The notes under the pieces: generated by a model | What the model was told of the DNA's origin: nothing | The model's input: the letters and a program-made list of their open reading frames with translations, nothing else | Database searches by the model: none | Source: Desulfoarculaceae bacterium | GTDB lineage: Bacteria; Desulfobacterota; Desulfobulbia; Desulfobulbales; Desulfocapsaceae | Direction of reading: 5' to 3' | DNA length: 64,000 bases | Assembly: GCA_019429465.1 (NCBI GenBank) | Contig: JAHYIV010000005.1 | Span: forward strand, 62,001 to 126,000 | Translations under genes and position numbers: made by a program | Shown: positions 1 through 64,000 of the stretch, piece by piece | Layout: the number at the start of each line of letters is the position of its first letter | How positions within the stretch are numbered: the stretch's first letter is position 1

Positions 1-2692
1 AGAGGCCATTAGGACATGTCCCAATTTCTGTATCATTATCATCTATCGCTGTTTCTCTAACAAAGTTCTCGACCTGGGAATTAATATCCGCCGTGGACGC
101 ACCTTCAGTGATGACCAGAATATTGTTGCTCTGGCACCAATTGGTTACAGGATCATGGCCGTCACCAACTGGAAAGTCATCGGTATTGAGCCGCATGTCG
201 GTGTTTTGAGTGTAGTAGCCGATGGCGTTGTACATGGCCTCGGCCAGCGGGGTCCATGAGGTGGCGCGAACATCATTGATGGCCCCCGCCAGGTCGTCCA
301 CATGGGTCCGGTTATTGGTGGTATCGGTGACCGTACTGCCAAGCATGATTTCACTGATTACCTGAGCGCCATCCTTTTTAGATCCAGAACAGAACTGTTC
401 AATCTGCGGAGGTACATCATCCCCGCCACATTCCGATGCACTCCCGGCACCGTTATCATTAAAAGCCATGGCGCCAATCCGCAGCTCGCCGGCGGTAGAC
501 TGCAAAATACCTTTCGGAGGAATATCCTGTTTTATATAGCCCTTCATCACCGCCAGCGGTCGATCGGTTCCGGTAGCGGCAATCACGCCCGAGTCAATCA
601 GAGTGGCCGGCGCGTTCCAAAGATCGGTGGTTGTGGAAGCCTGGTCCGAGGGATCAATGACTTCCGGCACGGATAAGGACTTGCAGTAATCCCACATCCC
701 TTGAAAGACGCACTGCTCATAATCAACACAATTAGCAGGGTCCTCTGGATCGTTACAACTGATGTTGGCCTTTGGGTCGGGAGGATTCCAGGCAGCGACC
801 GCTGGTGTGCCACCACAAGTCGCATCGTTGACATATTCATTCGTCGCTCCATCAACATAGACCGGCGCCCAATCTGTCACTTTTTTACAAGAATATACGC
901 CTTTCTTTTCCACCGTATCAGTACATTCCTCAACACGACCATTGTTGTTGCGCCGCAAGTTCGCGCCGGATAACCAGGTAGAAGCGGGCACAGAGCAACC
1001 AGCCACAGGACAGACCAAAGAAGGTACAGGGATTACTGCGGGCTTCAGATTACACCCAACGGTCCCCCCCCCCGTATCCCAGCAACGGCCGATAAAACCG
1101 GTGCGGTCCTGGTGGTAGACACCGGCGTCATAGACCCCGTAACAGGCATAAGCCCCATAGTAGGGGCTTATCTCCCATGGCAGGTAAGCGTTTTTACTGG
1201 AAGTCTTTGCAGTATAGAGATTTTCGCATTCACCGATGATAGTGTTGAGGTTTCTGTCCGACCCATCCATGAATTCCTGGCAGGCCTGAAGGGCATGATT
1301 AAGAAAGGGGCGCTGATCGCCCAGTTCCGGATCTTCGGCATCCTTTTGCGGCGAGAGACAGCCACTGATTTTATTGGACAGGGACTGCAGATTAGCACCG
1401 GCCAACATCCCATCTATTGCGTCCTGACAGTCACCACTCAACAGCGGCCCGTCGGTAATTCCCAGGACCTCAATACGAGTAGTGTTGTCAAGGGTGTCCA
1501 CCCAGTCATTTCTTCCTTCCAGTGGGTTATCTTTTTCAGGCCCGCCGATTCTGAAAGACAATACCTTGGTCGTACTCCCGCTGACCACATTAATTCCTTT
1601 GATGAATCCAGAACCTGCACAACCGCGATTCTCAGCAATAAGCAGCTGAGTTTCGGGGCTGTATTTGCCACCAGTCAGGATGTCTTTCTGGATATCAAAT
1701 TTAGAAGCTGAGAGCCAGTTCAGGACCTTCCCTTTGGCGGAGAACTTTACCACGCCTTTAGGGGTTGAGGTCTCATCAACCTTGATGCAGAGATCACCGG
1801 AACTGGTGGCATAGTCGGTGCCGACACACTCCGATCCATCGCTAACCTGAGAAAAAGAGCCTTCGTCTACCCGATTCCACGGGAATCCCCCATCATTGTC
1901 TTCCCAGATACTTTGGCTTGAGCGGTTCGCGGCAAGAGATTTTGAGGCATTGAGGACAAATATCATTCCTTGATATGAGACCACATCATGAGCGCTATAG
2001 GCTGTATCCGGCCGCCAAGTATGCTCGACAGATTGCCAATGAGCAGCATCTGTCAGTGGATCAACCGTACCAGAAACATTATTAAGGGCATAATAGAGTT
2101 GTGAACCAAATCGGCAGAAATCACCCTGGTTGTAGCTTTGGCCACTTTTCCATACACGGACTCCGGGTTTTGCCGTCCAGCTGATTTCGGTATCATCTTC
2201 GGTGATCTCGGATGCTGTGGTGTCCGAAACACAGGTTTCCTGCACGACAGAATTACCGTTACCGTCAGCTTTTTCCACGCATTCTGCCTGATAGACGATC
2301 CCGTTATCGTAGACCAGAGCAAGATGATTATAGGTGGTGCTGGGTGCCCAGAGCGTAATACCGTTACTCCAGGAATACCACTCGTTTTCTTCAAAGTAGC
2401 CGGCATATGGATTAGCTGAATTGTAGCCAATGTAACCTCTAGCTGAGTCCGGACTGTCGTTACAGTTACTCTCTTCATCGACATGCGCCATATCAAGCAT
2501 GGAGCCGGAGTTGTCGAGTAGCATCAGCAGGTTTGATTTTATACCTAAACTGAGAAAGGGCGGCTCGGCCGTGCCCCTGGTGGCTGCCACATGGGTCACG
2601 GCGGCCGATGCGAGATCAAGGGTTGCGGTCAGCAATATGACGACCAGCAACAGGCTGCTGGTCACGGAAACCTTCACGATTCGTGTTTTCAT
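1..2692 (-). CDS. pilY1: PilY1-type pilus tip/adhesin protein, C-terminus cut by window edge
   Basis: An uninterrupted frame runs from the ATG at 2692 to the left edge, 897 codons, with a purine-rich ribosome site (GGCGGGAG). An N-terminal signal peptide (about residues 1-31) is followed by a MIDAS-like motif DNSGSM at residues 60-65, as in the von Willebrand A part of PilY1. The PilY1-like stretch TPLAEAMYNAIGYY lies near the left end. Residues about 180-270 hold two repeats of the form W..G..Y..GD....G..Y.A....W, which resemble chitin-binding CBM5/12 modules; a weaker one is near 115. The C-terminal beta-propeller of PilY1 is outside the window. It is the last visible gene of the minor pilin operon, 205 bp after pilX. 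It probably acts at the pilus tip in assembly, adhesion or calcium-dependent twitching; ligand specificity is inference. Confidence 0.88.
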   Translation of the reverse strand, partial: MKTRIVKVSVTSSLLLVVILLTATLDLASAAVTHVAATRGTAEPPFLSLGIKSNLLMLLDNSGSMLDMAHVDEESNCNDSPDSARGYIGYNSANPYAGYFEENEWYSWSNGITLWAPSTTYNHLALVYDNGIVYQAECVEKADGNGNSVVQETCVSDTTASEITEDDTEISWTAKPGVRVWKSGQSYNQGDFCRFGSQLYYALNNVSGTVDPLTDAAHWQSVEHTWRPDTAYSAHDVVSYQGMIFVLNASKSLAANRSSQSIWEDNDGGFPWNRVDEGSFSQVSDGSECVGTDYATSSGDLCIKVDETSTPKGVVKFSAKGKVLNWLSASKFDIQKDILTGGKYSPETQLLIAENRGCAGSGFIKGINVVSGSTTKVLSFRIGGPEKDNPLEGRNDWVDTLDNTTRIEVLGITDGPLLSGDCQDAIDGMLAGANLQSLSNKISGCLSPQKDAEDPELGDQRPFLNHALQACQEFMDGSDRNLNTIIGECENLYTAKTSSKNAYLPWEISPYYGAYACYGVYDAGVYHQDRTGFIGRCWDTGGGTVGCNLKPAVIPVPSLVCPVAGCSVPASTWLSGANLRRNNNGRVEECTDTVEKKGVYSCKKVTDWAPVYVDGATNEYVNDATCGGTPAVAAWNPPDPKANISCNDPEDPANCVDYEQCVFQGMWDYCKSLSVPEVIDPSDQASTTTDLWNAPATLIDSGVIAATGTDRPLAVMKGYIKQDIPPKGILQSTAGELRIGAMAFNDNGAGSASECGGDDVPPQIEQFCSGSKKDGAQVISEIMLGSTVTDTTNNRTHVDDLAGAINDVRATSWTPLAEAMYNAIGYYTQNTDMRLNTDDFPVGDGHDPVTNWCQSNNILVITEGASTADINSQVENFVRETAIDDNDTEIGTCPNGL

Positions 2693-2897
2693 AATGCACT
2701 CCCGCCTCAATGAACCACTGAAAAGATAACGATCAAACATGTTTTTCACATCAAAATCCTTACACAGATGTTTACAGGGCAAACTATCCCACAACCCCAT
2801 CCAGCCGCAGTGGTAAATGGTTGTTGGGGGTTGCTGGGCTGCCCGCCGGCAAGTGACGATACCAGCGACCGCCTTACCTGCCGGCAAGCCACAAGAA

Positions 2898-3539
2898 TCA
2901 GTATTTACACTCTGATTCTTCACCCACCAGATGCCGCCAGCCGAAGATAAGCGTTGATTGACTATTGTTCAGGCCACGATGCCGGGAGATAATATCATAG
3001 ATACGGGCTGTCCCGCCACCCGCAGCGGATTTACCTTTGCGCTCATAGCCAGAGGCCATCTGCAAGGAACCACCGGGAAGCATTTCAGCATGTCCGCCCA
3101 CATAGGAATCGGTAAGCTCAACGGTAGATCCGATATTGCTGATGGGATAGGAGATGTTTGGCCCAAGAGGATCGGTAATATTGCAGTTGGTCGTAGTCCA
3201 GGGCAGGGGATCAAGATACATGGCCAACGCATTCCGACCATTCGTTGTTCTGGACCAGACCCGTATAGTACCTTCGAGATCGGCAAAATCAATTCCGCCC
3301 ACCGTACCGGTTTTACCAAACCCGGTAAGACAGTTGATATTCTGCTCAAGCACCTCGGTGCTGAGTACGGCGCCTGCCTCGGCCTGATACAAGGTCCGTT
3401 TGTGCACTTTATCATTGCCGGCGATCATCAGTTCAAGAGAGGTGTTTCTTGTCGCCGCAATTCCGATAATCGTTAACACGACCATGATCAAAAGGGCGAC
3501 TATCAGAACGAAGCCGTCATCATTACGTATGATCTTCAT
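2898..3539 (-). CDS. pilX: PilX-like minor pilin
   Basis: A 213-residue protein with a type III prepilin-like start: MKIIRNDDG, then FVLIVALLIMVVLTI. The leader glycine is residue 9. The glutamate usual at mature position 5 is valine, as is common in PilX-family proteins, whose N-terminus follows the pattern seen here (NTSLELMIAGNDK.....YQAEAG). GGGAG precedes the ATG. It lies between pilV and pilY1 in the same orientation, the usual order fimT-pilW-pilV-pilX-pilY1. It probably helps form the priming complex of the pilus together with the other minor pilins and PilY1. Confidence 0.85.
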   Translation of the reverse strand: MKIIRNDDGFVLIVALLIMVVLTIIGIAATRNTSLELMIAGNDKVHKRTLYQAEAGAVLSTEVLEQNINCLTGFGKTGTVGGIDFADLEGTIRVWSRTTNGRNALAMYLDPLPWTTTNCNITDPLGPNISYPISNIGSTVELTDSYVGGHAEMLPGGSLQMASGYERKGKSAAGGGTARIYDIISRHRGLNNSQSTLIFGWRHLVGEESECKY

Positions 3540-3560
3540 ATTCTCCCTCTACCCCTGTCA

Positions 3561-4007
3561 TCATTGCACAATTTGTGCTTTCATATATTCGTAGACAACA
3601 TTTTTGCGCACCCCGCGATCAGTGCGGGCAACAGTGACGACCACTCGCTTGGTCGCGGGCATCGGCTCGTCAACGGCCACATTCCAGTAAATTGCATAAC
3701 CATCAGGTCCGGGGGCGCAACCATCCGCCATGGCGGTACACACCGTTGGAGGGCAACATTGGCTATCCTGCAGACCAGCAAGGCCGTCACCATCAGTATC
3801 AACCAACTGATCGTAATTCATGGCGAAGATATTTTCGACCTCATTCGCCCCGGCTGTGGCGGCAGTGGTGATCTGGTTGGCAGTACTGTTACCCTGAATG
3901 GAAGTGATTTGCATGGAGTACATTGACATAATGCCGATGGTAAGGATAACCATGGCTACCAGGGCCTCAATCAGGGTAAATCCATTTTCATTCTTTCTGA
4001 TTTTCAT
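3561..4007 (-). CDS. pilV: PilV-like minor pilin
   Basis: The chosen ATG (4007) gives MKIRKNENG followed by FTLIEALVAMVILTIGIMSM: leader cleavage after Gly9, Phe at +1 and Glu at +5. The frame stays open 9 codons further upstream, but that would overlap the pilW end and add a non-leader sequence. The ATG lies 2 bp after the pilW stop, indicating coupled translation. The mature domain holds a Cys-rich loop (QCCPPTVCTAMADGC) and is about 140 residues, a normal size for PilV/type IV pilus modification proteins. Role: minor pilin in initiation or adhesion. Confidence 0.85.
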   Translation of the reverse strand: MKIRKNENGFTLIEALVAMVILTIGIMSMYSMQITSIQGNSTANQITTAATAGANEVENIFAMNYDQLVDTDGDGLAGLQDSQCCPPTVCTAMADGCAPGPDGYAIYWNVAVDEPMPATKRVVVTVARTDRGVRKNVVYEYMKAQIVQ

Positions 4008-4009
4008 AG

Positions 4010-4711
4010 CTATTCCAGTCCAAGGTTTCTGCATTGAATGGAGGTGATCAGCAACCGGCGGCGGAAGTTGTCGTTATAGGGCCCCCAGTTGTTAGTAGCA
4101 CCGGATGCGGGAGTATATGTCATGGTGTTGGCGAAGGCCCGGTCTGGCTTGGATGCCCTGGCCAGGATAGAGATTTGAACAGAGCGGACATTCGCCGGAG
4201 TGGTTGTTGCAACATTAGCGGCGTCGAGGTAGCGGAATTCAATAGCTTGAATATCTTCAGCAATTGCTTGATACCCGCCAGCGCCACCTGTTTGTCTGCC
4301 CAATGGTGACGCTTCAGGAACTCCATTGCTGACAGTATCTGGAATCCCATTTCTATCCGCATCTACTGCTGCTGCTGAAAAACCAAAATCAATGATTTCT
4401 CCAGCATCTGTAGTGTCTCCATCACCATTGGTATCTTGAGTAAAACTTATTTGTCCCACTAGCGCCGTAGTAATTCCTGCACCTGCGCCACCGGTAGGGT
4501 TGTATCCGGCCATCCTGATCTCGCGCGTCATGATATCCATGGCTGCCCTGATATTCTGTTGCATTTCCGCGACCTGTTCTTGCGCAAGATAGGTTCGTTG
4601 CTGCGAAATATAGGCAGAATAAATAGCGGCAACGATAATTCCAGAAACCGCCATGGTCAACATGAGTTCAACTAAAGTAAACCCATAAGAATTCTTAGAC
4701 AAATTATTCAT
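4010..4711 (-). CDS. pilW: PilW-like minor pilin
   Basis: Starting at the ATG at 4711 the product is MNNLSKNSYG then FTLVELMLTMAVSGIIVAA, a standard prepilin leader with Gly10 and mature Glu5. A longer version starting at 4750 would overlap the upstream gene and precede the leader with unrelated residues. The 233-residue length and the motif AAMDIMTREIRMAGYNP shortly after the N-terminal helix are typical of PilW. It is 20 bp downstream of fimT and 2 bp upstream of pilV. Confidence 0.87.
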   Translation of the reverse strand: MNNLSKNSYGFTLVELMLTMAVSGIIVAAIYSAYISQQRTYLAQEQVAEMQQNIRAAMDIMTREIRMAGYNPTGGAGAGITTALVGQISFTQDTNGDGDTTDAGEIIDFGFSAAAVDADRNGIPDTVSNGVPEASPLGRQTGGAGGYQAIAEDIQAIEFRYLDAANVATTTPANVRSVQISILARASKPDRAFANTMTYTPASGATNNWGPYNDNFRRRLLITSIQCRNLGLE

Positions 4712-4730
4712 AGTGTAGCAATCCATATCA

Positions 4731-5186
4731 TTATTGTATTTTGATGCCACCGGCTATTGTCTGAGTAATTTTATACGTTTTACTGCTTTGAGGGTGAGTT
4801 AACATTATACTTCCTGTAGCTCCAGACGCTGTGCCTCTTGAAGAGAAACCGACAGGAAAATCACTTGAAGTTGAAAGGCACACATCCTTAGCCATTGAGA
4901 TATCAATAATTGTACCTGTACTGTTTGTAAATTTGTAAGCTCCGCCCACACAAGGGGTTCCAGTACCACTTGTGAAAGTCAACGAAGTTGTAGTGTTCGT
5001 TTTAATAGCTTCCATTTTAGCCCGCATCATATCGCTAAAAACATCCCGCGCAGCCGCCTTCAACCGGATGTTCGGCAACCAGGTCGAGATACTTGGAACA
5101 GCAATAGCAGACAAAATACCAATAATAGCCACCACAATCATCACTTCAACCAGCGTAAAACCCTTTTGTTTTATTTCGCTTTTCAT
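4731..5186 (-). CDS. fimT: GspH/FimT-like pseudopilin
   Basis: First gene of the minor pilin operon. The ATG at 5186 gives MKSEIKQKG then FTLVEVMIVVAIIGILSAI: Gly9 leader and Glu at +5. The helix is followed by AVPSISTWLPNIRLKAAARDVFSDMMRAKMEAI, cut into the pattern typical of FimT/GspH proteins (R.L....R.....L..AR..A). The length of 151 residues fits. The region upstream is about 800 bp of noncoding DNA, so the operon promoter should lie between 5187 and about 5400; I see no convincing -35/-10 pair. Confidence 0.85.
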   Translation of the reverse strand: MKSEIKQKGFTLVEVMIVVAIIGILSAIAVPSISTWLPNIRLKAAARDVFSDMMRAKMEAIKTNTTTSLTFTSGTGTPCVGGAYKFTNSTGTIIDISMAKDVCLSTSSDFPVGFSSRGTASGATGSIMLTHPQSSKTYKITQTIAGGIKIQ

Positions 5187-5982
5187 AAACACCGCTCGCA
5201 GACTGTTTGAAAGTTCTTGATCAAGCACATCTCTCGTCCTCATACCCAATGACTAGCAAAAATCAAGCCACGAGTACATCCTTATCACTCATCAAATAAT
5301 CGATATGTTTTCATGTGGTTATAATCACACATCCGAAAAGGGGTCATTTATTAACAGCACACGCTCTATTAAAAAATTTAACAGAATAGGCCATAAAAGA
5401 AAATTTCTTTATATCTTTAAACCCAAGATTGATCCTGGCAAAAAGAGTGGGCTTATCTGGTGGAGGGAGGGGGGATTGAAAAGATAGTCGTCGAGATCCT
5501 GAAAAATGACTTCAGCCGGATCGTCACCGTCGACCATGTCACCCAGGCCCGTGATGTCCCTTGCCCCTTTTCGCCGCCACCCGCCGCCCGTCACTGCGAG
5601 GCGCGCAGCAAGGTCGCAGTCCAGAGGTGTGGAGCCACGGTCACTAAGACCTCCTGTGTTACTTCACCGTCGTTCGCACTAACGGGCAGGGTTTTCTGGA
5701 TTGCTTCACTGCCGCTCGCAAAGACGATGTCCCAGAAACGGGGTCAGGCCTCTACATTGGCAAGTAGCTCTGAAGTAAAAAAAGAGGAAAAATTTATTTT
5801 TTAAGAATCGCCCACTCTCTCAGTTACCCTCCGCTTCAGCGTCCCGACCGCATGAAAAAGGTCGAAGCCGGGCATCCCGCTGGAAATAAAAAAAATATAG
5901 GAACGAGCCGGTAGCGTCGCCCCTACGTGGTAATATTGTGGCTGCGCGGGAGGAGAGGAACCGGAAGGATGGCTGTCAAGAA
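5187..5982. other. Noncoding stretch upstream of the pilin operon
   Basis: About 800 bp without a convincing gene. Short open frames on both strands lack ribosome sites and recognisable motifs. The middle (5590-5725) holds a degenerate palindromic repeat listed separately. The part at 5880-5945 is a low-complexity remnant (a poly-A tract followed by GAGCCGGTAGCGTCGCCCCT) that looks like another degraded intergenic repeat. The operon promoter for the pilins is expected at the left end but is not obvious. Confidence 0.6.
5590..5725. repeat. Degenerate palindromic intergenic repeat
   Basis: The left arm (5590-5623) begins GTCACTGCGAGGCGCGCAGC. The right arm (5697-5725) begins TGGATTGCTTCACTGCCGCT. 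They are imperfect reverse complements. A second, more diverged right-arm copy lies at 5657-5686 (TGTGTTACTTCACCGTCGTT). The sequence matches the widespread bacterial repeat whose translations read like 'HCEARS.VA' and 'DCF...RKDD'. Probably a non-autonomous mobile or REP-like remnant. Confidence 0.6.
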
Positions 5983-6654
5983 TCAGGGCAACAGGCCGAA
6001 ATCCCAACCCATTTCAATGGCCAACCCCTGCGCAAGCAGCATGCTTGACCGGGAGAAATGAGATCCTGCGTCTTCACCCTGATCCCTTATGGCCGCTGCC
6101 AAGGGACTTGCCGCCTCGACAATAGACTTCATTACCAGCGGCGCCTCTTCTGTGGAATCCTGCCTGTTTACCCCATCGCAAAACCTGGCAGGCGAAGAGA
6201 CATAATGGACTCGACAGACGATCGGCCTCACACCATAGGCGCTGCAGGTGTCATCTACCAGCAGAGGGCAGCAGTGCTCATAGGTGCTGGAAAGATCTGT
6301 CTGTTCAGAAATGACCGCCGCCGGCCTGCCCGGCCTGGAATTGTCCCATTGATGCCATTGCTGCGTTCGCATCCGCAGGGCGTTTATCTGCTCTGCTGAA
6401 AATTCCCGCCTGACATACATTGCCAGGGTGCTGGCCTCTGCAATACTGACCATGATATGATAGCGGCAGCAATAACAACAGCCGGCTTTACAACTGGGGA
6501 TGATCCCCTCTTCGCTGCGCAATCGCTCCAGCTCACCGGCAACTGCTTGATCCACCAACGAATAGACAGCATGGACCAGCTTTTCTAGCGGGGCAAGCGG
6601 GATACCGGCGCCACCTTCCTCAGGGGTCATACCGAAACTGCACTTCTCAATCAA
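5983..6654 (-). CDS. YkgJ-family cysteine cluster protein
   Basis: A 223-residue protein with the family's two cysteine groups: CKAGCCYCCRYH near residue 55 and CCPLLVDDTCSAYGVRPIVC near residue 130, plus FCDG later. The family (zinc/iron-chelating domain, UPF0153) is thought to bind a metal or Fe-S cluster; no reaction is established. The frame opens with TTG at 6654, preceded by AAGGA four bases away; an ATG at 6630 is the alternative start. A second, only distantly similar family member sits at 53223-53948. It is 150 bp downstream of the Mut7-C gene, so it may or may not share a transcript. Confidence 0.8.
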   Translation of the reverse strand: MIEKCSFGMTPEEGGAGIPLAPLEKLVHAVYSLVDQAVAGELERLRSEEGIIPSCKAGCCYCCRYHIMVSIAEASTLAMYVRREFSAEQINALRMRTQQWHQWDNSRPGRPAAVISEQTDLSSTYEHCCPLLVDDTCSAYGVRPIVCRVHYVSSPARFCDGVNRQDSTEEAPLVMKSIVEAASPLAAAIRDQGEDAGSHFSRSSMLLAQGLAIEMGWDFGLLP

Positions 6655-6811
6655 ACGGTTCCTTCTCCTTGTTTCAATAAAAACTGCATGGATGCAATAA
6701 TCAGACGGGCACCATACTTCAACACGCCTGGAGGTACCATACTTAAATATGTCTTATGAGGAAGCCGGCCCCTTAATTCCCTTGGCGGACTCAACTGCAA
6801 AGTGCAACACT

Positions 6812-7606
6812 TCATGATGATGGAGAGCGCATCGCTTTACCAAAATTCACCTCAAGTTGGGAACTGAAGCGCATGAAATCACCATCCTTCCCTAAAAGCC
6901 TCAGCATCCTGTCTCGATGGCTGCCCGACCAATAGATGTGGCGGCAGCGCCGGCACTGGTGAAAAGAGTGGTAATATTTTCTGGTGAGTGGTTCCAATTG
7001 CTCAAGGATCTGCTCCTTTTCGACCGGCTGCAAGATCCCATTGCAGCGCAGGCACCTGCTCAAGGGCCGCAACTGTTCTTTGATGCCGAAGAGATGCACC
7101 ACTTCGGCCAGCTGTTTTTCCGGATAGATTTCACGCACGAGATAGCCGAAAATGACCTCCTTCCGTTTTAAAAGATCTTTATCCCGGCTCAGCACGATGC
7201 GCTTTTCCTGCACCGCGACCTCGATGAGTTCCGGACCAGAGATACAATTCTGGTAAAAGGTGTCAAATCCTGCCATGCGCAGCAGGCGGGCCAGTTTACC
7301 GACATTGACATCGACCGCAAAGATGATGGAGGTCAGAGGCTCCGGCCGCAGAAGCGTCGGGGTCAATACATCCACAGGGGGACAGAGCGGGTACACATCC
7401 ACTCTGTCATCATTGGAACCGGGAGAGGCAAAGGAGATATCGCGGCCATCAACGGTCAGGCGCCCGACCTCGGTATGGGGAACCCCGAAGGACTCGACGA
7501 TATCCTTGACTGAGGCCTGCCGCGTGAGTTCGTACTCGACCCTCTTCACTCCCCGGAACGGCGGCCGTAACAGCTCCTGCAGATTCCCCCAAAAGTTAAT
7601 GATCAT
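6812..7606 (-). CDS. Mut7-C ubiquitin/RNAse domain protein
   Basis: The N-terminal about 100 residues are a beta-grasp, MoaD/ThiS-like domain (VEYELTRQASVKDIVESFGV, then VDGRDISFASPGSNDDRVDVYP), called Mut7-C ubiquitin. The C-terminal half is a PIN-like Mut7-C RNase domain (DVNVGKLARLLRMAGFDT, then VLSRDKDLL) ending in a zinc ribbon with two Cys pairs (CLRCNG and CRRCRHIYW). The ATG at 7606 (MIINFWGNLQELL) is preferred to an upstream one at 7669, which would overlap fetB. The fold suggests a nuclease; substrate unknown. It follows fetB by about 40 bp. Confidence 0.78.
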   Translation of the reverse strand: MIINFWGNLQELLRPPFRGVKRVEYELTRQASVKDIVESFGVPHTEVGRLTVDGRDISFASPGSNDDRVDVYPLCPPVDVLTPTLLRPEPLTSIIFAVDVNVGKLARLLRMAGFDTFYQNCISGPELIEVAVQEKRIVLSRDKDLLKRKEVIFGYLVREIYPEKQLAEVVHLFGIKEQLRPLSRCLRCNGILQPVEKEQILEQLEPLTRKYYHSFHQCRRCRHIYWSGSHRDRMLRLLGKDGDFMRFSSQLEVNFGKAMRSPSS

Positions 7607-7646
7607 AGTGATGATGAAGATCTCAGGAAATTTTCTTTTTCTTTTG

Positions 7647-8447
7647 TCACCCTTTCTTCTTGCCGGCAAAGATCTCGGACCTGAGCATCAGCATCCGGTC
7701 AAAGGTAAAGGGCAGGCTGAGATAGAGGCTGGTCACCATGGAGATCACCAGGCTGGCGAAGATGCCGATCATGATCATGATCTGGTATTTGATGGCCACC
7801 AGCGGAAAGGAGCCGCCCAGGATCTGGCCGGTCATCATGCCGGGCAGGGAGACGATGCCGATGGTCATCATGGTGGCAATGGTGGGAGCAAGCGAGGTAC
7901 GGATCGCCTCCCGCATGAAGGGATGAAGGGCCTCTTTGAGGGTGGCGCCCATGAGCAGATAGGAGAGAAAGGTGGCCTCGTTCCTGCGCAGCCCGGAGTA
8001 GAAACGCTCCAGGGAGAGGATATTGCCGTTCATGCAGTTGCCGAGCAGCATGCCGGCCAGGGGAATCAGGTACCGCGCATCGTAGAGTGGGGTCGGCCGG
8101 ACCACGAGCAGGAGAAAGACCGCGAGCACGATGAGGGTGCCGCAGGCCACCCCGGCCAGGGTGGGCCAGAAGAGCTTTCCGACGGTCAGACCGGCGTTTT
8201 TCAGGATGTGCAGGTTGGCGACCACCATGATCACCATAATCCAGAGCAGGTTGAGCAGGAGGCTGTTGACGGCAAAGAGATACTTGAGGTAGATCCCCAC
8301 CAGAAAGAGCTGCACGCTCATCCGCGCCACGCTTACCAGCACATCGCGGCCAAGACCGAGTTTGAGGCGCCAGAGAAGATACAAGGGGAGGAGCAGCAGG
8401 AGGTAGAGCAGGACAAATCTGGCCAGCGGGATATCGAGGGCATCCAT
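7647..8447 (-). CDS. fetB: FetB-like ABC exporter permease
   Basis: A 266-residue membrane protein with at least six hydrophobic segments and the UPF0014/YbbM signature (LIPLAGMLLGNCMNGNILSL, then SLPGMMTGQILGG and AIKYQIMIM). The start ATG at 8447 overlaps the fetA stop as TAATG, so the two are translationally coupled. In E. coli FetAB exports iron and raises resistance to oxidative stress; here a metal export role is inferred from family membership only. Confidence 0.85.
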   Translation of the reverse strand: MDALDIPLARFVLLYLLLLLPLYLLWRLKLGLGRDVLVSVARMSVQLFLVGIYLKYLFAVNSLLLNLLWIMVIMVVANLHILKNAGLTVGKLFWPTLAGVACGTLIVLAVFLLLVVRPTPLYDARYLIPLAGMLLGNCMNGNILSLERFYSGLRRNEATFLSYLLMGATLKEALHPFMREAIRTSLAPTIATMMTIGIVSLPGMMTGQILGGSFPLVAIKYQIMIMIGIFASLVISMVTSLYLSLPFTFDRMLMLRSEIFAGKKKG

Positions 8448-9085
8448 TACTTCTCCTCCCGGAGAGAGCCGTTTTCGATGATGAAGACCCGGCCGCAACG
8501 GTCGATCCACTCCGGGTCGTGGGAGATGGACAGCACTGTATGGTCGGTCTCCAGGAGAAAGGAGAATACCGCATCTTTACTCTCCGCATCGAGGGCCGAG
8601 GTGATCTCGTCGGCAAGAAAGATCCGCTTGTTGAGCAGAATGGCCCTGGCGATGACGAGCCGCTGCTTTTCGCCACCGGAAAGGGTGGCGCTTTTCTGCC
8701 TGAGGATGGCGGGATCAAGCAGGAGCCGGGACAGCACCGCCTCGATGCGCGCTGCTGTCGGTTCCTGGCCGTGGTGGGCCTTGAAGGAAAAGGGCAGCAG
8801 CAGATCTTCCGCCGCCGTCTCCCGGCTCACGCCCGGCTCCTGGGAGATGTAGGCCAGATCCTGCCGGATCTGCTGGATGTTTTCCGGCAGGACGCCAAGG
8901 CCGTTGACGCGGATGACGCCCTGCGTGATCCGCGCCCCGCCGACCAGGGCCTTGAGCAGGGTGCTCTTGCCACTGCCCGATTTGCCGCGCACCACCACCT
9001 TTTCCCCGGCCATGACGGTAAAAGAAACATCGTCCACCAGGATCCTGCCCTGCATGGCGATGGTCACTGCCTCAAAGGAGATCAT
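8447..9085 (-). CDS. fetA: FetA-like ABC transporter ATP-binding protein
   Basis: A 212-residue nucleotide-binding subunit: Walker A GKSGSGKST, Q-loop YISQEPG, signature LSGGEKQR, Walker B RIFLADEITSALD, switch His in SISHDPE. The start at 9085 is preceded by GGAAGAGC; an ATG 20 codons upstream lacks such a site and the added residues do not resemble the family. It is paired with fetB by a 1-bp stop-start overlap. Probable role: energising iron or another metal's export together with FetB. Confidence 0.87.
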   Translation of the reverse strand: MISFEAVTIAMQGRILVDDVSFTVMAGEKVVVRGKSGSGKSTLLKALVGGARITQGVIRVNGLGVLPENIQQIRQDLAYISQEPGVSRETAAEDLLLPFSFKAHHGQEPTAARIEAVLSRLLLDPAILRQKSATLSGGEKQRLVIARAILLNKRIFLADEITSALDAESKDAVFSFLLETDHTVLSISHDPEWIDRCGRVFIIENGSLREEK

Positions 9086-9138
9086 GCTCTTCCGCCCATT
9101 GCATATTCCATCTCCAAAGGTCCAGGCCGCAAATCCGT

Positions 9139-9184
9139 TCTCCACCCTTGATCATTGCCGGAGGCCGCGGGGCCACCAGCACCT
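9139..9184 (-). pseudogene. Fossil of the 3' end of rtcB
   Basis: 46 bp aligned without gaps to 12061-12106, the last 14 codons of rtcB and its stop. The inner 40 bp (9145-9184 against 12067-12106) match at 36 positions, and the four mismatches are all transitions. On the minus strand it reads like VLVAPRPPAMIKG where rtcB ends VLVALRPLAVIKG; the stop codon itself is lost. No similarity extends further on either side. The two copies are in direct orientation and flank cooS-hepT-mntA. Confidence 0.75.
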
Positions 9185-9222
9185 GTGCGCTGACTGACGA
9201 GCATAATTGAGGGACCCTTCAC

Positions 9223-11100
9223 TTATTCGCCAAGCCCCAGTCCCTTGCGTTTTTGTCTGATCCGTTTATCGATGAGCTCGGCCGCCTTGAAGGGGTCCGG
9301 TTCAATACCAAAACAGGCCCCGAGGAGGGTGTCAAGTCCTTCCAGGGCCAGATTGGTCACCAGCTCGGAGCCGGTAATGTTGGGAGGATGGCCGAGATGG
9401 GTGTAAATGCCCGAGGCGACACAGTAGGTGCCGATGGCGGCGGCCTTCTCCGAATACCATTCAGGTGATGAGCCGGCCAGCGGCAGATCGGAGATATCGA
9501 CGCCCAGTTCATTGGCCAGCAGGGCCGCCAGCTGCAGGATCCGGGCATTGTCGACACAACTGCCCATGTGCAGGACCGGCGGGATGCCCAGCGAGCCGCA
9601 GATCTCCCTGAGGCCCGGCCCCGCCATCTCGATGGCCTCGGGCACCAGCAGACCGGCCTTGCCGGTGGCGCTGGTCACGCAACCGGTCACCAGCACCAGG
9701 ATATCTTTTTTGATCAGTTCCCGGGCCAGGTTGACATTGCAGTGATCCTGCCGGTACTTGGGATTATTGCAGCCGACGATGGCCACCGCGCCCCGGACCT
9801 TGCCCCCCTTGATCGCCTCGATAAGGGGGGTCAGGGTGCCGCCCATGGCGGCCAGGAGGGATTCGTTGGAAAAACCGGTAATCAGGTCAACGGTTCCCTG
9901 GGGGATTTCCACCCGGGCCTTATTGCGCAGCGGAAAACGCTCAATGGCCATGCGCACGACCTTGCGCGCCTGGGCCGCACCGTTATGGGTCTCGAATTTC
10001 ACATGCTCGGCGCCGGTGAATTTCGCCTTGTCGGCGGTGGTGACCATCTTGGTGTGGTAGCAGTTGCCGACAGTGACCAGGCTGGGCATGATGCACTGAT
10101 AATCAACGACGATGAGCTCGACCGCGCCGGTGACGATGGCCAGCTCGGTCATCAGGTGGTTGCCGGCCATGGGGATGCCCCGGCGCATCATCAGCTCATT
10201 GCCGGTACAGCAGAGTCCGGCCAGATTGATACCGGCAGCGCCTTTGGACCTGGCCAGGGCGATCAGTTCCGGGTCGCTGACCGCCTCGACAATCTTCTCG
10301 GAGACAATGGGATTATGGCCATGCACCAGGATGTTGACCTGATCCTCCTTGATAACCCCGAGGTTCACCTTCGACTTTCTGGGGCTGGGCGTGCCGAAGA
10401 GGATATCGGAGATCTCGGTGGCGATCATCGAGCCGGCCCAGCCATCGGCCAGACAGGTGCGGGCACTGTGCAGCATGGTGTTGGCGGCGTCGTTGTCACA
10501 GCCCATATGGGTGCGGTGCATCATCTCGGCTATCTCCCGGTCAACGCCGCGGGGGGTGATGCCGAGATCCCGCCAGATCTGCTTCCGTTTTTCCGGAACC
10601 CGGCACGAGAAAGAAAGTTCCTTCCGCAGACTGGAGTAATTGGTATAAAATTCGGCGCTCAAGTCCTTGGCAACCTCCAGGAGCGGCCGCCCCTCGGTGG
10701 CAATCCCCAGCTCACCGGCGATGCGGAGCAGCTTGGCCTCATCCTTGATGGTATAATCCCGGGTCAGCCCGTGGGCCACGTCATGCAGGGCCTCAATGCA
10801 GTCGCGCCCGTGGTCGGAATGGCCGGCCGAGCCCCCGGCGACAAAGCGGCCGAAGTTGCGGGCGACGATCACATCTCCATCGGCGCCGCAGACCCCAAGA
10901 GGGGCCTTCTTGCTGATGCGGCAGGGCCCCATGGTGCAGTTGCGGCAAGAGAGACCGCTTTCGCAGAAGGTACAGTGAGGGGTCTGCTGCTCCAGACGGT
11001 CCCAGGCGGTCTCGACCCCGTCCCGTTCCGCCTTGCGAAGCATCTGCCGGGCATCATCCCATATCGATTTTTCTTCAATGGTTTTTTTTACTGCTGCCAT
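9223..11100 (-). CDS. cooS: Anaerobic carbon monoxide dehydrogenase catalytic subunit
   Basis: A 625-residue Ni-Fe CODH interconverting CO and CO2. The N-terminal cluster-binding cysteines are C43, C46, C52, C55 and C60. C-cluster-type motifs follow: VHGHNP, LCCTGNE, IVGCNNPK, VTGCVTSATGKAG and HMGSCVDNAR. A strong AGGAGG precedes the ATG. No cooF, cooC or acetyl-CoA synthase genes are adjacent, so this is a stand-alone CODH. It could feed the carbonyl branch of the Wood-Ljungdahl pathway encoded elsewhere, or oxidise CO through a separate ferredoxin. Its position inside rtcB-derived repeats hints that it was inserted here. Confidence 0.95.
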   Translation of the reverse strand: MAAVKKTIEEKSIWDDARQMLRKAERDGVETAWDRLEQQTPHCTFCESGLSCRNCTMGPCRISKKAPLGVCGADGDVIVARNFGRFVAGGSAGHSDHGRDCIEALHDVAHGLTRDYTIKDEAKLLRIAGELGIATEGRPLLEVAKDLSAEFYTNYSSLRKELSFSCRVPEKRKQIWRDLGITPRGVDREIAEMMHRTHMGCDNDAANTMLHSARTCLADGWAGSMIATEISDILFGTPSPRKSKVNLGVIKEDQVNILVHGHNPIVSEKIVEAVSDPELIALARSKGAAGINLAGLCCTGNELMMRRGIPMAGNHLMTELAIVTGAVELIVVDYQCIMPSLVTVGNCYHTKMVTTADKAKFTGAEHVKFETHNGAAQARKVVRMAIERFPLRNKARVEIPQGTVDLITGFSNESLLAAMGGTLTPLIEAIKGGKVRGAVAIVGCNNPKYRQDHCNVNLARELIKKDILVLVTGCVTSATGKAGLLVPEAIEMAGPGLREICGSLGIPPVLHMGSCVDNARILQLAALLANELGVDISDLPLAGSSPEWYSEKAAAIGTYCVASGIYTHLGHPPNITGSELVTNLALEGLDTLLGACFGIEPDPFKAAELIDKRIRQKRKGLGLGE

Positions 11101-11166
11101 GATATCCTCCTTTCAAGGGTGTGAGTCATTCCGAACGCCCGGTATAACCGGACGCCGGCACTTAAC

Positions 11167-11538
11167 TTATGCCACTTCATCCAGCATCATCGTTACCGCC
11201 TGCACCAGTCCCGGCAACCGTTCCTGGCAGACAGAGAAAACGACCTCAGCGTTAAGATCAAAATAATGGTGACTGATAATATCCCTCATACCCTTGGCAC
11301 CTCTCCAATCGACCTCGGGATGAGTAAAAAAGAGTTGACCACCTGTCACCTTATCCAAATTTTTCAGGCTTTCTCCAATAGTTATCAACATCATACAGAT
11401 GCCATCCAGTTTATCAATCCCGGCTTCGGTTGCAAGAAAATCATCCGCCTTGGCGATGGAAACAAACCTCCGTTCAATCCGTCCAGCTGCTTCAAGGATC
11501 TGCGAAAGGATTTCAGACACCAGCTCAGAATCATACAT
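11167..11538 (-). CDS. hepT: HepT-type RNase toxin
   Basis: A 123-residue all-helical DUF86/HepT protein with the catalytic R-x4-H-x-Y motif at R85, H90 and Y92 (RDIISHHY). In characterised pairs HepT is an RNase whose Tyr is modified by AMP from the partner nucleotidyltransferase. The start overlaps the mntA end by 8 bp, the usual antitoxin-first order. Intact motif and gene pair suggest a functional module. Confidence 0.9.
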   Translation of the reverse strand: MYDSELVSEILSQILEAAGRIERRFVSIAKADDFLATEAGIDKLDGICMMLITIGESLKNLDKVTGGQLFFTHPEVDWRGAKGMRDIISHHYFDLNAEVVFSVCQERLPGLVQAVTMMLDEVA

Positions 11539-11845
11539 AGACTGCCTCGCTGTTGATCCGCTTCTTCAAGAATTCATTCATCTGCTGACGATAGTGAACG
11601 ATATCTACAGGGCAGTGCAGGGCTTCCTCCAACTCTTCCTTAATATGTACCATATAAAAAAGATCGGGTTTCATCATTTCCACCACCACATCCACATCAC
11701 TGACCTCGGTGACATCGCCCCTGGCCACTGAGCCAAAAATACCAATTCTGGTCACGCCATAACGCTCTGCCAACTCATCCCTGTGCAGACCGAGGATGCG
11801 CAACACCTCTTCACGATAAAACTTATTTTTTCTTTGATGACCCAT
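11531..11845 (-). CDS. mntA: MntA-type nucleotidyltransferase antitoxin
   Basis: A minimal nucleotidyltransferase, 104 residues, with the G-S-x10-D-x-D motif: G38, S39, D50 and D52. In MntA families this adenylylates HepT and neutralises it. The start at 11845 is placed by GGAG eight bases upstream; ATGs at 11851 and 11878 are in frame. The residues before the motif (HRDELAERYGVTRIGIFGS) are typical. It is upstream of and overlaps hepT. Confidence 0.88.
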   Translation of the reverse strand: MGHQRKNKFYREEVLRILGLHRDELAERYGVTRIGIFGSVARGDVTEVSDVDVVVEMMKPDLFYMVHIKEELEEALHCPVDIVHYRQQMNEFLKKRINSEAVYV

Positions 11846-12062
11846 TGCCATTTCTCCAAATTTTATAGTACCCACCATACTTAATCAGTAAAACGATTTA
11901 TGAGTCCGTTTATTTAAAAGTCTTATTCCAGGTCGGGGCATAGGAAAAAATTTTCCACAAGCATATAGCTGATATTACATTTATATTTTTTTTGCATAAT
12001 GAAGAGATCCGACGAAAAGGCCTTCAATCAACAACTCATTGATGTTCCTGGAACCAGACATC

Positions 12063-13232
12063 TCACCCCTTGATCACCGCCAGAGGCCGCAGGGCCACCA
12101 GCACCTCCACCAGATCGAGCTGATTGTCAATGACCTCGTCAATATCCTTGTAGGATCCGGGCGCCTCATCGAGATCCCTGGCGGAGCGGACGGCGTGGAT
12201 GATGCCCTGGTCGTCCAGCCGTTTCTTTTCCCGGGCCAGATCAAGCTGCCGCTGGGCCTGTTTGCGCCCCATTTTTCTGCCGGCACCATGGGCACAGGAT
12301 TCAAAGCTCTCAGGATTCCCGCGGCCCCTGACGATATAGCTGGGACTGCCCTGCGAGCCGGGGATGATGCCGATCTCACCGGCCCGGGCACTGGTTGCCC
12401 CTTTGCGATGCACCAGGACATGCCGGTCAAAATGAAACTCCATGGCCGCGTAATTATGGGCAATATTGATCATCGGCTCAAAGGTCACCGGCTGGACCAC
12501 CGCCAGGAGGGCCTCCTTGACCCGTTCCATCATCATCTTCCGGTTGGCAAGGGCGAATTCGACGCAGTAGCGCATCTCCCGCAGATAGGTCTGACCAATT
12601 TCACTGGTGATGGGTAAAAATGCCAGCTGCCAGCTTGTGGGTATATTTGATCCCCACTGCCTGTTCAGCTCCATGGCCAGGTGATTATAATAGTTGGCAA
12701 CCTTGAAACCGATATTGCGGCTGCCGGAATGGACCATGAGCCAGATACGCCCGTCATCGCCCTTCTGGATCTCAATAAAATGGTTCCCTCCCCCCAGGGT
12801 TCCAAGCTGGGTGAGCGCCGCCTGATATTCCCTGGAGACAATGGTCAGCTCATCCAGAGGAACCTCTGGTTTGGGCATGAGTCGCGGATCCTGCTTCTTT
12901 TTATGATGGTTGAAACCAAGGGGGACCGTCCGTCTGATCTCGGCCAGCACCCCTTTCAACTGATCGGTGGAGATGGTGATAAGCGAGGTGCGCACCGCAC
13001 ACATGCCGCAGCCGATATCGACCCCCACCGCATTGGGGACCACCATTTCTGCCGAGGCCATCACCCCGCCGATGGGCATGCCATAGCCCAGATGGGCATC
13101 CGGCATCACGGCCACGTGTTGAAAGATGAAGGGAAGATTGGCGAGGTTTCTCGCCTGTTCAAAGGCACCGGATTCGATATCGTCCAGCCACAGTTTGATC
13201 GGTTGTTTTTCTGTGGTGATTATCTTTTTCAT
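12063..13232 (-). CDS. rtcB: RtcB-family RNA ligase
   Basis: A 389-residue member of the RtcB family, which joins 2',3'-cyclic phosphate or 3'-phosphate ends to 5'-OH ends with GTP and Mn2+. Motifs: PDAHLGYGMPIGG, GVDIGCGM (metal Asp72 and Cys75), GGGNHFIE, HSGSRNIG, and CAHGAGRKMGR holding the guanylylated His. The start at 13232 has AGGAGG about 11 bases upstream. It is 46 bp downstream of selB on the same strand. No archease gene is adjacent. A fossil of its 3' end lies at 9139-9184. Confidence 0.92.
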   Translation of the reverse strand: MKKIITTEKQPIKLWLDDIESGAFEQARNLANLPFIFQHVAVMPDAHLGYGMPIGGVMASAEMVVPNAVGVDIGCGMCAVRTSLITISTDQLKGVLAEIRRTVPLGFNHHKKKQDPRLMPKPEVPLDELTIVSREYQAALTQLGTLGGGNHFIEIQKGDDGRIWLMVHSGSRNIGFKVANYYNHLAMELNRQWGSNIPTSWQLAFLPITSEIGQTYLREMRYCVEFALANRKMMMERVKEALLAVVQPVTFEPMINIAHNYAAMEFHFDRHVLVHRKGATSARAGEIGIIPGSQGSPSYIVRGRGNPESFESCAHGAGRKMGRKQAQRQLDLAREKKRLDDQGIIHAVRSARDLDEAPGSYKDIDEVIDNQLDLVEVLVALRPLAVIKG

Positions 13233-13278
13233 GAGGATGCAAGCCTCCTGTGACCACACCTTGACAACTGAGACAGGA

Positions 13279-15213
13279 TTACGGAACTTTTTTACGCAGA
13301 ATACGCGTATCTCCAACCCGGATGGTCAGTTTAATTTTATCAAAATACTCGAGCAGGGGAATGGAAAACTTGCGGGTAAGCCCGGTCAGTTCCTTGAAGC
13401 GCGGGGCATCAATCTCGCCTTCGCGGCTGATGAAGGCAATGAGCTCACGGGCCAGACCATCAATGGTGTCGATGTGATAATAGAGGCTCTCGCTGATCTT
13501 GACCAGCCTGCCCTGGCGCAGGAGCAGGGCCAGCACCTCCTTGACCATGGTTTCCTGGGCATCAGAAAAACGGTCGATGGTCTCGCGGATGGTGGCCGTG
13601 GCCAGTCCCTTCTGCCGATACCACTCCTCCAGATCGTGCTGCAGGGCCTGCTCGTCGGCCTGCAGGGCCACGCGGTGGCTGGTCAGCCGCACCTCCGACT
13701 CCTCCTGCACCACCAGCTCTTTTTTCAACAGCTCTCCCAGACAGAACTGAAAGACCTTCTGTTCCACCCGTCTGCCAAGCCCTGAGCGCAACACTTCTTT
13801 CGACAGGCCACTCTGCAGGGGGTTGTCACGGTGAAAGGCGGAAAGATTAGCGAGCAGGGTCTCTTCCACCCTGTCACTCACCGTCCTGGCCACATAGCGC
13901 TGGGATGCGGAATCGACCACCACCACCTGGCGGGTGGAAAGCGGACCGGTCATCATCTTCTTCAGCTGCTTGCCAAAGATGCCGAGACGAATGGAGAGCT
14001 CATCAGCGGTCAAGCCGGCGGTACGACTTTCTTCAAGAAACAGGAGGAGCTGCTCTTCAACGGTTCCATGCTGCAGGACCTCGAAGACAGCACCATTGAC
14101 AGCCCGATCCTCATCCGTGGCCCGCTTCCTCTTCCGCGGCGGCTGGTTCCCCAGCACCCTGCCGCCGCCAATGGTCGTGGCCGGAGAATAGCTGCGCACC
14201 ACATAGCGGTCTCCGGGCCAGACGGCCACAGGGGCCTCAAAAAGGAGCTGGACTGCGGCCGTCTTGCCCGGCAGTAATTCATCCTCTGCCAGCAGGGAAA
14301 TGCGGCCCATGAGTTCGGCCGTCCCCAGATGGATGCGCACCCTGGTTCGGTGTTTGAGCGGTTTTTCGTTGACCGCCAGATAGAGGAATTCACAATCGAG
14401 CATAAACCCCGGCTGCAGGCAGCCCGGGGTGGCCGCCACCATCCCTCGTTCGATGAGGGCGGTATCAACCCCCTGCAGATTAATGGCGGTTCGATGGCCG
14501 GCCTCAACCTCTTCTACAGACTGGGAATGAACCTGCAGACCACGCACCTTGGCGATCAGCTCTGAGGGATAAAAGCGCAACTCCTCGCCGATGGCGACCC
14601 GGCCGGAGATGGAGGTGCCGGTAATGACTGCCCCGAACCCTTTCATGGCAAAGATCCGATCCACCGGCAGCCGAAACGGTCCATGGACCTCCTTGAGCTC
14701 CTGGCGGCGGACAAAACGGTCAAGCTCCTCTTTCAGCTCGACAATCCCCTCGCCGGTGATGGAGGAGACGCGAAGAAGAGGGGCCTCTTCGAGAAAACTG
14801 CCGACGCAGAAGTCCCGCACCTCCTCTTCCACCATATCCAGCCACTCGGCCTCGACCATATCTTTCTTGGTGATGACGATGATCCCTTCTTGCACCCCGA
14901 GCAGACGACAGATCTCAAAATGTTCCCTGGTCTGGGGCATGATCCCCTCATCAGCCGCCACGATAAAGGCCACCAGATCCATGCCCATGACCCCGGAAAC
15001 CATATTCTTGACGAATTTTTCATGACCGGGGACATCGACAATGCCGAGGCGATGGCCGCAGGGCAGATCCAGATAGGCAAAACCAAGCTCAATGGTGATG
15101 CCCCGTTTTTTTTCTTCCTTGAGCCGGTCTGTTTCAATACCGGTCAGGGCCCTGATCAGGCTGGTTTTGCCATGATCAACATGGCCGGCTGTACCGAGAA
15201 CAATTTCACGCAT
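13279..15213 (-). CDS. selB: Selenocysteine-specific elongation factor SelB
   Basis: A 644-residue translational GTPase delivering Sec-tRNA to UGA codons followed by a SECIS hairpin. G1 motif GHVDHGKT at residues 10-17, [22 protein letters not shown] (G3) and TKKD (G4). EF-Tu-like domains II-III follow. The C-terminal about 250 residues look like the winged-helix SECIS-binding region (ending [19 protein letters not shown]). No selA, selD or tRNA-Sec gene was seen nearby, and I saw no selenoprotein with an in-frame UGA in the window. Confidence 0.93.
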
Positions 15214-15274
15214 GGGGTATCAGAAGAGCCAGAGGATAGAGGACAAGATCACGGATGGCCAGGTAAACGAACGG

Positions 15275-15316
15275 AAAAAGAGACTCCCAGTGGTGCGAGC
15301 ACCAGGGAGAGAGTCC
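15275..15316 (-). terminator. Probable intrinsic terminator after the MBL hydrolase gene
   Basis: On the minus strand GACTCTCTCCCTGGTG and CACCACTGGGAGTC form an imperfect stem around CTCG, followed by CTTTTT. It lies about 50 bp past the stop of the gene at 15369-16007 and before selB. Confidence 0.55.
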
Positions 15317-15368
15317 ACGCAGCCGGAAAACAGGGGTGCAGCTCTTCATCCCCCTGATCTACGGCCCT

Positions 15369-16007
15369 TTAACGGATATAGGGATTCGACCTTTTTTCTT
15401 CAGCAATGGTGGAGCGGCTACCACCATAGCCATGCCCCGGCCAGACCACGGTCTCCGGCGGCAGGGTCAACAGGTGCGTGGTAATCGCTTCAATCAAGTC
15501 CTCATGGGAACCACCAGGAAAATCAGTCCGGCCAAGTCCACCGACAAAGAGGGAATCACCGGTAAAAAGATCCGGAGCATTGTACAGACAGATGCCGCCC
15601 GGGGTATGCCCCGGGGTATGGATCACCTGCAGTTTCTCCTCACCAATGGTAATCACGTCACCGTCCAGGACCTGGATATCAGCAGGGGGCGAGGCCTCAA
15701 GCCCGAGCATGGAGAAATACTTTATCACCTCCGGTCGGGCAAAGTAAACCACATCCGCCTCATGCATGACAATAGGCGCCCCACTGGCCTCCTTGAGCCG
15801 CCTGTTGCCGCAGACATGATCGGGATGTCCATGGGTGGCAATGATATACTCAATCGCCAGATTCGCGCGCTTAACCTCGGTCAGAATCTGTTCTTCATCA
15901 CCGCCTGGATCAATCACCGCACACTTGCCGGTCTTGACGCAGCCGACAATATAACAGCAGACACCCATCTCCCCGACAGTCAGTTGTTTGACAAACATAG
16001 ATTTCAT
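15369..16007 (-). CDS. MBL-fold hydrolase, glyoxalase II-like
   Basis: A 212-residue metallo-beta-lactamase fold enzyme with the metal motif THGHPDH, then HTPGHTPGG, TGDSLFVGGLGRTD and a final PGHG. These match the hydroxyacylglutathione hydrolase-like (GloB2/YcbL) branch, which usually cleaves thioesters; the substrate is not determined by sequence. No strong ribosome site precedes the ATG at 16007; MFVKQLTV three codons in is an alternative start. Single gene with its own terminator. Confidence 0.83.
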   Translation of the reverse strand: MKSMFVKQLTVGEMGVCCYIVGCVKTGKCAVIDPGGDEEQILTEVKRANLAIEYIIATHGHPDHVCGNRRLKEASGAPIVMHEADVVYFARPEVIKYFSMLGLEASPPADIQVLDGDVITIGEEKLQVIHTPGHTPGGICLYNAPDLFTGDSLFVGGLGRTDFPGGSHEDLIEAITTHLLTLPPETVVWPGHGYGGSRSTIAEEKRSNPYIR

Positions 16008-16140
16008 TAGCAGAAATTTTTTTTAAAAAAAACAGAAAGAGATTCTGGCGAAGGATTCGCTCTTCCTGTTCACTGGTCACTGTTTCATCAGCAATCGCCA
16101 AGTCGCTGTAAATAAATCATTCTCATATCGTCAACGGTAT

Positions 16141-16194
16141 AAGGGGCTGTAAAGAAACAGATAAAAATGTGACGGTTATTTCTTAACAGCCCTT
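16141..16194 (-). terminator. Hairpin at the 3' end of the Mrp gene
   Basis: GGGCTGTAAAGAAA on one side and TTTCTTAACAGCCC on the other form a long stem. The mrp stop codon lies inside the right arm. Likely a terminator; it shares the style of the palindromes at 35176-35408 and 53061-53166. Confidence 0.5.
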
Positions 16195-17167
16195 AACAAT
16201 CACACTTGGCAGGATCACACCCGCCTCCGCCGCAGCCACAACTGCTGGTGGCGGCAGCCGCCATGTTCAACGAAGGTTTTACCGCGGTCAATGGCGGCAG
16301 GCGGTTTTCCACGGCCGTCACCACTGCGGCAAAGGCCACGGTGGCCGGGCTTACCGCGTCGGAAGTAAGATAGGGCGTGCCGTCATCACCGGCAATAACC
16401 ACCTTCGGATCCATGGGAACACGACCCAGGAACGGCAGCTCAAACTCGCGGGCCAACTCTTCACCACCACCGGTCTTGAAGATATCAACGGTCTTATTAC
16501 AGTGCGGGCAGACAAAACCGGACATGTTCTCAACCACACCGGTGATCTCCATGCCCACTGTCTTACAAAAACTGATAGATTTGCGGACATCGGCCAGGGC
16601 CACCTGCTGGGGAGTGGTCACCACCACAGCCGTAACATTGGGGATGATCTGGGCCACTGACAGCGGCTCATCACCAGTACCCGGAGGGGCATCGATGATC
16701 AGATAATCAAGCTCGCCCCAGTCCATGTCAGCGACAAACTGACGGATGGCCTGGATCTTCAAGGGGCCGCGCCAGATAATGGCCTCGTCCCTGTCCCTCA
16801 TCATGTATTCGAGCGAGACGACCTTAAGATTATCATTGTATTTCAGTGGCGGCACCAGTCCGTCCGGGGTCGCGGGCGGCTCCATGGTCCCCTTCATATT
16901 CAACATCCGTATGACATCCGGACCATGAAGATCGACATCCATCAATCCCACCTGATGGCCTCTTTTGGCCAGACCCAGGGCCAGATTAACGGAAACGGTT
17001 GATTTTCCAACTCCTCCCTTGCCGCTCATGACCAGAATCTTGTGTTTAATCTTTCCCAGGGAGCGGGTAATGGCATTATCCTGCTGGGCCAGCTTGGCCT
17101 GTTGTGATTCCTGACTGCCACAAGACTTGCTTGAGCAGGAACTGCTTGTTCCACACGAACTCGACAT
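16193..17167 (-). CDS. Mrp/NBP35-family Fe-S cluster carrier ATPase
   Basis: A 324-residue P-loop ATPase of the ApbC/Mrp/NBP35 family, which carries Fe-S clusters to apoproteins. Deviant Walker A GKGGVGKST near residue 49, DAPPGTGD, and the bridging CPHC pair at FVCPHCNKT. Both ends are unusually cysteine-rich: the N-terminus has C5, C11 and C16 in a Ser-rich run, and the C-terminus ends with CGCGGGGCDPAKCDC. The latter may hold an extra cluster or metal site, as in many anaerobes. A strong AGGAGG precedes the ATG. It is divergent from ftsY. Confidence 0.9.
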   Translation of the reverse strand: MSSSCGTSSSCSSKSCGSQESQQAKLAQQDNAITRSLGKIKHKILVMSGKGGVGKSTVSVNLALGLAKRGHQVGLMDVDLHGPDVIRMLNMKGTMEPPATPDGLVPPLKYNDNLKVVSLEYMMRDRDEAIIWRGPLKIQAIRQFVADMDWGELDYLIIDAPPGTGDEPLSVAQIIPNVTAVVVTTPQQVALADVRKSISFCKTVGMEITGVVENMSGFVCPHCNKTVDIFKTGGGEELAREFELPFLGRVPMDPKVVIAGDDGTPYLTSDAVSPATVAFAAVVTAVENRLPPLTAVKPSLNMAAAATSSCGCGGGGCDPAKCDC

Positions 17168-17497
17168 CGTACTTCCTCCTGTATAATATGAACTCTATGA
17201 GAGTAAAAGACAAACGTTTACTTTTAAAAGGGTAATGCTTACTTTCTGCGTCACCAAGGAAATCAAGCCGACAGGCTCATCCCGGGGACATGGTGACTCA
17301 AACTTACCTTACATTAATCCTGATACCGACAAATGCAAACAAAATCCTGAAAAGGAGCAAGGCCGGACCTTGCCGGGATATTGTTTTTGTTGCTTTCTTC
17401 CCTGACTGACCGTAAGATATTTTTTTTCATCCATACCCCTGTCAAGAAACCGTTACATCTCAATAAAGACGCTGCAAAGGTCTTAAAGGAATCCCTT
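17168..17497. other. Divergent intergenic region between mrp and ftsY
   Basis: 330 bp between two genes read outwards, so promoters for both should lie here. The mrp side is AT-rich with a TATTAT box close to the ribosome site; I could not pair it with a convincing -35. Nothing else is recognisable. Confidence 0.5.
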
Positions 17498-18667
17498 ATG
17501 CTCGGCTGGTTCAAGAAAAAATTTGGCAAGACGGAAGAGCAGAGTTCATTCCCCGATCAGGAACAGACCAGCCAGACAGAACAGGATCAAGACACGCCCT
17601 CTCAGGCCGCGGAGATCTTCCTCGAACCAAGCCCCGCCGCAGAACCGGAACATACGGAGGAGCAAGCCATAGTCGCAGAGCCTGCGGCGCCGACTCAGCC
17701 TCTGCCTGATCACCCGGAAAAAGAGAGCAGCCCCAACCCAAAGAGCAACTCCCTGTTCCAGCGGCTCTCTGAGCAACTGACCAAGACCAAGGAGTCTTTT
17801 GTCTATCGGATCGACACCCTCTGCCTCGGCAAAAAAGAAATCGATCAGGAGCTCCTGGACGACTTGGAAGAGATCCTGATCACTGCCGATCTCGGGGTCA
17901 ATACCACCGAGGAACTTTTGGACGAGGCCCGTCGCAAGGTCAAACGCCAGGAACTTTCCGACCCGCAAAAGTTAAAAAAAGTGCTCAAGGAGAAGATCCG
18001 TTCCTTTATCGTCGATGCCGACCGGCCGGCCGAACTGGTGATGCCCGACAAGGGCCCTTTTATCATCATGGTGGTCGGGGTCAACGGTGTGGGCAAGACG
18101 ACAACCATCGGCAAGATCACCCATAAATTCACCAGGGCCGGGCAGTCCGTGCTGCTGGTGGCAGCAGACACCTTCCGGGCGGCAGCGGTTGCCCAGTTAA
18201 AGATATGGGGTGAGCGCAGTAATGTGCAGGTGGTTTCTCAGCATGAGGGCGCTGACCCTTCGTCCGTGGTCTTTGATGCCATGGATATGGCACTGGCGAA
18301 GGCGTATGATGTGATCATTGTTGACACGGCAGGACGTCTCCATACCCAGGTCAATCTGATGGAAGAGCTGAAAAAGATCAAACGGGTCATCGGCAAGAAG
18401 ATACCAGGCGCCCCGCATGAAGTCATGCTGATCCTTGATGCCACCACCGGCCAGAACGCCATCTCTCAGGCCAAGCTCTTTAACGCCACGGTTGACATCA
18501 CCGGCCTGACCCTGACCAAACTGGACGGCACGGCCAAGGGTGGAATCGTGGTCAACATCTGCCGCGAGCTGAAGATCCCCATTCGTTTTATCGGCATCGG
18601 CGAACAGCTTGAAGATCTGCGCGACTTTGACCCGGGCGAGTTTGTCGACGCCCTCTTCCAGGAGTAA
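17498..18667 (+). CDS. ftsY: Signal recognition particle receptor FtsY
   Basis: A 389-residue SRP receptor GTPase. It opens MLGWFKKKFGK, a short amphipathic membrane-binding start, then a Glu/Pro-rich acidic A-domain of about 90 residues, then the NG domain: GVNGVGKTTTIGK (G1), DTFRAAAVAQL, DTAGR (G3), TKLDGTAKGG (G4) and GIGEQLEDLRDFDP. The ATG at 17498 has AAGGA 7 bases upstream; an upstream in-frame ATG adds unrelated residues. Partner of Ffh (42991-44346). Confidence 0.95.
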   Translation: MLGWFKKKFGKTEEQSSFPDQEQTSQTEQDQDTPSQAAEIFLEPSPAAEPEHTEEQAIVAEPAAPTQPLPDHPEKESSPNPKSNSLFQRLSEQLTKTKESFVYRIDTLCLGKKEIDQELLDDLEEILITADLGVNTTEELLDEARRKVKRQELSDPQKLKKVLKEKIRSFIVDADRPAELVMPDKGPFIIMVVGVNGVGKTTTIGKITHKFTRAGQSVLLVAADTFRAAAVAQLKIWGERSNVQVVSQHEGADPSSVVFDAMDMALAKAYDVIIVDTAGRLHTQVNLMEELKKIKRVIGKKIPGAPHEVMLILDATTGQNAISQAKLFNATVDITGLTLTKLDGTAKGGIVVNICRELKIPIRFIGIGEQLEDLRDFDPGEFVDALFQE

Positions 18668-18680
18668 GGGACTCTGAAAA

Positions 18681-19508
18681 ATGCCATATCAACAACATAA
18701 ACAACCTGGCTGCGGCGGCTGCCTGCTGATCATCGGTCTCATCATCCTGCTCACCGGCGGTGCTCCGGCCCTGCTCAATTTTGTCGGAGCGCTCATCTTT
18801 TCCGGCCTGGCAGGCATCCTCATCCTCACTGCCATCTTCTGGGGTTTCTCTTACTGGGTCCGGAAAAAGGTTTCGAGCTATGAGGCCTCCCAGAGCGAGA
18901 GCCACAATCGTTTTGTCTGGCTGCTGATCCAGGTCCTGATCAATATTGCCAAGATCGACGGTAAGATCACCAAGGAAGAGATCACCACTATCCAGCGCTT
19001 TTTCCAGGTGAACCTCCGCTATTCTCAGGACCAGATGTTCTGGGTCAAGGATCTGATCAAGGAGGCCGTTGCCGTAACCCAGCCCCTGGAATCCTTGCTC
19101 CAGGAATTCCGGACCACTTTTGCCTATGAACCACGGCTGATCCTGCTGGAACTGGTCTATCAGATCCTCTACACCAAGAGTGAGGTCTCGGAGGCAGAAC
19201 TTGGGGTAGCGCGGAATATTGCCGCCTACCTGCAGATCTCTGCCTATGACCAGCGGACTATCGAGGCAAAATACATGTACCGCCGGCAGCAGCCTGGCGC
19301 GGCCCCCCGGGATTCATCGGCCCACTACTATGCCGTGCTCGGTCTGGAACCAGGGGCTGACATGGAGACAATCAAGAAGGCCTATCGCACCCTGAGCATG
19401 AAGTATCATCCGGACAAGGTGGTGCACCTTGGTGAGGAATTCCGCCGGGTTGCGGAAGAGAAGATGAAAGAGATTAATGTGGCCTACGAATATCTAAAAA
19501 AACGGTAA
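18681..19508 (+). CDS. TerB-DnaJ (DjlA-like) membrane co-chaperone
   Basis: A 275-residue protein. An N-terminal CGGC is followed by two hydrophobic segments (about residues 14-60). A helical TerB/DjlA-like domain (NIAKIDGKITKEEITTIQRF) covers about residues 70-195. A C-terminal J-domain (HYYAVLGLEPGADMETIKKA, then the HPD motif in KYHPDK) covers residues 213-275. DjlA-type proteins are membrane-bound partners of DnaK. It is 13 bp downstream of ftsY, so likely cotranscribed. Confidence 0.85.
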   Translation: MPYQQHKQPGCGGCLLIIGLIILLTGGAPALLNFVGALIFSGLAGILILTAIFWGFSYWVRKKVSSYEASQSESHNRFVWLLIQVLINIAKIDGKITKEEITTIQRFFQVNLRYSQDQMFWVKDLIKEAVAVTQPLESLLQEFRTTFAYEPRLILLELVYQILYTKSEVSEAELGVARNIAAYLQISAYDQRTIEAKYMYRRQQPGAAPRDSSAHYYAVLGLEPGADMETIKKAYRTLSMKYHPDKVVHLGEEFRRVAEEKMKEINVAYEYLKKR

Positions 19509-19612
19509 CTATCCAGCAGCACCTCATCTGCTTCGTCATCGGCCTGCTTATGTACGAACCAGTACACTTCGCAGGCCTCTTTCTCGCATATGAGGCGCTG
19601 CTGAATAGTTAC
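19505..19612. repeat. 108-bp imperfect palindrome
   Basis: The arms 19505-19527 and 19590-19612 match as reverse complements at 21 of 23 positions (GTAACTATCCAGCAGC on the left). An inner stem GGCCTGC/GCAGGCC (19541-19577) encloses GTAC...GTAC. It starts within the stop codon of the TerB-DnaJ gene. It may act as a terminator; its size and nested structure suggest a MITE- or REP-like element, comparable in layout to 35416-35540. Confidence 0.65.
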
Positions 19613-19694
19613 GTGACATGTGTTTTGGCATTTTCCCGGCATTCAGCTGGATAGTTACAAAAAACGATAACATAACGAAAAGCAGAGGGGAATC

Positions 19695-20879
19695 ATGTCT
19701 ATTTCTAATAAGATGCGTACTTTTGCCGAAACATCTTCCTGGATTCGCAAAATGTTTGAGGAAGGGGCCAGGCTGAAGACTCAGTTTGGGGCCGACAAGG
19801 TCTTTGATTTCAGCCTGGGCAATCCCGATGTACCGCCGCCGCCTGAATTTACCACCGTGCTCCTGGAGATTGCCGCCGACCAGTCACCCGGCGTCCACGC
19901 CTATATGCCCAATGGCGGATATCCGTGGGTTCGTGACTCCCTGGCCGCCAGGATCTCGGCCGAGCAGGGAGTCACGGTCTCTTTTGCTGACATGCTCATG
20001 ACCTGCGGGGCAGCCGGCGCCATCAATATCGTCATGAAATCACTGCTCAACCCCGGTGATGAGGTCATCATGCTGGCCCCCTATTTTGTCGAATACAAGT
20101 TTTATGTCGACAACCATGGGGGCGTCAGCAAGGTCGTGACCACTGACCAGGAATTCAACCTTGACCTGGCGGCCATTGAAGCGGCTATCACCGCTCAGAC
20201 CAAGGCTATTTTCATCAATTCACCTAATAACCCCACCGGCCAGATCTATTCCCAGGAGTCTCTGAATGGGCTGGGCAGACTCCTCGACGCTGCCGGCAAG
20301 AGACTCGGAACCACGATCTACCTCATAGCCGATGAGCCCTACCGCAAGATTGTCTTTGACAATCACGCGGTGGCCAGCGTCTTCCAAGCCACCAGGAACA
20401 GCATTGTCCTCTCCTCCTATTCCAAGGAACTCTCCCTTCCGGGTGAACGCATCGGCTACCTGGCCGTCCATCCGGACATAGAAGACAAGGGTGCCCTGCT
20501 GGGCGCACTCACACTCGCCAACCGCATCCTCGGTTTTGTCAATGCCCCGGCCCTCATGCAGCGGGTCGTGGCCAGGCTCCAGGACGTGAGCGTTGACAGC
20601 TCCATCTACACCCGCAGGCGTGAACTGTTCTGTACCATCCTGTCCGAGGCAGGCTATGATTTTGTGCCCCCCAAGGGTGCTTTCTATATCTTCCCCAAGT
20701 CGCCCATAGCCGACGATGTGGCCTTCTGCGCCATCCTCCAGGAGCACAAGATCCTGGCGGTCCCTGGATGCGGATTCGGCGCTCCTGGTTATTTTCGGCT
20801 GGCCTTCTGCATCTCCGATGACGTGATCCGGCGCTCCGCTGAGCCCTTTCAGAAGGCCATGGCCCAGGCCAGGGGCTGA
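19695..20879 (+). CDS. Class I/II PLP-dependent aminotransferase
   Basis: A 394-residue fold-type I aminotransferase related to aspartate aminotransferases. Motifs: NSPNNPTGQIYS, DEPYRKIVFD, the PLP lysine in SSYSKELSLPGERIGY, and the substrate-binding Arg near the end in GYFRLAFC. GAGGGG precedes the ATG. Family cannot settle the substrate; aspartate or aromatic/branched amino acids are possible. It is a single gene ended by a strong hairpin. Confidence 0.85.
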   Translation: MSISNKMRTFAETSSWIRKMFEEGARLKTQFGADKVFDFSLGNPDVPPPPEFTTVLLEIAADQSPGVHAYMPNGGYPWVRDSLAARISAEQGVTVSFADMLMTCGAAGAINIVMKSLLNPGDEVIMLAPYFVEYKFYVDNHGGVSKVVTTDQEFNLDLAAIEAAITAQTKAIFINSPNNPTGQIYSQESLNGLGRLLDAAGKRLGTTIYLIADEPYRKIVFDNHAVASVFQATRNSIVLSSYSKELSLPGERIGYLAVHPDIEDKGALLGALTLANRILGFVNAPALMQRVVARLQDVSVDSSIYTRRRELFCTILSEAGYDFVPPKGAFYIFPKSPIADDVAFCAILQEHKILAVPGCGFGAPGYFRLAFCISDDVIRRSAEPFQKAMAQARG

Positions 20880-20881
20880 AA

Positions 20882-20932
20882 TTGTCTCATATGTGCAAGA
20901 GCAAGCTGACCCCTTTTGCACATATGAGACAA
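20882..20932 (+). terminator. Perfect 17-bp-stem hairpin after the aminotransferase gene
   Basis: TTGTCTCATATGTGCAA (20882-20898) and its exact reverse complement (20916-20932) flank a 17-base loop, 2 bp after the stop codon. Probable transcription end, though no long T-run follows; it also separates the DGR from the plus-strand genes. Confidence 0.55.
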
Positions 20933-21060
20933 CGTGGTTTGTACTGAATATTGCCAATTGATTCCCGATAATTTCCTTTTTATTTTACAACGCATTGTCC
21001 TGCAAAATGAATGTGGCTTGGAGAATATGGGGGAGTAAGTGTCCCTGATTATTCGGCACA

Positions 21061-21096
21061 CAAAAAGACAAATAATCAAAGCGCCAAATAATCGAC
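21061..21096 (-). promoter_or_regulatory. VR-specific downstream block, copy 1
   Basis: 36 bp immediately downstream of VR1 in transcription order, 33 of 36 identical to 23937-23972 after VR2 and absent after TR. It contains AAATAATC-AAAGCGCC-AAATAATC, a spaced direct repeat. In studied DGRs, target recognition needs the end of the VR and sometimes structured DNA just downstream; this block is a candidate for that. Confidence 0.55.
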
Positions 21097-21235
21097 TCAC
21101 TGTCCGCCGCGAACACACCGAACATAGTAGCCGAGCGACTTATGGCTGTAGTAGACGTAGCCATTGTAGAAATAGACAACCCACGCGAAATCAGGATAGA
21201 GCGCGTAAGTAGTAGACGACCAGTAAAAGGACGCA
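21097..21235 (-). repeat. DGR variable region VR1
   Basis: 139 bp aligned without gaps to TR 23184-23322. In the 17 codons that are AAC or AAT in TR there are 22 substitutions, all at TR adenines in codon positions 1 and 2. Elsewhere the core is identical apart from the A-to-C change in the last sense codon. The upstream boundary is sharp: similarity stops at GACGCA (21230-21235). The end coincides with the stop codon of target 1. Confidence 0.95.
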
Positions 21236-21531
21236 CTTGTGCCGGTGAAAATCGGGTCAATGGCTGGAGACCACCGGTCATCGTCGGTGATCGATTCCAG
21301 TTCCTTGACATTGGGCAGCCGCCAGTCGCTCTGATTGGTCAGGGTCAGACCTTCACAGTAGGCGATGGCCGCTTCCCAGGTTCTGACCTGGCCGTCATCC
21401 TGCTGCTGCCATACCAGGCCCGTACGCTGATCGGTCACCGCGCCATTACTGGCCGCATACGGACCGGCCCAGACTGGGGGCGCCAGCAGCAGGCCGCCCA
21501 TAAGCATCCATAACACCCTGTTTCCCTTCAT
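21097..21531 (-). CDS. DGR target protein 1, secreted DUF1566/C-type-lectin-like variable protein
   Basis: A 144-residue protein. Signal peptide about residues 1-22 (MKGNRVLWMLMGGLLLAPPV, then WAG). The rest is a DUF1566 (Lcl C-terminal-like) fold: TDQRTGLVWQQQDDG, SDWRLPNVKELESI, FYWSSTTYA and YYVRCVRGG at the end. Residues 99-144 are encoded by VR1. The ATG lies 1 bp after the RT stop (TGAGATG) with GGAGG upstream, so it is coupled to the RT. The variable positions are Tyr-rich (9 of 17). It is probably exported and displays a diversified ligand-binding surface. Confidence 0.9.
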   Translation of the reverse strand: MKGNRVLWMLMGGLLLAPPVWAGPYAASNGAVTDQRTGLVWQQQDDGQVRTWEAAIAYCEGLTLTNQSDWRLPNVKELESITDDDRWSPAIDPIFTGTSASFYWSSTTYALYPDFAWVVYFYNGYVYYSHKSLGYYVRCVRGGQ

Positions 21532-21532
21532 C

Positions 21533-23212
21533 TCACCCCTCCACAAATGTCAATTTTTCTGTCACCAGCCGCCGTTTCAAACCGGCGGCAGAGTAGCCCT
21601 GTTCGGCGATCACCACATACGAAAGCCCCAGGTGCCGCGCTTTATCCTTGAACCTCTTCAACATCCGCAATGGAAATCCGCACTGCGAAACACCAGGCCA
21701 GCGGCCTTTACGCAGGGCCAAACCAAATACCCGGCTGGCAATGTGCGCCTGGCGGCCAAAAAACTCGATAAACCGTCCCACCTGAAAAAAGATACAGACC
21801 CACGGCTTCCCGCCTGCAACGGGTGGAAGATCTCCGCACCCTCCGGCATCCGTGCGCCGCATGGGAACCAGAGGGAAGACTAGCCCCCCTCCTTGGTTAA
21901 GGAGGGGCTGGGGGTGGTTTGCCGGGCTCCTCTCCTGCGCTGGAGGCGGCGCACCCCGCCCAAACCGTTGCCAGGCCCATTGGTACTGCCGGCGCAATGA
22001 TTTTGGCTGCTGCCGTGGCTCATACTCAGGCCGGAGCAGGCCATCCTGCTGAAGGACGAAGATATCCTTGAGCCAGGCATGTTTTTCCCACAGGCCGTCA
22101 ACCAGTCGCCGCGAGTCGGCATGAACAAAGTGGCCGAGATACGAGGCCAGGGTCTGCCGGAGCGCCGTCACCGTCTCCGGTCGCAGATGGAGCTGTACAT
22201 AGCGGCGGCGTCCCACTGCGCCCTCCACCACCATCTTCGCCTTGAAGGTTGCGAGTTTGCCGTGCAGATTGCCAAGCACCCGCTTACGGACCAGAATATA
22301 GTCGGGACGGACGATGTAACCGAGAAAATCAGCGCCTTCACCCACCCGCTTGAGGCAGGAATTCTGCTTGACCTGTAATTGCAGCCGTGCATCCAGAAAA
22401 GCCTCGATCTCGGCCTCCATCGCCACCAGGGCCTCCTTCGACTCGTGGAGCAAAATGAAATCATCCACATAACGGAGATAATAGTGACACTTCAAGGTGT
22501 GCTTGACGAACTGATCCAGCTCGTTGAGGTAGACATTGGCGAAAAATTGCGAGGTCAGATTGCCGATAGGCAAGCCCTTGCCGACCGGGACCTGAAACAA
22601 CGACTTATGAGGCGGGATCTGGGCCAAAAGCCCTGGCGCGCCCTTATAGGCGTAATTTTCCGTACAGTCACTTTCAATGATGACACGGGCCAAAGCCAGG
22701 AGATCGCCATCGGTGATGTGGCGCTCGATCATGGCCAGCAGTCGAACCCGGTCGATACTCATGAAGAAACTTCGGATATCAAGCTGCATAAACCAGGCCG
22801 CCCGGCGGCCGCTGTTTGAAACTCTGTTCATGAAGGATTGCAGGCGGCGCCAGGCAGCATGGGTCCCCTTATTCAACCTGCAGGCATAAGAATCATGAAT
22901 AAACTTCGGTTCAAAGATGACCTCCAGGCGGGGGACAAGCAGGTGATGCACCACCCGGTCCCGAAAATCGGCGGCAAAGATCTCCCTGAGCTTGGGGGCG
23001 CAGGTAACAAAGCAGACAGAGCGCGATGGTCTGTAGGAACCATCAGTCAGGGTCTCGCTCAAGGTTCGGAGGTTTTCCAACAGATCAACCTCAAACTTGA
23101 GCGCGTTGACGGTATTCCTCTTTCGCTTCCGGCAGGCCAGATAGGCCTCGTACAGCGACCGGAAGGAAAATAGACCGCCCTGATCACTTTCCGCCGCGAA
23201 CACACCGAACAT
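21533..23212 (-). CDS. DGR reverse transcriptase fused to a MutS domain I-like module
   Basis: A 559-residue product from the ATG at 23212, which lies inside TR. RT: FRDRVVHHLLVPRLE near residue 83, HDSYACR at 106, QLDIRSFF at 143, IGNLTSQ at 216-222 (the DGR-type [IVL]GxxxSQ signature) and the catalytic YVDD at 248-251. Residues about 425-450 are a Pro/Gly-rich linker encoded by a palindromic repeat. Residues about 468-555 (VCIFFQVGRFIEFF, then AHIASRVFGLALRKG, GFP..MLKRFKDKARHLGLSY and VVIAEQ) resemble the mismatch-reading domain I of MutS, including Phe-x-Glu at F481/E483. The start is not certain: no ribosome site precedes it. It copies TR RNA into mutagenised cDNA. Confidence 0.92.
   Translation of the reverse strand: MFGVFAAESDQGGLFSFRSLYEAYLACRKRKRNTVNALKFEVDLLENLRTLSETLTDGSYRPSRSVCFVTCAPKLREIFAADFRDRVVHHLLVPRLEVIFEPKFIHDSYACRLNKGTHAAWRRLQSFMNRVSNSGRRAAWFMQLDIRSFFMSIDRVRLLAMIERHITDGDLLALARVIIESDCTENYAYKGAPGLLAQIPPHKSLFQVPVGKGLPIGNLTSQFFANVYLNELDQFVKHTLKCHYYLRYVDDFILLHESKEALVAMEAEIEAFLDARLQLQVKQNSCLKRVGEGADFLGYIVRPDYILVRKRVLGNLHGKLATFKAKMVVEGAVGRRRYVQLHLRPETVTALRQTLASYLGHFVHADSRRLVDGLWEKHAWLKDIFVLQQDGLLRPEYEPRQQPKSLRRQYQWAWQRFGRGAPPPAQERSPANHPQPLLNQGGGLVFPLVPMRRTDAGGCGDLPPVAGGKPWVCIFFQVGRFIEFFGRQAHIASRVFGLALRKGRWPGVSQCGFPLRMLKRFKDKARHLGLSYVVIAEQGYSAAGLKRRLVTEKLTFVEG
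21883..21908. repeat. Palindromic repeat inside the RT-MutS linker
   Basis: GCCCCCCTCC TTGGTTAA GGAGGGGC, a common bacterial intergenic palindrome, here in frame in the RT gene. It encodes PLLNQGGG, so the linker between RT and MutS-like parts appears to have been built or extended by an inserted REP-like sequence. Confidence 0.6.
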
Positions 23213-23324
23213 AGTTGTTGTTCGACTTATTGTTGTTGTTGACGTTGCCATTGTTGAAATTGACATTCCACGCGTTATCAGGATTGTTCGCGTTAGTAGT
23301 AGACGACCAGTAATTGGACGCAAT
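23184..23324 (-). repeat. DGR template repeat TR
   Basis: 141 bp, matched by VR1 (21097-21235) and VR2 (23973-24113). On the minus strand it has 17 AAC/AAT codons (as in NVNFNNGNVNNNN in translation), the hallmark of an adenine-mutagenesis template: AAY codons can become 15 amino acids and never a stop. The 3' end is GC-rich and almost invariant among the three copies, as expected of IMH/IMH*; TR has AAG where both VRs have CAG, and VR2 has one G-to-T change there. Confidence 0.95.
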
Positions 23325-23384
23325 CACCCGTTCACTTGACGGCCTTTCAGCCCAGCAGACACCGATCCCTTGCGGGTACGACAT
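23184..23384 (-). CDS. Small open frame carrying the TR
   Basis: 66 codons from an ATG at 23384 with a strong GAGGAG six bases upstream, running through TR in the same frame as the target genes and ending at the same type of stop. The first 20 residues (MSYPQGIGVCWAERPSSERV) do not resemble either target upstream of its VR. It may be a vestigial third target, a leader that keeps TR RNA translated, or coincidence. No signal peptide or domain besides the truncated lectin end. Confidence 0.4.
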   Translation of the reverse strand: MSYPQGIGVCWAERPSSERVIASNYWSSTTNANNPDNAWNVNFNNGNVNNNNKSNNNYVRCVRGGK

Positions 23385-23560
23385 CGTGTTCTCCTCATGC
23401 CCGGCATACTCCTGCCAGCCGGGCGGAGCGGGCGCACAGTGATCTTCGACACACTCCCCGGTGCTTGTGAGACATCAGGGATTCCGGCCGTTTCCTTCAA
23501 TCTTGGCTCTACTCGCCATCCACGCTCTGTCTGCTTTTCTCTTTGGGTGGGGCATTTCTC

Positions 23561-23914
23561 CTACCCCTTTCCACTTTGACTTCTTAACCACCCCTCACTC
23601 TGGCGGCTGATGTCAACGGCCAGCAGGGAGGCCTGCTGGAACTCCTTGAAATTGGTGAAGGCCTTCACTTCCTTGGCCAGCACAATCAAAATCTTCATCT
23701 CCTCACTGCTATCCCGCAATTCAGTCAAAATGGCGGTCTTATCCCGCCGGGAATTAGCCTTGATCACCAGGCCAACCAGCCGCCGCGACAAGTGCCGCAG
23801 GTCGGCTCCCAGGGCATACTTGTGATATCTGGCAAAATTCCGCACCATGGATTCGACAAAAACGGCAAGCTCCATAGTCCTCCGGTCGATGGGCAGATTC
23901 TCATAATAGGCCAT
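23561..23914 (-). CDS. avd: DGR accessory variability determinant (Avd-like four-helix protein)
   Basis: 117 residues, predicted all-helical and basic, of the four-helix-bundle family (YENLPIDRRTMELAVFVESM, then YALGADLRHLSRRLVGLVIK and SSEEMKILIVLAKEVKAF). Avd forms a pentameric barrel that binds nucleic acid and the RT and is required for retrohoming in studied DGRs. GAGG lies upstream of the ATG. It sits between VR2 and TR, the usual place. Confidence 0.88.
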   Translation of the reverse strand: MAYYENLPIDRRTMELAVFVESMVRNFARYHKYALGADLRHLSRRLVGLVIKANSRRDKTAILTELRDSSEEMKILIVLAKEVKAFTNFKEFQQASLLAVDISRQSEGWLRSQSGKG

Positions 23915-23936
23915 GACCTTTCCTCTTTACGTCAAT

Positions 23937-23972
23937 CAAAAAAATAAATAATCAAAGCGCCAAATAACCGAC
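23937..23972 (-). promoter_or_regulatory. VR-specific downstream block, copy 2
   Basis: 36 bp following VR2, 33 of 36 identical to the block after VR1. It contains AAATAATC-AAAGCGCC-AAATAACC. It lies between the stop of target 2 and the Avd ribosome site. Confidence 0.55.
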
Positions 23973-24113
23973 TCACTGTCCGCCGCGAACACAACGAACA
24001 TAGAAGCTGTACGACTTAGCGCCGTTGTAGACGCCGCCATCGTCGAAATCGACAAGCCACGCGCCATCAGGATCGAGCGCGAAAGTAGTAGACGACCAGT
24101 AATCGGACGCAAT
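23973..24113 (-). repeat. DGR variable region VR2
   Basis: 141 bp aligned without gaps to TR. The 17 AAY codons of TR carry 24 substitutions here, all at adenines. One extra difference in the 3' constant part (G to T on the coding strand) is not adenine-based. The encoded variable residues are Asp/Gly-rich (six Asp, three Gly), unlike Tyr-rich VR1. It ends at the stop codon of target 2. Confidence 0.95.
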
Positions 24114-26000
24114 TGTACCGAAAATCGGGTTACTACTGGAGGCATAACGGCCGTAGTCAACGATGCCAGTCAACTCCTTTTTGGTCGGCAGCCGCCAGTC
24201 GGAATAGCCGCCGGTGGTCTGTGCCCCGCACACATCCTGCGTCGTCGGGTTGTACGATGCATCATAGACCCCGGCCGCCTGGTACCAGTTGTAATAAGAA
24301 TTCCCGCCGGCATTGTCCTGCTGCCACATGAAGCCGGTGACATTGTCCGACACCGTGCCGTTATTGTTATCGGTATAGGACGGCGGGTTGATGGTATAGT
24401 CCGAGTCCTCGCCAAAGGTGTCGGTGTAGGAGTGGGTCTGACCGGTGTCGGGCAAGCGGCCGACTGCAGGAGTGATGCTTGCCACCGTCAGATAGAAATT
24501 AAGATAGCTCTGATCGGAATAGACATAATAGGCAGGGTTGGTGTACGTAGCATAACCAGGTTTAGAAACGGAAAGTGGATACGTGCCGGGGGGGATACCG
24601 GCGATGGAAAATTCCCCGATGCTACTGGCGATGCTACTGGAAGTCGCTGTATACCCGGCAATCGAGACCGTCGCCCCGGATAGAGCCGGCCCGGTGTCGC
24701 TGTCCGAATGGATGGTGCCGCGCAGGGCATACGTGACCGATGGCTGGGTCAGGTAGAAATTAAGGTTGCTCTCATCGGAACCGACAGAATACGGGTTGGT
24801 GTCGGTATTGTAACCAGGTTTAGAAATGGACAGTGCATACGAGCCGGAAGGAATACCACTGATTGAGAATGTTCCGAAGAAGCTGGAGATTGCGGTCTTG
24901 CCGGCAATCGAGACCGTCGCTCCTGACAACACCGGCCCGGTGTCGCTGTCGGAGTGAATGATGCCGCTCAGCGAATAGGTTGTCTCCCCCTGATTTGCCA
25001 ACAGCAAAGAATTCGCGGCAGCATAGACAAAGTCCTCAAATCTGTCCCGGAATCTGTTCTTCCCTGAAGTAAAAGACACACCTTGGGGATCATTACAGGT
25101 CACGGTCGCTGTGGAAAGATAGGTGTTAATAAAATTGTGCCCCGTGGGTTCCGTTAGCTGAGCGTCTACGCAAGTTGGCGTATCTATGATGAAGTTGCAA
25201 GTGCCTCGACATACCGGAGTGTCCCGCCACCAGCTACCCAAGTCGGTTGGCCAAGCTAAACTATTTCCGGTCGTTGGCAGGGTCAACAAGCCAGGAAAGA
25301 GCGCACGGTCAGTATTGTGAGTAAAGTTAAGATTATTTACTGAAATCTCCGAGGTGTTAGCTACATTAACCACGCGAATCATCTTGGTGGTTTCGGTACC
25401 ATATTTACTAGCAATCTTTGCATAAGCAAGGTTGGCCAGCAAATTTCCCTCTGAGTGCGCTACAACTACGGCTGATCCAAGACTTTCAATGCCCGAAGCT
25501 AAATTATTAGCAACGTCTTGAGTAGCCTTCATGTTTGCATCGGAAGTTTTATGTTCATATTCTTGATAGTTAGTGAGAACCCCGGGAGTCATGTCATCAA
25601 GGTAGATGACAACTTTCTTGGCAATATCTTTATCAATCTCTCTGTCGACGGTGAACCCCACAGATATATTTGCCAAATCATCGCGGTAGAATTCTTCTGC
25701 GGTTTTAAGAAGGAACAATTCCCTGTTATCTTGAACACTGTCTCGACCTGCAGTCGAACCAGTATAACCAATGGGGTTATACAACCCTACAACCTTGAAA
25801 GATATTTTGTTCCCAGTATGGTTTACAGATTTAGTAAGTAGTCCATTGAGAGCGTTCAGAGAATCCTGGAATTTTGGTCTAGTATTTTGGATGCCATTCA
25901 CATAGATAACATTTACATCAGCAGCCCCCGCATCGAAAGCATAAGCTAACAAGGTCAACAACAGGGCAAATACTACCCGAAAATTTGAGAAATGTTTCAT
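23973..26000 (-). CDS. DGR target protein 2: secreted alpha/beta-hydrolase-like plus variable lectin
   Basis: 675 residues. Signal peptide about 1-29. Residues 30-335 look like an alpha/beta hydrolase: NVIYVNGIQNT at the first strand, nucleophile elbow AHSEGN at 181-186 (Ser183) and a candidate His288 in TGHNFINTYL. Residues 341-418 and 423-505 are two related beta-sandwich repeats of the carboxypeptidase-regulatory type (HSDSDTGP.LSGATVSIAG). Residues about 515-675 are a DUF1566 C-type-lectin-like domain; residues 629-675 come from VR2. The start overlaps the upstream lipoprotein stop as ATGA. Lipase or esterase activity is inference from the elbow only. Confidence 0.88.
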   Translation of the reverse strand: MKHFSNFRVVFALLLTLLAYAFDAGAADVNVIYVNGIQNTRPKFQDSLNALNGLLTKSVNHTGNKISFKVVGLYNPIGYTGSTAGRDSVQDNRELFLLKTAEEFYRDDLANISVGFTVDREIDKDIAKKVVIYLDDMTPGVLTNYQEYEHKTSDANMKATQDVANNLASGIESLGSAVVVAHSEGNLLANLAYAKIASKYGTETTKMIRVVNVANTSEISVNNLNFTHNTDRALFPGLLTLPTTGNSLAWPTDLGSWWRDTPVCRGTCNFIIDTPTCVDAQLTEPTGHNFINTYLSTATVTCNDPQGVSFTSGKNRFRDRFEDFVYAAANSLLLANQGETTYSLSGIIHSDSDTGPVLSGATVSIAGKTAISSFFGTFSISGIPSGSYALSISKPGYNTDTNPYSVGSDESNLNFYLTQPSVTYALRGTIHSDSDTGPALSGATVSIAGYTATSSSIASSIGEFSIAGIPPGTYPLSVSKPGYATYTNPAYYVYSDQSYLNFYLTVASITPAVGRLPDTGQTHSYTDTFGEDSDYTINPPSYTDNNNGTVSDNVTGFMWQQDNAGGNSYYNWYQAAGVYDASYNPTTQDVCGAQTTGGYSDWRLPTKKELTGIVDYGRYASSSNPIFGTIASDYWSSTTFALDPDGAWLVDFDDGGVYNGAKSYSFYVRCVRGGQ

Positions 26001-26737
26001 TGTTGGCACCCCTCGCTACTGAAAACAGCACCTGCAAAAGCATTAGCATAGGCATTACACCGCTCCGGGGTGTCTAAGAGCGCATCAGAAATTTTGCTGA
26101 GGTCGTTCAGCACTTGATCATCGCTCTCACACCGAATCTGATCAAGACTAGCGGAGATATTTTCCGGGGTGGGAGTTAGAATTGCAGCTTGCTCGGCGAT
26201 GGCATAGTTCATCGCTTTCGGATAGAAGTTTTGATCCGATCCAAATTCCGTGGCGATCATCCGCTCAACATCGTCTCGCACCCCATTGTTGTTTGCATCG
26301 ACGCCAGCCACCGTTTCCTGGTTGGCGGTTGCATCCGGTACTGGAGGTACTTTGACACCGTTAATGACTTCATCTCCATCATTAATGACATCATTGGTAC
26401 CGCCGTTAACGACTTCATCTCCATCATTAATAACATCATCGGTACCGCCGTTTACGACTTCATCTCCACCATTAATGACATCATCGGTACCGCCGTTAAC
26501 GACTTCATCTCCACCATTAATGACATCATCGGTACCGCCGTTAACGACTTCATCTCCACCATTAGTGACAGCATCGGTACCGCCGTTAACGACTTCATCT
26601 CCACCATTAGTGACAGCATCGGTACCGCCGTTTACGACTTCACCTCCACCATTATCGTCGCTGTCACCTCCACAGGCCTGCAAGGCAAACAAAAAAACAA
26701 GCACTAAGCAAAACAAAAATTTCCTAGCAGTTACCAT
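25997..26737 (-). CDS. Repeat-rich lipoprotein in the DGR operon
   Basis: 246 residues from an ATG at 26737 with AAGGAG upstream. Lipobox LQAC at the end of a hydrophobic leader (Cys22), followed by GGDSDDNGG. Residues 30-128 are about 6.6 copies of a 15-residue repeat (GGDEVVNGGTDDVIN). The C-terminal 110 residues hold a calcium-loop-like VDANNNGVRDDVE and then a helical part with two Cys. It overlaps the target 2 gene by 4 bp (ATGA), so the two products are probably made together; it might anchor or present the hydrolase/lectin at the surface. I do not recognise the family. Confidence 0.8.
   Translation of the reverse strand: MVTARKFLFCLVLVFLFALQACGGDSDDNGGGEVVNGGTDAVTNGGDEVVNGGTDAVTNGGDEVVNGGTDDVINGGDEVVNGGTDDVINGGDEVVNGGTDDVINDGDEVVNGGTNDVINDGDEVINGVKVPPVPDATANQETVAGVDANNNGVRDDVERMIATEFGSDQNFYPKAMNYAIAEQAAILTPTPENISASLDQIRCESDDQVLNDLSKISDALLDTPERCNAYANAFAGAVFSSEGCQQ
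26354..26650 (-). repeat. 45-bp tandem repeat inside the lipoprotein gene
   Basis: About 6.6 contiguous units with period 45 bp, in frame (15 residues). Units differ by a few bases, mostly conservative (Asp/Gly/Asn, Ala-Val/Asp-Val). The length could change by recombination without shifting the frame. Confidence 0.85.
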
Positions 26738-27277
26738 GCCAATCTCCTTATATTCATGACAGACCACTTCAGCTGGTTGAATTCCATAAGATCTTCCTGC
26801 AAGCCACCTCGAAAAAAAATGTGTTCTTACCTTTCCCTGGGACTTCATCACAATTTTAAACAAATAGCAAATAAAATTAGCTCCTCGCTATTTCAGGTGG
26901 GTAAGCCAAAGTTACATTTTCCGCCAAGGAGGTAGATCATGGCAATTACATTCTTAGTTGTGTCCGTCAACCACCAGCTTTAGCTTCGGCCGCCCGGATT
27001 AAGCTATTTATTGTAAGGGGGTGAGGCACCATCAGGGAACCATCCTGACAAGATATTTGATATATTCTCCGAATTTTATCCTGATCCGGCCCGACAGCTA
27101 CGAAACGCCAGCGGTTCAGGTTCAGCATATGGATTTCGGGAAGGGAGAGAGAGAAAGGAGTGAACCTGTGGAGCAAAGGTCACGGGAGTTGGGGTAATTT
27201 CTGGTGAGGGGAACCCACCAGACGGGTGATGCGGACAAAGAGGTAACAGAGCAGAGGAGGCTCAGAACTCAATAAAT
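26738..27277. other. 540 bp without a convincing gene, upstream of the DGR operon
   Basis: The DGR operon promoter should lie at 26740-26900. An orphan plus-strand ribosome site (AAGGAGG) and ATG at 26939 lead only to a 14-codon frame. A 69-codon minus-strand frame (26967-27176) shows no domain. The region may be debris of a lost gene or mobile element. Confidence 0.5.
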
Positions 27278-27520
27278 TTATTTCTGAACCTCCTTCCACT
27301 CTTTGACAAAATTACGGATATACCAATCCTCAACCTTTTTCCTGGCCCAGGGGGTTTTTCGCAGAAACACCAGACTGGACTGAATGCTTGGCTCACTGAT
27401 AAAACATTGTACCCTGATCTTCCGGCCCATTTTCTCCCAGCCATACTTCTCAAGCAGACGGACAAGAATCATCTCCAGGGTGACGCCATGCAAAGGATTA
27501 TTCGGTTGCTGATCATTCAT
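27278..27520 (-). CDS. VF530/DUF2132-family DNA-binding protein
   Basis: 80 residues matching the small VF530 family: NNPLHGVTLEMILVRLLEKY, GWEKMG, CFISEPSIQSSLVFLRKTPW and ARKKVE. The family's structure is related to small helical DNA-binding folds; cellular role unknown. It begins 7 bp after the small lysine-rich gene and 180 bp after der. Confidence 0.88.
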   Translation of the reverse strand: MNDQQPNNPLHGVTLEMILVRLLEKYGWEKMGRKIRVQCFISEPSIQSSLVFLRKTPWARKKVEDWYIRNFVKEWKEVQK

Positions 27521-27527
27521 ACCGTGC

Positions 27528-27641
27528 TTACATCTGCCCCTTCTTGTCTTCTTTTTTTGCCTTCTTTGCCGCTTTTTTTTCCTTCATAGACTTCGCAGGC
27601 TCTTTCTTTGCTTCTTTCTTGGTATTTTGTTCCTTGCCCAT
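27528..27641 (-). CDS. 37-residue lysine-rich protein
   Basis: A short frame with GGAGG at an ideal distance before the ATG. The product is MGKEQNTKKEAKKEPAKSMK followed by EKKAAKKAKKEDKKGQM: about 40 percent Lys, with many Glu and Ala, no Cys or hydrophobic stretch. The composition resembles histone H1-like tails. It is followed after 7 bp by the VF530-like DNA-binding gene, so a nucleoid-related role is possible but unproven. Confidence 0.6.
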   Translation of the reverse strand: MGKEQNTKKEAKKEPAKSMKEKKAAKKAKKEDKKGQM

Positions 27642-27706
27642 GATTACTTCCTCCTTCGAGTTGCTCTTGAGTTGTTCTTGACCTTGCTTCCAAAAAAAAA
27701 CCGAAC

Positions 27707-29050
27707 TTATTTCTTTCCTTCTCTATCCCGATTTTTATCACGAATAACGATCTGTACCGGCACCTTATCCAGGCCCAGCCCATCCCGGAAACGGTTGGTC
27801 AGATACCGCTCATAGGAGAAGTGAACCCCCTTGGAGCTGTTACTCATGATCACAAATTGCGGCGGTTTGGTGCCAATCTGCGAGGTAAAGTAAAATTTGA
27901 GCCGCTTGTTCTTATAAATGGGCGGACTATGCGCCACCACAGCATCCTGAAGCAACTGGTTCAAGGCTGAGGTCGGAAATTTGGCGGTAAACTGTTTATA
28001 GACCGCCCCGATTGTTGGAAAAAGCCGTTTAATCCCATAGCCTGTGAGCGCCGAGACATGAAGAATAGGGGCAAACCCGACAAAAGGCAAGGCCCGTCCT
28101 ATCTCCGCCCACAGATGTTCCTGTCTCTTTTTATCATCCTGGATCAGATCCCACTTATTCACCAGGATAATCAGCCCACGTCCCTGATCCTGGGTATAGC
28201 CGATCACCGTGGCATCCTGTTCCGTTATCCCTTCAGCGGCATCAATCAAGACCACGGCGATATCACATTGTTCCATGGAGGAGAGACCTTTCAGGATACT
28301 GAATTTCTCCAGCTTTTCAGTGGTCTTTCCCTTGCGGCGAATCCCGGCAGTGTCAATGAGCAGATAATTATACTGGTCATAGCTGAGCAGGGTGTCCACA
28401 GCATCCCTTGTGGTGCCGGAAACCTCAGAGACCACCATCCGTTCCTGGCCGAGTATCTGGTTAATCATGGATGACTTGCCGACGTTGGGACGACCGAAAA
28501 AGGCCACCTTGATGGTGTTTTCCGGGAGAGCGACTTCGTCATCATTCTTTTTCAGCTCTTTGCTCAAGGCATCCATCAGGGTGTAAAAGCCGAAGCTATG
28601 CTCACCCGAGAGCGACCACAAGGGCTCAATGCCCAGCTCATAAAAAGGAGACAGCAGCTTCAGCTCCTGTTCGGGGCTGTCAATCTTATTGACCACATGA
28701 AAGATGGTCTTATTGGTGCGACGCAACAGATCGACCACCTCACGGTCAGCAGGCAGTATGCCCTGACGGCCATCCATGAGAAAGATAATGATATCAGCCT
28801 CTTCAATGGCAGCCATGGCCTGTTCCCGGATATGATCAACCATCAGATCCTCGGGATCATCATCAATGCCGCCGGTATCCACCAGCATGAACATCTTCTC
28901 ATCCCAGACCACGCGCGCATAATGACGGTCACGGGTCACCCCGGGTGTGGCGTCAACAATGGCCTGCCTGGATTTAGTGATACGGTTAAACAGGGTTGAT
29001 TTCCCCACATTGGGACGCCCGACAAGGGCAACGATAGAGTGCGTTGGCAT
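27707..29050 (-). CDS. der: Ribosome assembly GTPase Der (EngA)
   Basis: 447 residues with two consecutive GTPase domains: GRPNVGKS near residue 10 and again near 185, each with DTGGI/DTAGI and NKID/NKWD motifs, then a C-terminal KH-like domain (KLKFYFTSQIGTKPPQFVIM, as RLKFYFTSQ). Der helps 50S subunit maturation. The start at 29050 (MPTHSIVALVGRPN) has AAAGGAAG upstream; the frame extends 34 codons further without similarity. Confidence 0.95.
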   Translation of the reverse strand: MPTHSIVALVGRPNVGKSTLFNRITKSRQAIVDATPGVTRDRHYARVVWDEKMFMLVDTGGIDDDPEDLMVDHIREQAMAAIEEADIIIFLMDGRQGILPADREVVDLLRRTNKTIFHVVNKIDSPEQELKLLSPFYELGIEPLWSLSGEHSFGFYTLMDALSKELKKNDDEVALPENTIKVAFFGRPNVGKSSMINQILGQERMVVSEVSGTTRDAVDTLLSYDQYNYLLIDTAGIRRKGKTTEKLEKFSILKGLSSMEQCDIAVVLIDAAEGITEQDATVIGYTQDQGRGLIILVNKWDLIQDDKKRQEHLWAEIGRALPFVGFAPILHVSALTGYGIKRLFPTIGAVYKQFTAKFPTSALNQLLQDAVVAHSPPIYKNKRLKFYFTSQIGTKPPQFVIMSNSSKGVHFSYERYLTNRFRDGLGLDKVPVQIVIRDKNRDREGKK

Positions 29051-29646
29051 TTCTTCCTTTATATATATAATCAGATAATCAGAACTCTTTTCAAACAACA
29101 GGAGAGACTTTAACGGAAGACAACAGAGATGACATTCACGTCTCAATCTCACTTTGACAAGCAGGAAGTTGAAGACACTTCAAAAATCACTTTTGGGCGA
29201 ATATACACTAGAATAGCTACTATTGCACTAATTGCCAAGGGATGACGATTTTTAATCTCCTTGCTTTCGCTGAGCACGATGAAGTATATCTAATAATATT
29301 GTCACCTGTAAACTTATCGCTTCGGGCATTTATCCAGGTGGAACACCTGCAGCGACAACGGCAGCAAAACATTCATGCAAGTCAAAAACATCTTCCTAAC
29401 AGGAGGCATGAGAGAGTACCCGCTATAAGCGTTTGTGCGACTCTTCTAACCCGATGAACGGGACAAGTACCTTACAGATTATTTTCTTGCAAAAAAAACC
29501 AAGAAAACAATCTGTAAGGCACTATCATCCATCTTCGTCATTCCATTGCATACAAGATGAGGGACCTTTCATTCTACCGATTTTCTTAAGATTTCTCATT
29601 TTGTTCACGATGAGATACATACTGATCTCATGACTACAGGGCCTCA
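29051..29646. other. Noncoding stretch between divergent genes
   Basis: About 600 bp between der (minus) and an unknown gene (plus). It holds the hairpin element at 29446-29525. The remainder is AT-rich with short frames that lack ribosome sites; promoters for both flanking genes are expected but not clear. Confidence 0.5.
29446..29525. repeat. Hairpin element family 1, copy A
   Basis: Box CTAACCCGATGAACGGGACA (29446-29465) followed by arms 29467-29489 and 29500-29522 that pair over 23 bp with two G-T-type mismatches around an A-rich loop. Three further copies lie at 30311, 44346 and 58860. Confidence 0.75.
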
Positions 29647-30279
29647 ATGGATAACAAACTGCAACAGCTCATCGCGACCATTAAAAAACTTGAAAACGAA
29701 CTCAGCCAGGAGATCAACAAGAAAGAGGCTGAGTTCCGTTACCAGATTCAAGGTAAAAAAATACGCTTTGACCAAGAGATCAAAAGGCAGCACAAACTCG
29801 TTGCCACCAGGATCTCCCGTTATGTGAAGGAAGCGGAACTCCACAACATCTTTACCATTCCCTTTATCTGGGCCTGCCTGATTCCAGCCCTGTTCCTCGA
29901 CGCCTTCGTCTCCCTGTTCCAGGCAGTCTGCTTCCCCATCTACAAGATCCCCAAGGTCAAACGCAGCAGCTACATTGTCATCGACCGCCACGCCCTCAGC
30001 TACCTCAACACCATTGAAAAGCTGAACTGCATCTACTGCGGATATTTCAACGGACTGATCGCCTATATCCATGAAATAGCAGGCAGGACGGAACAATACT
30101 GGTGCCCGATCAAACATGCGAGACGAACCAGTGGTTTCCACAGCCGCTACAGCAGATTCCTGGAATATGGCGACGCCGAGGGGTACCGGCAGGAGATAAA
30201 CAAGGTGCGCCATGCCTTCGAGGATCTACAGACCTCGGAAGAAGACGAAGAAGAACTGATGCGAAGAGCGGAAGACTAA
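29647..30279 (+). CDS. Conserved-looking protein of unknown function
   Basis: 210 residues. An N-terminal basic coiled-coil-like helix (about 1-65, rich in Lys/Glu/Gln) leads to a hydrophobic stretch (IPFIWACLIPALFLDAFVSL, 69-95). After that come a CIYCGYFNG motif and YWCPIKHARR, a set of three or four cysteines that could bind metal, and an acidic C-terminus. This looks like a membrane-attached protein with a Cys/His site. I do not recognise the family with confidence. It is a single gene closed by the hairpin at 30311. Confidence 0.7.
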   Translation: MDNKLQQLIATIKKLENELSQEINKKEAEFRYQIQGKKIRFDQEIKRQHKLVATRISRYVKEAELHNIFTIPFIWACLIPALFLDAFVSLFQAVCFPIYKIPKVKRSSYIVIDRHALSYLNTIEKLNCIYCGYFNGLIAYIHEIAGRTEQYWCPIKHARRTSGFHSRYSRFLEYGDAEGYRQEINKVRHAFEDLQTSEEDEEELMRRAED

Positions 30280-30310
30280 CGGCCTTGAGCCGTACCAGTA
30301 CCTTCGCTAC

Positions 30311-30380
30311 TTTTTAGTGCCTTTCGCAGATTATTTTCTTGCAAAAAAAAACAAGAAAACAATCTGCAAGGCACTAAAAA
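30311..30380. terminator. Hairpin element family 1, copy B, between convergent genes
   Basis: Arms 30311-30341 and 30352-30380 extend to TTTTTAGTGCC/GGCACTAAAAA and give T-runs on both strands. Placed between two converging genes, it is well suited as a bidirectional terminator. No CCCG..CGGG box is present in this copy. Confidence 0.7.
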
Positions 30381-30397
30381 CTACACTCTGAAGTTCA

Positions 30398-31483
30398 TTA
30401 CACTCCCTGCTGAAAAAGCTTCTGGGCCTGGGTCACCAGGCGCGGAAGAAGCCGCAGATCAGAAAGTTCCTGATCCCGTAAGCGCTCAGCCAGTGACAGC
30501 AGGGCCGGGGCAATAAAACGGGAGAAAAAAAGCTTACCCTGTGTTCTGCTCAAGAAAGAAAAGGCGCCAATGATCTGCAGATTCCGCTGCAGGGCCAGAA
30601 AACTGTATTCCCGGCGGAACTGCTGCCCATCCAGCGGATACAGAGCCGTCACCGCCTCAAGATACATCCGGAACAGCTCCTCCTGAAACGAGGGGGGCAG
30701 AGCGGTATAGGGGTCAATGAGCAGCGAGGCAAGATCGTAGCCCAAAGGTCCCATCCTGCCCCCCTGGAAATCAATAAAACAGAGCTGACCATTCCGGGCC
30801 ATAATATTTCTCGACTGAAAATCCCGGTGCAGAAAAAAAGTGGCAGGAGCCTGAGAGGCCGCAGTGGCGATCTGCTCGAACTCTTCCCCGATCCCTGGTA
30901 TCTCCTTCTGACCCAGCAGTTCCTGCCAGAAGGCCCGCAGAAAATAACCGGACTCCCGGCTCAGCATCAACGAACGGTCATAGGCCCTGGTATCCCAGCA
31001 CCAGTCGCGGTCAAACCCGGCAGCGCCGCGAATCTGCATCCAGGCCAGTTGCTGCACGGCCTGAATATACCAGGGACGAACAGCTTGCAGATCGATCTGG
31101 CCCGACGGATTTCGGCTTTGCTCCACCAGATCGTGGAGTTTCACATCCCCCAGATCCTCAAAAAGCAGCAAGCCCTGTTCCTCGTCCCAGCCATATTGCG
31201 CCGGAACCCTCACCCCGCAACCATGAAGATGAACGCCGATCAGCCTGGCCGCTCCGGCCTCCATCATATCCTGTTCCGTCCTGCCGGCAGGCGCCACAGC
31301 CAGACAAAGCCCCTCTCCATTTGGGCGCCCGACCCGCCAGAATCGCCGACTGGAACCATCACCAGCCAGACGTCGAAGCACGAGGGAGTTCAGAGGGTCA
31401 TTGGCCTCCCTCCGGGAGATAAGCCCGGAGTCATGAAGCAAGGCCGCAAGCTTCATATTTTCACTTTCATTTTTCTGAGTCAT
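30398..31483 (-). CDS. amgK: AmgK-like sugar kinase (aminoglycoside phosphotransferase fold)
   Basis: 361 residues with a phosphotransferase fold: LAGDGSSRRFWRV near the N-terminus, LLLFEDLGD, the catalytic loop FLHRDFQSRNIM and the metal-binding IDFQGGRMGPLGYDLASLL. This is the pattern of AmgK, which phosphorylates N-acetylmuramate/N-acetylglucosamine at the anomeric position in cell-wall recycling. A MurU-like nucleotidyltransferase lies close by (33346-34230), the usual partner, with a plus-strand metF-like gene between them. Substrate is inferred from that pairing. Confidence 0.78.
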   Translation of the reverse strand: MTQKNESENMKLAALLHDSGLISRREANDPLNSLVLRRLAGDGSSRRFWRVGRPNGEGLCLAVAPAGRTEQDMMEAGAARLIGVHLHGCGVRVPAQYGWDEEQGLLLFEDLGDVKLHDLVEQSRNPSGQIDLQAVRPWYIQAVQQLAWMQIRGAAGFDRDWCWDTRAYDRSLMLSRESGYFLRAFWQELLGQKEIPGIGEEFEQIATAASQAPATFFLHRDFQSRNIMARNGQLCFIDFQGGRMGPLGYDLASLLIDPYTALPPSFQEELFRMYLEAVTALYPLDGQQFRREYSFLALQRNLQIIGAFSFLSRTQGKLFFSRFIAPALLSLAERLRDQELSDLRLLPRLVTQAQKLFQQGV

Positions 31484-31549
31484 GCGTACAATACTACCTA
31501 TTGCCCCTCAGGGTATGCAAGAAGAAAGAAGGCCCCTGGAACCAAAATT

Positions 31550-31604
31550 CAGGATTCATAACGAAACGACTTCTCCCTTGCCGACCTTTTCGTTATAAAT
31601 CCTG
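31550..31604. repeat. Hairpin upstream of the metF-like gene
   Basis: CAGGATTCATAACGAAA (31550-31566) and TTTCGTTATAAATCCTG (31588-31604) pair over 17 bp with one mismatch. It sits in the divergent space between amgK and the metF-like gene, so it is not an ordinary terminator position for either gene. Confidence 0.55.
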
Positions 31605-31697
31605 ACACCGGCCAGCAATGGCTGAAAAGCAATTGTCGTTATTTCCTTCCCGACGAGTCCCTGGTCAGCTGACAACGGCGCACTAAAACTTTACGAG

Positions 31698-33299
31698 ATG
31701 ATCCCCATGCCCTTCTCTCAATCAATCGATATCTTCAGGACCTCCCTCTTCAAGACCGAGGAATTCACTCTCACCTTTGAACTGGTACCAGGAAGAGGTT
31801 CAGGCGGGAAACGACTGGAAGGAATCCTCAGATTTGCCGAAGAGGCCAAAAAAGATGGCCGGATCAAAGCCCTCTCCATCACCGACAACCCCGGAGGCCA
31901 TCCAGCGCTCGCCCCCACTGCTTTGGGGCTTGACATCCAGTCCATAGGCATTGAACCGCTGATCCACTTTTCCCTCAAGGACAAGAACCGCAATATGGCC
32001 GAAAGCCAGCTCTTTGAATGCCATCGGCACGGCCTGCTCAACCTGCTGATTCTCGGCGGCGATTTTCCCCGTTACGGATTTCACGGCCAGGCCATGCCGG
32101 TCTTTGACCTGGACTCTCCCCAGCTCCTGGCCCTCATTGACCGCCTGCGCCAGACCCTTCCCCTGGAAAAAGAGGCCCCGGGAGGCGTTATGCCGCTGCC
32201 GCCCATGGATTTCCTGGCCGGATGTGTGGTCTCGCCCTTCAAAACCACCGAGGCCGAGCAGATCTTCCAATATGCCAAGCTGCTCACCAAGATCTCCTCC
32301 GGCGCCCATTTTGTCATCAGCCAGCTCGGCTTTGACATGAATAAGTACCAGGAGTTATTATCCTTCTGCCGGCAGAACGCGATTACCGTCCCCCTCATTG
32401 CCAGCGTCTTTATTCCCAGCATCAAGGTGGCCGAGATCATGTGCCGTGGCCAGGTTCCTGGCGTTATCTTTCCGGAATCACTGGTGCAAGCTATGAAGGA
32501 AGAGGGGCAAAGTCAGGACAGTGGAGAAGAGGCACGGCTGCTGCGGGGTGCCAAGATGGTGTCGGTTCTCAAGCAGATGGGCTACTCCGGGGTTCATCTG
32601 GGCGGTAACAATCTGGACTTCAGCAAGATCGCCTTTCTTTTGGATCAGGCAGAACACTTCACCAGGACAGCCGACCTGCGGGAGCTGCGGCAGGAGGTAG
32701 ATTTTCCGGCCCCATCCACCTGGTATTTCTTTTCCCATCCTGGACAGCAGACACCGGCACCACAGGCACCATCAGTCCTCTTTCGGATCAATCAGCAGAT
32801 CCACGACTCCGTATTCACGCCAGAGGGTTTCATCTTCCCGCTGGCCAGGGGAGTGAGCCTCCGCGCCGACCAGAACAGCAAGGTCAGCAGCCTGTACACC
32901 TTTTGCGAACAGCTGATCAAGACCCTTCTTTTTCGCTGTCGCATGTGCGGGGACTGCACCCTGGACGAATCCAGCTATCTCTGCCCGCAATCAGGCTGCC
33001 CGAAAAAAATGATCAACGGCCCCTGCGGCGGCTCCCTGCACGGTTTCTGTGAAGTCTATCCCAAAGAAAAACTCTGTTTCTGGGTCAAGGTTTACCACAG
33101 CAACCCACCCGGTCAGACAAGGGTGGATGACGGCCGGAGAGAGGCTAATGCCGAGGGAGCCAGCAATGGGCAAAGAGTAACGGGCGGGCGTTCCCTGCCC
33201 CATTGCCCGCTCCTCCCCCCTAAAGACTGGTCGCTTCAGGGAAGTTCTTCATGGCTCAACTATTTTGCCGGACGCGACCACAATAAGCTGGGCCAATAG
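31698..33299 (+). CDS. Methylenetetrahydrofolate reductase with cysteine-rich C-terminal domain
   Basis: 533 residues. Residues about 1-330 are a MetF-like TIM barrel (FELVPGRGSGGKRLEGILRF cut short, SITDNPGGHPALAPTALG, NLLILGGDFPRYG and AHFVISQLGFDMNKY). Residues about 370-470 are the MTHFR_C/MetV-type domain with a cysteine cluster (CRMCGDC, YLCPQSGCPK, GPCGGS, GFCEV). Such proteins act in the methyl branch of the Wood-Ljungdahl pathway in anaerobes, where the C-terminal part links the reductase to an electron-donating partner. This agrees with cooS at 9223. The last 60 residues are low-complexity. Confidence 0.85.
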   Translation: MIPMPFSQSIDIFRTSLFKTEEFTLTFELVPGRGSGGKRLEGILRFAEEAKKDGRIKALSITDNPGGHPALAPTALGLDIQSIGIEPLIHFSLKDKNRNMAESQLFECHRHGLLNLLILGGDFPRYGFHGQAMPVFDLDSPQLLALIDRLRQTLPLEKEAPGGVMPLPPMDFLAGCVVSPFKTTEAEQIFQYAKLLTKISSGAHFVISQLGFDMNKYQELLSFCRQNAITVPLIASVFIPSIKVAEIMCRGQVPGVIFPESLVQAMKEEGQSQDSGEEARLLRGAKMVSVLKQMGYSGVHLGGNNLDFSKIAFLLDQAEHFTRTADLRELRQEVDFPAPSTWYFFSHPGQQTPAPQAPSVLFRINQQIHDSVFTPEGFIFPLARGVSLRADQNSKVSSLYTFCEQLIKTLLFRCRMCGDCTLDESSYLCPQSGCPKKMINGPCGGSLHGFCEVYPKEKLCFWVKVYHSNPPGQTRVDDGRREANAEGASNGQRVTGGRSLPHCPLLPPKDWSLQGSSSWLNYFAGRDHNKLGQ

Positions 33300-33345
33300 C
33301 ACGAGGGCACTGCAACAAGGGTAAGCAAAATCCCCCGTGTTTTTA

Positions 33346-34230
33346 TCACCGCACGACCAGTTGATCGACAACCATACTGCCCGGCTCAATTGTGGCTCCG
33401 TCCCAGACTACCGACCGCTGCAGTTGCGTATGGCTGCCGATGACAGCATCCCCCATACAGACCCAGTCACGCAACACTAGATCGCTCGCGGTTTTCGCCT
33501 TGGTATCAACCAGGAACGAACCCCTCGTCGGCAAAGAAAGCTCAGGCCAGACAGGGATTTTTCCGGTCAGCAGGCCACCATGAAGCGCCAGATAATCTTC
33601 CACCGTTCCCATATCCGTCCAGAAGCAGTCATCTACACGAGCGGCGCTGATCGGCTGCCCCTGCTCGATAAGTTGGCGATACAGGTCAATGATCGAATAT
33701 TCTTCTCCTTCAGGAACCCCTGACAATATGGAGGGTTCCAGGATATGCAGGCCGGTAAAGGCCAGCAGTTCACCTTTGGTTCTGTCATCAAAGCTACAAA
33801 TCCGCTCACCCTGAACCGCCACACTATTAAAACGAGGACAACCATGCATGGCCATGGTCACCGGCGTCCCTTGGAGCATATGCTCATGATAGAGACGCTG
33901 GTAGTCAATGGTATGATAGATGTCGCCGTTGGTCACCAGCACGGGCTCATCCCTGAACTGATCAAGGGCCAGCCGCAACCCGCCTCCCGTCCCGAGGACA
34001 GCGCTCTCCTCCTGCACCACGACGCCGGCAATACCTTGAAGGGCGTTCATGATCTGCTCCCGCAGATAATGGCAGTTGACCACAATATGGTCACAACCGG
34101 CCTGCTGCAGACGTTGAATGGTGAGCAGCAGCAAGGGTTGATTGAGGACGGGAAAGAGGGGTTTAGGGCGAACAAGGGTGTAAGGCAACAGGCGGGTTCC
34201 GAATCCGGCCGCCAGGATCATGGCCTGCAT
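33346..34230 (-). CDS. murU: MurU-like sugar-1-phosphate nucleotidyltransferase
   Basis: 294 residues, a nucleotidyltransferase beginning MQAMILAAGFGTRLLPYTL (nucleotide-binding GxGTRL), then VTNGDIYHTID, the catalytic Asp region, and FWTDMGTVEDYL. The C-terminus (about 220-294) has left-handed-helix-like repeats ending GSHTQLQRSVVWDGA. MurU makes UDP-MurNAc from MurNAc-1-phosphate; with AmgK it bypasses de novo synthesis. Other sugar nucleotides remain possible. Confidence 0.75.
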   Translation of the reverse strand: MQAMILAAGFGTRLLPYTLVRPKPLFPVLNQPLLLLTIQRLQQAGCDHIVVNCHYLREQIMNALQGIAGVVVQEESAVLGTGGGLRLALDQFRDEPVLVTNGDIYHTIDYQRLYHEHMLQGTPVTMAMHGCPRFNSVAVQGERICSFDDRTKGELLAFTGLHILEPSILSGVPEGEEYSIIDLYRQLIEQGQPISAARVDDCFWTDMGTVEDYLALHGGLLTGKIPVWPELSLPTRGSFLVDTKAKTASDLVLRDWVCMGDAVIGSHTQLQRSVVWDGATIEPGSMVVDQLVVR

Positions 34231-34271
34231 CAGAAGGACAGAGAGGAAAAGGGAAGGAGCAAAAGGGCCAT

Positions 34272-35114
34272 TTAAAACTCCAGCGTACCGTCAGAATTTT
34301 CAGTAACCCCGACTACCACCAGACCCGCCTTGTCTGCCGCCTTGATCATGATCTCACGATCAAAGATCAGCGATTGCCCGGCCTCGACCGCCAGCACCGC
34401 TCCCTTGACACTGGCCAGGGTTTCAATTGTTTTCAGTCCTGTTGCCGGCAGATCAAAGCGAAAGTCCTGGGATGGCTTTTTAATCTTGACCACCACAACC
34501 TTTTCACCGGCCAGCGCGCCGCCTCGAAGGATGGCGGCATCCGTCCCTTCGATGGCCTCCACTGCCAGCACTGACAGATTTCTTACCACCACACACTGTC
34601 CGATATCAAGGTGTCCGATGGCCCGGGCATTGCGCCAGCCGAATTCAATATCAAGGCGCTGTTCACGGCTGGGCTTCTTTTTGGTAAGCACGCCACCAGG
34701 AAAGAGCAGATGGCGCAGATAGAGTGTGGATTCCAGTACCTTGATTTCTTCCCGCTCCAGAGCGCTCGCCACAGCCCGGAGAATGGCATCATCCTGCCTG
34801 GTATCAATTTTATTCCACAGAGTCAACCCCTTCAGATCAGGAAAGACATCACGAAAGATCTGGGTTTTGGTGATGGCACCCAGGAAAACGGTCTCCCCCA
34901 CCCCTTCTTCATGAAAAAACCGGACAATCTTCCCCAACTGACCAAGCTTCACCCAGCAGATCACATCGGCGGCAGCGGCAACTTCCGGTGTCGTTTCTCC
35001 CTTGTGGGCAACCACCACCACAATCCGCCCAGCCTCCTTGGCGGCCTTGATAAAAAGAAGCGGAAACTGGCCACTTCCGGCAATAATACCTATTTTTTCA
35101 GGATGAATACGCAC
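34272..35114 (-). CDS. lpxI: LpxI, UDP-2,3-diacylglucosamine pyrophosphatase
   Basis: 280 residues of the DUF1009/LpxI family, which hydrolyses UDP-2,3-diacylglucosamine in lipid A synthesis in bacteria lacking LpxH. Motifs: IGIIAGSGQFPLLF, LGQLGKIVRFF, TRQDDAILR, IGHLDIGQCVVV and EAIEGTDAAILRGG. The start codon is GTG at 35114. It is downstream of lpxA and upstream of murU, so it is part of an envelope gene group. Confidence 0.9.
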   Translation of the reverse strand: MRIHPEKIGIIAGSGQFPLLFIKAAKEAGRIVVVVAHKGETTPEVAAAADVICWVKLGQLGKIVRFFHEEGVGETVFLGAITKTQIFRDVFPDLKGLTLWNKIDTRQDDAILRAVASALEREEIKVLESTLYLRHLLFPGGVLTKKKPSREQRLDIEFGWRNARAIGHLDIGQCVVVRNLSVLAVEAIEGTDAAILRGGALAGEKVVVVKIKKPSQDFRFDLPATGLKTIETLASVKGAVLAVEAGQSLIFDREIMIKAADKAGLVVVGVTENSDGTLEF

Positions 35115-35175
35115 GGAGATTCTCTAAGCCGCTGTAAAAATAATAATATGGTCATTTGATTGGCCGGGGCGGCAT

Positions 35176-35285
35176 AAGGAGCCGGTCGCTCCTACGCCGT
35201 CCATGGCGCTCGCGACACTGGGCCATCCCTGGCCTGCGTAACGAAATGGGGAAAGAATGGCCATGTTATTTCGTAACGGCTCCTT
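35176..35285. repeat. Nested hairpin, REP-like
   Basis: Outer arms AAGGAGCCG/CGGCTCCTT (35176-35184, 35277-35285). Inner arms 35237-35247 and 35268-35278 (CGTAACGAAAT) pair with one mismatch. First of three consecutive hairpins between lpxA and lpxI. Confidence 0.6.
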
Positions 35286-35302
35286 GTATGTTATCTGCAG
35301 AC

Positions 35303-35352
35303 GCCGCTTCCAAGAAACAGCCGGAAGAGATTGGCTGTTTCTTGGAAGCGGC
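35303..35352. repeat. Perfect 20-bp-stem hairpin, family 2 copy
   Basis: GCCGCTTCCAAGAAACAGCC and its exact reverse complement flank a 10-base loop. The copy at 53118-53166 differs at two base pairs, each changed on both arms so pairing is kept. Confidence 0.75.
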
Positions 35353-35355
35353 ATA

Positions 35356-35408
35356 AGGTGCCGTAATAAAATGAGCAAAAAAGCACTGCTCATTTCATAA
35401 CGGCACCT
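35356..35408. repeat. Hairpin adjoining the family 2 copy
   Basis: AGGTGCCGT/ACGGCACCT outer arms and ATGAGCA/TGCTCAT inner arms. It resembles the hairpin at 53061-53114 (AGAAGCCGTTAACAAACGAG) in sequence and in lying next to the same type of 20-bp hairpin. Confidence 0.6.
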
Positions 35409-35415
35409 AATCTTG

Positions 35416-35540
35416 ATGGCGTCGTAAAAAGTCGTCAACTGCTTCGTTGCTGCAAATTATCTCGTCACTGCGGCGTACTCAAGTACGCCTCATTCCTCGA
35501 AATTTGCGCGCCTCGCATTTGACGCTTTTTACTTAGCCAT
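35416..35540. repeat. 125-bp imperfect palindromic element
   Basis: The left end ATGGCGTCGTAAAAAG and the right end CTTTTTACTTAGCCAT are imperfect reverse complements, with an inner pair GCAAATT/AATTTGC and a central GGCGTAC TCAA GTACGCC. This organisation recurs in deltaproteobacterial intergenic regions and resembles the 19505-19612 element. It lies just downstream of lpxA. Confidence 0.6.
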
Positions 35541-35567
35541 CCCAGAAATTGAGTTTTTACGAAACCA

Positions 35568-36362
35568 TCAATCTTCAGTGCGCTTGGCCACACCACGCTT
35601 GGAACTCTCGAGAAAAAGCACCAGGGATTCCACCTCGGCACACTCAGGTAACTCCTTACGCACCAGCGCCAGGGCATCTGCCTGCAACAGGTCAGGAGAT
35701 CGAAAAAGAATACGAAAGGCCTGATCCAGCTTACCGATGGTCTCTTTGGTGAAACCATGCCGCCTGAGACCAACCTTATTAATCCCTGAAACCCGCATCC
35801 GACTCCTCGTGCCGCTCACAATCACATACGGAGCGACATCAAGATTAATCCCGGACATACCGCCGATATAGGCGTAAGAACCGAGGCGGCAAAACTGATG
35901 AACCGCGACCAGGCCGCTGATTGAGACATGATCCGCCACTTCCACATGACCGGCAAGGGTGGCCACATTCGCCATAATTACATGACTGGCTATGTGGCAA
36001 TCATGCCCGATATGGCAATAGGCCATAAACAGATTATGGTCACCGATGACGGTCTTGCCACCACCTTTTACGGTTCCACGATGAATAGAGGTGTATTCAC
36101 GAATCTGATTATGATCACCAATGACTAACTGAGTGGGCTCACCAGCATAACTGAGATCCTGGGGAGGCGTGCCAATGGAGGTGAAAGAGCCAATCACGTT
36201 TCCCGCGCCAATGGTTGTCAGACCGGCAATAACCGCATGCGGCTCAATCCGGGTTCCGGCACCAATACGAACCCCTTCCTCTATAACGGCATAAGCGCCC
36301 ACATGAACTGAAGAATCGATCTTCGCTTTTTTAGCAATAACTGCTGTTGGATGTATGGACAT
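35568..36362 (-). CDS. lpxA: LpxA, UDP-N-acetylglucosamine acyltransferase
   Basis: 264 residues of left-handed beta-helix hexapeptide repeats (VIAKKAKIDSSVHVGAYAVI cut, then AHIEE type repeats), with YCHIGHDCHIASHVIMANVA in the middle and the C-terminal helical part KVGLRRHGFTKETIGKL. First enzyme of lipid A synthesis. The start at 36362 (MSIHPTAVI) is standard; the frame runs 10 codons further. Neighbour of lpxI, the fourth-step enzyme. Confidence 0.93.
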   Translation of the reverse strand: MSIHPTAVIAKKAKIDSSVHVGAYAVIEEGVRIGAGTRIEPHAVIAGLTTIGAGNVIGSFTSIGTPPQDLSYAGEPTQLVIGDHNQIREYTSIHRGTVKGGGKTVIGDHNLFMAYCHIGHDCHIASHVIMANVATLAGHVEVADHVSISGLVAVHQFCRLGSYAYIGGMSGINLDVAPYVIVSGTRSRMRVSGINKVGLRRHGFTKETIGKLDQAFRILFRSPDLLQADALALVRKELPECAEVESLVLFLESSKRGVAKRTED

Positions 36363-36546
36363 AAAAAAATTCTCTCTTACAATAAAAAACAATTAAGCCG
36401 GCCGGATAACATAACTGCTCCAGTTATATGGGACGAACACCACAAGGCCTCATGCCAGACCGTTTTTTTTTAAAACCAGGCCCCGGAAAGACAAAGCGAC
36501 ATCAGAAGCAGAAGACCATTGAGACGTACCGACATGTTGGTACTGA

Positions 36547-36598
36547 TAAGGTAAGGGCGGTTATTCCGCCTTGCGGGAACAACCGCCCTTACCTTACA
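36547..36598. terminator. Hairpin after the 815-residue gene
   Basis: AAGGTAAGGGCGGTT and AACCGCCCTTACCTT form a 15-bp stem (36549-36596) with a smaller TTCCGC/GCGGGAA stem inside. It lies about 30 bp beyond the stop of the minus-strand gene and is a plausible terminator. Confidence 0.55.
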
Positions 36599-36626
36599 TC
36601 AAGGCAAAACATGCTCAAAGAAGCCG

Positions 36627-39074
36627 CTACTCCGAGCCCTCATCTCTCCCTTGATTTGCAGCCAAAGAGGCAATCAGGCCCTGCTGCCAGAGCAATACCT
36701 TGCCGGTCTCTTCAAAAAGAATCTGCTCCCGCCCGACATCAAGTCCCGCTCCCCGCTGCAATATCCGTTCGAGATTATCGTCAAGAGATTGAAGCAGGGT
36801 CAATGATTCAAGGTCCGCCCCTTCTCGACAGGCAGCAATGGTTCGGCCAACTGTCTCCAGAAGCTGCAGAAAAACAATATCTCTATACTGCCCCTGCCGC
36901 CACTGGCGCAAGCTGTTTATCTCCGTAAAGAAGAGAGGCAAGGCAGCCTCATAGTTCTTTAAAAGGATCGAGGCAATAGACCCGTGAAGCCCGGCAAGAG
37001 TTTCTTTTTCCAAGGCAATCTCACTGTCAGTTGCCGTAGGCCCGGTCTCAGCAGGAAGATCATCAACCTCTACATCATCGCCAACAGGCTCAAAGACAAC
37101 CTCCAGGCTCTCACTCACCGCAGATCTTTCTGCGCCAGCTTCTGCACATACGATATCAGTAGGCGCTGGTTCAGATTCACGGATTTCAGCCCATGGCTCT
37201 GCCTCAAAGCCATTCTGACCTACGACAAAACCAGGCTCTATCCCGGCAGGAGATTCTTCAGCAACAGGCCCGAGAAGCTCCGGCTCCATGCCCTCGCCTT
37301 CACGTTCCAGACCAAAGGGTTCACTGAAAATCACCGGGCCAGATTCCGCATCGTCAGCGGAAAGAGCTGGCGTTATGTCTTTACTCTCATTTAAATAATG
37401 TTCCTCAGCGGAAGATAAATCATGAGGCGCATCACCAGTGGCAGGAGGAATGCTCCCCTGGGACGATTCTTCAATTTCTGCGCCAAAGAAGGAATCCAGC
37501 CGATCTTCAAGATCAGATCCTCCCTCATCCTGATCATCGGCAAACTCGGTTTCGCGGAAGCCATACTCCTCATCACTGAAGACCAGGGCAGGTGCCACCC
37601 CTTGTTGATCAGAGGGCAAAGCAGGCTCTTCCGAATCATCATCCTCCTCGGTCTCCACATCAATACCAGGAATGACAGGTACGGCGCCAAAGGAATCGGT
37701 ATGTGGTGATACAGCGCTAGACACTTCCTCCGGGTAAAGACTCTGAGCGCCGCTCTCCGCCAAAGCAGGCGCCAACTCCCCTCCATGCAGTGGCAGAGCT
37801 CTTTCATCAGAGTCATCGTCTGCCTCAGTCTCCACATCGACACCCGACAAGGCAATATCAGGCGCCTCTGCAGTCGGCCCGGCCTCTTTCTCATCTCCGA
37901 ACAGGCTATCCAGCCTGGCATCCACCTCAATATCTCCTGATACCGTATCAGCTGCCGACTCATCTGCTTCAGCAAACTTACCTGCTGGCGCCACCTCTTT
38001 TTCACCAAAAAAGCTGGCCAGACGCTTGTCAATATCACTCTTGACTGACTCGGTATCATCACGAAAGCCACGTATATCATCAGGCATATCAGCAAATGCC
38101 GGGGCAACAGGACCACTCTCTTCGCTCTCCGCCTTCATTTCCGCGGATGCGGAATCATCAATCGGCGCCACTACCCCGGAGGCGATTGAGGCAATGACCG
38201 CCTTAAAGGCATTGAATTTCTTGACCTCTGCCAGAAGAACAGCTTTTTCCTGATCCTTGGTCAAAACCTCAGTACAAATTCGTTCCAATCCCTCATAAAA
38301 AGAATGGAAGAGCTTAAAGGCATCGGGATGGGCGCTGCTTTTAGCAGAACGGATATAACTGCCAAGAGCGCCAAGGCCCTGTAGAAATATCAACCTGACC
38401 CTGCTTTCACTGAAGTTTTTTTCCAGCGTGCTTATTTCTTCACTCAAGCGGACAAGCTCTTTGTCACTTATCTCCCAATCTATGGCCAGCACGATCGCTT
38501 TCAAATTCGACAAGACATTCCTTTGCTCGTGTGAGGAGGGCAAAGGCGTCTCCACGGCAGATGCAACAACCGGGGGCAGACTGACCTGGGGAGAAGCAGC
38601 AGAATTTTTCTTGTCCTTGACAGGGGCTATCTGAAGCTTGAACTGATCAAATCTTTTAACATCCTGGAGCAACAGCTGTTTTTTATCCTCTTCACTCATG
38701 GATTCGGAAGAGACTATCTTTTCCAGGTCATAATAAAAGGCGAGAAGTAATTTAATGGCATTGGGATGGGAATTCACCTTTTCTGAAAAGATATATCGAC
38801 CGATCTTCTCCAGGGCCTGAATATAAACAAGATTAATCTTGTTCCCGGCCCACACATCTTTCAGATCCTGGAGCTCATCGTTTAATTGATGGAGGATATC
38901 ATCGGTTATCTCCCAATCAATCGACAGAATGATAGTCTTGAGCTTGGCAATAGGCGCATCATCATCACCAAGGGGTTCAAACAGATCCACATAATCGGTT
39001 GAGAATGAATCGTTATAGTCATCCGCGCCAACAGTCAGATCATCGTCATATTGTCGTCCAGTATGCTGTGCCAC
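36627..39074 (-). CDS. Large acidic protein with three related helical domains, downstream of mglA
   Basis: 815 residues from a GTG at 39074. Three mutually similar helical domains lie at about 40-150, 190-300 and 690-805 (compare LKTIILSIDWEITDDILHQL, LKAIVLAIDWEISDKELVRL and LHGSIASILLKNYEAALPLF; each has F-L-Q-x-L-x-x-x-G or Y-I-Q-A-L-E-K-I-G later). Between them is a roughly 390-residue acidic, probably disordered linker with recurring short motifs R-L-x-S-F-F-G-x-E (three to four copies) and VDVETE-DDDS. It is the third gene of roadblock-mglA-this, 12 bp after mglA. A scaffold or effector of the GTPase is plausible. I do not recognise the family. Confidence 0.8.
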   Translation of the reverse strand: MAQHTGRQYDDDLTVGADDYNDSFSTDYVDLFEPLGDDDAPIAKLKTIILSIDWEITDDILHQLNDELQDLKDVWAGNKINLVYIQALEKIGRYIFSEKVNSHPNAIKLLLAFYYDLEKIVSSESMSEEDKKQLLLQDVKRFDQFKLQIAPVKDKKNSAASPQVSLPPVVASAVETPLPSSHEQRNVLSNLKAIVLAIDWEISDKELVRLSEEISTLEKNFSESRVRLIFLQGLGALGSYIRSAKSSAHPDAFKLFHSFYEGLERICTEVLTKDQEKAVLLAEVKKFNAFKAVIASIASGVVAPIDDSASAEMKAESEESGPVAPAFADMPDDIRGFRDDTESVKSDIDKRLASFFGEKEVAPAGKFAEADESAADTVSGDIEVDARLDSLFGDEKEAGPTAEAPDIALSGVDVETEADDDSDERALPLHGGELAPALAESGAQSLYPEEVSSAVSPHTDSFGAVPVIPGIDVETEEDDDSEEPALPSDQQGVAPALVFSDEEYGFRETEFADDQDEGGSDLEDRLDSFFGAEIEESSQGSIPPATGDAPHDLSSAEEHYLNESKDITPALSADDAESGPVIFSEPFGLEREGEGMEPELLGPVAEESPAGIEPGFVVGQNGFEAEPWAEIRESEPAPTDIVCAEAGAERSAVSESLEVVFEPVGDDVEVDDLPAETGPTATDSEIALEKETLAGLHGSIASILLKNYEAALPLFFTEINSLRQWRQGQYRDIVFLQLLETVGRTIAACREGADLESLTLLQSLDDNLERILQRGAGLDVGREQILFEETGKVLLWQQGLIASLAANQGRDEGSE

Positions 39075-39086
39075 CGTGCATTCTCT

Positions 39087-39692
39087 CTAAAGTAATTTTT
39101 TCTGTATTGAGACAACAGTCGATGAGATGATTTTCTTCAACGTTGCGGCAACATTATATCCTGTAATGGCGCTGGCCTCAAAATAAGGCACCTGCAATCG
39201 GCTGTTGAGATCCTGCTGCAACACAGAAATCGGCAAGACAGGAATTCCATGGTCTTTCAAATCAACCTTATTGTATTGCATAACCAAGGGAATCTTAAAA
39301 ATAGATTCCTTATACGATTGCAGATTTTCATGGAGCTGATTGAGTGAACGAATATTTTTTTCCCGCTGTTTTTCCATGGCATCGGCGACAAAAACAATGC
39401 CATCCACACCTTTTAATACCAGCTTCCTGGTCGCATTATACTTCACCTGACCGGGCACCGTATAAAGCTGTATCTTGATATCATAGCCTTTGATCTGTCC
39501 CATGTGAAAGGGGAGAAAATCAAAGAACAAGGTCCTGTCGCCATGGGTCTTCAAGCTCACCATTTCCGACTGGATCTGTTCCCTGAACTTGCGATTAATA
39601 TATTCCAGGTTTGTTGTTTTTCCACAACGACCAGGGCCATAATAAACAATCTTAACCTGAACCACCTTGTCTCTTAAGTTGATAAAACTCAA
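39087..39692 (-). CDS. mglA: MglA-like small GTPase
   Basis: 201 residues of the MglA family of Ras-like GTPases that set cell polarity for gliding or twitching. P-loop GPGRCGKT at residues 19-26, LYTVPGQVKYNATRKLVLKG (with the family's Thr-Val-Pro-Gly) and NKVDL. MglA proteins begin MSFIN; the matching residues here start at a TTG (39692) preceded by GGGGGGTGG, so that TTG is the likely start. It lies between the roadblock gene and the acidic protein. Confidence 0.9.
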   Translation of the reverse strand: MSFINLRDKVVQVKIVYYGPGRCGKTTNLEYINRKFREQIQSEMVSLKTHGDRTLFFDFLPFHMGQIKGYDIKIQLYTVPGQVKYNATRKLVLKGVDGIVFVADAMEKQREKNIRSLNQLHENLQSYKESIFKIPLVMQYNKVDLKDHGIPVLPISVLQQDLNSRLQVPYFEASAITGYNVAATLKKIISSTVVSIQKKLL

Positions 39693-39810
39693 CCCGCCAC
39701 CCCCCAAACTTATATTTCAGCCTTAATTAATGTATGGCAAATGAATTTTTCTAATCTGGAGTGAATACATCTTTCATCACTTACAGAAGATCAGTAGTAT
39801 CAAGGGCTCC

Positions 39811-40212
39811 TTATTCCTGCTGTTCCCAAACCTTCTGGATCTGTTCTATGGCCTCCACCACATTGAGCCTCAGAAAGCCTAAAGAAATATCCCTGCCGAA
39901 CATGGATATCAGCAGAAGTTCGTCATCAATCTTACTGAAATGGATATTGGAATCCTGACCTTTATGGAAAAGAAGTGAAAATTCAGTTTCCCCAACTAAT
40001 TTTGCCATGGCATCCACCGTCGCAAAATTTCCGGCTGCCAAGGCGGCAAAGGAATAAATGTCATATTTACTTTTTCCACTATCCTTGACAGTAATAATAT
40101 TTCCAGCCATATCGATGATAATGGCACAATCGACACCAAGCTTTATCAACTTCTGAAACAAGATTTCCTCAATTTGTTCAAGCTGTTCCTGATTTACAAT
40201 ACCATAATTCAT
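39811..40212 (-). CDS. Roadblock/LC7 protein, MglB-like
   Basis: 133 residues of the roadblock/LC7 fold (VDCAIIIDMAGNIITVKDSG, FAALAAGNFATVDAMAKLVG, NIHFSKIDDELLLISMF). MglB proteins of this family act as GAP/GEF for MglA. First gene of the three-gene operon; GAGG precedes the ATG. Confidence 0.88.
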   Translation of the reverse strand: MNYGIVNQEQLEQIEEILFQKLIKLGVDCAIIIDMAGNIITVKDSGKSKYDIYSFAALAAGNFATVDAMAKLVGETEFSLLFHKGQDSNIHFSKIDDELLLISMFGRDISLGFLRLNVVEAIEQIQKVWEQQE

Positions 40213-40721
40213 ACTCTACCTCGTGTCCTTGTTTGATGCCCGATGGAATCGGAACCTACTTTTTTCTTAATATATAAGAGATTAATCAAGAGAGATTGCT
40301 TTAACGAAACAGCTTACAACAGAATTTTAAATCAGTTTCAGATTGATTGACACGCTACCAACAGAATGGAAACAACAAGCAGCCTTCATTTACGAATAAA
40401 AATAATACATTACTACATACAATATTTGTCACCATACGACATTTTTTTTTAACATGAAGCTGTTTTTTTTATTTATTGTTTAAAATAGGATATTGTTGCC
40501 GGGAGTTGCCACCTCACAACCAAGAGCCGAAAAGCGCCAGGGACTGGCGCAAACCATCTTGAAGACAACGGCTCCCCCCAGGGGCTGCCGCCTCGACACC
40601 TGGACCGCCAAACTGTATCCAAACCATATCCCAGACCAAAAGTAAAAAGCAAACTTTTATCTCACATTTTCAACATTGCAACAAAAAATGGAATCTGCTA
40701 ATAGAGAGCTGAAGGAATTTT
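40213..40721. other. Divergent intergenic region with a possible structured RNA
   Basis: About 510 bp between the roadblock gene (minus) and tatD (plus). 40213-40495 is AT-rich with poly-T tracts, presumably promoters. 40497-40615 is GC-rich and foldable: a GAGCC/GGCTC stem (40531-40535 with 40579-40583, approximately) encloses the perfect hairpin GCGCCAG-GGA-CTGGCGC and a TCTT/AAGA hairpin, followed by CCCC..GGGG. Two similar motifs (GGGAGTTGCCACCTC and GGGGCTGCCGCCTC) flank it. I cannot assign it to a known riboswitch. Confidence 0.35.
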
Positions 40722-41555
40722 ATGAAAAAAATCCCCACACCACTCCCCTCGCTTACCCAGGACGTCTTTCTCGTTGACAGCCATTGTCATCTTGACATGG
40801 ATGTTTACAAGGACGACCTTGACGCTGTCCTTGAGCAGGCGTATCGTAACCATGTCCGCTGGGTCATCAGTATAGGTATCGATGCAACAAGCTCTCGTCA
40901 GGCCATCTCGCTGGCAAAAAAATACCCCATGATCAAGGCCACCGTTGGTATCCACCCCCACGATGTAAGCCATATCAAAACAGAGACCTTCGATATCCTG
41001 GCAGAGCTGGCAGCTGAGAATACCAACCATATTGTGGGCTATGGCGAGATCGGCCTTGATTATGTCAAAAACTACGCGCCACCGGAGCTGCAACGCCGCC
41101 ATTTTCGTTCCCAACTTGCCCTCGCCAAAGAACTGGGACTGCCAGTCATCATCCATGATCGTGGCGCCCATGACGACACCCTTCGCCTCCTGCGGGAAGC
41201 TGCTCCTTTTGCGCATGGCGGGGTCATGCATTGCTTTTCAGGGAACACAACCCTGGCCCGGCAGGTGGTGGCACTTGGTCTCCATATCTCGATCCCGGGA
41301 GTCGTCACCTTCAAAAATGCGGCCGACCTCCAGGAGGTGGCCAGACTCGCCCCTTTAAGCTCGCTGCTCCTCGAAACAGATGGCCCTTTCCTCTCCCCTG
41401 TCCCCTGGCGCGGAAAACGCAATGAACCCGCATTTCTCCTTCATACTGCCCAGGCAATCGCTGACTTGCGTGAAATTCCGATAAATGAAGTGGCCAGGCA
41501 AACCAGCGCCAATGCCATGACGCTCTTCCGACTTCCTGCCACCTTGATGACCTGA
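40722..41555 (+). CDS. tatD: TatD-family metal-dependent hydrolase
   Basis: 277 residues with the TatD motifs: DSHCHLD metal site, GIHPHDV, GEIGLDY, IHDRGAHDD, HCFSG and LLLETDGPFLSP. Family members are metal-dependent DNases/exonucleases. GAAGGAAT precedes the ATG. It is 3 bp upstream of yggS. Confidence 0.92.
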   Translation: MKKIPTPLPSLTQDVFLVDSHCHLDMDVYKDDLDAVLEQAYRNHVRWVISIGIDATSSRQAISLAKKYPMIKATVGIHPHDVSHIKTETFDILAELAAENTNHIVGYGEIGLDYVKNYAPPELQRRHFRSQLALAKELGLPVIIHDRGAHDDTLRLLREAAPFAHGGVMHCFSGNTTLARQVVALGLHISIPGVVTFKNAADLQEVARLAPLSSLLLETDGPFLSPVPWRGKRNEPAFLLHTAQAIADLREIPINEVARQTSANAMTLFRLPATLMT

Positions 41556-41558
41556 AAA

Positions 41559-42248
41559 ATGATTAACAGCAATCTGCAAGTTATCCGAGAAAAGATCGTG
41601 GAGACCGCCAGCCGCTGCGGTCGTGACCCTGAAGCCATCAGGCTGGTCGCCGTTTCCAAAAGATTTCCAGCAGTCCATATTCAGGAAGCGATACGGGCCG
41701 GCCAACTCCTTTTTGGAGAAAACTATATTCAGGAGGCAGCCCAAAAGAAAAAAGAGCTCGGCAACTCGGCCTCTTTTCATTTCATAGGACACCTGCAAAG
41801 CAACAAGGCAAAAGTAGCAGCCCAGATCTTTGAGATGATAGAAACCATCGATCGTTTTAAACTGGCAGCCGCATTAGATAAAGAGCTCAAGCATCAGGAC
41901 AGAACCATTGATATCCTCGTCCAGGTAAATATTGGCCTCGAGCCCCAGAAATCCGGAGTCCTCCCTCAGGATGCCGAAGAACTGCTCAAGCAACTTGTCC
42001 CATTATCGAATCTGAAGGTACGCGGGTTGATGACCATCCCTCCGCATTCTGACCACCCGGAACAGACCCGTCCTTATTTCAGGGCCCTGCGCCTGCTGGC
42101 TGAAGAGATGAACAGGAAAAATTACTTTTACGACAGGACTCGCATAGAATTATCCATGGGAATGTCCAGCGATTACCCCATAGCCATTGAGGAGGGGGCC
42201 ACTCTCGTTCGAATAGGTACTGCTCTCTTCGGTCATCGCCCTGCATGA
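41559..42248 (+). CDS. yggS: YggS/PLPBP-family PLP homeostasis protein
   Basis: 229 residues of the single-domain alanine-racemase-fold family. Lysine-PLP site in LVAVSKRFP, then FGENYIQEA, HFIGHLQSNKAK, QVNIGLEPQKSG, GLMTIPP and SMGMSSDYPIAIEEGATLVR. It buffers cytosolic pyridoxal phosphate rather than catalysing a known reaction. Follows tatD after a 3-bp gap. Confidence 0.93.
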   Translation: MINSNLQVIREKIVETASRCGRDPEAIRLVAVSKRFPAVHIQEAIRAGQLLFGENYIQEAAQKKKELGNSASFHFIGHLQSNKAKVAAQIFEMIETIDRFKLAAALDKELKHQDRTIDILVQVNIGLEPQKSGVLPQDAEELLKQLVPLSNLKVRGLMTIPPHSDHPEQTRPYFRALRLLAEEMNRKNYFYDRTRIELSMGMSSDYPIAIEEGATLVRIGTALFGHRPA

Positions 42249-42309
42249 CAAACACCACCTTGCATCATCAAGGATCCCCCTTTGCGGGGCAACAGACAGA
42301 AGGAAAATC

Positions 42310-42747
42310 ATGAGAATTTATGTCAGTAATTTATCGTACCAGGTCACTGCGGAAGATCTGCGCGGAGCCTTTATCACCTTTAAAAATGTTGGTTCAATAT
42401 TTATTATCAAAGATCGCACCACCGGTAAATCAAAGGGCTTCGGCTATGTCGACATAAGCCCGGACTCTGAGGCCCAGTCAGCCATTGATCTGTTGCACGG
42501 CAAGATGCTGCAAGGACGGCCGATGGCCCTGAAGGTGGCACTGCCGCCCCTGGAGAAGAGAGAAGGCGCTTCCCCCCGCACCCTCTCTCGCGCGAATGAC
42601 AGCAGGGGCAAACAGGCAGCCGGCAGCAAAGCGCCAAAGGGCAGGGGGAATAAAGACAAGAGCGGCGACAGTACGAACCAAGATCAAAACAGAAAAAAAC
42701 GCCGGCCGGGCCGGAGAAGCGGCCAAGGCGGTGGGCCACGGCACTGA
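42310..42747 (+). CDS. RRM-type RNA-binding protein
   Basis: 145 residues. An N-terminal RNA recognition motif spans 1-80 with RNP2 IYVSNL and RNP1 KGFGYVDI. A basic, disordered tail (about 85-145) is rich in Lys, Arg, Gly and Ser. Similar small RRM proteins in bacteria bind RNA, often at low temperature. AAGGAAAATC precedes the ATG. Confidence 0.9.
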   Translation: MRIYVSNLSYQVTAEDLRGAFITFKNVGSIFIIKDRTTGKSKGFGYVDISPDSEAQSAIDLLHGKMLQGRPMALKVALPPLEKREGASPRTLSRANDSRGKQAAGSKAPKGRGNKDKSGDSTNQDQNRKKRRPGRRSGQGGGPRH

Positions 42748-42799
42748 TGCTGAAAAAAAACATCTTCACCGCCTTTTTCCTTTTCCTCTCGTTACCCGC

Positions 42800-42828
42800 T
42801 TGACAGAGTTTACTTTTTCTAGTATTTT
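42800..42828 (+). promoter_or_regulatory. Candidate sigma-70 promoter for ffh
   Basis: TTGACA at 42800-42805, a 17-bp spacer and TATTTT at 42823-42828, about 160 bp before the ffh start in a 243-bp intergenic gap. Confidence 0.4.
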
Positions 42829-42990
42829 TCTCTATTTTTAAGTTAATTAAGAAGATTCCCCATTAATTCATTTCGGTTTATTGTTTCACCTTGACGGCCG
42901 TCATTATTGATATCTTCTTTGGATTTTTGTCATTATCGGCAGATATTACTGGTAATGACTTAAAATTTTTTAATCACACTACAAGTATCT

Positions 42991-44346
42991 ATGTTTGAGA
43001 ATCTGACAGACAGGCTGGAAGGAGTCTTCAAAAAACTCCGCGGTCACGGTAAACTGAGTGAAGAAAATATCCAGGAATCCATGCGGGAAGTGCGCATGGC
43101 GCTGCTCGAGGCCGATGTCAATCTCAATGTAGTCAAAGATTTTATTGCCACCGTTACAGAAAAGGCTATTGGCCTTGAGGTTAGCCAAGCGCTGTCCCCA
43201 GGTCAGCAGATCATCAAGATAGTCCATGATGAACTGGTAATCCTTCTCGGCGGCAATACCGAGCAGATTCGCCTTGATGGCCGCCAGCCGGTCATCATTA
43301 TGATGGCGGGCCTGCAAGGTTCCGGCAAGACGACCACAGCGGGCAAGCTTGCCCGCATGCTGAAAGGCAAAGGCAGAAGACCTTATCTCGTCCCTGCCGA
43401 CGTCTATCGTCCGGCCGCCATTGAACAGCTCCAGATCCTGGGTGGCAAGATTGACGTCCCGGTCCATCCCTCCACGACCGAGACCAGGCCAGTTGACATA
43501 TGCCGGCAGGCTGTGACTGTGGCCAGAGAAAAAAATTACGACACCCTTATCATCGATACCGCCGGACGTCTGCATGTCGATGAACTCCTCATGGGTGAGC
43601 TGAAAGAGATCCAGACCGCAATCCAGCCCTCTGAAATCCTTTTCGTGGCCGATGCCATGACCGGACAGGATGCGGTTACCGTTGCCGGCAAGTTCAATCA
43701 GGATCTCGAAATAACCGGTATCGTCCTCACCAAGATGGAAGGTGATGCCCGCGGCGGTGCTGCGCTTTCCATCAAGAATGTCACCGGTAAGCCCATCAAG
43801 TTTGCCGGTGTCGGTGAAGGGCTGGACGCACTTGAGATCTTTCATCCTGACCGGACGGCCTCTCGCATCCTGGGCATGGGTGATGTTCTCACCCTGATCG
43901 AAAAGGCCGAGGCCGTTGTTGACAAGAAGAAAGCCGACAAACTGATCAACAAGCTCAAACAGAACACCTTTACCCTGGAAGACTTTCTCGATCAGATCCA
44001 GCAGATCAAAAAAATGGGATCACTGGAACAGATCATGGCCATGATTCCAGGGATCAACAAACTCAAACAGTTGAAAGACGCACCGCAGCCCAACGAGAAA
44101 GAGTTGTCCAAGACTGAAGCCATTATTCGTTCCATGACCAGGAAAGAACGACATAATTATGCTATTATCAACACCAGTCGCCGGCAACGAATTGCGGCAG
44201 GTTCAGGTACGGATGTGGCCGATGTCAATCGGGTCATAAAAAGTTATTCGACTATGTTGAAGATGATGCAGAAGATGCGCGGCAAGCCCGGCCTGATCAC
44301 CGGCCAGAAAAGACGGAAGCTCCCTAAGGGAGTGCGTAGAATTTAG
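42991..44346 (+). CDS. ffh: Signal recognition particle protein Ffh
   Basis: 451 residues: N domain (about 1-90), G domain with GLQGSGKTTTAGKLA near 107, DVYRPAAIEQL, DTAGRLH, TKMEGDARGG and the closing GVGEGLDALEIFHPDR, then the Met-rich M domain (about 300-440) that binds SRP RNA and signal peptides. Partner receptor FtsY is at 17498. The 4.5S RNA gene was not found in the window. Confidence 0.96.
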   Translation: MFENLTDRLEGVFKKLRGHGKLSEENIQESMREVRMALLEADVNLNVVKDFIATVTEKAIGLEVSQALSPGQQIIKIVHDELVILLGGNTEQIRLDGRQPVIIMMAGLQGSGKTTTAGKLARMLKGKGRRPYLVPADVYRPAAIEQLQILGGKIDVPVHPSTTETRPVDICRQAVTVAREKNYDTLIIDTAGRLHVDELLMGELKEIQTAIQPSEILFVADAMTGQDAVTVAGKFNQDLEITGIVLTKMEGDARGGAALSIKNVTGKPIKFAGVGEGLDALEIFHPDRTASRILGMGDVLTLIEKAEAVVDKKKADKLINKLKQNTFTLEDFLDQIQQIKKMGSLEQIMAMIPGINKLKQLKDAPQPNEKELSKTEAIIRSMTRKERHNYAIINTSRRQRIAAGSGTDVADVNRVIKSYSTMLKMMQKMRGKPGLITGQKRRKLPKGVRRI

Positions 44347-44422
44347 TGCCTTACAGATTATTTTTTTGTTTTTTTTGCAAGAAAATAATCTGCAAGGCAC
44401 TTATCCCGTTCATCGGGGTTAG
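44346..44422. repeat. Hairpin element family 1, copy C
   Basis: Arms 44346-44367 and 44378-44400 around a T-rich loop, with the CCCG..CGGG box at the right side in reverse orientation (44401-44422). It directly follows the ffh stop and probably terminates that transcript before rpsP. Confidence 0.75.
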
Positions 44423-44503
44423 ATATCCCTTCCGGCTGATACAGTCGGAGACAACTCAGGCTTTATTCTTAGTTTTTTAAATACATCAAAGGAGTTATCA
44501 GTA

Positions 44504-44749
44504 ATGGCAGTTCGAATTCGTTTATCCAGGTTTGGCAGAAAGAAAAAACCCTTCTATCGTATTGTTGTTGCAGACAGTGAGCGCCAGCGTGATGGAAAGT
44601 TCCTTGATATCGTTGGCACATACGACCCCATGCAGAATCCTGCCGCAATCACAATCAACGCTGTTAAACTGCAGGACTGGATGGGAAGAGGCGCCCTGCC
44701 ATCTACCACGGTCAAGAGCCTGATCAAGAAAACTCCAGTCAGCGAATAA
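44504..44749 (+). CDS. rpsP: Ribosomal protein bS16
   Basis: 81 residues: AVRIRLSRFGRKKKPFYRIV, VADSERQRDGKFLD and LGTYDP-like VGTYDPM. Classic first gene of the rpsP-rimM-trmD-rplS operon. AAAGGAG precedes the ATG. Confidence 0.97.
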   Translation: MAVRIRLSRFGRKKKPFYRIVVADSERQRDGKFLDIVGTYDPMQNPAAITINAVKLQDWMGRGALPSTTVKSLIKKTPVSE

Positions 44750-44755
44750 CGGGCC

Positions 44756-44986
44756 ATGCAAGATTTGGTCACATATATTGCCAGGTCACTGGTAGACAAT
44801 CCCGATGCGGTCACAGTCACCATGAGTGAGGAAGATGATACCGTCACCATCGGCCTGGCCGTTGCCAAGGAAGATCTGGGCAAGGTGATCGGCAAACAGG
44901 GCCGGACAGCCAGGGCAATGCGTTCTCTTCTTGCAGTCACTGCCGGGAAAGTGAACAAGCGGTCGAGGCTTGATATCCTGGAGTAG
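44756..44986 (+). CDS. khpA: KhpA, KH-domain RNA-binding protein
   Basis: 76 residues with a single KH domain, GxxG loop in VIGKQGRTARAMR. Lies 6 bp after rpsP and before rimM, as in most bacteria. Binds RNA and pairs with KhpB where studied. Confidence 0.92.
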   Translation: MQDLVTYIARSLVDNPDAVTVTMSEEDDTVTIGLAVAKEDLGKVIGKQGRTARAMRSLLAVTAGKVNKRSRLDILE

Positions 44987-45002
44987 CACTATCCAAAAAA
45001 CT

Positions 45003-45557
45003 ATGACTGACGATTTTCACTATCCCGCTGATACCTATATACTGATCGGAAAAATTATTATACCCCACGGTCTGAAGGGTGAAATAAGGATTTTTTCTTT
45101 TGCTGGACAACCCGAAAACATCCAGCACTACAAAAACTTGGTTCTGGTAAGCCCGTCGGGGAAACTTACCCCACCCTATTCTGTCGAGAAGTGTCGGGTA
45201 AAGGGAAAATCAGCTATTGTACGCTTGGCTTCAGTCACTGACCGCAATGGAGCCGAGGCAATTACAGGATGGGGTGTTTTGATTCTCAAAGAGGATCTGC
45301 CGCAACCTGGAGAAGATGAGTTTTACCTGCGCCAACTGGAAGGTCTGACGGTCGAAACCGTCGACGGCCTCAGCCTTGGAACAGTGACAAGTATCATGTC
45401 TAATGGGGCACAAGAGTTACTGGTTGTCCAAGACCAGGATGAAGAATATCTGATTCCCATCCTTGATTCGATTATTCTTCGCTATGATGCTGAAAAGATT
45501 ATAATAGCACCACCGCCAGGACTTCTGGAGATAAACTCCAGAAACAGCACACCTTAG
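45003..45557 (+). CDS. rimM: Ribosome maturation factor RimM
   Basis: 184 residues from the ATG at 45003: [18 protein letters not shown] at the start of the N-domain and a C-terminal PRC barrel ([17 protein letters not shown], then [15 protein letters not shown] and IPILDSI). It assists 30S head assembly. The frame is open 11 codons further upstream into khpA. Confidence 0.94.
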
Positions 45558-45570
45558 TGTCCCTGGCACT

Positions 45571-46356
45571 ATGATTTTTGACATATTGACCATATTTCCA
45601 CGTCTTATGGATTCACCACTGAATGAATCCATAATTCGCCGGGCCAGAGAGGATAACAGGATTCGTATTGATATCACTGATATCCGGGATTTCTCCCTGG
45701 ACAAACATGCAATGACCGACGACAGGCCCTTTGGTGGCGGCGAAGGCATGGTCATGAAGCCGGAACCTCTGACCGCAGCCCTGCGGGCGGTACAGCTGAA
45801 AAATGGCAGAGGCAGGGTCATCCTGCTCAGCCCGCAGGGTCGTACATATACCCAGAAGGTGGCCGAAGAGCTCAGTTCATTGTCCCACCTGATTCTGGTC
45901 TGCGGCCGCTATGAAGGCCTTGATGAGCGATTTGTGACCGCCTCTGTCGATGAGGAGATCTCAGTTGGTGATTATATCCTGACTGGTGGTGAACTTGCAG
46001 CCATGATTGTGATTGATTCAGTGACCCGGCTTCTTCCCGGTGTTCTCGGCTGTGCAGAGTCCGTTACTCGGGACACATTCAGCCGAGACCTCCTCAAGCA
46101 CCCTCAATACACCCGACCAAGGGTTTTTGAGGGACAGGCGATTCCCGAGATACTCCTGTCTGGAGATCATGCGGCAATCGAGCAGTACAGACTTCTGGAG
46201 TCAGTACGACGTACCTTGGAACGAAGACCTGAGTTAATAAAAAAGAGCAACTTCAGTAAGAGTGAAAAAAAGCTACTCATTAAACATGGTTTATACCAAA
46301 AGATAGAAGCGTTGCCGACAGGTTTGAATGAAGAAGGAAAGACAGAGAAACATTGA
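45571..46356 (+). CDS. trmD: tRNA (guanine-37-N1)-methyltransferase TrmD
   Basis: 261 residues of the SPOUT fold: [44 protein letters not shown] and the knot motif [20 protein letters not shown]. Methylates G37 of tRNAs reading CNN codons and keeps the frame. Overlaps the next gene by 29 bp. Confidence 0.96.
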
Positions 46357-46930
46357 TATCGCCCTTATCCATTATCCTGTTATCAGCAAGACCGGAGAGA
46401 CCATAGGCTCGGCAGTTACCAATCTTGACCTGCATGACATAGCCAGGGCAGCAAGAACATTCGGGGTCGATAATTATTATATTGTCACTCCCTATAGCGA
46501 CCAGCACATCCTGGTTCACGAGATTCTCGATCACTGGCAGACAGGTTATGGGGCCAAGTACAATCCCGCCCGCAAGTCAGCCCTTGATCAGGTAAGGGTT
46601 GCCAGTTCTCTGGAGGAGACCATCGCCCTGGTGACAGAGCAGAGAGGCCGCAGGCCCCTGATTCTGACCACGAGTGCCCGTGTCCAGAAAAACAGTATCA
46701 GCTACCGGGAATCCCGTGAGCGCCTTGCAACAGGTGAGCCAATGCTGCTCCTGTTTGGCACAGCCCATGGACTTGCCCCGGAGGTAAACGAGACAGCGGA
46801 TCACACCCTGCCTCCGATTGAGAGTACAACCGGCTATAATCATCTCTCTGTTCGTTCAGCGGTTTCGATCATCCTTGATCGACTCCTCGGCGTCCAGGAA
46901 GAGGAATTATATGATGAATGGAAGCCCTGA
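46328..46930 (+). CDS. SPOUT-type RNA methyltransferase adjoining trmD
   Basis: 200 residues of the SAM-dependent family seen next to trmD in many deltaproteobacteria: [47 protein letters not shown] and [18 protein letters not shown], the knot region. Probably methylates an rRNA or tRNA; target unknown. It begins 29 bp inside trmD. Confidence 0.82.
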
Positions 46931-47003
46931 TAATTTTTATCATGGTTTCCTAAAAGATAGTGGACAACACCCACTTCAACATACTTCAACATAGAGTAAA
47001 ATC

Positions 47004-47378
47004 ATGAGCTTAATAATTGACAGAATCAACCAGGAACAGATGCGATTTGATCACCCTGATTTTCGTCCCGGTGACACCGTAAAAGTACACATCCGCATCA
47101 TTGAGGGAACGAAGGAGAGGATACAGCTCTTTCAGGGTGTGGTCATAAAACGGAAAAACGGCACGATGGATGCCTCTTATACCGTTCGTAAAGTGTCTCA
47201 CGGCATTGGAGTTGAAAAGACCTTTGCCCTGCATAACCCAAGAATTGAGCAGATAGAAGTGGTAAGCCTTGGTCGCGTCCGCCGTTCACGCCTCTACTAT
47301 CTGCGCAGCAGACGCGGCAAGTCAGCACGTATTCGTGAGCGCAGTTCATTCAGACCAACTGCCCCAGCCAAGGCCTGA
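47004..47378 (+). CDS. rplS: Ribosomal protein bL19
   Basis: 124 residues: [47 protein letters not shown] and RRSRLYYLR. Located at the usual place between the trmD group and rnhB. Confidence 0.97.
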
Positions 47379-47385
47379 CAACAAG

Positions 47386-48093
47386 TTGCAACGGGTTGAA
47401 GAACGCCATCATCAAACACTTATAAGTTCACCGGAATGGCACAAACGGCACCTGATTCTTTCTACCGTCGTTCCTGATACCAACGACACCTTCCTCCTTG
47501 AACGTACCCTGCGCACAAGAGGCTTCTCTTGTGTTGCAGGGTTGGATGAAGCAGGCAGAGGACCACTGGCCGGACCGGTGGTCGCTGCCTGTGTCGTTTT
47601 GCCGCCCCGCTGCAATTCTTCTCTTTTTCTTGACTCCAAAAAACTTTCCCCTACCAGGCGTTGCCTGCTGGCCCGCACACTGGTTGACATCGGTGCCTTG
47701 ATGGGTGTTGGAATTGTTTCCACCACAACCATTGATCGGATTAATATCCTGCAGGCGTCTCTTCTGGCCATGAAAAGAGCTGTCGAGAATCTGGCCCTTC
47801 TGTCACCATCACCCGACGTTCTGCTGATTGATGGTAAATTCAAGATCCCGATGGACACCCCCCAGCTTACCTTGATTAAAGGTGAATCGAAGAGTGCCTC
47901 TATTGCCGCCGCCTCCATTCTTGCCAAGGTAACTCGGGACGCGATGATGAAGGAGCTTGCCATCCAGTTTCCAGCCTACAATCTCACCCAGAACAAGGGC
48001 TATCCTACCAGAGAGCATCGTCAGGCCATTGCCAAGTATGGCCCGGCCCTCTGCCATCGCCAGACATTCAAAGGAGTCAAGGAATTTGTCTGA
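47386..48093 (+). CDS. rnhB: Ribonuclease HII
   Basis: 235 residues if the TTG at 47386 is used. The frame is open back into rplS, but any earlier start would overlap it. Active-site motif GLDEAGRGPLAGPVVAA (Asp-Glu-Ala-Gly-Arg-Gly), DSKKLSP and DGKFKIP with a later ASILAKVTRD, all typical. Removes ribonucleotides from DNA. The first about 40 residues are not conserved and the start is uncertain. Confidence 0.92.
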   Translation: MQRVEERHHQTLISSPEWHKRHLILSTVVPDTNDTFLLERTLRTRGFSCVAGLDEAGRGPLAGPVVAACVVLPPRCNSSLFLDSKKLSPTRRCLLARTLVDIGALMGVGIVSTTTIDRINILQASLLAMKRAVENLALLSPSPDVLLIDGKFKIPMDTPQLTLIKGESKSASIAAASILAKVTRDAMMKELAIQFPAYNLTQNKGYPTREHRQAIAKYGPALCHRQTFKGVKEFV

Positions 48094-48478
48094 CAACAGA
48101 AGAAATATTCTCGGTCAAAGGGGTGAAGATCTGGCAGCTGAGCACCTTCTGCACAAAGGGTATCGCATCATTGAACGAAACTACAGGAATCATTTCGGAG
48201 AGATTGATATTATCGCCCTCGATACCACAAGAATGCCAAAGACCTTGGTTTTTATCGAGGTCAAAACCAGAAAGAATACTCTCTTCAGTGCTCCCAGTGA
48301 GGCCGTTACCAGAAAAAAACAGATGCAGATCATCAAGGTAGCCATGGCCTACCTGTCAAAAAACAAGCTGGCAGAAAGTGCAACACGCTTTGATGTAGTA
48401 GCCATTCTCCTGCCTGATAACGGGTTCACCAGGATTGATCTCATCCAGAACGCCTTTGACTTAAGCGACTGTTTTTAA
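48086..48478 (+). CDS. yraN: YraN/UPF0102-family endonuclease-like protein
   Basis: 130 residues from a TTG at 48086 (GGAG upstream), overlapping rnhB by 8 bp. GQRGEDLAAEHLLHKGYRII, then FGEIDIIALD and IEVKTRK, the restriction-endonuclease-like core (E, D, ExK). Function is unsettled, with a link to DNA processing in some species. Confidence 0.9.
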   Translation: MSDNRRNILGQRGEDLAAEHLLHKGYRIIERNYRNHFGEIDIIALDTTRMPKTLVFIEVKTRKNTLFSAPSEAVTRKKQMQIIKVAMAYLSKNKLAESATRFDVVAILLPDNGFTRIDLIQNAFDLSDCF

Positions 48479-48618
48479 GCTCCTGTTTTTTTAAAAAACC
48501 AGTACCATTGGACTTGAATGACCTGCATTACAGAGGATAAGGATGCAGGCCGCAACCATCAATCCTGACAGGAATTTCAGCCTTATCACTGCCTGCAATC
48601 ATTATTTGAACAACTCCT

Positions 48619-49623
48619 ATGCGCCACATTGCCATCACCATGGGTTGCCCTGTCGGAATCGGGCCCGAGATACTGTTAAAATTTTTTGCTCAGGCAGACG
48701 AATTCTCAGAATATTCCCCTGTCATTCTGGGAGATATCGGAGTCCTGCAACGCTGTGCCAGCGAGCTTGGGATCAAGGCTGAATTGCTGCCCTGGAAACC
48801 AGGAGCCCCTGCCCACAAAGGCCAGATTCCGGTCCTTGAGCTCTCCCATTTACCTGCCCGGGACCTGTTCTGGGGACACCCCACAATTGCTACCGGCAAG
48901 GCCATGGTCAGCTATATTGAAAAGGCTGTCAGCCTCATCCTCGAAGGAACCTTCTCGGCAATGGTCACCTGTCCGATTTCCAAAGCAAGCCTTAACAACG
49001 CCGGATATGCCTTCCCGGGTCACACCGAGATGCTGGCCGCACTCACCCGTAGCTCAAATTACGTCATGATGATGGCTGGCAGCAGGTTACGCGTCACCCT
49101 GGCAACCATCCACTGTTCACTGGCCTCGGTTCCAGCACGTCTCAACAAAGAAATTCTGACCGCCCTTATCCAGACCACGGACACGGCCCTGCGCCAGGAT
49201 TTCGGCATCGTCACCCCACGCATAGCGGTAGCAGCGCTCAATCCCCACGCTGGAGAAACTGGTCTTTTTGGTCATGAGGAAGAGGATATTATCCTGCCGG
49301 CCATCGAAAAAATGCAGGCGACCGGAATTCAGATTCAGGGCCCTTTCCCCCCTGATACCATTTTTTTCAAGGCAGCCACCGGGAGCTATGATGCCGTCAT
49401 CTGCATGTACCATGATCAGGGGCTTATCCCCTTCAAGCTTCTTCATTTCAAGGACGGGGTCAATGTCACCCTCGGCCTGCCCATTGTTCGGACCTCTGTT
49501 GACCATGGAACGGCCTACGATATCGCCGGACAGGGCCTTGCAGACCCGGCAAGCCTCGCCGCTGCCGTGGAACTGGCGGCCCTGATTGCCCGGAACCGGG
49601 ACGCTGCTCAAAGATGTGCTTGA
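48619..49623 (+). CDS. pdxA: 4-hydroxythreonine-4-phosphate dehydrogenase
   Basis: 334 residues of the PdxA family in the DXP-dependent vitamin B6 pathway. ITMGCPVGIGPEI at the N-terminus, CPISKASLNNAGYAFPGHTE, ALNPHAGETGLFG and CMYHDQGLIPFK with the metal His, then GLPIVRTSVDHGTAYDIAG. PdxA usually begins TMGDP; here the Asp is Cys. Upstream spacing suggests its own transcript. Confidence 0.92.
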   Translation: MRHIAITMGCPVGIGPEILLKFFAQADEFSEYSPVILGDIGVLQRCASELGIKAELLPWKPGAPAHKGQIPVLELSHLPARDLFWGHPTIATGKAMVSYIEKAVSLILEGTFSAMVTCPISKASLNNAGYAFPGHTEMLAALTRSSNYVMMMAGSRLRVTLATIHCSLASVPARLNKEILTALIQTTDTALRQDFGIVTPRIAVAALNPHAGETGLFGHEEEDIILPAIEKMQATGIQIQGPFPPDTIFFKAATGSYDAVICMYHDQGLIPFKLLHFKDGVNVTLGLPIVRTSVDHGTAYDIAGQGLADPASLAAAVELAALIARNRDAAQRCA

Positions 49624-49844
49624 AAATACGCCCTCACCAACCTTGACCACCTGGCTTCCTTCTGAACGCCTTTTCATTTCACCTTCTACCTTGCATCCTG
49701 TATGGTTGTGATTAAAATACAAAAGAATGCCATCAACGCACTTTTTGCAAAGTACTATTTATGCCTCTTTCATCTCTTTTCTGGCTATCTAACGCATCTT
49801 CAAGGCTATAGTACAATGCAAAAGACAATAGGGTTCAAAATCTG

Positions 49845-50459
49845 ATGAACAAAGGATTACTCATAGTATTTGAAGGGATCGACGGCACCGGAAAATCAAC
49901 CCAGATGTCACTTCTGGCCATTGCCCTGAAAAAAGAGGGCTTTGAGGTCATTGAGACCAGAGAACCTACAGGCGGAAAATTCGGACAGCAGATCAGAGGG
50001 CTCTACACCAATCGCCATGGCGTCACGCCAGAACAGGAGCTGGAGCTCTTTCTCGCTGACCGCCAGGAACATGTCGATCAGGTGCTGACACCAGGACTGC
50101 AGGCAGGTAAGATTATCCTCTGTGACCGCTATTTTCTCTCCACCGCCGCCTATCAGGGTGCCGTCGGTTTTTCTCCAGCTGAGATCATTGCCAAAAACAG
50201 CTTTGCCCCTTTACCCGATCTGGCCCTGCTCTTCTGCATCCCGCCAAAAATCGGCATTGAACGGATTACGGCCGGGCGTGGTGACACTCTCAATGATTTT
50301 GAACAGGAGGCCACTCTGCAAAAGGTCGCCGCTATCTTTGACGGCCTGAGACTCCCCTATATCCAGCGCATTGACGCTTCTGGTTCCATTGATTCCATTC
50401 ATCAGTTGGTATTGGAGGCAGTCACTCCCCTTCTGCGTCACATGAATCATAATGAGTAA
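49845..50459 (+). CDS. tmk: Thymidylate kinase
   Basis: 204 residues. P-loop FEGIDGTGKST, then ETREPTGG, LFLADRQEHV and CDRYFLSTAAYQGA. Phosphorylates dTMP. Overlaps the following lipoprotein gene by 8 bp. The 220 bp before it hold nothing recognisable. Confidence 0.95.
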   Translation: MNKGLLIVFEGIDGTGKSTQMSLLAIALKKEGFEVIETREPTGGKFGQQIRGLYTNRHGVTPEQELELFLADRQEHVDQVLTPGLQAGKIILCDRYFLSTAAYQGAVGFSPAEIIAKNSFAPLPDLALLFCIPPKIGIERITAGRGDTLNDFEQEATLQKVAAIFDGLRLPYIQRIDASGSIDSIHQLVLEAVTPLLRHMNHNE

Positions 50460-52242
50460 CAGGAAAATTTTCATCAGCCGTTATCCATTCACCTTCTTGC
50501 TCATCCTGCTGGGTCTGCAGATATCCTTGGCCGGTTGTGCAGACAAGACACCACATCCCGCTTCTGTTTCTGCTTCTACTTCTACTTCTACTTCTACTGT
50601 CACCCCTGCTTCTGCTCCTGTTCCACCACCAGAGACGGATACTGCTGAAAACAGAGATTTTTCCTGCTCCTATTTTTATTTTCTCTGGGGCGCCCACGCA
50701 GAGAGTAATAAAAAATACAGTGAGGCTCAGGAGGCCTATGAAAAGGCGCTCATCTGTGACCCTGATGCTGATTATGTCCTCAAAAAACTCCCTGTCCTCC
50801 TTATCAGAATGGAGAAGTTGCAGTCAGCGGCACAATGGCTCAGGGAGGCCATCAAGAAAAACCCGAACGACATTGACAATCAACTGCTTCTCGCACGCCT
50901 GGATGTTAATACCGATGATTTTAATGAAGCCATCGAGATCTACGAAACAATCCTTGAGCTTGCCCCTGACAACAGTACCGTACGCCTCCGCCTTGGTTAC
51001 CTCTACAGCCTGCAGGGTCGCTATAAAGAGGGCCAAGAGACCATCAAGGTTCTACTGATCAAGGATCCGGACTCGTACCTGGCTCTCCTTTATCTGGCTC
51101 GCCTGGCCATTCGATCCGCTGATTTTGACACGGCCGCTGTCCTCTATGAAAAAATCCTGCACCAGCACAGGTCTCCAGAGTTAGTGCAGGAAATAATCGA
51201 ATTTTACAGCATGCGCGGGCAGCACGAACGGGTTGAACAACTTTACGCATCCATCCTGGAAAACGAACCTGAGAATGAACAGGCTGCCCTCGGACGCGTC
51301 CACTCCCTCCTTATCCTCAAGCAGGACAGAGAAGCCTTGGAGGAACTTGCCAGGATCCGTTCTTTTACCATCAAACCCGCCGATATTGATCTCATTTCAA
51401 GTCGGGTGTTCATCCACACCCGAAACTTTGACAAGGCCAACGTCCTGCTGGAAAGAATCCTGGCCAAGAAAGAGTCTTCCGCGGCCCGATACATGCTGGC
51501 AGTGATCCGACATGAAGCGAACAATCGCGAGGCGGCACTGGCACATCTCAGAAAGATCATCCATGACGACGAAGAATTTGCAAACAGTATTGCCCTGCAG
51601 ACAAAGATCCTGCTTGACCTGCAAAGAACGCCTGAAGCAATAACCCTGGTCAAAAGATTAATTGATAACCCGGCCCGTCGTCATCCACTCTTCTACAGCC
51701 TTCTCGCGGGCATTCATATGAATCAGAAGCAGCCGGCCAGCAGTCATGACGTCCTGGCAAAAGGGATTGAGCAGTATCCGGACAATGTGCAACTCTCTTT
51801 TGAATATGGGCTGCTGTTGGAGAAAGAAGGAAAACAGAACGAGGCCATAGCCAGGATGGAAAAAGTTCTTGAGCTGCAGCCTGGCCATGTAGAGGCCTTG
51901 AATTACCTTGGATACACCTGGGCTGAGAACAACGTCCACCTTGAAAAGGCATTGGAGTATATACAGAAGGCCATCGAACTTAAACCAAACAATGGCTTTA
52001 TCCTTGACAGCCTGGGCTGGGTCTATTTCCGCATGGGGGAGCTGGAAAAGGCGAGGACAGCGTTGGAACGTGCCATCGTCCTTGAACCGGAGGATCCATA
52101 TATCCACGAGCACCTGGGAGATATCTACCAGGAAAGCGGCCAAAAAGGCAAGGCACGAGATGCCTGGCACAAGGCCAGAGGACTGTTTAAGGATCAGGAA
52201 CTCAAGGAAAAGATTCAGAAAAAAATCGATGCGCTCAAATAA
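50452..52242 (+). CDS. TPR-repeat lipoprotein
   Basis: 596 residues. Hydrophobic leader and lipobox LAGC (Cys29), then a Ser/Thr/Pro-rich stretch encoded partly by four in-frame TCTACT units (50575-50598). From residue 70 to the end there are about a dozen tetratricopeptide repeats (examples ALEYIQKAIELKPNNGFILD and RTALERAIVLEPEDPYIHEH). Such proteins scaffold complexes at the outer membrane. It is coupled to tmk upstream and to a LolB-like gene 1 bp downstream. Confidence 0.88.
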   Translation: MSNRKIFISRYPFTFLLILLGLQISLAGCADKTPHPASVSASTSTSTSTVTPASAPVPPPETDTAENRDFSCSYFYFLWGAHAESNKKYSEAQEAYEKALICDPDADYVLKKLPVLLIRMEKLQSAAQWLREAIKKNPNDIDNQLLLARLDVNTDDFNEAIEIYETILELAPDNSTVRLRLGYLYSLQGRYKEGQETIKVLLIKDPDSYLALLYLARLAIRSADFDTAAVLYEKILHQHRSPELVQEIIEFYSMRGQHERVEQLYASILENEPENEQAALGRVHSLLILKQDREALEELARIRSFTIKPADIDLISSRVFIHTRNFDKANVLLERILAKKESSAARYMLAVIRHEANNREAALAHLRKIIHDDEEFANSIALQTKILLDLQRTPEAITLVKRLIDNPARRHPLFYSLLAGIHMNQKQPASSHDVLAKGIEQYPDNVQLSFEYGLLLEKEGKQNEAIARMEKVLELQPGHVEALNYLGYTWAENNVHLEKALEYIQKAIELKPNNGFILDSLGWVYFRMGELEKARTALERAIVLEPEDPYIHEHLGDIYQESGQKGKARDAWHKARGLFKDQELKEKIQKKIDALK

Positions 52243-52243
52243 G

Positions 52244-53062
52244 ATGCACAGTATTCAGACCAACTCAAGCCCTTTCTGGCTCGTCCTGATCCTGCTGGCC
52301 CTGATCTTAAACGGCTGTGCCGGCAAGCCATGGACCAGTCAGGTGACTGCTGATGAGGCTGCATTCTTCGCCCAGACTTTTGAGGAAATGCAGCAACGCG
52401 ACACCTCCTGTTTCTCCTGCCTCGATGCGGAGACAACCCTCTTCTGGGACAGCCCTGGAAACAAACGATCCATAGCGGGTTTTCTGCAAATCATGCTGCC
52501 GGCATCCGTTAAATTCGTGGTGCTGAACCCACTGGGACAACCCCTTTACGCCTTGGTCAGCGACGGGCAGGAGTTTCAATCGATCAACACCGGCCTGAAG
52601 CAGCACACCTTCGGCAGGATCAGTTCCCTGGCCGCCCAGTACCAGATTCCGGCATCGCTGCTCTCTGAAAACTGGGGGTACTGGCTGACAGGAAGGCTTC
52701 AGGAGAAAAAAGCAATCATTGAAGCCATGCACAGGGATGGCTCGGGGCGAGGTGTCTGGGTCACCCTGCGATATCCGGGCGAGGCGACCTTGGCCAAAAG
52801 TCATCTCCTGATTCAGCCCGAGACAAAACAGCTCCTCGCCCGAATTCTTGTCGATCATCAGGGAAAAACCGTTGCCACTCTCTCCTATGATCAACGAAAT
52901 GGAGAAGAAGACTGTGCGCCGGTCAGCAGCATGACAATCAGCGACCTGCCCTACAGGTCAAAGCTCAGTATCAATTTTACAAAGATCCTTACCGATCGCT
53001 CTTTTAGTGCCGCCAATTTCAGGTTAAAAGTACCCACGGACTATGACAGCCAGGAAATGTAG
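52244..53062 (+). CDS. LolB-like outer membrane lipoprotein (DUF4292-type)
   Basis: 272 residues from the ATG at 52244, 1 bp after the TPR gene stop. Lipobox LNGC (Cys25), then a LolB/LolA-like half-barrel: SCFSCLDAETTLFWDS, GFLQIMLPASVKFVVLNPLG, FQSINTGLKQHTFG, later RGVWVTLRYP and LPYRSKLSINFTKI. Together with the TPR lipoprotein, probably involved in lipoprotein or envelope transport. The assignment to DUF4292 is by pattern, not search. Confidence 0.7.
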   Translation: MHSIQTNSSPFWLVLILLALILNGCAGKPWTSQVTADEAAFFAQTFEEMQQRDTSCFSCLDAETTLFWDSPGNKRSIAGFLQIMLPASVKFVVLNPLGQPLYALVSDGQEFQSINTGLKQHTFGRISSLAAQYQIPASLLSENWGYWLTGRLQEKKAIIEAMHRDGSGRGVWVTLRYPGEATLAKSHLLIQPETKQLLARILVDHQGKTVATLSYDQRNGEEDCAPVSSMTISDLPYRSKLSINFTKILTDRSFSAANFRLKVPTDYDSQEM

Positions 53063-53114
53063 AAGCCGTTAACAAACGAGCAAAGCTTTTCTTGCTCATT
53101 TGTTAACGGCTTCT
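53061..53114. terminator. 23-bp-stem hairpin after the LolB-like gene
   Basis: AGAAGCCGTTAACAAACGAG begins the left arm; the right arm pairs at 22 of 23 positions. It overlaps the gene's stop codon and is a likely terminator. Confidence 0.65.
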
Positions 53115-53117
53115 TAT

Positions 53118-53166
53118 GCCACTTCAAAGAAACAGCCATCTTTTCCGGCTGTTTCTTTGAAGTGGC
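53118..53166. repeat. Perfect 20-bp-stem hairpin, family 2 copy
   Basis: GCCACTTCAAAGAAACAGCC and its exact reverse complement around 9 bases. Compared with 35303-35352 two base pairs are changed (G-C to A-T and C-G to A-T), each compensated on the other arm. Confidence 0.75.
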
Positions 53167-53222
53167 GCCGGCCAAAAACCTGACAACAACAATGAGAAGA
53201 ACAGACAAAAAGCCATGCAGAA

Positions 53223-53948
53223 TCACCTGCCATTCAAGATCGACTCCACTGTTTTTCCACCAACCTTCCGGCTGAAGATTGCCTCCAGAAGAGGGGCAAT
53301 CTGTTCCATTTCATCCTCAAGCAGTAAAAACCCAGGTAAAGGTTTGGCCTGGACCAGCTGGACCCGCGACTGATCAGCAAAAGAGGCTGGCAGCAGCGTT
53401 GCCACCCCCCTGTTTTGCGGCTGATCACAAAGGGCTGAGAGGACATCAAGCATGTTGCCCCAGTACTCTCCCTGTCCCAGATGCTCAATAATCTGCAGAA
53501 CGGCAGTAGCTGCTGACAGGTAATATGTGGGCGCCAGGGCTGAGATCCCGGCAGAACACCTCTGTTCAGAGGCAAAACATCGACAGGAAAAGGGCCTGAC
53601 CTCATAGATCCGGCAGCAGTCATTCTCCAGGAAGGGACAGGGAGACATATTGCCAAGCAGTTCAGGCTGGCCATCCTCGCCCTGGCCCAGGCAGGCACCG
53701 GCAAAATCATTGGTGGTCATCCGGGGACGCCCGGTTGTTCCTTTATTCTGCAGCTTGTCGGCAAACCACAAGTCACGACCAGTCTGCCGAATCAGGCGAC
53801 AAATAGCCTCTCCTTCAACGGCGGTCATGATCACATTCTGAGTACAACAGGACGCACAGTTTTTTTCACAGGCAAAGGAAAACCTGGTCGACCACTCAGC
53901 AAATGTTTCATAAATGGACTGCAGGATATCTTCTTTTAAAGGAGGCAT
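53223..53948 (-). CDS. YkgJ-family cysteine cluster protein
   Basis: 241 residues with CEKNCASCCTQNVIMTAVEG near residue 28 and CPFLENDCCRIYEVRPFSCR near 105, the metal/Fe-S-binding pattern of the family. Distant paralogue of 5983-6654. GAGG precedes the ATG. It lies about 60 bp downstream of the AMIN gene, possibly one transcript. Substrate unknown. Confidence 0.8.
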   Translation of the reverse strand: MPPLKEDILQSIYETFAEWSTRFSFACEKNCASCCTQNVIMTAVEGEAICRLIRQTGRDLWFADKLQNKGTTGRPRMTTNDFAGACLGQGEDGQPELLGNMSPCPFLENDCCRIYEVRPFSCRCFASEQRCSAGISALAPTYYLSAATAVLQIIEHLGQGEYWGNMLDVLSALCDQPQNRGVATLLPASFADQSRVQLVQAKPLPGFLLLEDEMEQIAPLLEAIFSRKVGGKTVESILNGR

Positions 53949-54009
53949 ACAACCTCAATAGACAGACCTGCGATCAGTTCAGGACAGGATTGGACAGAGC
54001 AAGACTTCC

Positions 54010-55101
54010 TCATGGCTTGCCAGAAATCCCAGCATCCTTGGTGTCAGAGGAGTTCACAAAAAGGACATAGCGATTCTGCTCTTTGAAAAACACCTGCTGC
54101 AGGTCATAGTGTCGATTGGGCACTAATTCAAGAACCACCCTTATCTTGGGAGGATCAGCACCTTTTTCCACCCGAACCTGTGTCACGAATTCCCCCTGTG
54201 CAGCAATGATCGCCGGCACCTTATCGCCAAGTCGTGAATCCATAAAATCACAGACAATAGAGGGAGTTCCCTCTTCATTGGCAAAGACCACGGGGGGATG
54301 AAAATTACTCAATTCAAAGACCACCTTTTCCTCTTTATCAGGGCTTTGCTCAAAAGAGATCCTTTTAATCATAACTTGTGATGACGAAGCTGGTGGCGTC
54401 TTGACGGCCACGACAGGAAGTGCCACGGACGGAGGATCGGCCTGTTTTTCTTGCACCTGCGGCAAAGAGTCCGCTTCCATCTCTCCCGGTTCAAGAGGAG
54501 CAGGCGGTTTTACAGGAATAACAGCCTCTTTTTTCGTCCTGGAGGTGGCCGGCAAGGCCTGTTCTTCTGTCTGCCCGACATGAAAAATGGTAATCTTCAA
54601 GGTATTATCTTTTACCTGAAAATCCTGGAAAAAATCGTAGTCACCACCTGGAACCATATCAAGAACCACCCTGGTCTTGAGCTGAGGTTCCTTATGCATG
54701 CCGACCCTGATTGCAGAGACCAGATTGCCCCTGCTTTTCATCACACCCTTGATCGATGTGGAGTGCCGGGTATCATAAAAATCAAAAACGACCTTGGGCG
54801 CCTCCCCTTTCATGGCGAATATCTTAGGGAAATATGGTCCGTTCAGTCTAAAGGTAACCGTTTCCCGGCTGTTGCTTGCCTGATCAAAGCGAATCTGTTC
54901 AAGCAGGGCGCCTGTCTCTCCGGCAGAAAGTAGAGAAATGGGGAAGATAAAAGAAAAAGCAAGAGTCAAGACAAGAAGATAGACAGCCTGACACAGGCCA
55001 CAGTCCGCTGGAATTCGACCAGGAGCAGACTGGCAAGCCCCCAGCTTCTTCGAGAAGGCCGACAGGACCAGAGATTTTATGACCAGACCTTTACTTTTCA
55101 T
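54010..55101 (-). CDS. Envelope protein with two AMIN domains
   Basis: 363 residues from the ATG at 55101. A long basic n-region precedes a hydrophobic segment (about 38-62), a signal sequence or anchor. Two AMIN domains follow: about 68-180 (IRFDQASNSRETVTFRLNGP, then ISAIRVG-like LVSAIRVGMHKEPQLKTRVV) and about 255-355 (ISFEQSPDKEEKVVFELSNF, then VTQVRVEKGADPPKIRVVLE). A Pro/Glu linker joins them. AMIN domains bind peptidoglycan or position envelope machines such as amidases and secretins. No catalytic domain follows. Confidence 0.82.
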   Translation of the reverse strand: MKSKGLVIKSLVLSAFSKKLGACQSAPGRIPADCGLCQAVYLLVLTLAFSFIFPISLLSAGETGALLEQIRFDQASNSRETVTFRLNGPYFPKIFAMKGEAPKVVFDFYDTRHSTSIKGVMKSRGNLVSAIRVGMHKEPQLKTRVVLDMVPGGDYDFFQDFQVKDNTLKITIFHVGQTEEQALPATSRTKKEAVIPVKPPAPLEPGEMEADSLPQVQEKQADPPSVALPVVAVKTPPASSSQVMIKRISFEQSPDKEEKVVFELSNFHPPVVFANEEGTPSIVCDFMDSRLGDKVPAIIAAQGEFVTQVRVEKGADPPKIRVVLELVPNRHYDLQQVFFKEQNRYVLFVNSSDTKDAGISGKP

Positions 55102-55303
55102 CCAAACAACCTTTATACCAGGTAACATGTTATTTTCATTCAAACAAATAGATCTTTAGCCTGAATATATCATCCGCCCTTGTAAAGTCAATCTATTTCC
55201 AGTACATCTGCAGATGAATTACAGACACCGGCAACCACAGCCAGACACCGGGGACCGACAACTGAGCAGCTGTCTCCTTAAACCAATCTTCCAAATACTC
55301 CTC

Positions 55304-57883
55304 ATGCAAGCTAAAATAGAAAGAAGCAAACTTCTCCCTTTTGTCACCAAGCCAGGACGTTATCTGGGTCATGAATATAATGCCATCGTTAAGGACTGGA
55401 ATCAGACCCCGGTCCGCTGCGCCCTCATCTTCCCTGATCTCTATGAAATCGGCATGTCCCATCTTGGCCTGCAGATCCTCTACCACATCCTTAACGACCA
55501 GGACAAGGTGCTGGCGGAACGAAGTTACTGCCCGGATCGGGACATGGAGAAACTACTGCGGGAGAAGAACTCCCCCCTCACCTCGCTGGAGACAGACCAC
55601 GCCCTTGCCGACTTTGACATTCTCGGATTCACCCTGCCCTACGAGCTATGCTACTCCAACATTGTCACCATCCTCAGTCTGGCCGGCATTCCTTTGTGGG
55701 CGAAAGACCGGAATGAATCCTCTCCGCTGATTCTGGGCGGTGGTTCCTGTTCCATGAATCCGGAACCGGTTGCCGATTTCTTCGATGCCATCCTGCTTGG
55801 CGACGGCGAAGAGGCGCTGCTGGAAATCACAACCATAGTGGGCCAAGCCAAAGAGGACAAGTTATCAAGATCGGAGCTCCTGTCCCGACTGGCCACCATC
55901 AAGGGCCTGTATATCCCCTCTTTTTTCCAGCCTCACTACACTGATCAGGGAACTATCAGTGAGATCCGGACCCTCAAAAGCGACACCCTCCAGGTCCGGC
56001 GGAGAATCGTCTCCGACCTCTCCCGAACCGACCATCTGCAACGACCGCTGGTGCCAAACGGCAAGATCGTTCATGACCGTCTGGGGGTGGAGATCGCTCG
56101 AGGATGCACCAGGGGCTGCCGCTTCTGTCAGGCGGGAATCATTTATCGCCCGGTCAGGGAGCGCAGCCCGGAACAGATCATGAACATTGCCCGCTGTGGA
56201 CTGAGTAATAGTGGATTTGACGAACTGGCGCTTCTGTCGCTGTCCACCGGTGATTATTCCTGCATTGAACCGCTCCTGACGCAGCTGATGGACACCTTTG
56301 CCAGCGAGTATATCTCGGTCTCCATGCCCTCCATGCGCGTGGGAACCTTGACCCAGTCGGTCATGGATCAGATCAAACGGGTGCGCAAGACCGGATTTAC
56401 CGTGGCGCCCGAGGCTGGCAGCGAACGGTTGCGCCGGGTGATCAACAAGGGCATTACCGAGGATGATCTGCTGACCACCTGCCGGGACGCCTTCGCTTTA
56501 GGCTGGAAGGTCATGAAGTTCTATTTCATGATCGGCCTGCCGACCGAGACCATGGATGACATCGATGCCATTGCCGAACTGGCAATGAAGGCCAAAAAAG
56601 AGGGCGACAGAGACGGACGCGGGCGCCGCCAGATCAATATCAGCGTTGGCACCTTTGTGCCCAAGCCCCACACCCCTTTCCAATGGGAGCAGCAGATCAA
56701 CATGGATGAGAGCCGTGAACGGATCAGGCGCATCAAAGGAGCGCTGCCCCGCACCGGCATCAACCTGAAATACCATGATCATGAACAGAGTTTTCTCGAA
56801 GGTGTTTTTTCCAGAGGCGACCGCAGACTGGCCAAACTCCTTGAGACTGCCTGGAAAGGCGGGGCGAGACTCGACGGCTGGTCGGAACACTTTGATCTGG
56901 GCATCTGGCGGGCAGCTGCAGAAGAATGCGGCCTGAGCCTTGAATCCTTCCTGCGCCGGCGCGATCCGGGTGAGATCCTGCCCTGGCAGCATCTGCACAG
57001 CGGTATCGAAACAGCCTTCCTGCAGGATGAACTGGCAAAGGCCCACGAGGAGGCCTATACCCCGGACTGCCGTTATCATGGCTGCCAGCAGTGCGGCCTC
57101 TGTGATTTCAAGGAGATCAGGCCCATTGTTCAGGGCAGAAAGACGGCAGGCAGTGGCGTGCAGACACCTGACTTGCCGGCCGCAAGCCCCACAAGTCCAG
57201 CCGGGAAAAATGGCGCGACCGCAGGCCAAGAGGGCCATTTCAAGTACAACGTCATCTACTCAAGCACAGGCGACATCTGCTTTCTCGGCCATCTGGAGTT
57301 GCTGCAGCTGGTGTTCCGGGCCCTGCGCCGGGCCGGAATCACCACCAATTTTTCTCAAGGGTTCAACCCCTCGCCCAAGATCTCTTTTGGCCTGGCCCTG
57401 CCGGTCGGCACCGAGAGTCTGGCCGAATACTTTATCATGGATCTTCCTGCCCCACTCAAATCTGCTGAGGAGACCGTGCGGCATCTCAACCGCCAGCTGC
57501 CGCCAGGCCTTACCGTACAATCGGTGGCACTGCACTCGGGCAAGGTCCCCCAAAACCTGCAGAGCAGTTATACGGTCACCTGCCCGCGGCCCCTGTCAGC
57601 AGAGGAGATCTCCCGCATCGATGATTTCATGGCCAGGAAGGAGTTTCCCCTCACCCGCAGTCGTAAAGGGAAAAATTCGGTATTTGACATCCGCCCCCTG
57701 GTGGTGGCCATCGTACCGGAAACGGCAGACAGACTCAGGCTGGAGCTTCTTTACACCAGCAGTCTGCCGGGCGTCAAACCCATTGAAATCCTGACCCATG
57801 TCCTGAACATGGACAAGGAGACGGCCGCGACCAGCAAGGTGCTCAAAACGGCCTGGCACAGCGTGGCTGAGGATAAAAAATAG
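55304..57883 (+). CDS. B12-binding-like radical SAM protein with fused DUF2344 domain
   Basis: 859 residues from the ATG at 55304. The N-terminal part (about 25-235) is a cobalamin-binding-like Rossmann region with LGGGSCSMNPEP. The radical SAM core carries CTRGCRFC at about 267-274 (C-x3-C-x2-C). A linker with CRYHGCQQCGLCD and then a DUF2344 domain (KYNVIYSSTGDICFLGHLEL, about 646-859) follow. In many bacteria the two parts are separate neighbouring genes; here they are fused, the usual TIGR03960/TIGR03936 architecture. Substrate not established; tRNA or ribosome-linked roles have been proposed. The start is weakly supported. Confidence 0.87.
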   Translation: MQAKIERSKLLPFVTKPGRYLGHEYNAIVKDWNQTPVRCALIFPDLYEIGMSHLGLQILYHILNDQDKVLAERSYCPDRDMEKLLREKNSPLTSLETDHALADFDILGFTLPYELCYSNIVTILSLAGIPLWAKDRNESSPLILGGGSCSMNPEPVADFFDAILLGDGEEALLEITTIVGQAKEDKLSRSELLSRLATIKGLYIPSFFQPHYTDQGTISEIRTLKSDTLQVRRRIVSDLSRTDHLQRPLVPNGKIVHDRLGVEIARGCTRGCRFCQAGIIYRPVRERSPEQIMNIARCGLSNSGFDELALLSLSTGDYSCIEPLLTQLMDTFASEYISVSMPSMRVGTLTQSVMDQIKRVRKTGFTVAPEAGSERLRRVINKGITEDDLLTTCRDAFALGWKVMKFYFMIGLPTETMDDIDAIAELAMKAKKEGDRDGRGRRQINISVGTFVPKPHTPFQWEQQINMDESRERIRRIKGALPRTGINLKYHDHEQSFLEGVFSRGDRRLAKLLETAWKGGARLDGWSEHFDLGIWRAAAEECGLSLESFLRRRDPGEILPWQHLHSGIETAFLQDELAKAHEEAYTPDCRYHGCQQCGLCDFKEIRPIVQGRKTAGSGVQTPDLPAASPTSPAGKNGATAGQEGHFKYNVIYSSTGDICFLGHLELLQLVFRALRRAGITTNFSQGFNPSPKISFGLALPVGTESLAEYFIMDLPAPLKSAEETVRHLNRQLPPGLTVQSVALHSGKVPQNLQSSYTVTCPRPLSAEEISRIDDFMARKEFPLTRSRKGKNSVFDIRPLVVAIVPETADRLRLELLYTSSLPGVKPIEILTHVLNMDKETAATSKVLKTAWHSVAEDKK

Positions 57884-58008
57884 CTCCATGCAGAGAAAAA
57901 AAGATTACGAAGAAGCTCATTCTGCTTCTCACCCTCCTCAACCCCTGGATGGGGTCGATACAGGGAGACTCTATCTAGCGCCTGTCCAGCCGGGACGGCT
58001 ATAAAAAA

Positions 58009-58779
58009 TTATTTTTTGCGGGCAATAAAACAAGTACTGGCATAGGTGATGGGAACGCCGTCTGGCATGCCAAAGCGGGCCTGATACTCCTGCTCAAAAC
58101 GCCTGAGCCCGGATCCCGTCCAGCGATACGCCCGCACTCCGCCCACACCGGTGGCCCGCAGATGATGGAGAATATCCCTGGGGGTGGGCAGAACAAGTTG
58201 GTCCTGTTCGGTTGCCATCTGTTCCAGGACATAATCCTTCTCCAGCAAACCGGCAATCTGTTCAGGACTCCGGTAGTCAAGACCTATACCGGTCAGTTCG
58301 GTAAACTCCTTCAAGGTGCCGGGGCCAAAGATGGAAAAGATCAGAAAGCCGTCCACGCGCAGCGCCCGGGCCAGACGCTGCAGCAAGCCAGGCAGATCCG
58401 CCAGCCACTGGAAGGTGGCGCTGGACAGGACCAGGCTGATCCTGTCCGGGAGCGGCAGCTTTTCGATATCGCCAAAAAACGGCAACAGGTGCGGCATCCT
58501 GCCCTCTGGAATCCCGGCCATTACCGGGTCAATAAAATCAGCAACCAGATCATTGAGAAACAGGGTCTCCACCCGCTGCTGCTGACAGAGCATCTGGGTC
58601 AGCAGCCCCGTACAGCAGCCGATCTCGAGCACCCGCTCATAGCTGATAGCAGGAATCTGCCCGACAAGGGTCAGCAGCCGGCTGCTGATCCGCCTTTGAA
58701 CCGTGGCCTGGCCATCATAGGTGGCTATAGCCTTCCGGAAACAATGGGCAATCTTGTCCTTGTTCACAATCATGGCCAT
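58009..58779 (-). CDS. bioC: Malonyl-ACP O-methyltransferase BioC
   Basis: 256 residues, class I SAM methyltransferase starting biotin synthesis by methylating malonyl-ACP. VLEIGCCTGLLTQML is motif I; LPLPDRISLVLSSATFQWLA and FSIFGPGTLKEF are typical of BioC. Last gene of the bio operon, separated from bioG by 209 bp that carry a hairpin element (58860-58938). Confidence 0.88.
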   Translation of the reverse strand: MAMIVNKDKIAHCFRKAIATYDGQATVQRRISSRLLTLVGQIPAISYERVLEIGCCTGLLTQMLCQQQRVETLFLNDLVADFIDPVMAGIPEGRMPHLLPFFGDIEKLPLPDRISLVLSSATFQWLADLPGLLQRLARALRVDGFLIFSIFGPGTLKEFTELTGIGLDYRSPEQIAGLLEKDYVLEQMATEQDQLVLPTPRDILHHLRATGVGGVRAYRWTGSGLRRFEQEYQARFGMPDGVPITYASTCFIARKK

Positions 58780-58859
58780 GGCTTACCTGCTGTCCTTCAT
58801 TTGAATCATACTTCCCTTCTTCAATCGACCATGTTCATTGGTCTCGGGGCAAAAACATT

Positions 58860-58938
58860 CTAACCCCGGTAAACGGGATAAGTGCCTTTCGCAGATTATT
58901 TTCTTGCAAAAAATAAGAAAATAATCTGTAAGGCTCTA
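58860..58938. repeat. Hairpin element family 1, copy D, inside the bio operon
   Basis: Box CTAACCCCGGTAAACGGGAT (58860-58879) followed by arms 58882-58905 and 58915-58936 around an A-rich loop. Placed between bioG and bioC, it may attenuate or end transcription there. Confidence 0.75.
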
Positions 58939-58988
58939 ATATTATCTAACCGTGGATCATACGTCCACTTCCGTGAGTAGCATTGCAG

Positions 58989-59657
58989 TTACGGTGCACC
59001 TGCCACCAATTCATCCCAACTGTTCCAGCGATAAAACAGAAAATGAGCCCCCTCGATTCGCATGACCTCTCGCCCCTGCCAGAAGGCAATCTGATGAGAG
59101 GTGGGTACCACCAGGTCCTGGTCGACAATCAAAATCTTGGTATAGATCGCATCCTCTGCCGACTGACAGCTCACCTGCCCTTGCAGGGCCGTCAGCTCCA
59201 GAAGCTGATTTTCAAGTGACCTCGCGGGTTGATTGCCGAGAAAGGTCTCATAAGTCTTGCGATCGCGACACATGCGGCGGTAAAACTTCAGACGGCTGGG
59301 GGCGCTGAGGTTTTCCAGGGTGGCAGAATAAAGCTGCACTGGAATCCCGAACTGATCATGGACAGGACAAAGGGTGCCATTGATGGCAATGGCACCCTGC
59401 AGGCAATGCGACCAGGGCTGAAAGATCTGCTGGCCAATCCACACCCCCATGGACCAGGAGACAAGATAGGTGATTCGATACCTTGTGAACAGGGTCGCCA
59501 GATCACAATCGAGTGCCAGATCATGATAATCGGAGAGCATGAGGACATCGTATTCACTGGCACCAAGGGGTAGAAAAGGGTTTGCATCCATACCCCAGCC
59601 ATTACAGAAGATGATCAACCGCTCTTTCCGGCGCTGGTGCAGCCAGGCGCTTTTCAT
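58989..59657 (-). CDS. bioG: BioG, pimeloyl-ACP methyl ester esterase
   Basis: 222 residues of the DUF452/BioG family that removes the methyl group from pimeloyl-ACP methyl ester. IIFCNGWGMDANPF near the N-terminus, nucleophile in SWSMGVWIG, later PTSHQ and GAHFLFYRW with the catalytic His. The start overlaps the bioF stop as ATGA. It replaces BioH. Confidence 0.88.
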   Translation of the reverse strand: MKSAWLHQRRKERLIIFCNGWGMDANPFLPLGASEYDVLMLSDYHDLALDCDLATLFTRYRITYLVSWSMGVWIGQQIFQPWSHCLQGAIAINGTLCPVHDQFGIPVQLYSATLENLSAPSRLKFYRRMCRDRKTYETFLGNQPARSLENQLLELTALQGQVSCQSAEDAIYTKILIVDQDLVVPTSHQIAFWQGREVMRIEGAHFLFYRWNSWDELVAGAP

Positions 59658-60967
59658 CTCCGGGAACCACCATTGATCTGGCCTGGCCGGCTGACAGAGT
59701 CAGGCAGGGATGTTTCGCTGTCGCAAGTTCCAGGGACGGACACCCCGCAAGAAAGATTCTTGGGGTGTGAAGAGGGAGCGATCTCCTCGGCCAGAATCTC
59801 CGACAGTCCCTGGAGATCCTGCCAGGTCATATCCGCGGTCAGAGACAGCCGGAAACGGGCAGTGCCTTCCGGGACGGCCGGCGGACGCACCGGGAAGATC
59901 AGGAACCCCTGATCCTGCAATTTTTCAGCCAGACGCACCGTCTCTTGATCAGTGCCAATAACAAGCGGGATGATATTTGTATCCCCGGCAATGGGAAGAT
60001 TGCACTGGAGCAGGGACTGACGCAGCTCCTGCGACAGGCGGATCAGGTGGCGCCGCTGCTCCCCCATGCTCTGCTGCTGCAGAAAAACAAAGCTATTCCA
60101 ATTGAGGACCACCGGCGGTGCAGCCGTAGTAAAGATCAGCGAGCGACTGTAATTGACAAGATAATCGCGGATATCCTGGCTGCAGATGACAAAGGCCCCG
60201 ATAGAGGCCAGGGCCTTGCCGAAGGTTCCCACCAGCAGGTCAACATCGGCAACGACCCCCTGCTCTTCCGCCTTGCCAAGCCCTTTCTCCCCATAGAGTC
60301 CAACAGCGTGCGCCTCATCCAGATAGAGCAGGACGTCAAACCTTTTTTTCAACTGCACCAGACGGACAAGATCGGCCACGTCGCCATCCATACTGAAGAC
60401 CGATTCGGAGACAATCACTACCCGCTCATAGTGGTGGCGATTGTCAGCCAGTAGACGCTCTAGCTGGGCATAATCACGGTGCTGGAAACGTTTATGTGCG
60501 GCCCGGCAGAGCTGCATCCCGTCATGGATGGAGGCATGGTTCAGCTTGTCGGAGACGATCAGATCATGTTTGCCGAGCAGGGCGGGAAGGATGCCGATAT
60601 TGGCGTGATAGCCTGAATTAAAGAGCAGGGCAGCACAGCGGCCTGACTTGCGCTGCTTGTTATAGGCCGTGGCCAGTTCCTGCTCCAGGCGATGAGCCAG
60701 ATCCGTGTCACCTGTAAGCAGACGGGAAGAGGCAGCTCCCAGACCATAATTGTCAAGCAGACAATCAGAGGAACCCATCCCCTCATAAAAGCGGTGGAGC
60801 AGCTGGGAATCCCCGGCGATCCCCAGATAATCATTGGAGGTCAGGTTCAGCAGCTCTCTGCCCTGATAGTGAACACGGCAGCCCCGACGGCCGCGAAGGG
60901 GCTTGAGCTGACGCAGTCGGCCACGGTCTTTGAGTATCGTCAGTTCTTCTTTATAATCAGCATTCAC
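59654..60967 (-). CDS. bioF: 8-amino-7-oxononanoate synthase BioF
   Basis: 437 residues, longer than the usual 385-400 because of an extended C-terminus with Cys residues. [41 protein letters not shown], and PLP-lysine region [15 protein letters not shown], then [10 protein letters not shown]. Start codon GTG at 60967 overlaps the bioA stop as GTGA. Condenses pimeloyl-ACP with alanine. Confidence 0.93.
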
Positions 60968-62253
60968 GGCTGTCCCTCGCCAGCCACAACCTCGACTATG
61001 GCCGCAGTCAGGATATTCAGATCAAGCGCCGAGATACAATATGGCGGCATCACATAGACCAGACGGCCAAAAGGCCGCACCCACACCCCGCGCTCAACAA
61101 AGGCCGCCTGGATCTCCTTCATCCGTACCGGCACCTTCATCTCCACCACGCCGATGGCGCCCAGCACCCTGACATCCTGCACCTGTGCCATCTCCCTGCA
61201 CGGTGCCAGCCCCTGTTCCAGAAGATGCTCGATCCGGCTCACCTGCTGCTGCCAGTCAGATTCCAGCAGGAGCCTGATTGAGGCGCAGGCGACATGACAG
61301 GCCAGGGGATTACCCATGAAGGTGGGACCGTGCATAAAGACGCCGGGCGCCGCCCGGGAGATACCCATGGCGACTTCGGAAGTGGCCATGACTGCAGCAA
61401 GAGTCATGGTCCCACCCGTCAATGCCTTACCCAGACACATGATATCAGGGGTAATGCCTGCATGGTCACAACCAAAGAGGGCTCCGCTGCGGCCAAAACC
61501 CGTGGCGATCTCATCAACAATCAGCAGGACGCCAAAGGTATCGCAGAGGAGACGCACCTGGCGCAGATACTCGGGATGATAAAAATGCATGCCACCCGCC
61601 CCCTGGACAATGGGTTCCAGGATCACCGCACACAACTCCCGGTGGTGCTGCTCGATCAATTGCCGAAAAGAATCAATATCACGGTCATCCCATTCCTGGG
61701 TGAACAAACACTCGGGCCGGTCGGCAAAGAAGTATCGAGGCAGGATTCCGGCAAAGATCTGGTGCATCCCCGCCACCGGGTCACAGACCGACATGGCGTG
61801 ACAGGTGTCCCCGTGATAACCGGAACGGATAGTGAGAAAGCGGCAACGTTTTGGATGACCGGCAGCATAATGATACTGGATGGCCATCTTCATGGCCACC
61901 TCGACTGCCACCGAACCCGAATCGCACAGGAAGACCTTGTCCAGAGCGGCCGGGGTCAACTCCACCAGCAACCTTGCCAGCTCCACGGCCGGTCGATGGG
62001 TAAGCCCGCCAAACATCACGTGAGACATGCGAGCCGCCTGCTCCTGCAGGGCCTGGATCAATATCGGATGGCTGTAACCATGGATTGCCGACCACCAGGA
62101 GGCCATGCCATCAATTAGTTCCCTGCCATCCATGAGCCGAATACGCACACCTGTGGCCGACTCAACCGGATAGACCGGCAAGGGATCTGCCATGGAGGTA
62201 TATGGATGCCAGAGATGTTCCCGGTCGTAGTCAAGAAGGGTTTGGGTATTCAT
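60964..62253 (-). CDS. bioA: Adenosylmethionine-8-amino-7-oxononanoate aminotransferase BioA
   Basis: 429 residues, class III aminotransferase. [14 protein letters not shown] at the N-terminus is diagnostic of BioA, then [30 protein letters not shown] and the PLP lysine in [13 protein letters not shown]. Second gene of the bio operon, 70 bp after bioB. Confidence 0.94.
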
Positions 62254-62323
62254 GGAGGTAAAGACTTACGTGTTTAAGTGATACATGCTGGAGGTGAGCA
62301 GTAAATGGGTGTGGTGGTGTATT

Positions 62324-63307
62324 TTAAAACTGAAATCCCATCTTGCCAATGGCATGCAGATCCTCATCCAGGCCGTTACCAGCCGTGGTCAGATAGTTGC
62401 CGACAATAGCACCGTTGGCGCCAGCTCCAAAAAAGTGATACTGATCCGACCCGAACTGATTGCGGCCTCCAGCCAGACGGATAACCGCCCGCGGATTGAT
62501 AAAACGGAACATGGCGATGGCACGCAGGACCTCGTCAAAGGGAATGGGGTCCAATTCACCAAAAGGGGTGCCGGCAATAGGGGTCAGGATATTGATGGGG
62601 ATGGACATAACCTCAAGCTCCCGCAGTTCAAAGGCAAGCTGCAAGCGCTGCTCCAGGCTCTCACCCATGCCGATGATGCCGCCGGAGCAGACATCCATGC
62701 CTGCGGCCCTGGCCAGAAGGATAGTCTCCACCTTTTCTTCCCAGCTGTGGGTAGTACACACCTCCGGAAAATAGTCCCGGCAGCTCTCCAGATTACAGTG
62801 ATAGCGGCGCACCCCAAAGGCGACCAGGCGCTCTGCCTTGTCACGGGTCAACAGCCCCATGGAGGCACAGAACTGAAGCCCTGTTTCCCGGCCGATCTCT
62901 GCATACAGCTGTCCCAGGCTCTCAAGCTGATTACTGGTAACAGAGCGGCCAGCCGTGACCAGCGACAGGCGAGGGACCCCTGAACGGTCATTTTCCCTGG
63001 CTTGGGCCAGAGCTGTATCCGTCTCGATCTGCTCGTAACTGTCAATGGCCACGCAATAGCGGGCAGACTGGGCACAGTAGCGGCAGTCCTCTGAACAGCG
63101 ACCGGAACGGGCATTGATTATGGAGCAGAGATCAAAAGAGTCGGCGAGAAAAAAACGACGCAGTCCGTCCGCTGCCCGGCACAGTTCGCTCAGGTCAGCG
63201 CCAAGCGCCAGCGCCAGTGCATCCTCATAACTGAGTGCGCTGTCATTATGAATCTGCTGAAGACAGTCTTGAATATTCATGGAGAAAGGTTGGGTAGAAT
63301 AAGACAT
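62324..63307 (-). CDS. bioB: Biotin synthase BioB
   Basis: 327 residues from the ATG at 63307 (an in-frame TTG at 63325, right after the mlaD stop and with GGAG upstream, and an ATG at 63280 are alternatives). Radical SAM motif CSEDCRYCAQSARY, then SLVTAGR, CASMGLL, YHCNLESCRDYFPEVCTTHS and NILTPIAGTPF. Two Fe-S clusters insert sulfur into dethiobiotin. bioD is not in the window. Confidence 0.93.
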   Translation of the reverse strand: MSYSTQPFSMNIQDCLQQIHNDSALSYEDALALALGADLSELCRAADGLRRFFLADSFDLCSIINARSGRCSEDCRYCAQSARYCVAIDSYEQIETDTALAQARENDRSGVPRLSLVTAGRSVTSNQLESLGQLYAEIGRETGLQFCASMGLLTRDKAERLVAFGVRRYHCNLESCRDYFPEVCTTHSWEEKVETILLARAAGMDVCSGGIIGMGESLEQRLQLAFELRELEVMSIPINILTPIAGTPFGELDPIPFDEVLRAIAMFRFINPRAVIRLAGGRNQFGSDQYHFFGAGANGAIVGNYLTTAGNGLDEDLHAIGKMGFQF

Positions 63308-63327
63308 GGGTAGCTTACCAATCAACC

Positions 63328-63777
63328 CTACTCCACACTGCCGAAGGCAAACTTACTGATCAGTGACTCCAGATCAACAGCTGACTCGGTCTCGATCAGC
63401 ACGTCCCCATCAGCAAACAGCTGCTCATCACCACCCAGAGTCAATTGGATATACTTGTCGCCAACAATGCCCTGCGACTTGACCGAGGCCATGGAATCAA
63501 CAGGAATACGAACCCCGTTATTAATCTGCAAGGCCACATTGGCCAGGTCATCGTCACCAAGCCAGACACGTTTAACCTGACCCACGACCACGCCGGCAAT
63601 CTGTACTGACCCGCCTTTTTTCAGCCCGGATATATTGTCAAACTCGGCGTTAACGACATAGGTCTTCCTCGCCGACAGAATCGGAAGCTCACCAAGCTGC
63701 AAGGCCAGATAGCCAAAGGCAAGAAAACCAGCCACCATAAAAAGACCTACAAATAACTCAAGACTGTTCTGCTTCAT
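63328..63777 (-). CDS. mlaD: MlaD-like MCE-domain protein of phospholipid transport
   Basis: 149 residues: an N-terminal transmembrane anchor (GLFMVAGFLAFGYLALQLG), then one MCE domain (YVVNAEFDNISGLKKGGSVQ, then IAGVVVGQVKRVWL and SQGIVGDKYIQLTLGG). Forms the hexameric inner-membrane ring of the Mla system. Overlaps mlaF by 4 bp (ATGA). bioB begins within 20 bp after its stop, so transcription may run through. Confidence 0.93.
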   Translation of the reverse strand: MKQNSLELFVGLFMVAGFLAFGYLALQLGELPILSARKTYVVNAEFDNISGLKKGGSVQIAGVVVGQVKRVWLGDDDLANVALQINNGVRIPVDSMASVKSQGIVGDKYIQLTLGGDEQLFADGDVLIETESAVDLESLISKFAFGSVE

Positions 63778-64000
63778 TGTTCCACCAGGTGACTCTGATA
63801 AATTTTACCCATTGTGCTTTCCACAAACTCGACGATATGCGGTTCCCGCGACCATTGCATGGCCTCAGGGCTGTCAAACACATCAACCTCTCCATTATTT
63901 AAAACAATAACCTGATCGGCCAGATTGAAGACCTTGGGAATATCGTGGCTGACAATCACCGCTGTATAACCAACCTGTTCCTGGGTCCTGGCAAACAGGT
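63774..64000 (-). CDS. mlaF: MlaF-like ABC transporter ATP-binding protein, C-terminal end only
   Basis: The last 74 residues of a frame open at the right window edge: switch region VIVSHDIPKVFNLADQVIVL (His of the H-loop), then the MlaF-like tail FDSPEAMQWSREPHIVEFV. The Walker motifs lie outside. The position before mlaD fits Mla operons; mlaE is not between them. Confidence 0.85.
   Translation of the reverse strand, partial: LFARTQEQVGYTAVIVSHDIPKVFNLADQVIVLNNGEVDVFDSPEAMQWSREPHIVEFVESTMGKIYQSHLVEQ

Follow-up and report, generated by a model that had tools for sequence, protein, structure and literature searches.

The closest described systems to the locus reported here are the diversity-generating retroelement (DGR) of Bordetella phage BPP-1 and the DGRs in which a single template repeat (TR) serves two variable repeats (VRs) in paralogous C-terminal domains of DUF1566 targets (passages of PMC3521204 and PMC6642488). 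The locus lies in a 64,000-nucleotide stretch of a Desulfoarculaceae genome (GenBank assembly GCA_019429465.1, contig JAHYIV010000005.1, positions 62,001–126,000), referred to as the window, whose numbering is used throughout. Like BPP-1, it has the reverse transcriptase (RT) fold, a member of the Avd family, adenine-specific changes between TR and VR, and a VR at the target 3′ end (in mtd for BPP-1), but it is chromosomal rather than phage-borne, has two targets of the Lcl_C type, and encodes an RT with a C-terminal MutS domain I. The passages of PMC6642488 report Lcl_C as C-type-lectin-like and count multiple VRs in 271 of 948 DGRs. Two-target DUF1566 DGRs are already known, and from the DGRs described in those passages the locus has no essential difference in layout. 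The symmetric arrangement, which an earlier note on this DNA had singled out, is not special either, as 14/60 cellular DGR loci with any VR found (80 loci scanned by script) had VRs to either side of the RT.

A link between DGRs and MutS domain I also has precedent: an excerpt of PMC10053308 names MSL (PF01624) as a DGR accessory protein, crediting Wu et al. 2018, and both cases join the domain to a DGR, with that of the window fused to the RT. Among the literature matches listed (titles, abstract starts, and passages) no description of an RT-MutS fusion in DGRs occurred, though one may have been published. The type of cassette is known; its copying enzyme bears a mismatch-reading domain of DNA repair origin. 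Within the portions of the literature searched, no explanation was found for how a DGR cDNA with ~20 mismatches escapes mismatch repair at VR replacement, and the RT-MSL fusion makes that question directly testable.

Composition of the cassette

Judged from the sequence, the window very probably holds a complete DGR, with TR, RT, avd, and two VR-bearing targets. All parts lie on the minus strand, as the earlier note had described, in the order lipoprotein, target 2 (VR2), avd, TR, RT, and target 1 (VR1), and the reading frames of the RT, avd, and both targets are open. The TR (23184–23324, 141 nt) carries exactly the 17 AAY codons ascribed to it, and the positions of VR1 (21097–21235, full register to 21237; 3′ end of target 1) and VR2 (23973–24113; 3′ end of target 2) were likewise borne out. 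Between the VRs are the Avd-like gene (23561–23914, 117 aa; Pfam bAvd E 7.7e-12, above cut-off; NCBIfam DivGenRetAVD E 2.2e-8, below its cut-off) and the RT (21533–23212), which adjoins the TR and contains the expected IGNLTSQ (GxxxSQ type) and YVDD motifs. The best structural matches to the RT model are BPP-1 DGR RTs (8ub7, E 7.8e-24). The RT open frame continues through the TR, and the ATG at 23212, within the TR, is one candidate start among others; G071, a relative from another family, has a Met right behind its TR, where the window reads CTA, and with the start codon thus in doubt translation of the RT might be weak. The linker between the RT and its MutS domain has pLDDT <50. No known RNA family reached gathering score within the window.

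Target 1 (21097–21531, 144 aa) and target 2 (23973–26000, 675 aa; two CarboxypepD_reg domains and an Lcl_C domain) both end in Lcl_C/DUF1566 (Pfam E 1.3e-34 and 4.9e-27, respectively) and, by eye, both have signal-peptide-like N-termini, in agreement with their earlier reading as secreted proteins. By this sequence-based family assignment, both VRs sit at the ends of Lcl_C domains. Their description as unrelated display proteins stands for the N-terminal parts, which differ, but not for the diversified C-terminal domains, which share 45% identity over 143 residues and are homologues. The targets are presumably displayed at the surface and bind ligands. The target 1 ATG lies one base past the RT stop and is preceded by GGAGG, suggesting that the two genes may be translationally coupled. 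The start of target 2 overlaps the stop (ATGA) of a lipoprotein-like ORF (25997–26737, minus strand) with 45-bp tandem repeats and an LQAC motif, presumably a lipobox. The N-terminal fold of target 2 is without a match in Pfam and without a convincing one in the PDB; myoglobin matches to it (E 0.18 or worse) were taken as chance. An AHSEGN motif in target 2, in a region without a family match, is one that we take to be hydrolase-like.

By analogy with Bordetella BPP-1, from which the biochemical steps are taken, the cassette would act by mutagenic retrohoming: together with Avd, the RT would reverse-transcribe TR RNA, placing random bases wherever the template has an adenine, and the resulting cDNA would take the place of the VR in one or the other target gene, at its 3′ end. 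Up to 17 codons could thereby be rewritten in the two target proteins, which are presumably secreted or at the surface and whose Lcl_C ends are C-type-lectin-like.

A MutS domain I at the C-terminus of the RT

The C-terminus of the RT, which the earlier note had passed over, is a MutS domain I (21557–21796, ORF residues 510–589; Pfam MutS_I above cut-off), and all of its Foldseek matches at E ≤0.001 were MutS/MSH. MSL stands for MutS-like, and PF01624 is MutS_I. The tail spans ~90–100 residues and, compared with MutS/MSH6, consists of domain I within an RT, with no connector, lever, clamp, or ATPase; by its Pfam domains, it is not a MutS repair protein. Of 102 RTs selected for their similarity to the window RT, itself tailed, 45 carry such a fused tail. 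L025, L066, and L106 were scored as tailed despite degenerate tails, L068 as tail-less though it retains a broken tail along with an MSL-like ORF that stands alone, and L075, L084, and L095 as tail-less though the RT match itself ends early. One alignment (A4) held 34 sequences, the window included; the tail alignment (A5) held 36 of the 45 tailed rows, excluding L025, L042, L049, L052, L054, L055, L066, L077, and L106, whose tails were weak, truncated, or degenerate.

The mismatch-reading loop of the tail aligns with GDFYE of MutS and, in the aligned tails, Phe/Tyr-x-Glu was kept in 35/36 (Gly, 36/36; aromatic [FY], 36/36; Glu, 35/36; the nine weaker tails left out) despite a mean column identity of only 33%. 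This conservation argues against a tail that has lost mismatch reading and serves as a general docking module for nucleic acid or Avd/RNA, an alternative that is plausible if short of an even chance and that would fit the retention of domain I alone, the stand-alone copies of L068 and L077, both of which lack the Glu, and the degenerate RT tails noted above. Most likely, the tail binds mismatched duplex arising in cDNA synthesis or VR replacement.

Binding confined to reverse transcription, where the tail would hold the mismatched cDNA-TR RNA duplex and let the RT extend past A:N mispairs rather than shield the chromosomal heteroduplex, would suit a domain fused to the RT itself with its Phe/Tyr-x-Glu intact. 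Consistent with it, TR adenines were changed slightly more often in DGRs with MSL (median fraction, 0.46 compared to 0.40; p = 0.007, kinship uncorrected), but viral DGRs, in which no tail was detected, were higher still (median, 0.57), and the spectra of bases substituted for adenine and the non-adenine rate did not differ between tailed (31 loci) and tail-less (29 loci) cellular DGRs (p = 0.82–0.99). We regard this role as unlikely.

Of the testable readings, the boldest is that the tail shields against mismatch repair, for which the comparative data give weak support. Its premise is that, in a cited study, deletion of mutS raised retron cDNA editing 21-fold (passages of PMC6868368); in a laboratory DGR, repair of an insertion reporter was independent of mutS, though the insertion is stated not to be a MutS substrate (passages of PMC12875486). 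Also against shielding are the matching spectra of adenine substitutions noted above, the small number of independent contrasts behind the association of tail and mutS, and the many tail-less DGRs in mutS hosts (17/45 rows). For the window, we infer only tentatively that the tail might shield mismatched duplex from host MutS, a possibility somewhat on the unlikely side. It is less likely still that, across a broad group of cellular DGRs, an RT-fused, stripped MutS reader would occupy the cDNA/VR heteroduplex and block its rejection by repair, as a built-in decoy; this wider reading is weakened by L073 and L089 (Campylobacterota), which carry nearly full-length mutS-like genes.

Distribution of the tail and host mutS

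Hosts with mutS1 accounted for 44/45 tailed and 17/45 tail-less rows (p = 3.0e-10), where rows are RTs rather than genomes and some genomes give two, the split or under-cut-off genes of G102, G131, and G146 are scored as present, and L073 and L089 are counted as present on nearly full-length mutS1-like genes below cut-off (298 and 289 bits). With L073 and L089 counted as absent, the numbers were 44/45 and 15/45 (Fisher p = 2.4e-11), and with mutS1 above cut-off alone, 34/37 tailed and 9/39 tail-less host genomes. Tree-independent pairs on the starred branches numbered three, of which 0–2 were concordant and none discordant (one in 1/200 draws; p at least 0.5), and in the reverse direction six or eight, with 1–2 concordant and none discordant (p at least 0.5). 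The tail-less rows lacking mutS belong to CPR, small-genome archaea, Campylobacterota, and some ‘bacterium’ records, and of the eight tail-less rows nearest the clade of the window, three are in mutS hosts. Because these are few lineages, with few independent contrasts, and sampling was based on similarity to a tailed RT, an association of the MSL tail with host mutS1 is not claimed; leaving out 11 doubtful rows did not change this conclusion.

Substitutions between template and variable repeats

Both VRs align with the TR without gaps over a 141-nt core, and a recount reproduced the reported 22 AAY-codon substitutions in VR1 (15 first-base, 7 second-base) and 24 in VR2 (15 first-base, 9 second-base), all at a template adenine and none at a third base, with 16/17 AAY codons altered in each VR. 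Over the core, in which adenines make up 46/141 TR bases, 23/24 mismatches of VR1 (hypergeometric P = 1.0e-12) and 25/26 of VR2 (P = 4.1e-14) fell on TR adenines. Outside the AAY codons, each VR has a single non-adenine mismatch, which lies at 23323, on the 5′ edge, in VR1 and at 23205 in VR2. At 23189 (minus strand), in an AAG codon near the 3′ end, the TR adenine is C in both VRs. The same C occurs in both VRs of G071 and in the G061 VR that is in register, and both VRs of G088 have it though the G088 TR reads T, so this difference looks like a constant mark of the VR 3′ end, not mutagenesis. The mark presumably corresponds to IMH/IMH*.

G071 carries the same cassette with the same order of parts (RT, 88% identical over query residues 1–486; avd, 95%). 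At the five sites, all non-adenine in the window, where the TRs of the window and G071 differ, the four VRs match the TR of their own genome in 20/20 comparisons, strong comparative evidence that each target has been rewritten by the TR of the genome it lies in. The two genomes are a natural pair in which one TR would have overwritten two targets in parallel. The earlier note had set beforehand that VRs fixed among relatives, or differences falling equally on non-adenine positions, would speak against a DGR; the VRs are not fixed between the window and G071, and non-adenine differences are rare. Decay of the cassette, with the VRs as fossils of past activity in an organism where retrohoming has ceased, is very unlikely: the doubtful RT start codon and the low-confidence linker would fit it, but the RT, avd, and target genes keep open reading frames, the bases of both VRs at the five sites are those of the present TR, and neither VR has more than one non-adenine difference.

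Of the 18 adenines changed in both VR1 and VR2, eight have the same base compared to 6.0 expected (p = 0.19), and the two VRs look independently diversified. Ordinary divergence or VR-to-VR gene conversion as the main cause of the VR-TR differences is practically untenable: changed codons common to both VRs (such as CTC at codon 13) and the pooled same-base count over 18 multi-VR sets (115/232 compared to 90 expected; L085 skipped) point toward it, but it is contradicted by substitutions nearly confined to adenines and by sharing in the window that is not above chance.

Relatives and genomic context

Sequence comparison shows the whole cassette to have been horizontally acquired, as a ~6.3-kb insertion (approximately 20880–27222) that the earlier note had overlooked. 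DNA homology to congeners stops at ~20879 and resumes at 27223–27255; the site is empty in 3/5 congeners examined, and the RT is present in 0/16 congeners (some assemblies incomplete). A phage context was ruled out, the flanks being chromosomal housekeeping-type genes syntenic with congeners. As a marker of the donor genome, a palindromic repeat in the RT linker was uninformative; this genome and G071 each carry it once, within the RT gene, and other genomes gave single weaker matches as well as control hits. Across the whole genome (2.84 Mb, 94.8% complete), VR1 and VR2 were the only TR-related copies, with three more matches of 18–21 bp. The same genome contains a second DGR, also overlooked previously.

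Organization of the cassette and its repeats

The diversity-generating retroelement (DGR) is transcribed from the minus strand in the order of a lipoprotein-like ORF (26737-25997), target 2 (26000-23973, ending in the variable repeat VR2), avd (23914-23561), the template repeat (TR; 23324-23184), the reverse transcriptase (RT, ending at 21533), and target 1 (21531-21097, ending in VR1). Every DGR part named in an earlier note was present, all on this strand. The lipoprotein stop and target 2 start overlap as ATGA, and the RT stop sits one base ahead of the target 1 ATG, itself preceded by GGAGG; these junctions suggest that the genes share one transcript. The avd product matches bAvd (Pfam, E = 7.7e-12), both targets carry Lcl_C (Pfam, E = 1.3e-34 and 4.9e-27), and target 2 has two CarboxypepD_reg stretches (Pfam). 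Upstream of target 2, the lipoprotein-like ORF contains a 45-bp tandem repeat (26313-26672), giving VVNGGTDDVINGGDE-like repeats.

The TR (141 nt, 17 AAY codons) aligns to both VRs without gaps. Mismatches in the 141-nt core fell almost entirely on TR adenines (VR1, 23/24, P = 1.0e-12; VR2, 25/26, P = 4.1e-14; both given 46 adenines among 141 TR bases). Within the AAY codons, 16/17 were altered in VR1 and likewise in VR2, with changes at the first, second, and third bases of 15, 7, and 0 in VR1 and 15, 9, and 0 in VR2; the 22 and 24 substitutions counted in the earlier note were exact, and its observation was correct to the base. Outside these codons, the A of the TR at 23189 is C in both VRs. 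Because both VRs share this difference and relatives show it at the corresponding position (the TR of one, G088, has T there), it is interpreted as a fixed feature of the VR end and not as mutagenesis. At the 18 adenines changed in both VRs, the same base occurred in 8 (6.0 expected, p = 0.19), so the two sets of changes appear independent of each other. Pooled over 18 multi-VR sets, jointly changed adenines held the same base in 115/232 cases against 90 expected, an excess that could reflect selection or exchange between VRs.

No TR-related copies beyond VR1 and VR2 were found in the organism's own genome (2.84-Mb, 94.8% complete). This genome does hold a second DGR (G000:C16, locus L195, ~3875-6750, minus strand), with a 515-aa RT frame bearing a MutS-like tail (GRYYELF), a 133-aa Avd-like ORF, a 299-aa lipoprotein-like target with Lcl_C, and a 123-nt TR/VR in which 17/36 adenines are changed with 0 other mismatches. 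The two-target layout is already a known kind of system and is not the point of interest, as VRs flank the RT on both sides in 14/60 cellular loci with a detected VR and multi-VR DGRs account for 271/948 in PMC6642488. One DGR from candidate division KSB1 (L085) has one TR and five detected VRs, of which four follow the RT over ~3 kb. Interest lies instead in the mismatch-reading domain fused to the RT and in clean evidence from two genomes, the window and its relative G071, for apparent double retrohoming.

Probable rewriting from the local template, and the insertion site

An RT search of 97 genomes returned 9 with matches at E<=1e-20, own genome included, and none among 16 congeners, some of whose genomes are incomplete. 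G071, from another family of the same order, has the same layout with VRs at both ends, and is close in RT (88% identity across query residues 1-486), avd (95%), and TR (135/141 positions). Five of the six positions at which the TRs differ are non-adenine in the window TR, and at these all four VRs carry the TR base of their own genome (20/20); the sixth is T in all four VRs and uninformative. These bases make it most likely that, in each lineage, the local TR served as the source for rewriting both targets. In G071, a small RelE/HigB-like and HTH gene pair adjoins the DGR (L193 237-900, reverse complement; identified by eye).

The small target (target 1) and its equivalent in G071 share 74% identity across 148 residues; for the large target (target 2), identity is 75% across the last 162 residues. 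Ahead of this conserved end, no similarity to target 2 was found in G071 (L193) or a further relative, G061 (L194), the front part of the latter's large target containing DUF4347. Homology among the three begins close to an LPDTGQT stretch, and the large target thus appears to retain its diversified Lcl_C/VR end while the N-terminal carrier part differs among relatives. The earlier description of the targets as unrelated display proteins fails for the diversified ends, whose 45% identity to each other marks the targets as paralogous there.

The cassette is flanked by an aminotransferase gene and an 80-aa ORF at 27278, which lie 6.4 kb apart in the window and ~345-403 bases apart, amid conserved flanking gene order, in three of the five congeners examined (G016, G014, and G004), where the site is empty. 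DNA homology to congeners ends at ~20879 and restarts at 27223-27255. The empty site and this break indicate that the cassette and its lipoprotein gene form a single insertion of ~6.3 kb. Of the other two congeners, G003 has a different spacer (1.95 kb), and for G010 neither right-hand flanking gene was detected within 8.9 kb downstream. Inspection by eye of the cassette ORFs >=80 aa revealed none that looked integrase-like. A ~17-bp inverted repeat seen by eye at the left border (~20883-20935) may be terminator-like or an insertion mark.

The MutS-like domain of the reverse transcriptase

The RT combines RVT_1 (Pfam, E = 5.3e-18) with a C-terminal MutS_I domain (Pfam, E = 1.8e-6, above the family cut-off). 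An AlphaFold2 model built on a 34-sequence alignment (mean pLDDT 87, pTM 0.77) matched best to RTs of DGR ribonucleoproteins (8ub7, E = 7.8e-24), which are structures of BPP-1. The RT frame is open throughout the TR, directly after which G071 has Met and the window CTA, which leaves the placement of the RT start in the window provisional. The linker joining RT and MutS domain, which G061 lacks and G071 has in a longer form, contains an in-frame palindromic repeat (~21881-21923) with no other close copy in the own genome and a sole G071 match, likewise in the RT gene.

Replacing a VR with cDNA that carries about twenty mismatches would be expected to attract mismatch repair, and deletion of mutS raised retron cDNA editing 21-fold in a study cited by PMC6868368. 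A mismatch-reading domain without ATPase could occupy the mismatched duplex, and it is tentatively possible that the tail shields this duplex from host repair; extending a full repair-decoy role to the whole group of tailed DGRs seems unlikely. Hosts possess mutS for 44/45 tailed and 17/45 tail-less RTs (15/45 on first count); among independent tree pairs, just three were well supported and none was significant. Next to the window's tailed clade in the tree (95% SH-aLRT) is a group of 8 without the tail, most of them Campylobacterota; since mutS is present in 3/8 of its hosts, the absence of the tail is not a clear-cut case of loss together with mutS.

Apart from shielding, the tail may be a plain docking module, a possibility held at less than even odds; a role in mismatch tolerance during synthesis is somewhat less likely. 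Among cellular DGRs, the changed fraction of TR adenines was 0.46 with the tail and 0.40 without (p = 0.007, uncorrected). Base spectra did not differ with or without it (p = 0.82-0.99), a result that argues against the tail helping to select the base that is misincorporated. Stand-alone MutS-like (MSL-like) ORFs lie immediately upstream of avd-like ORFs in two other loci (L068, 383-730; L077, 2176-2496), and both have lost the Glu of the Phe-x-Glu loop; the L068 RT frame ends within the tail, and the L077 RT tail retains the Glu (GTYWELL).
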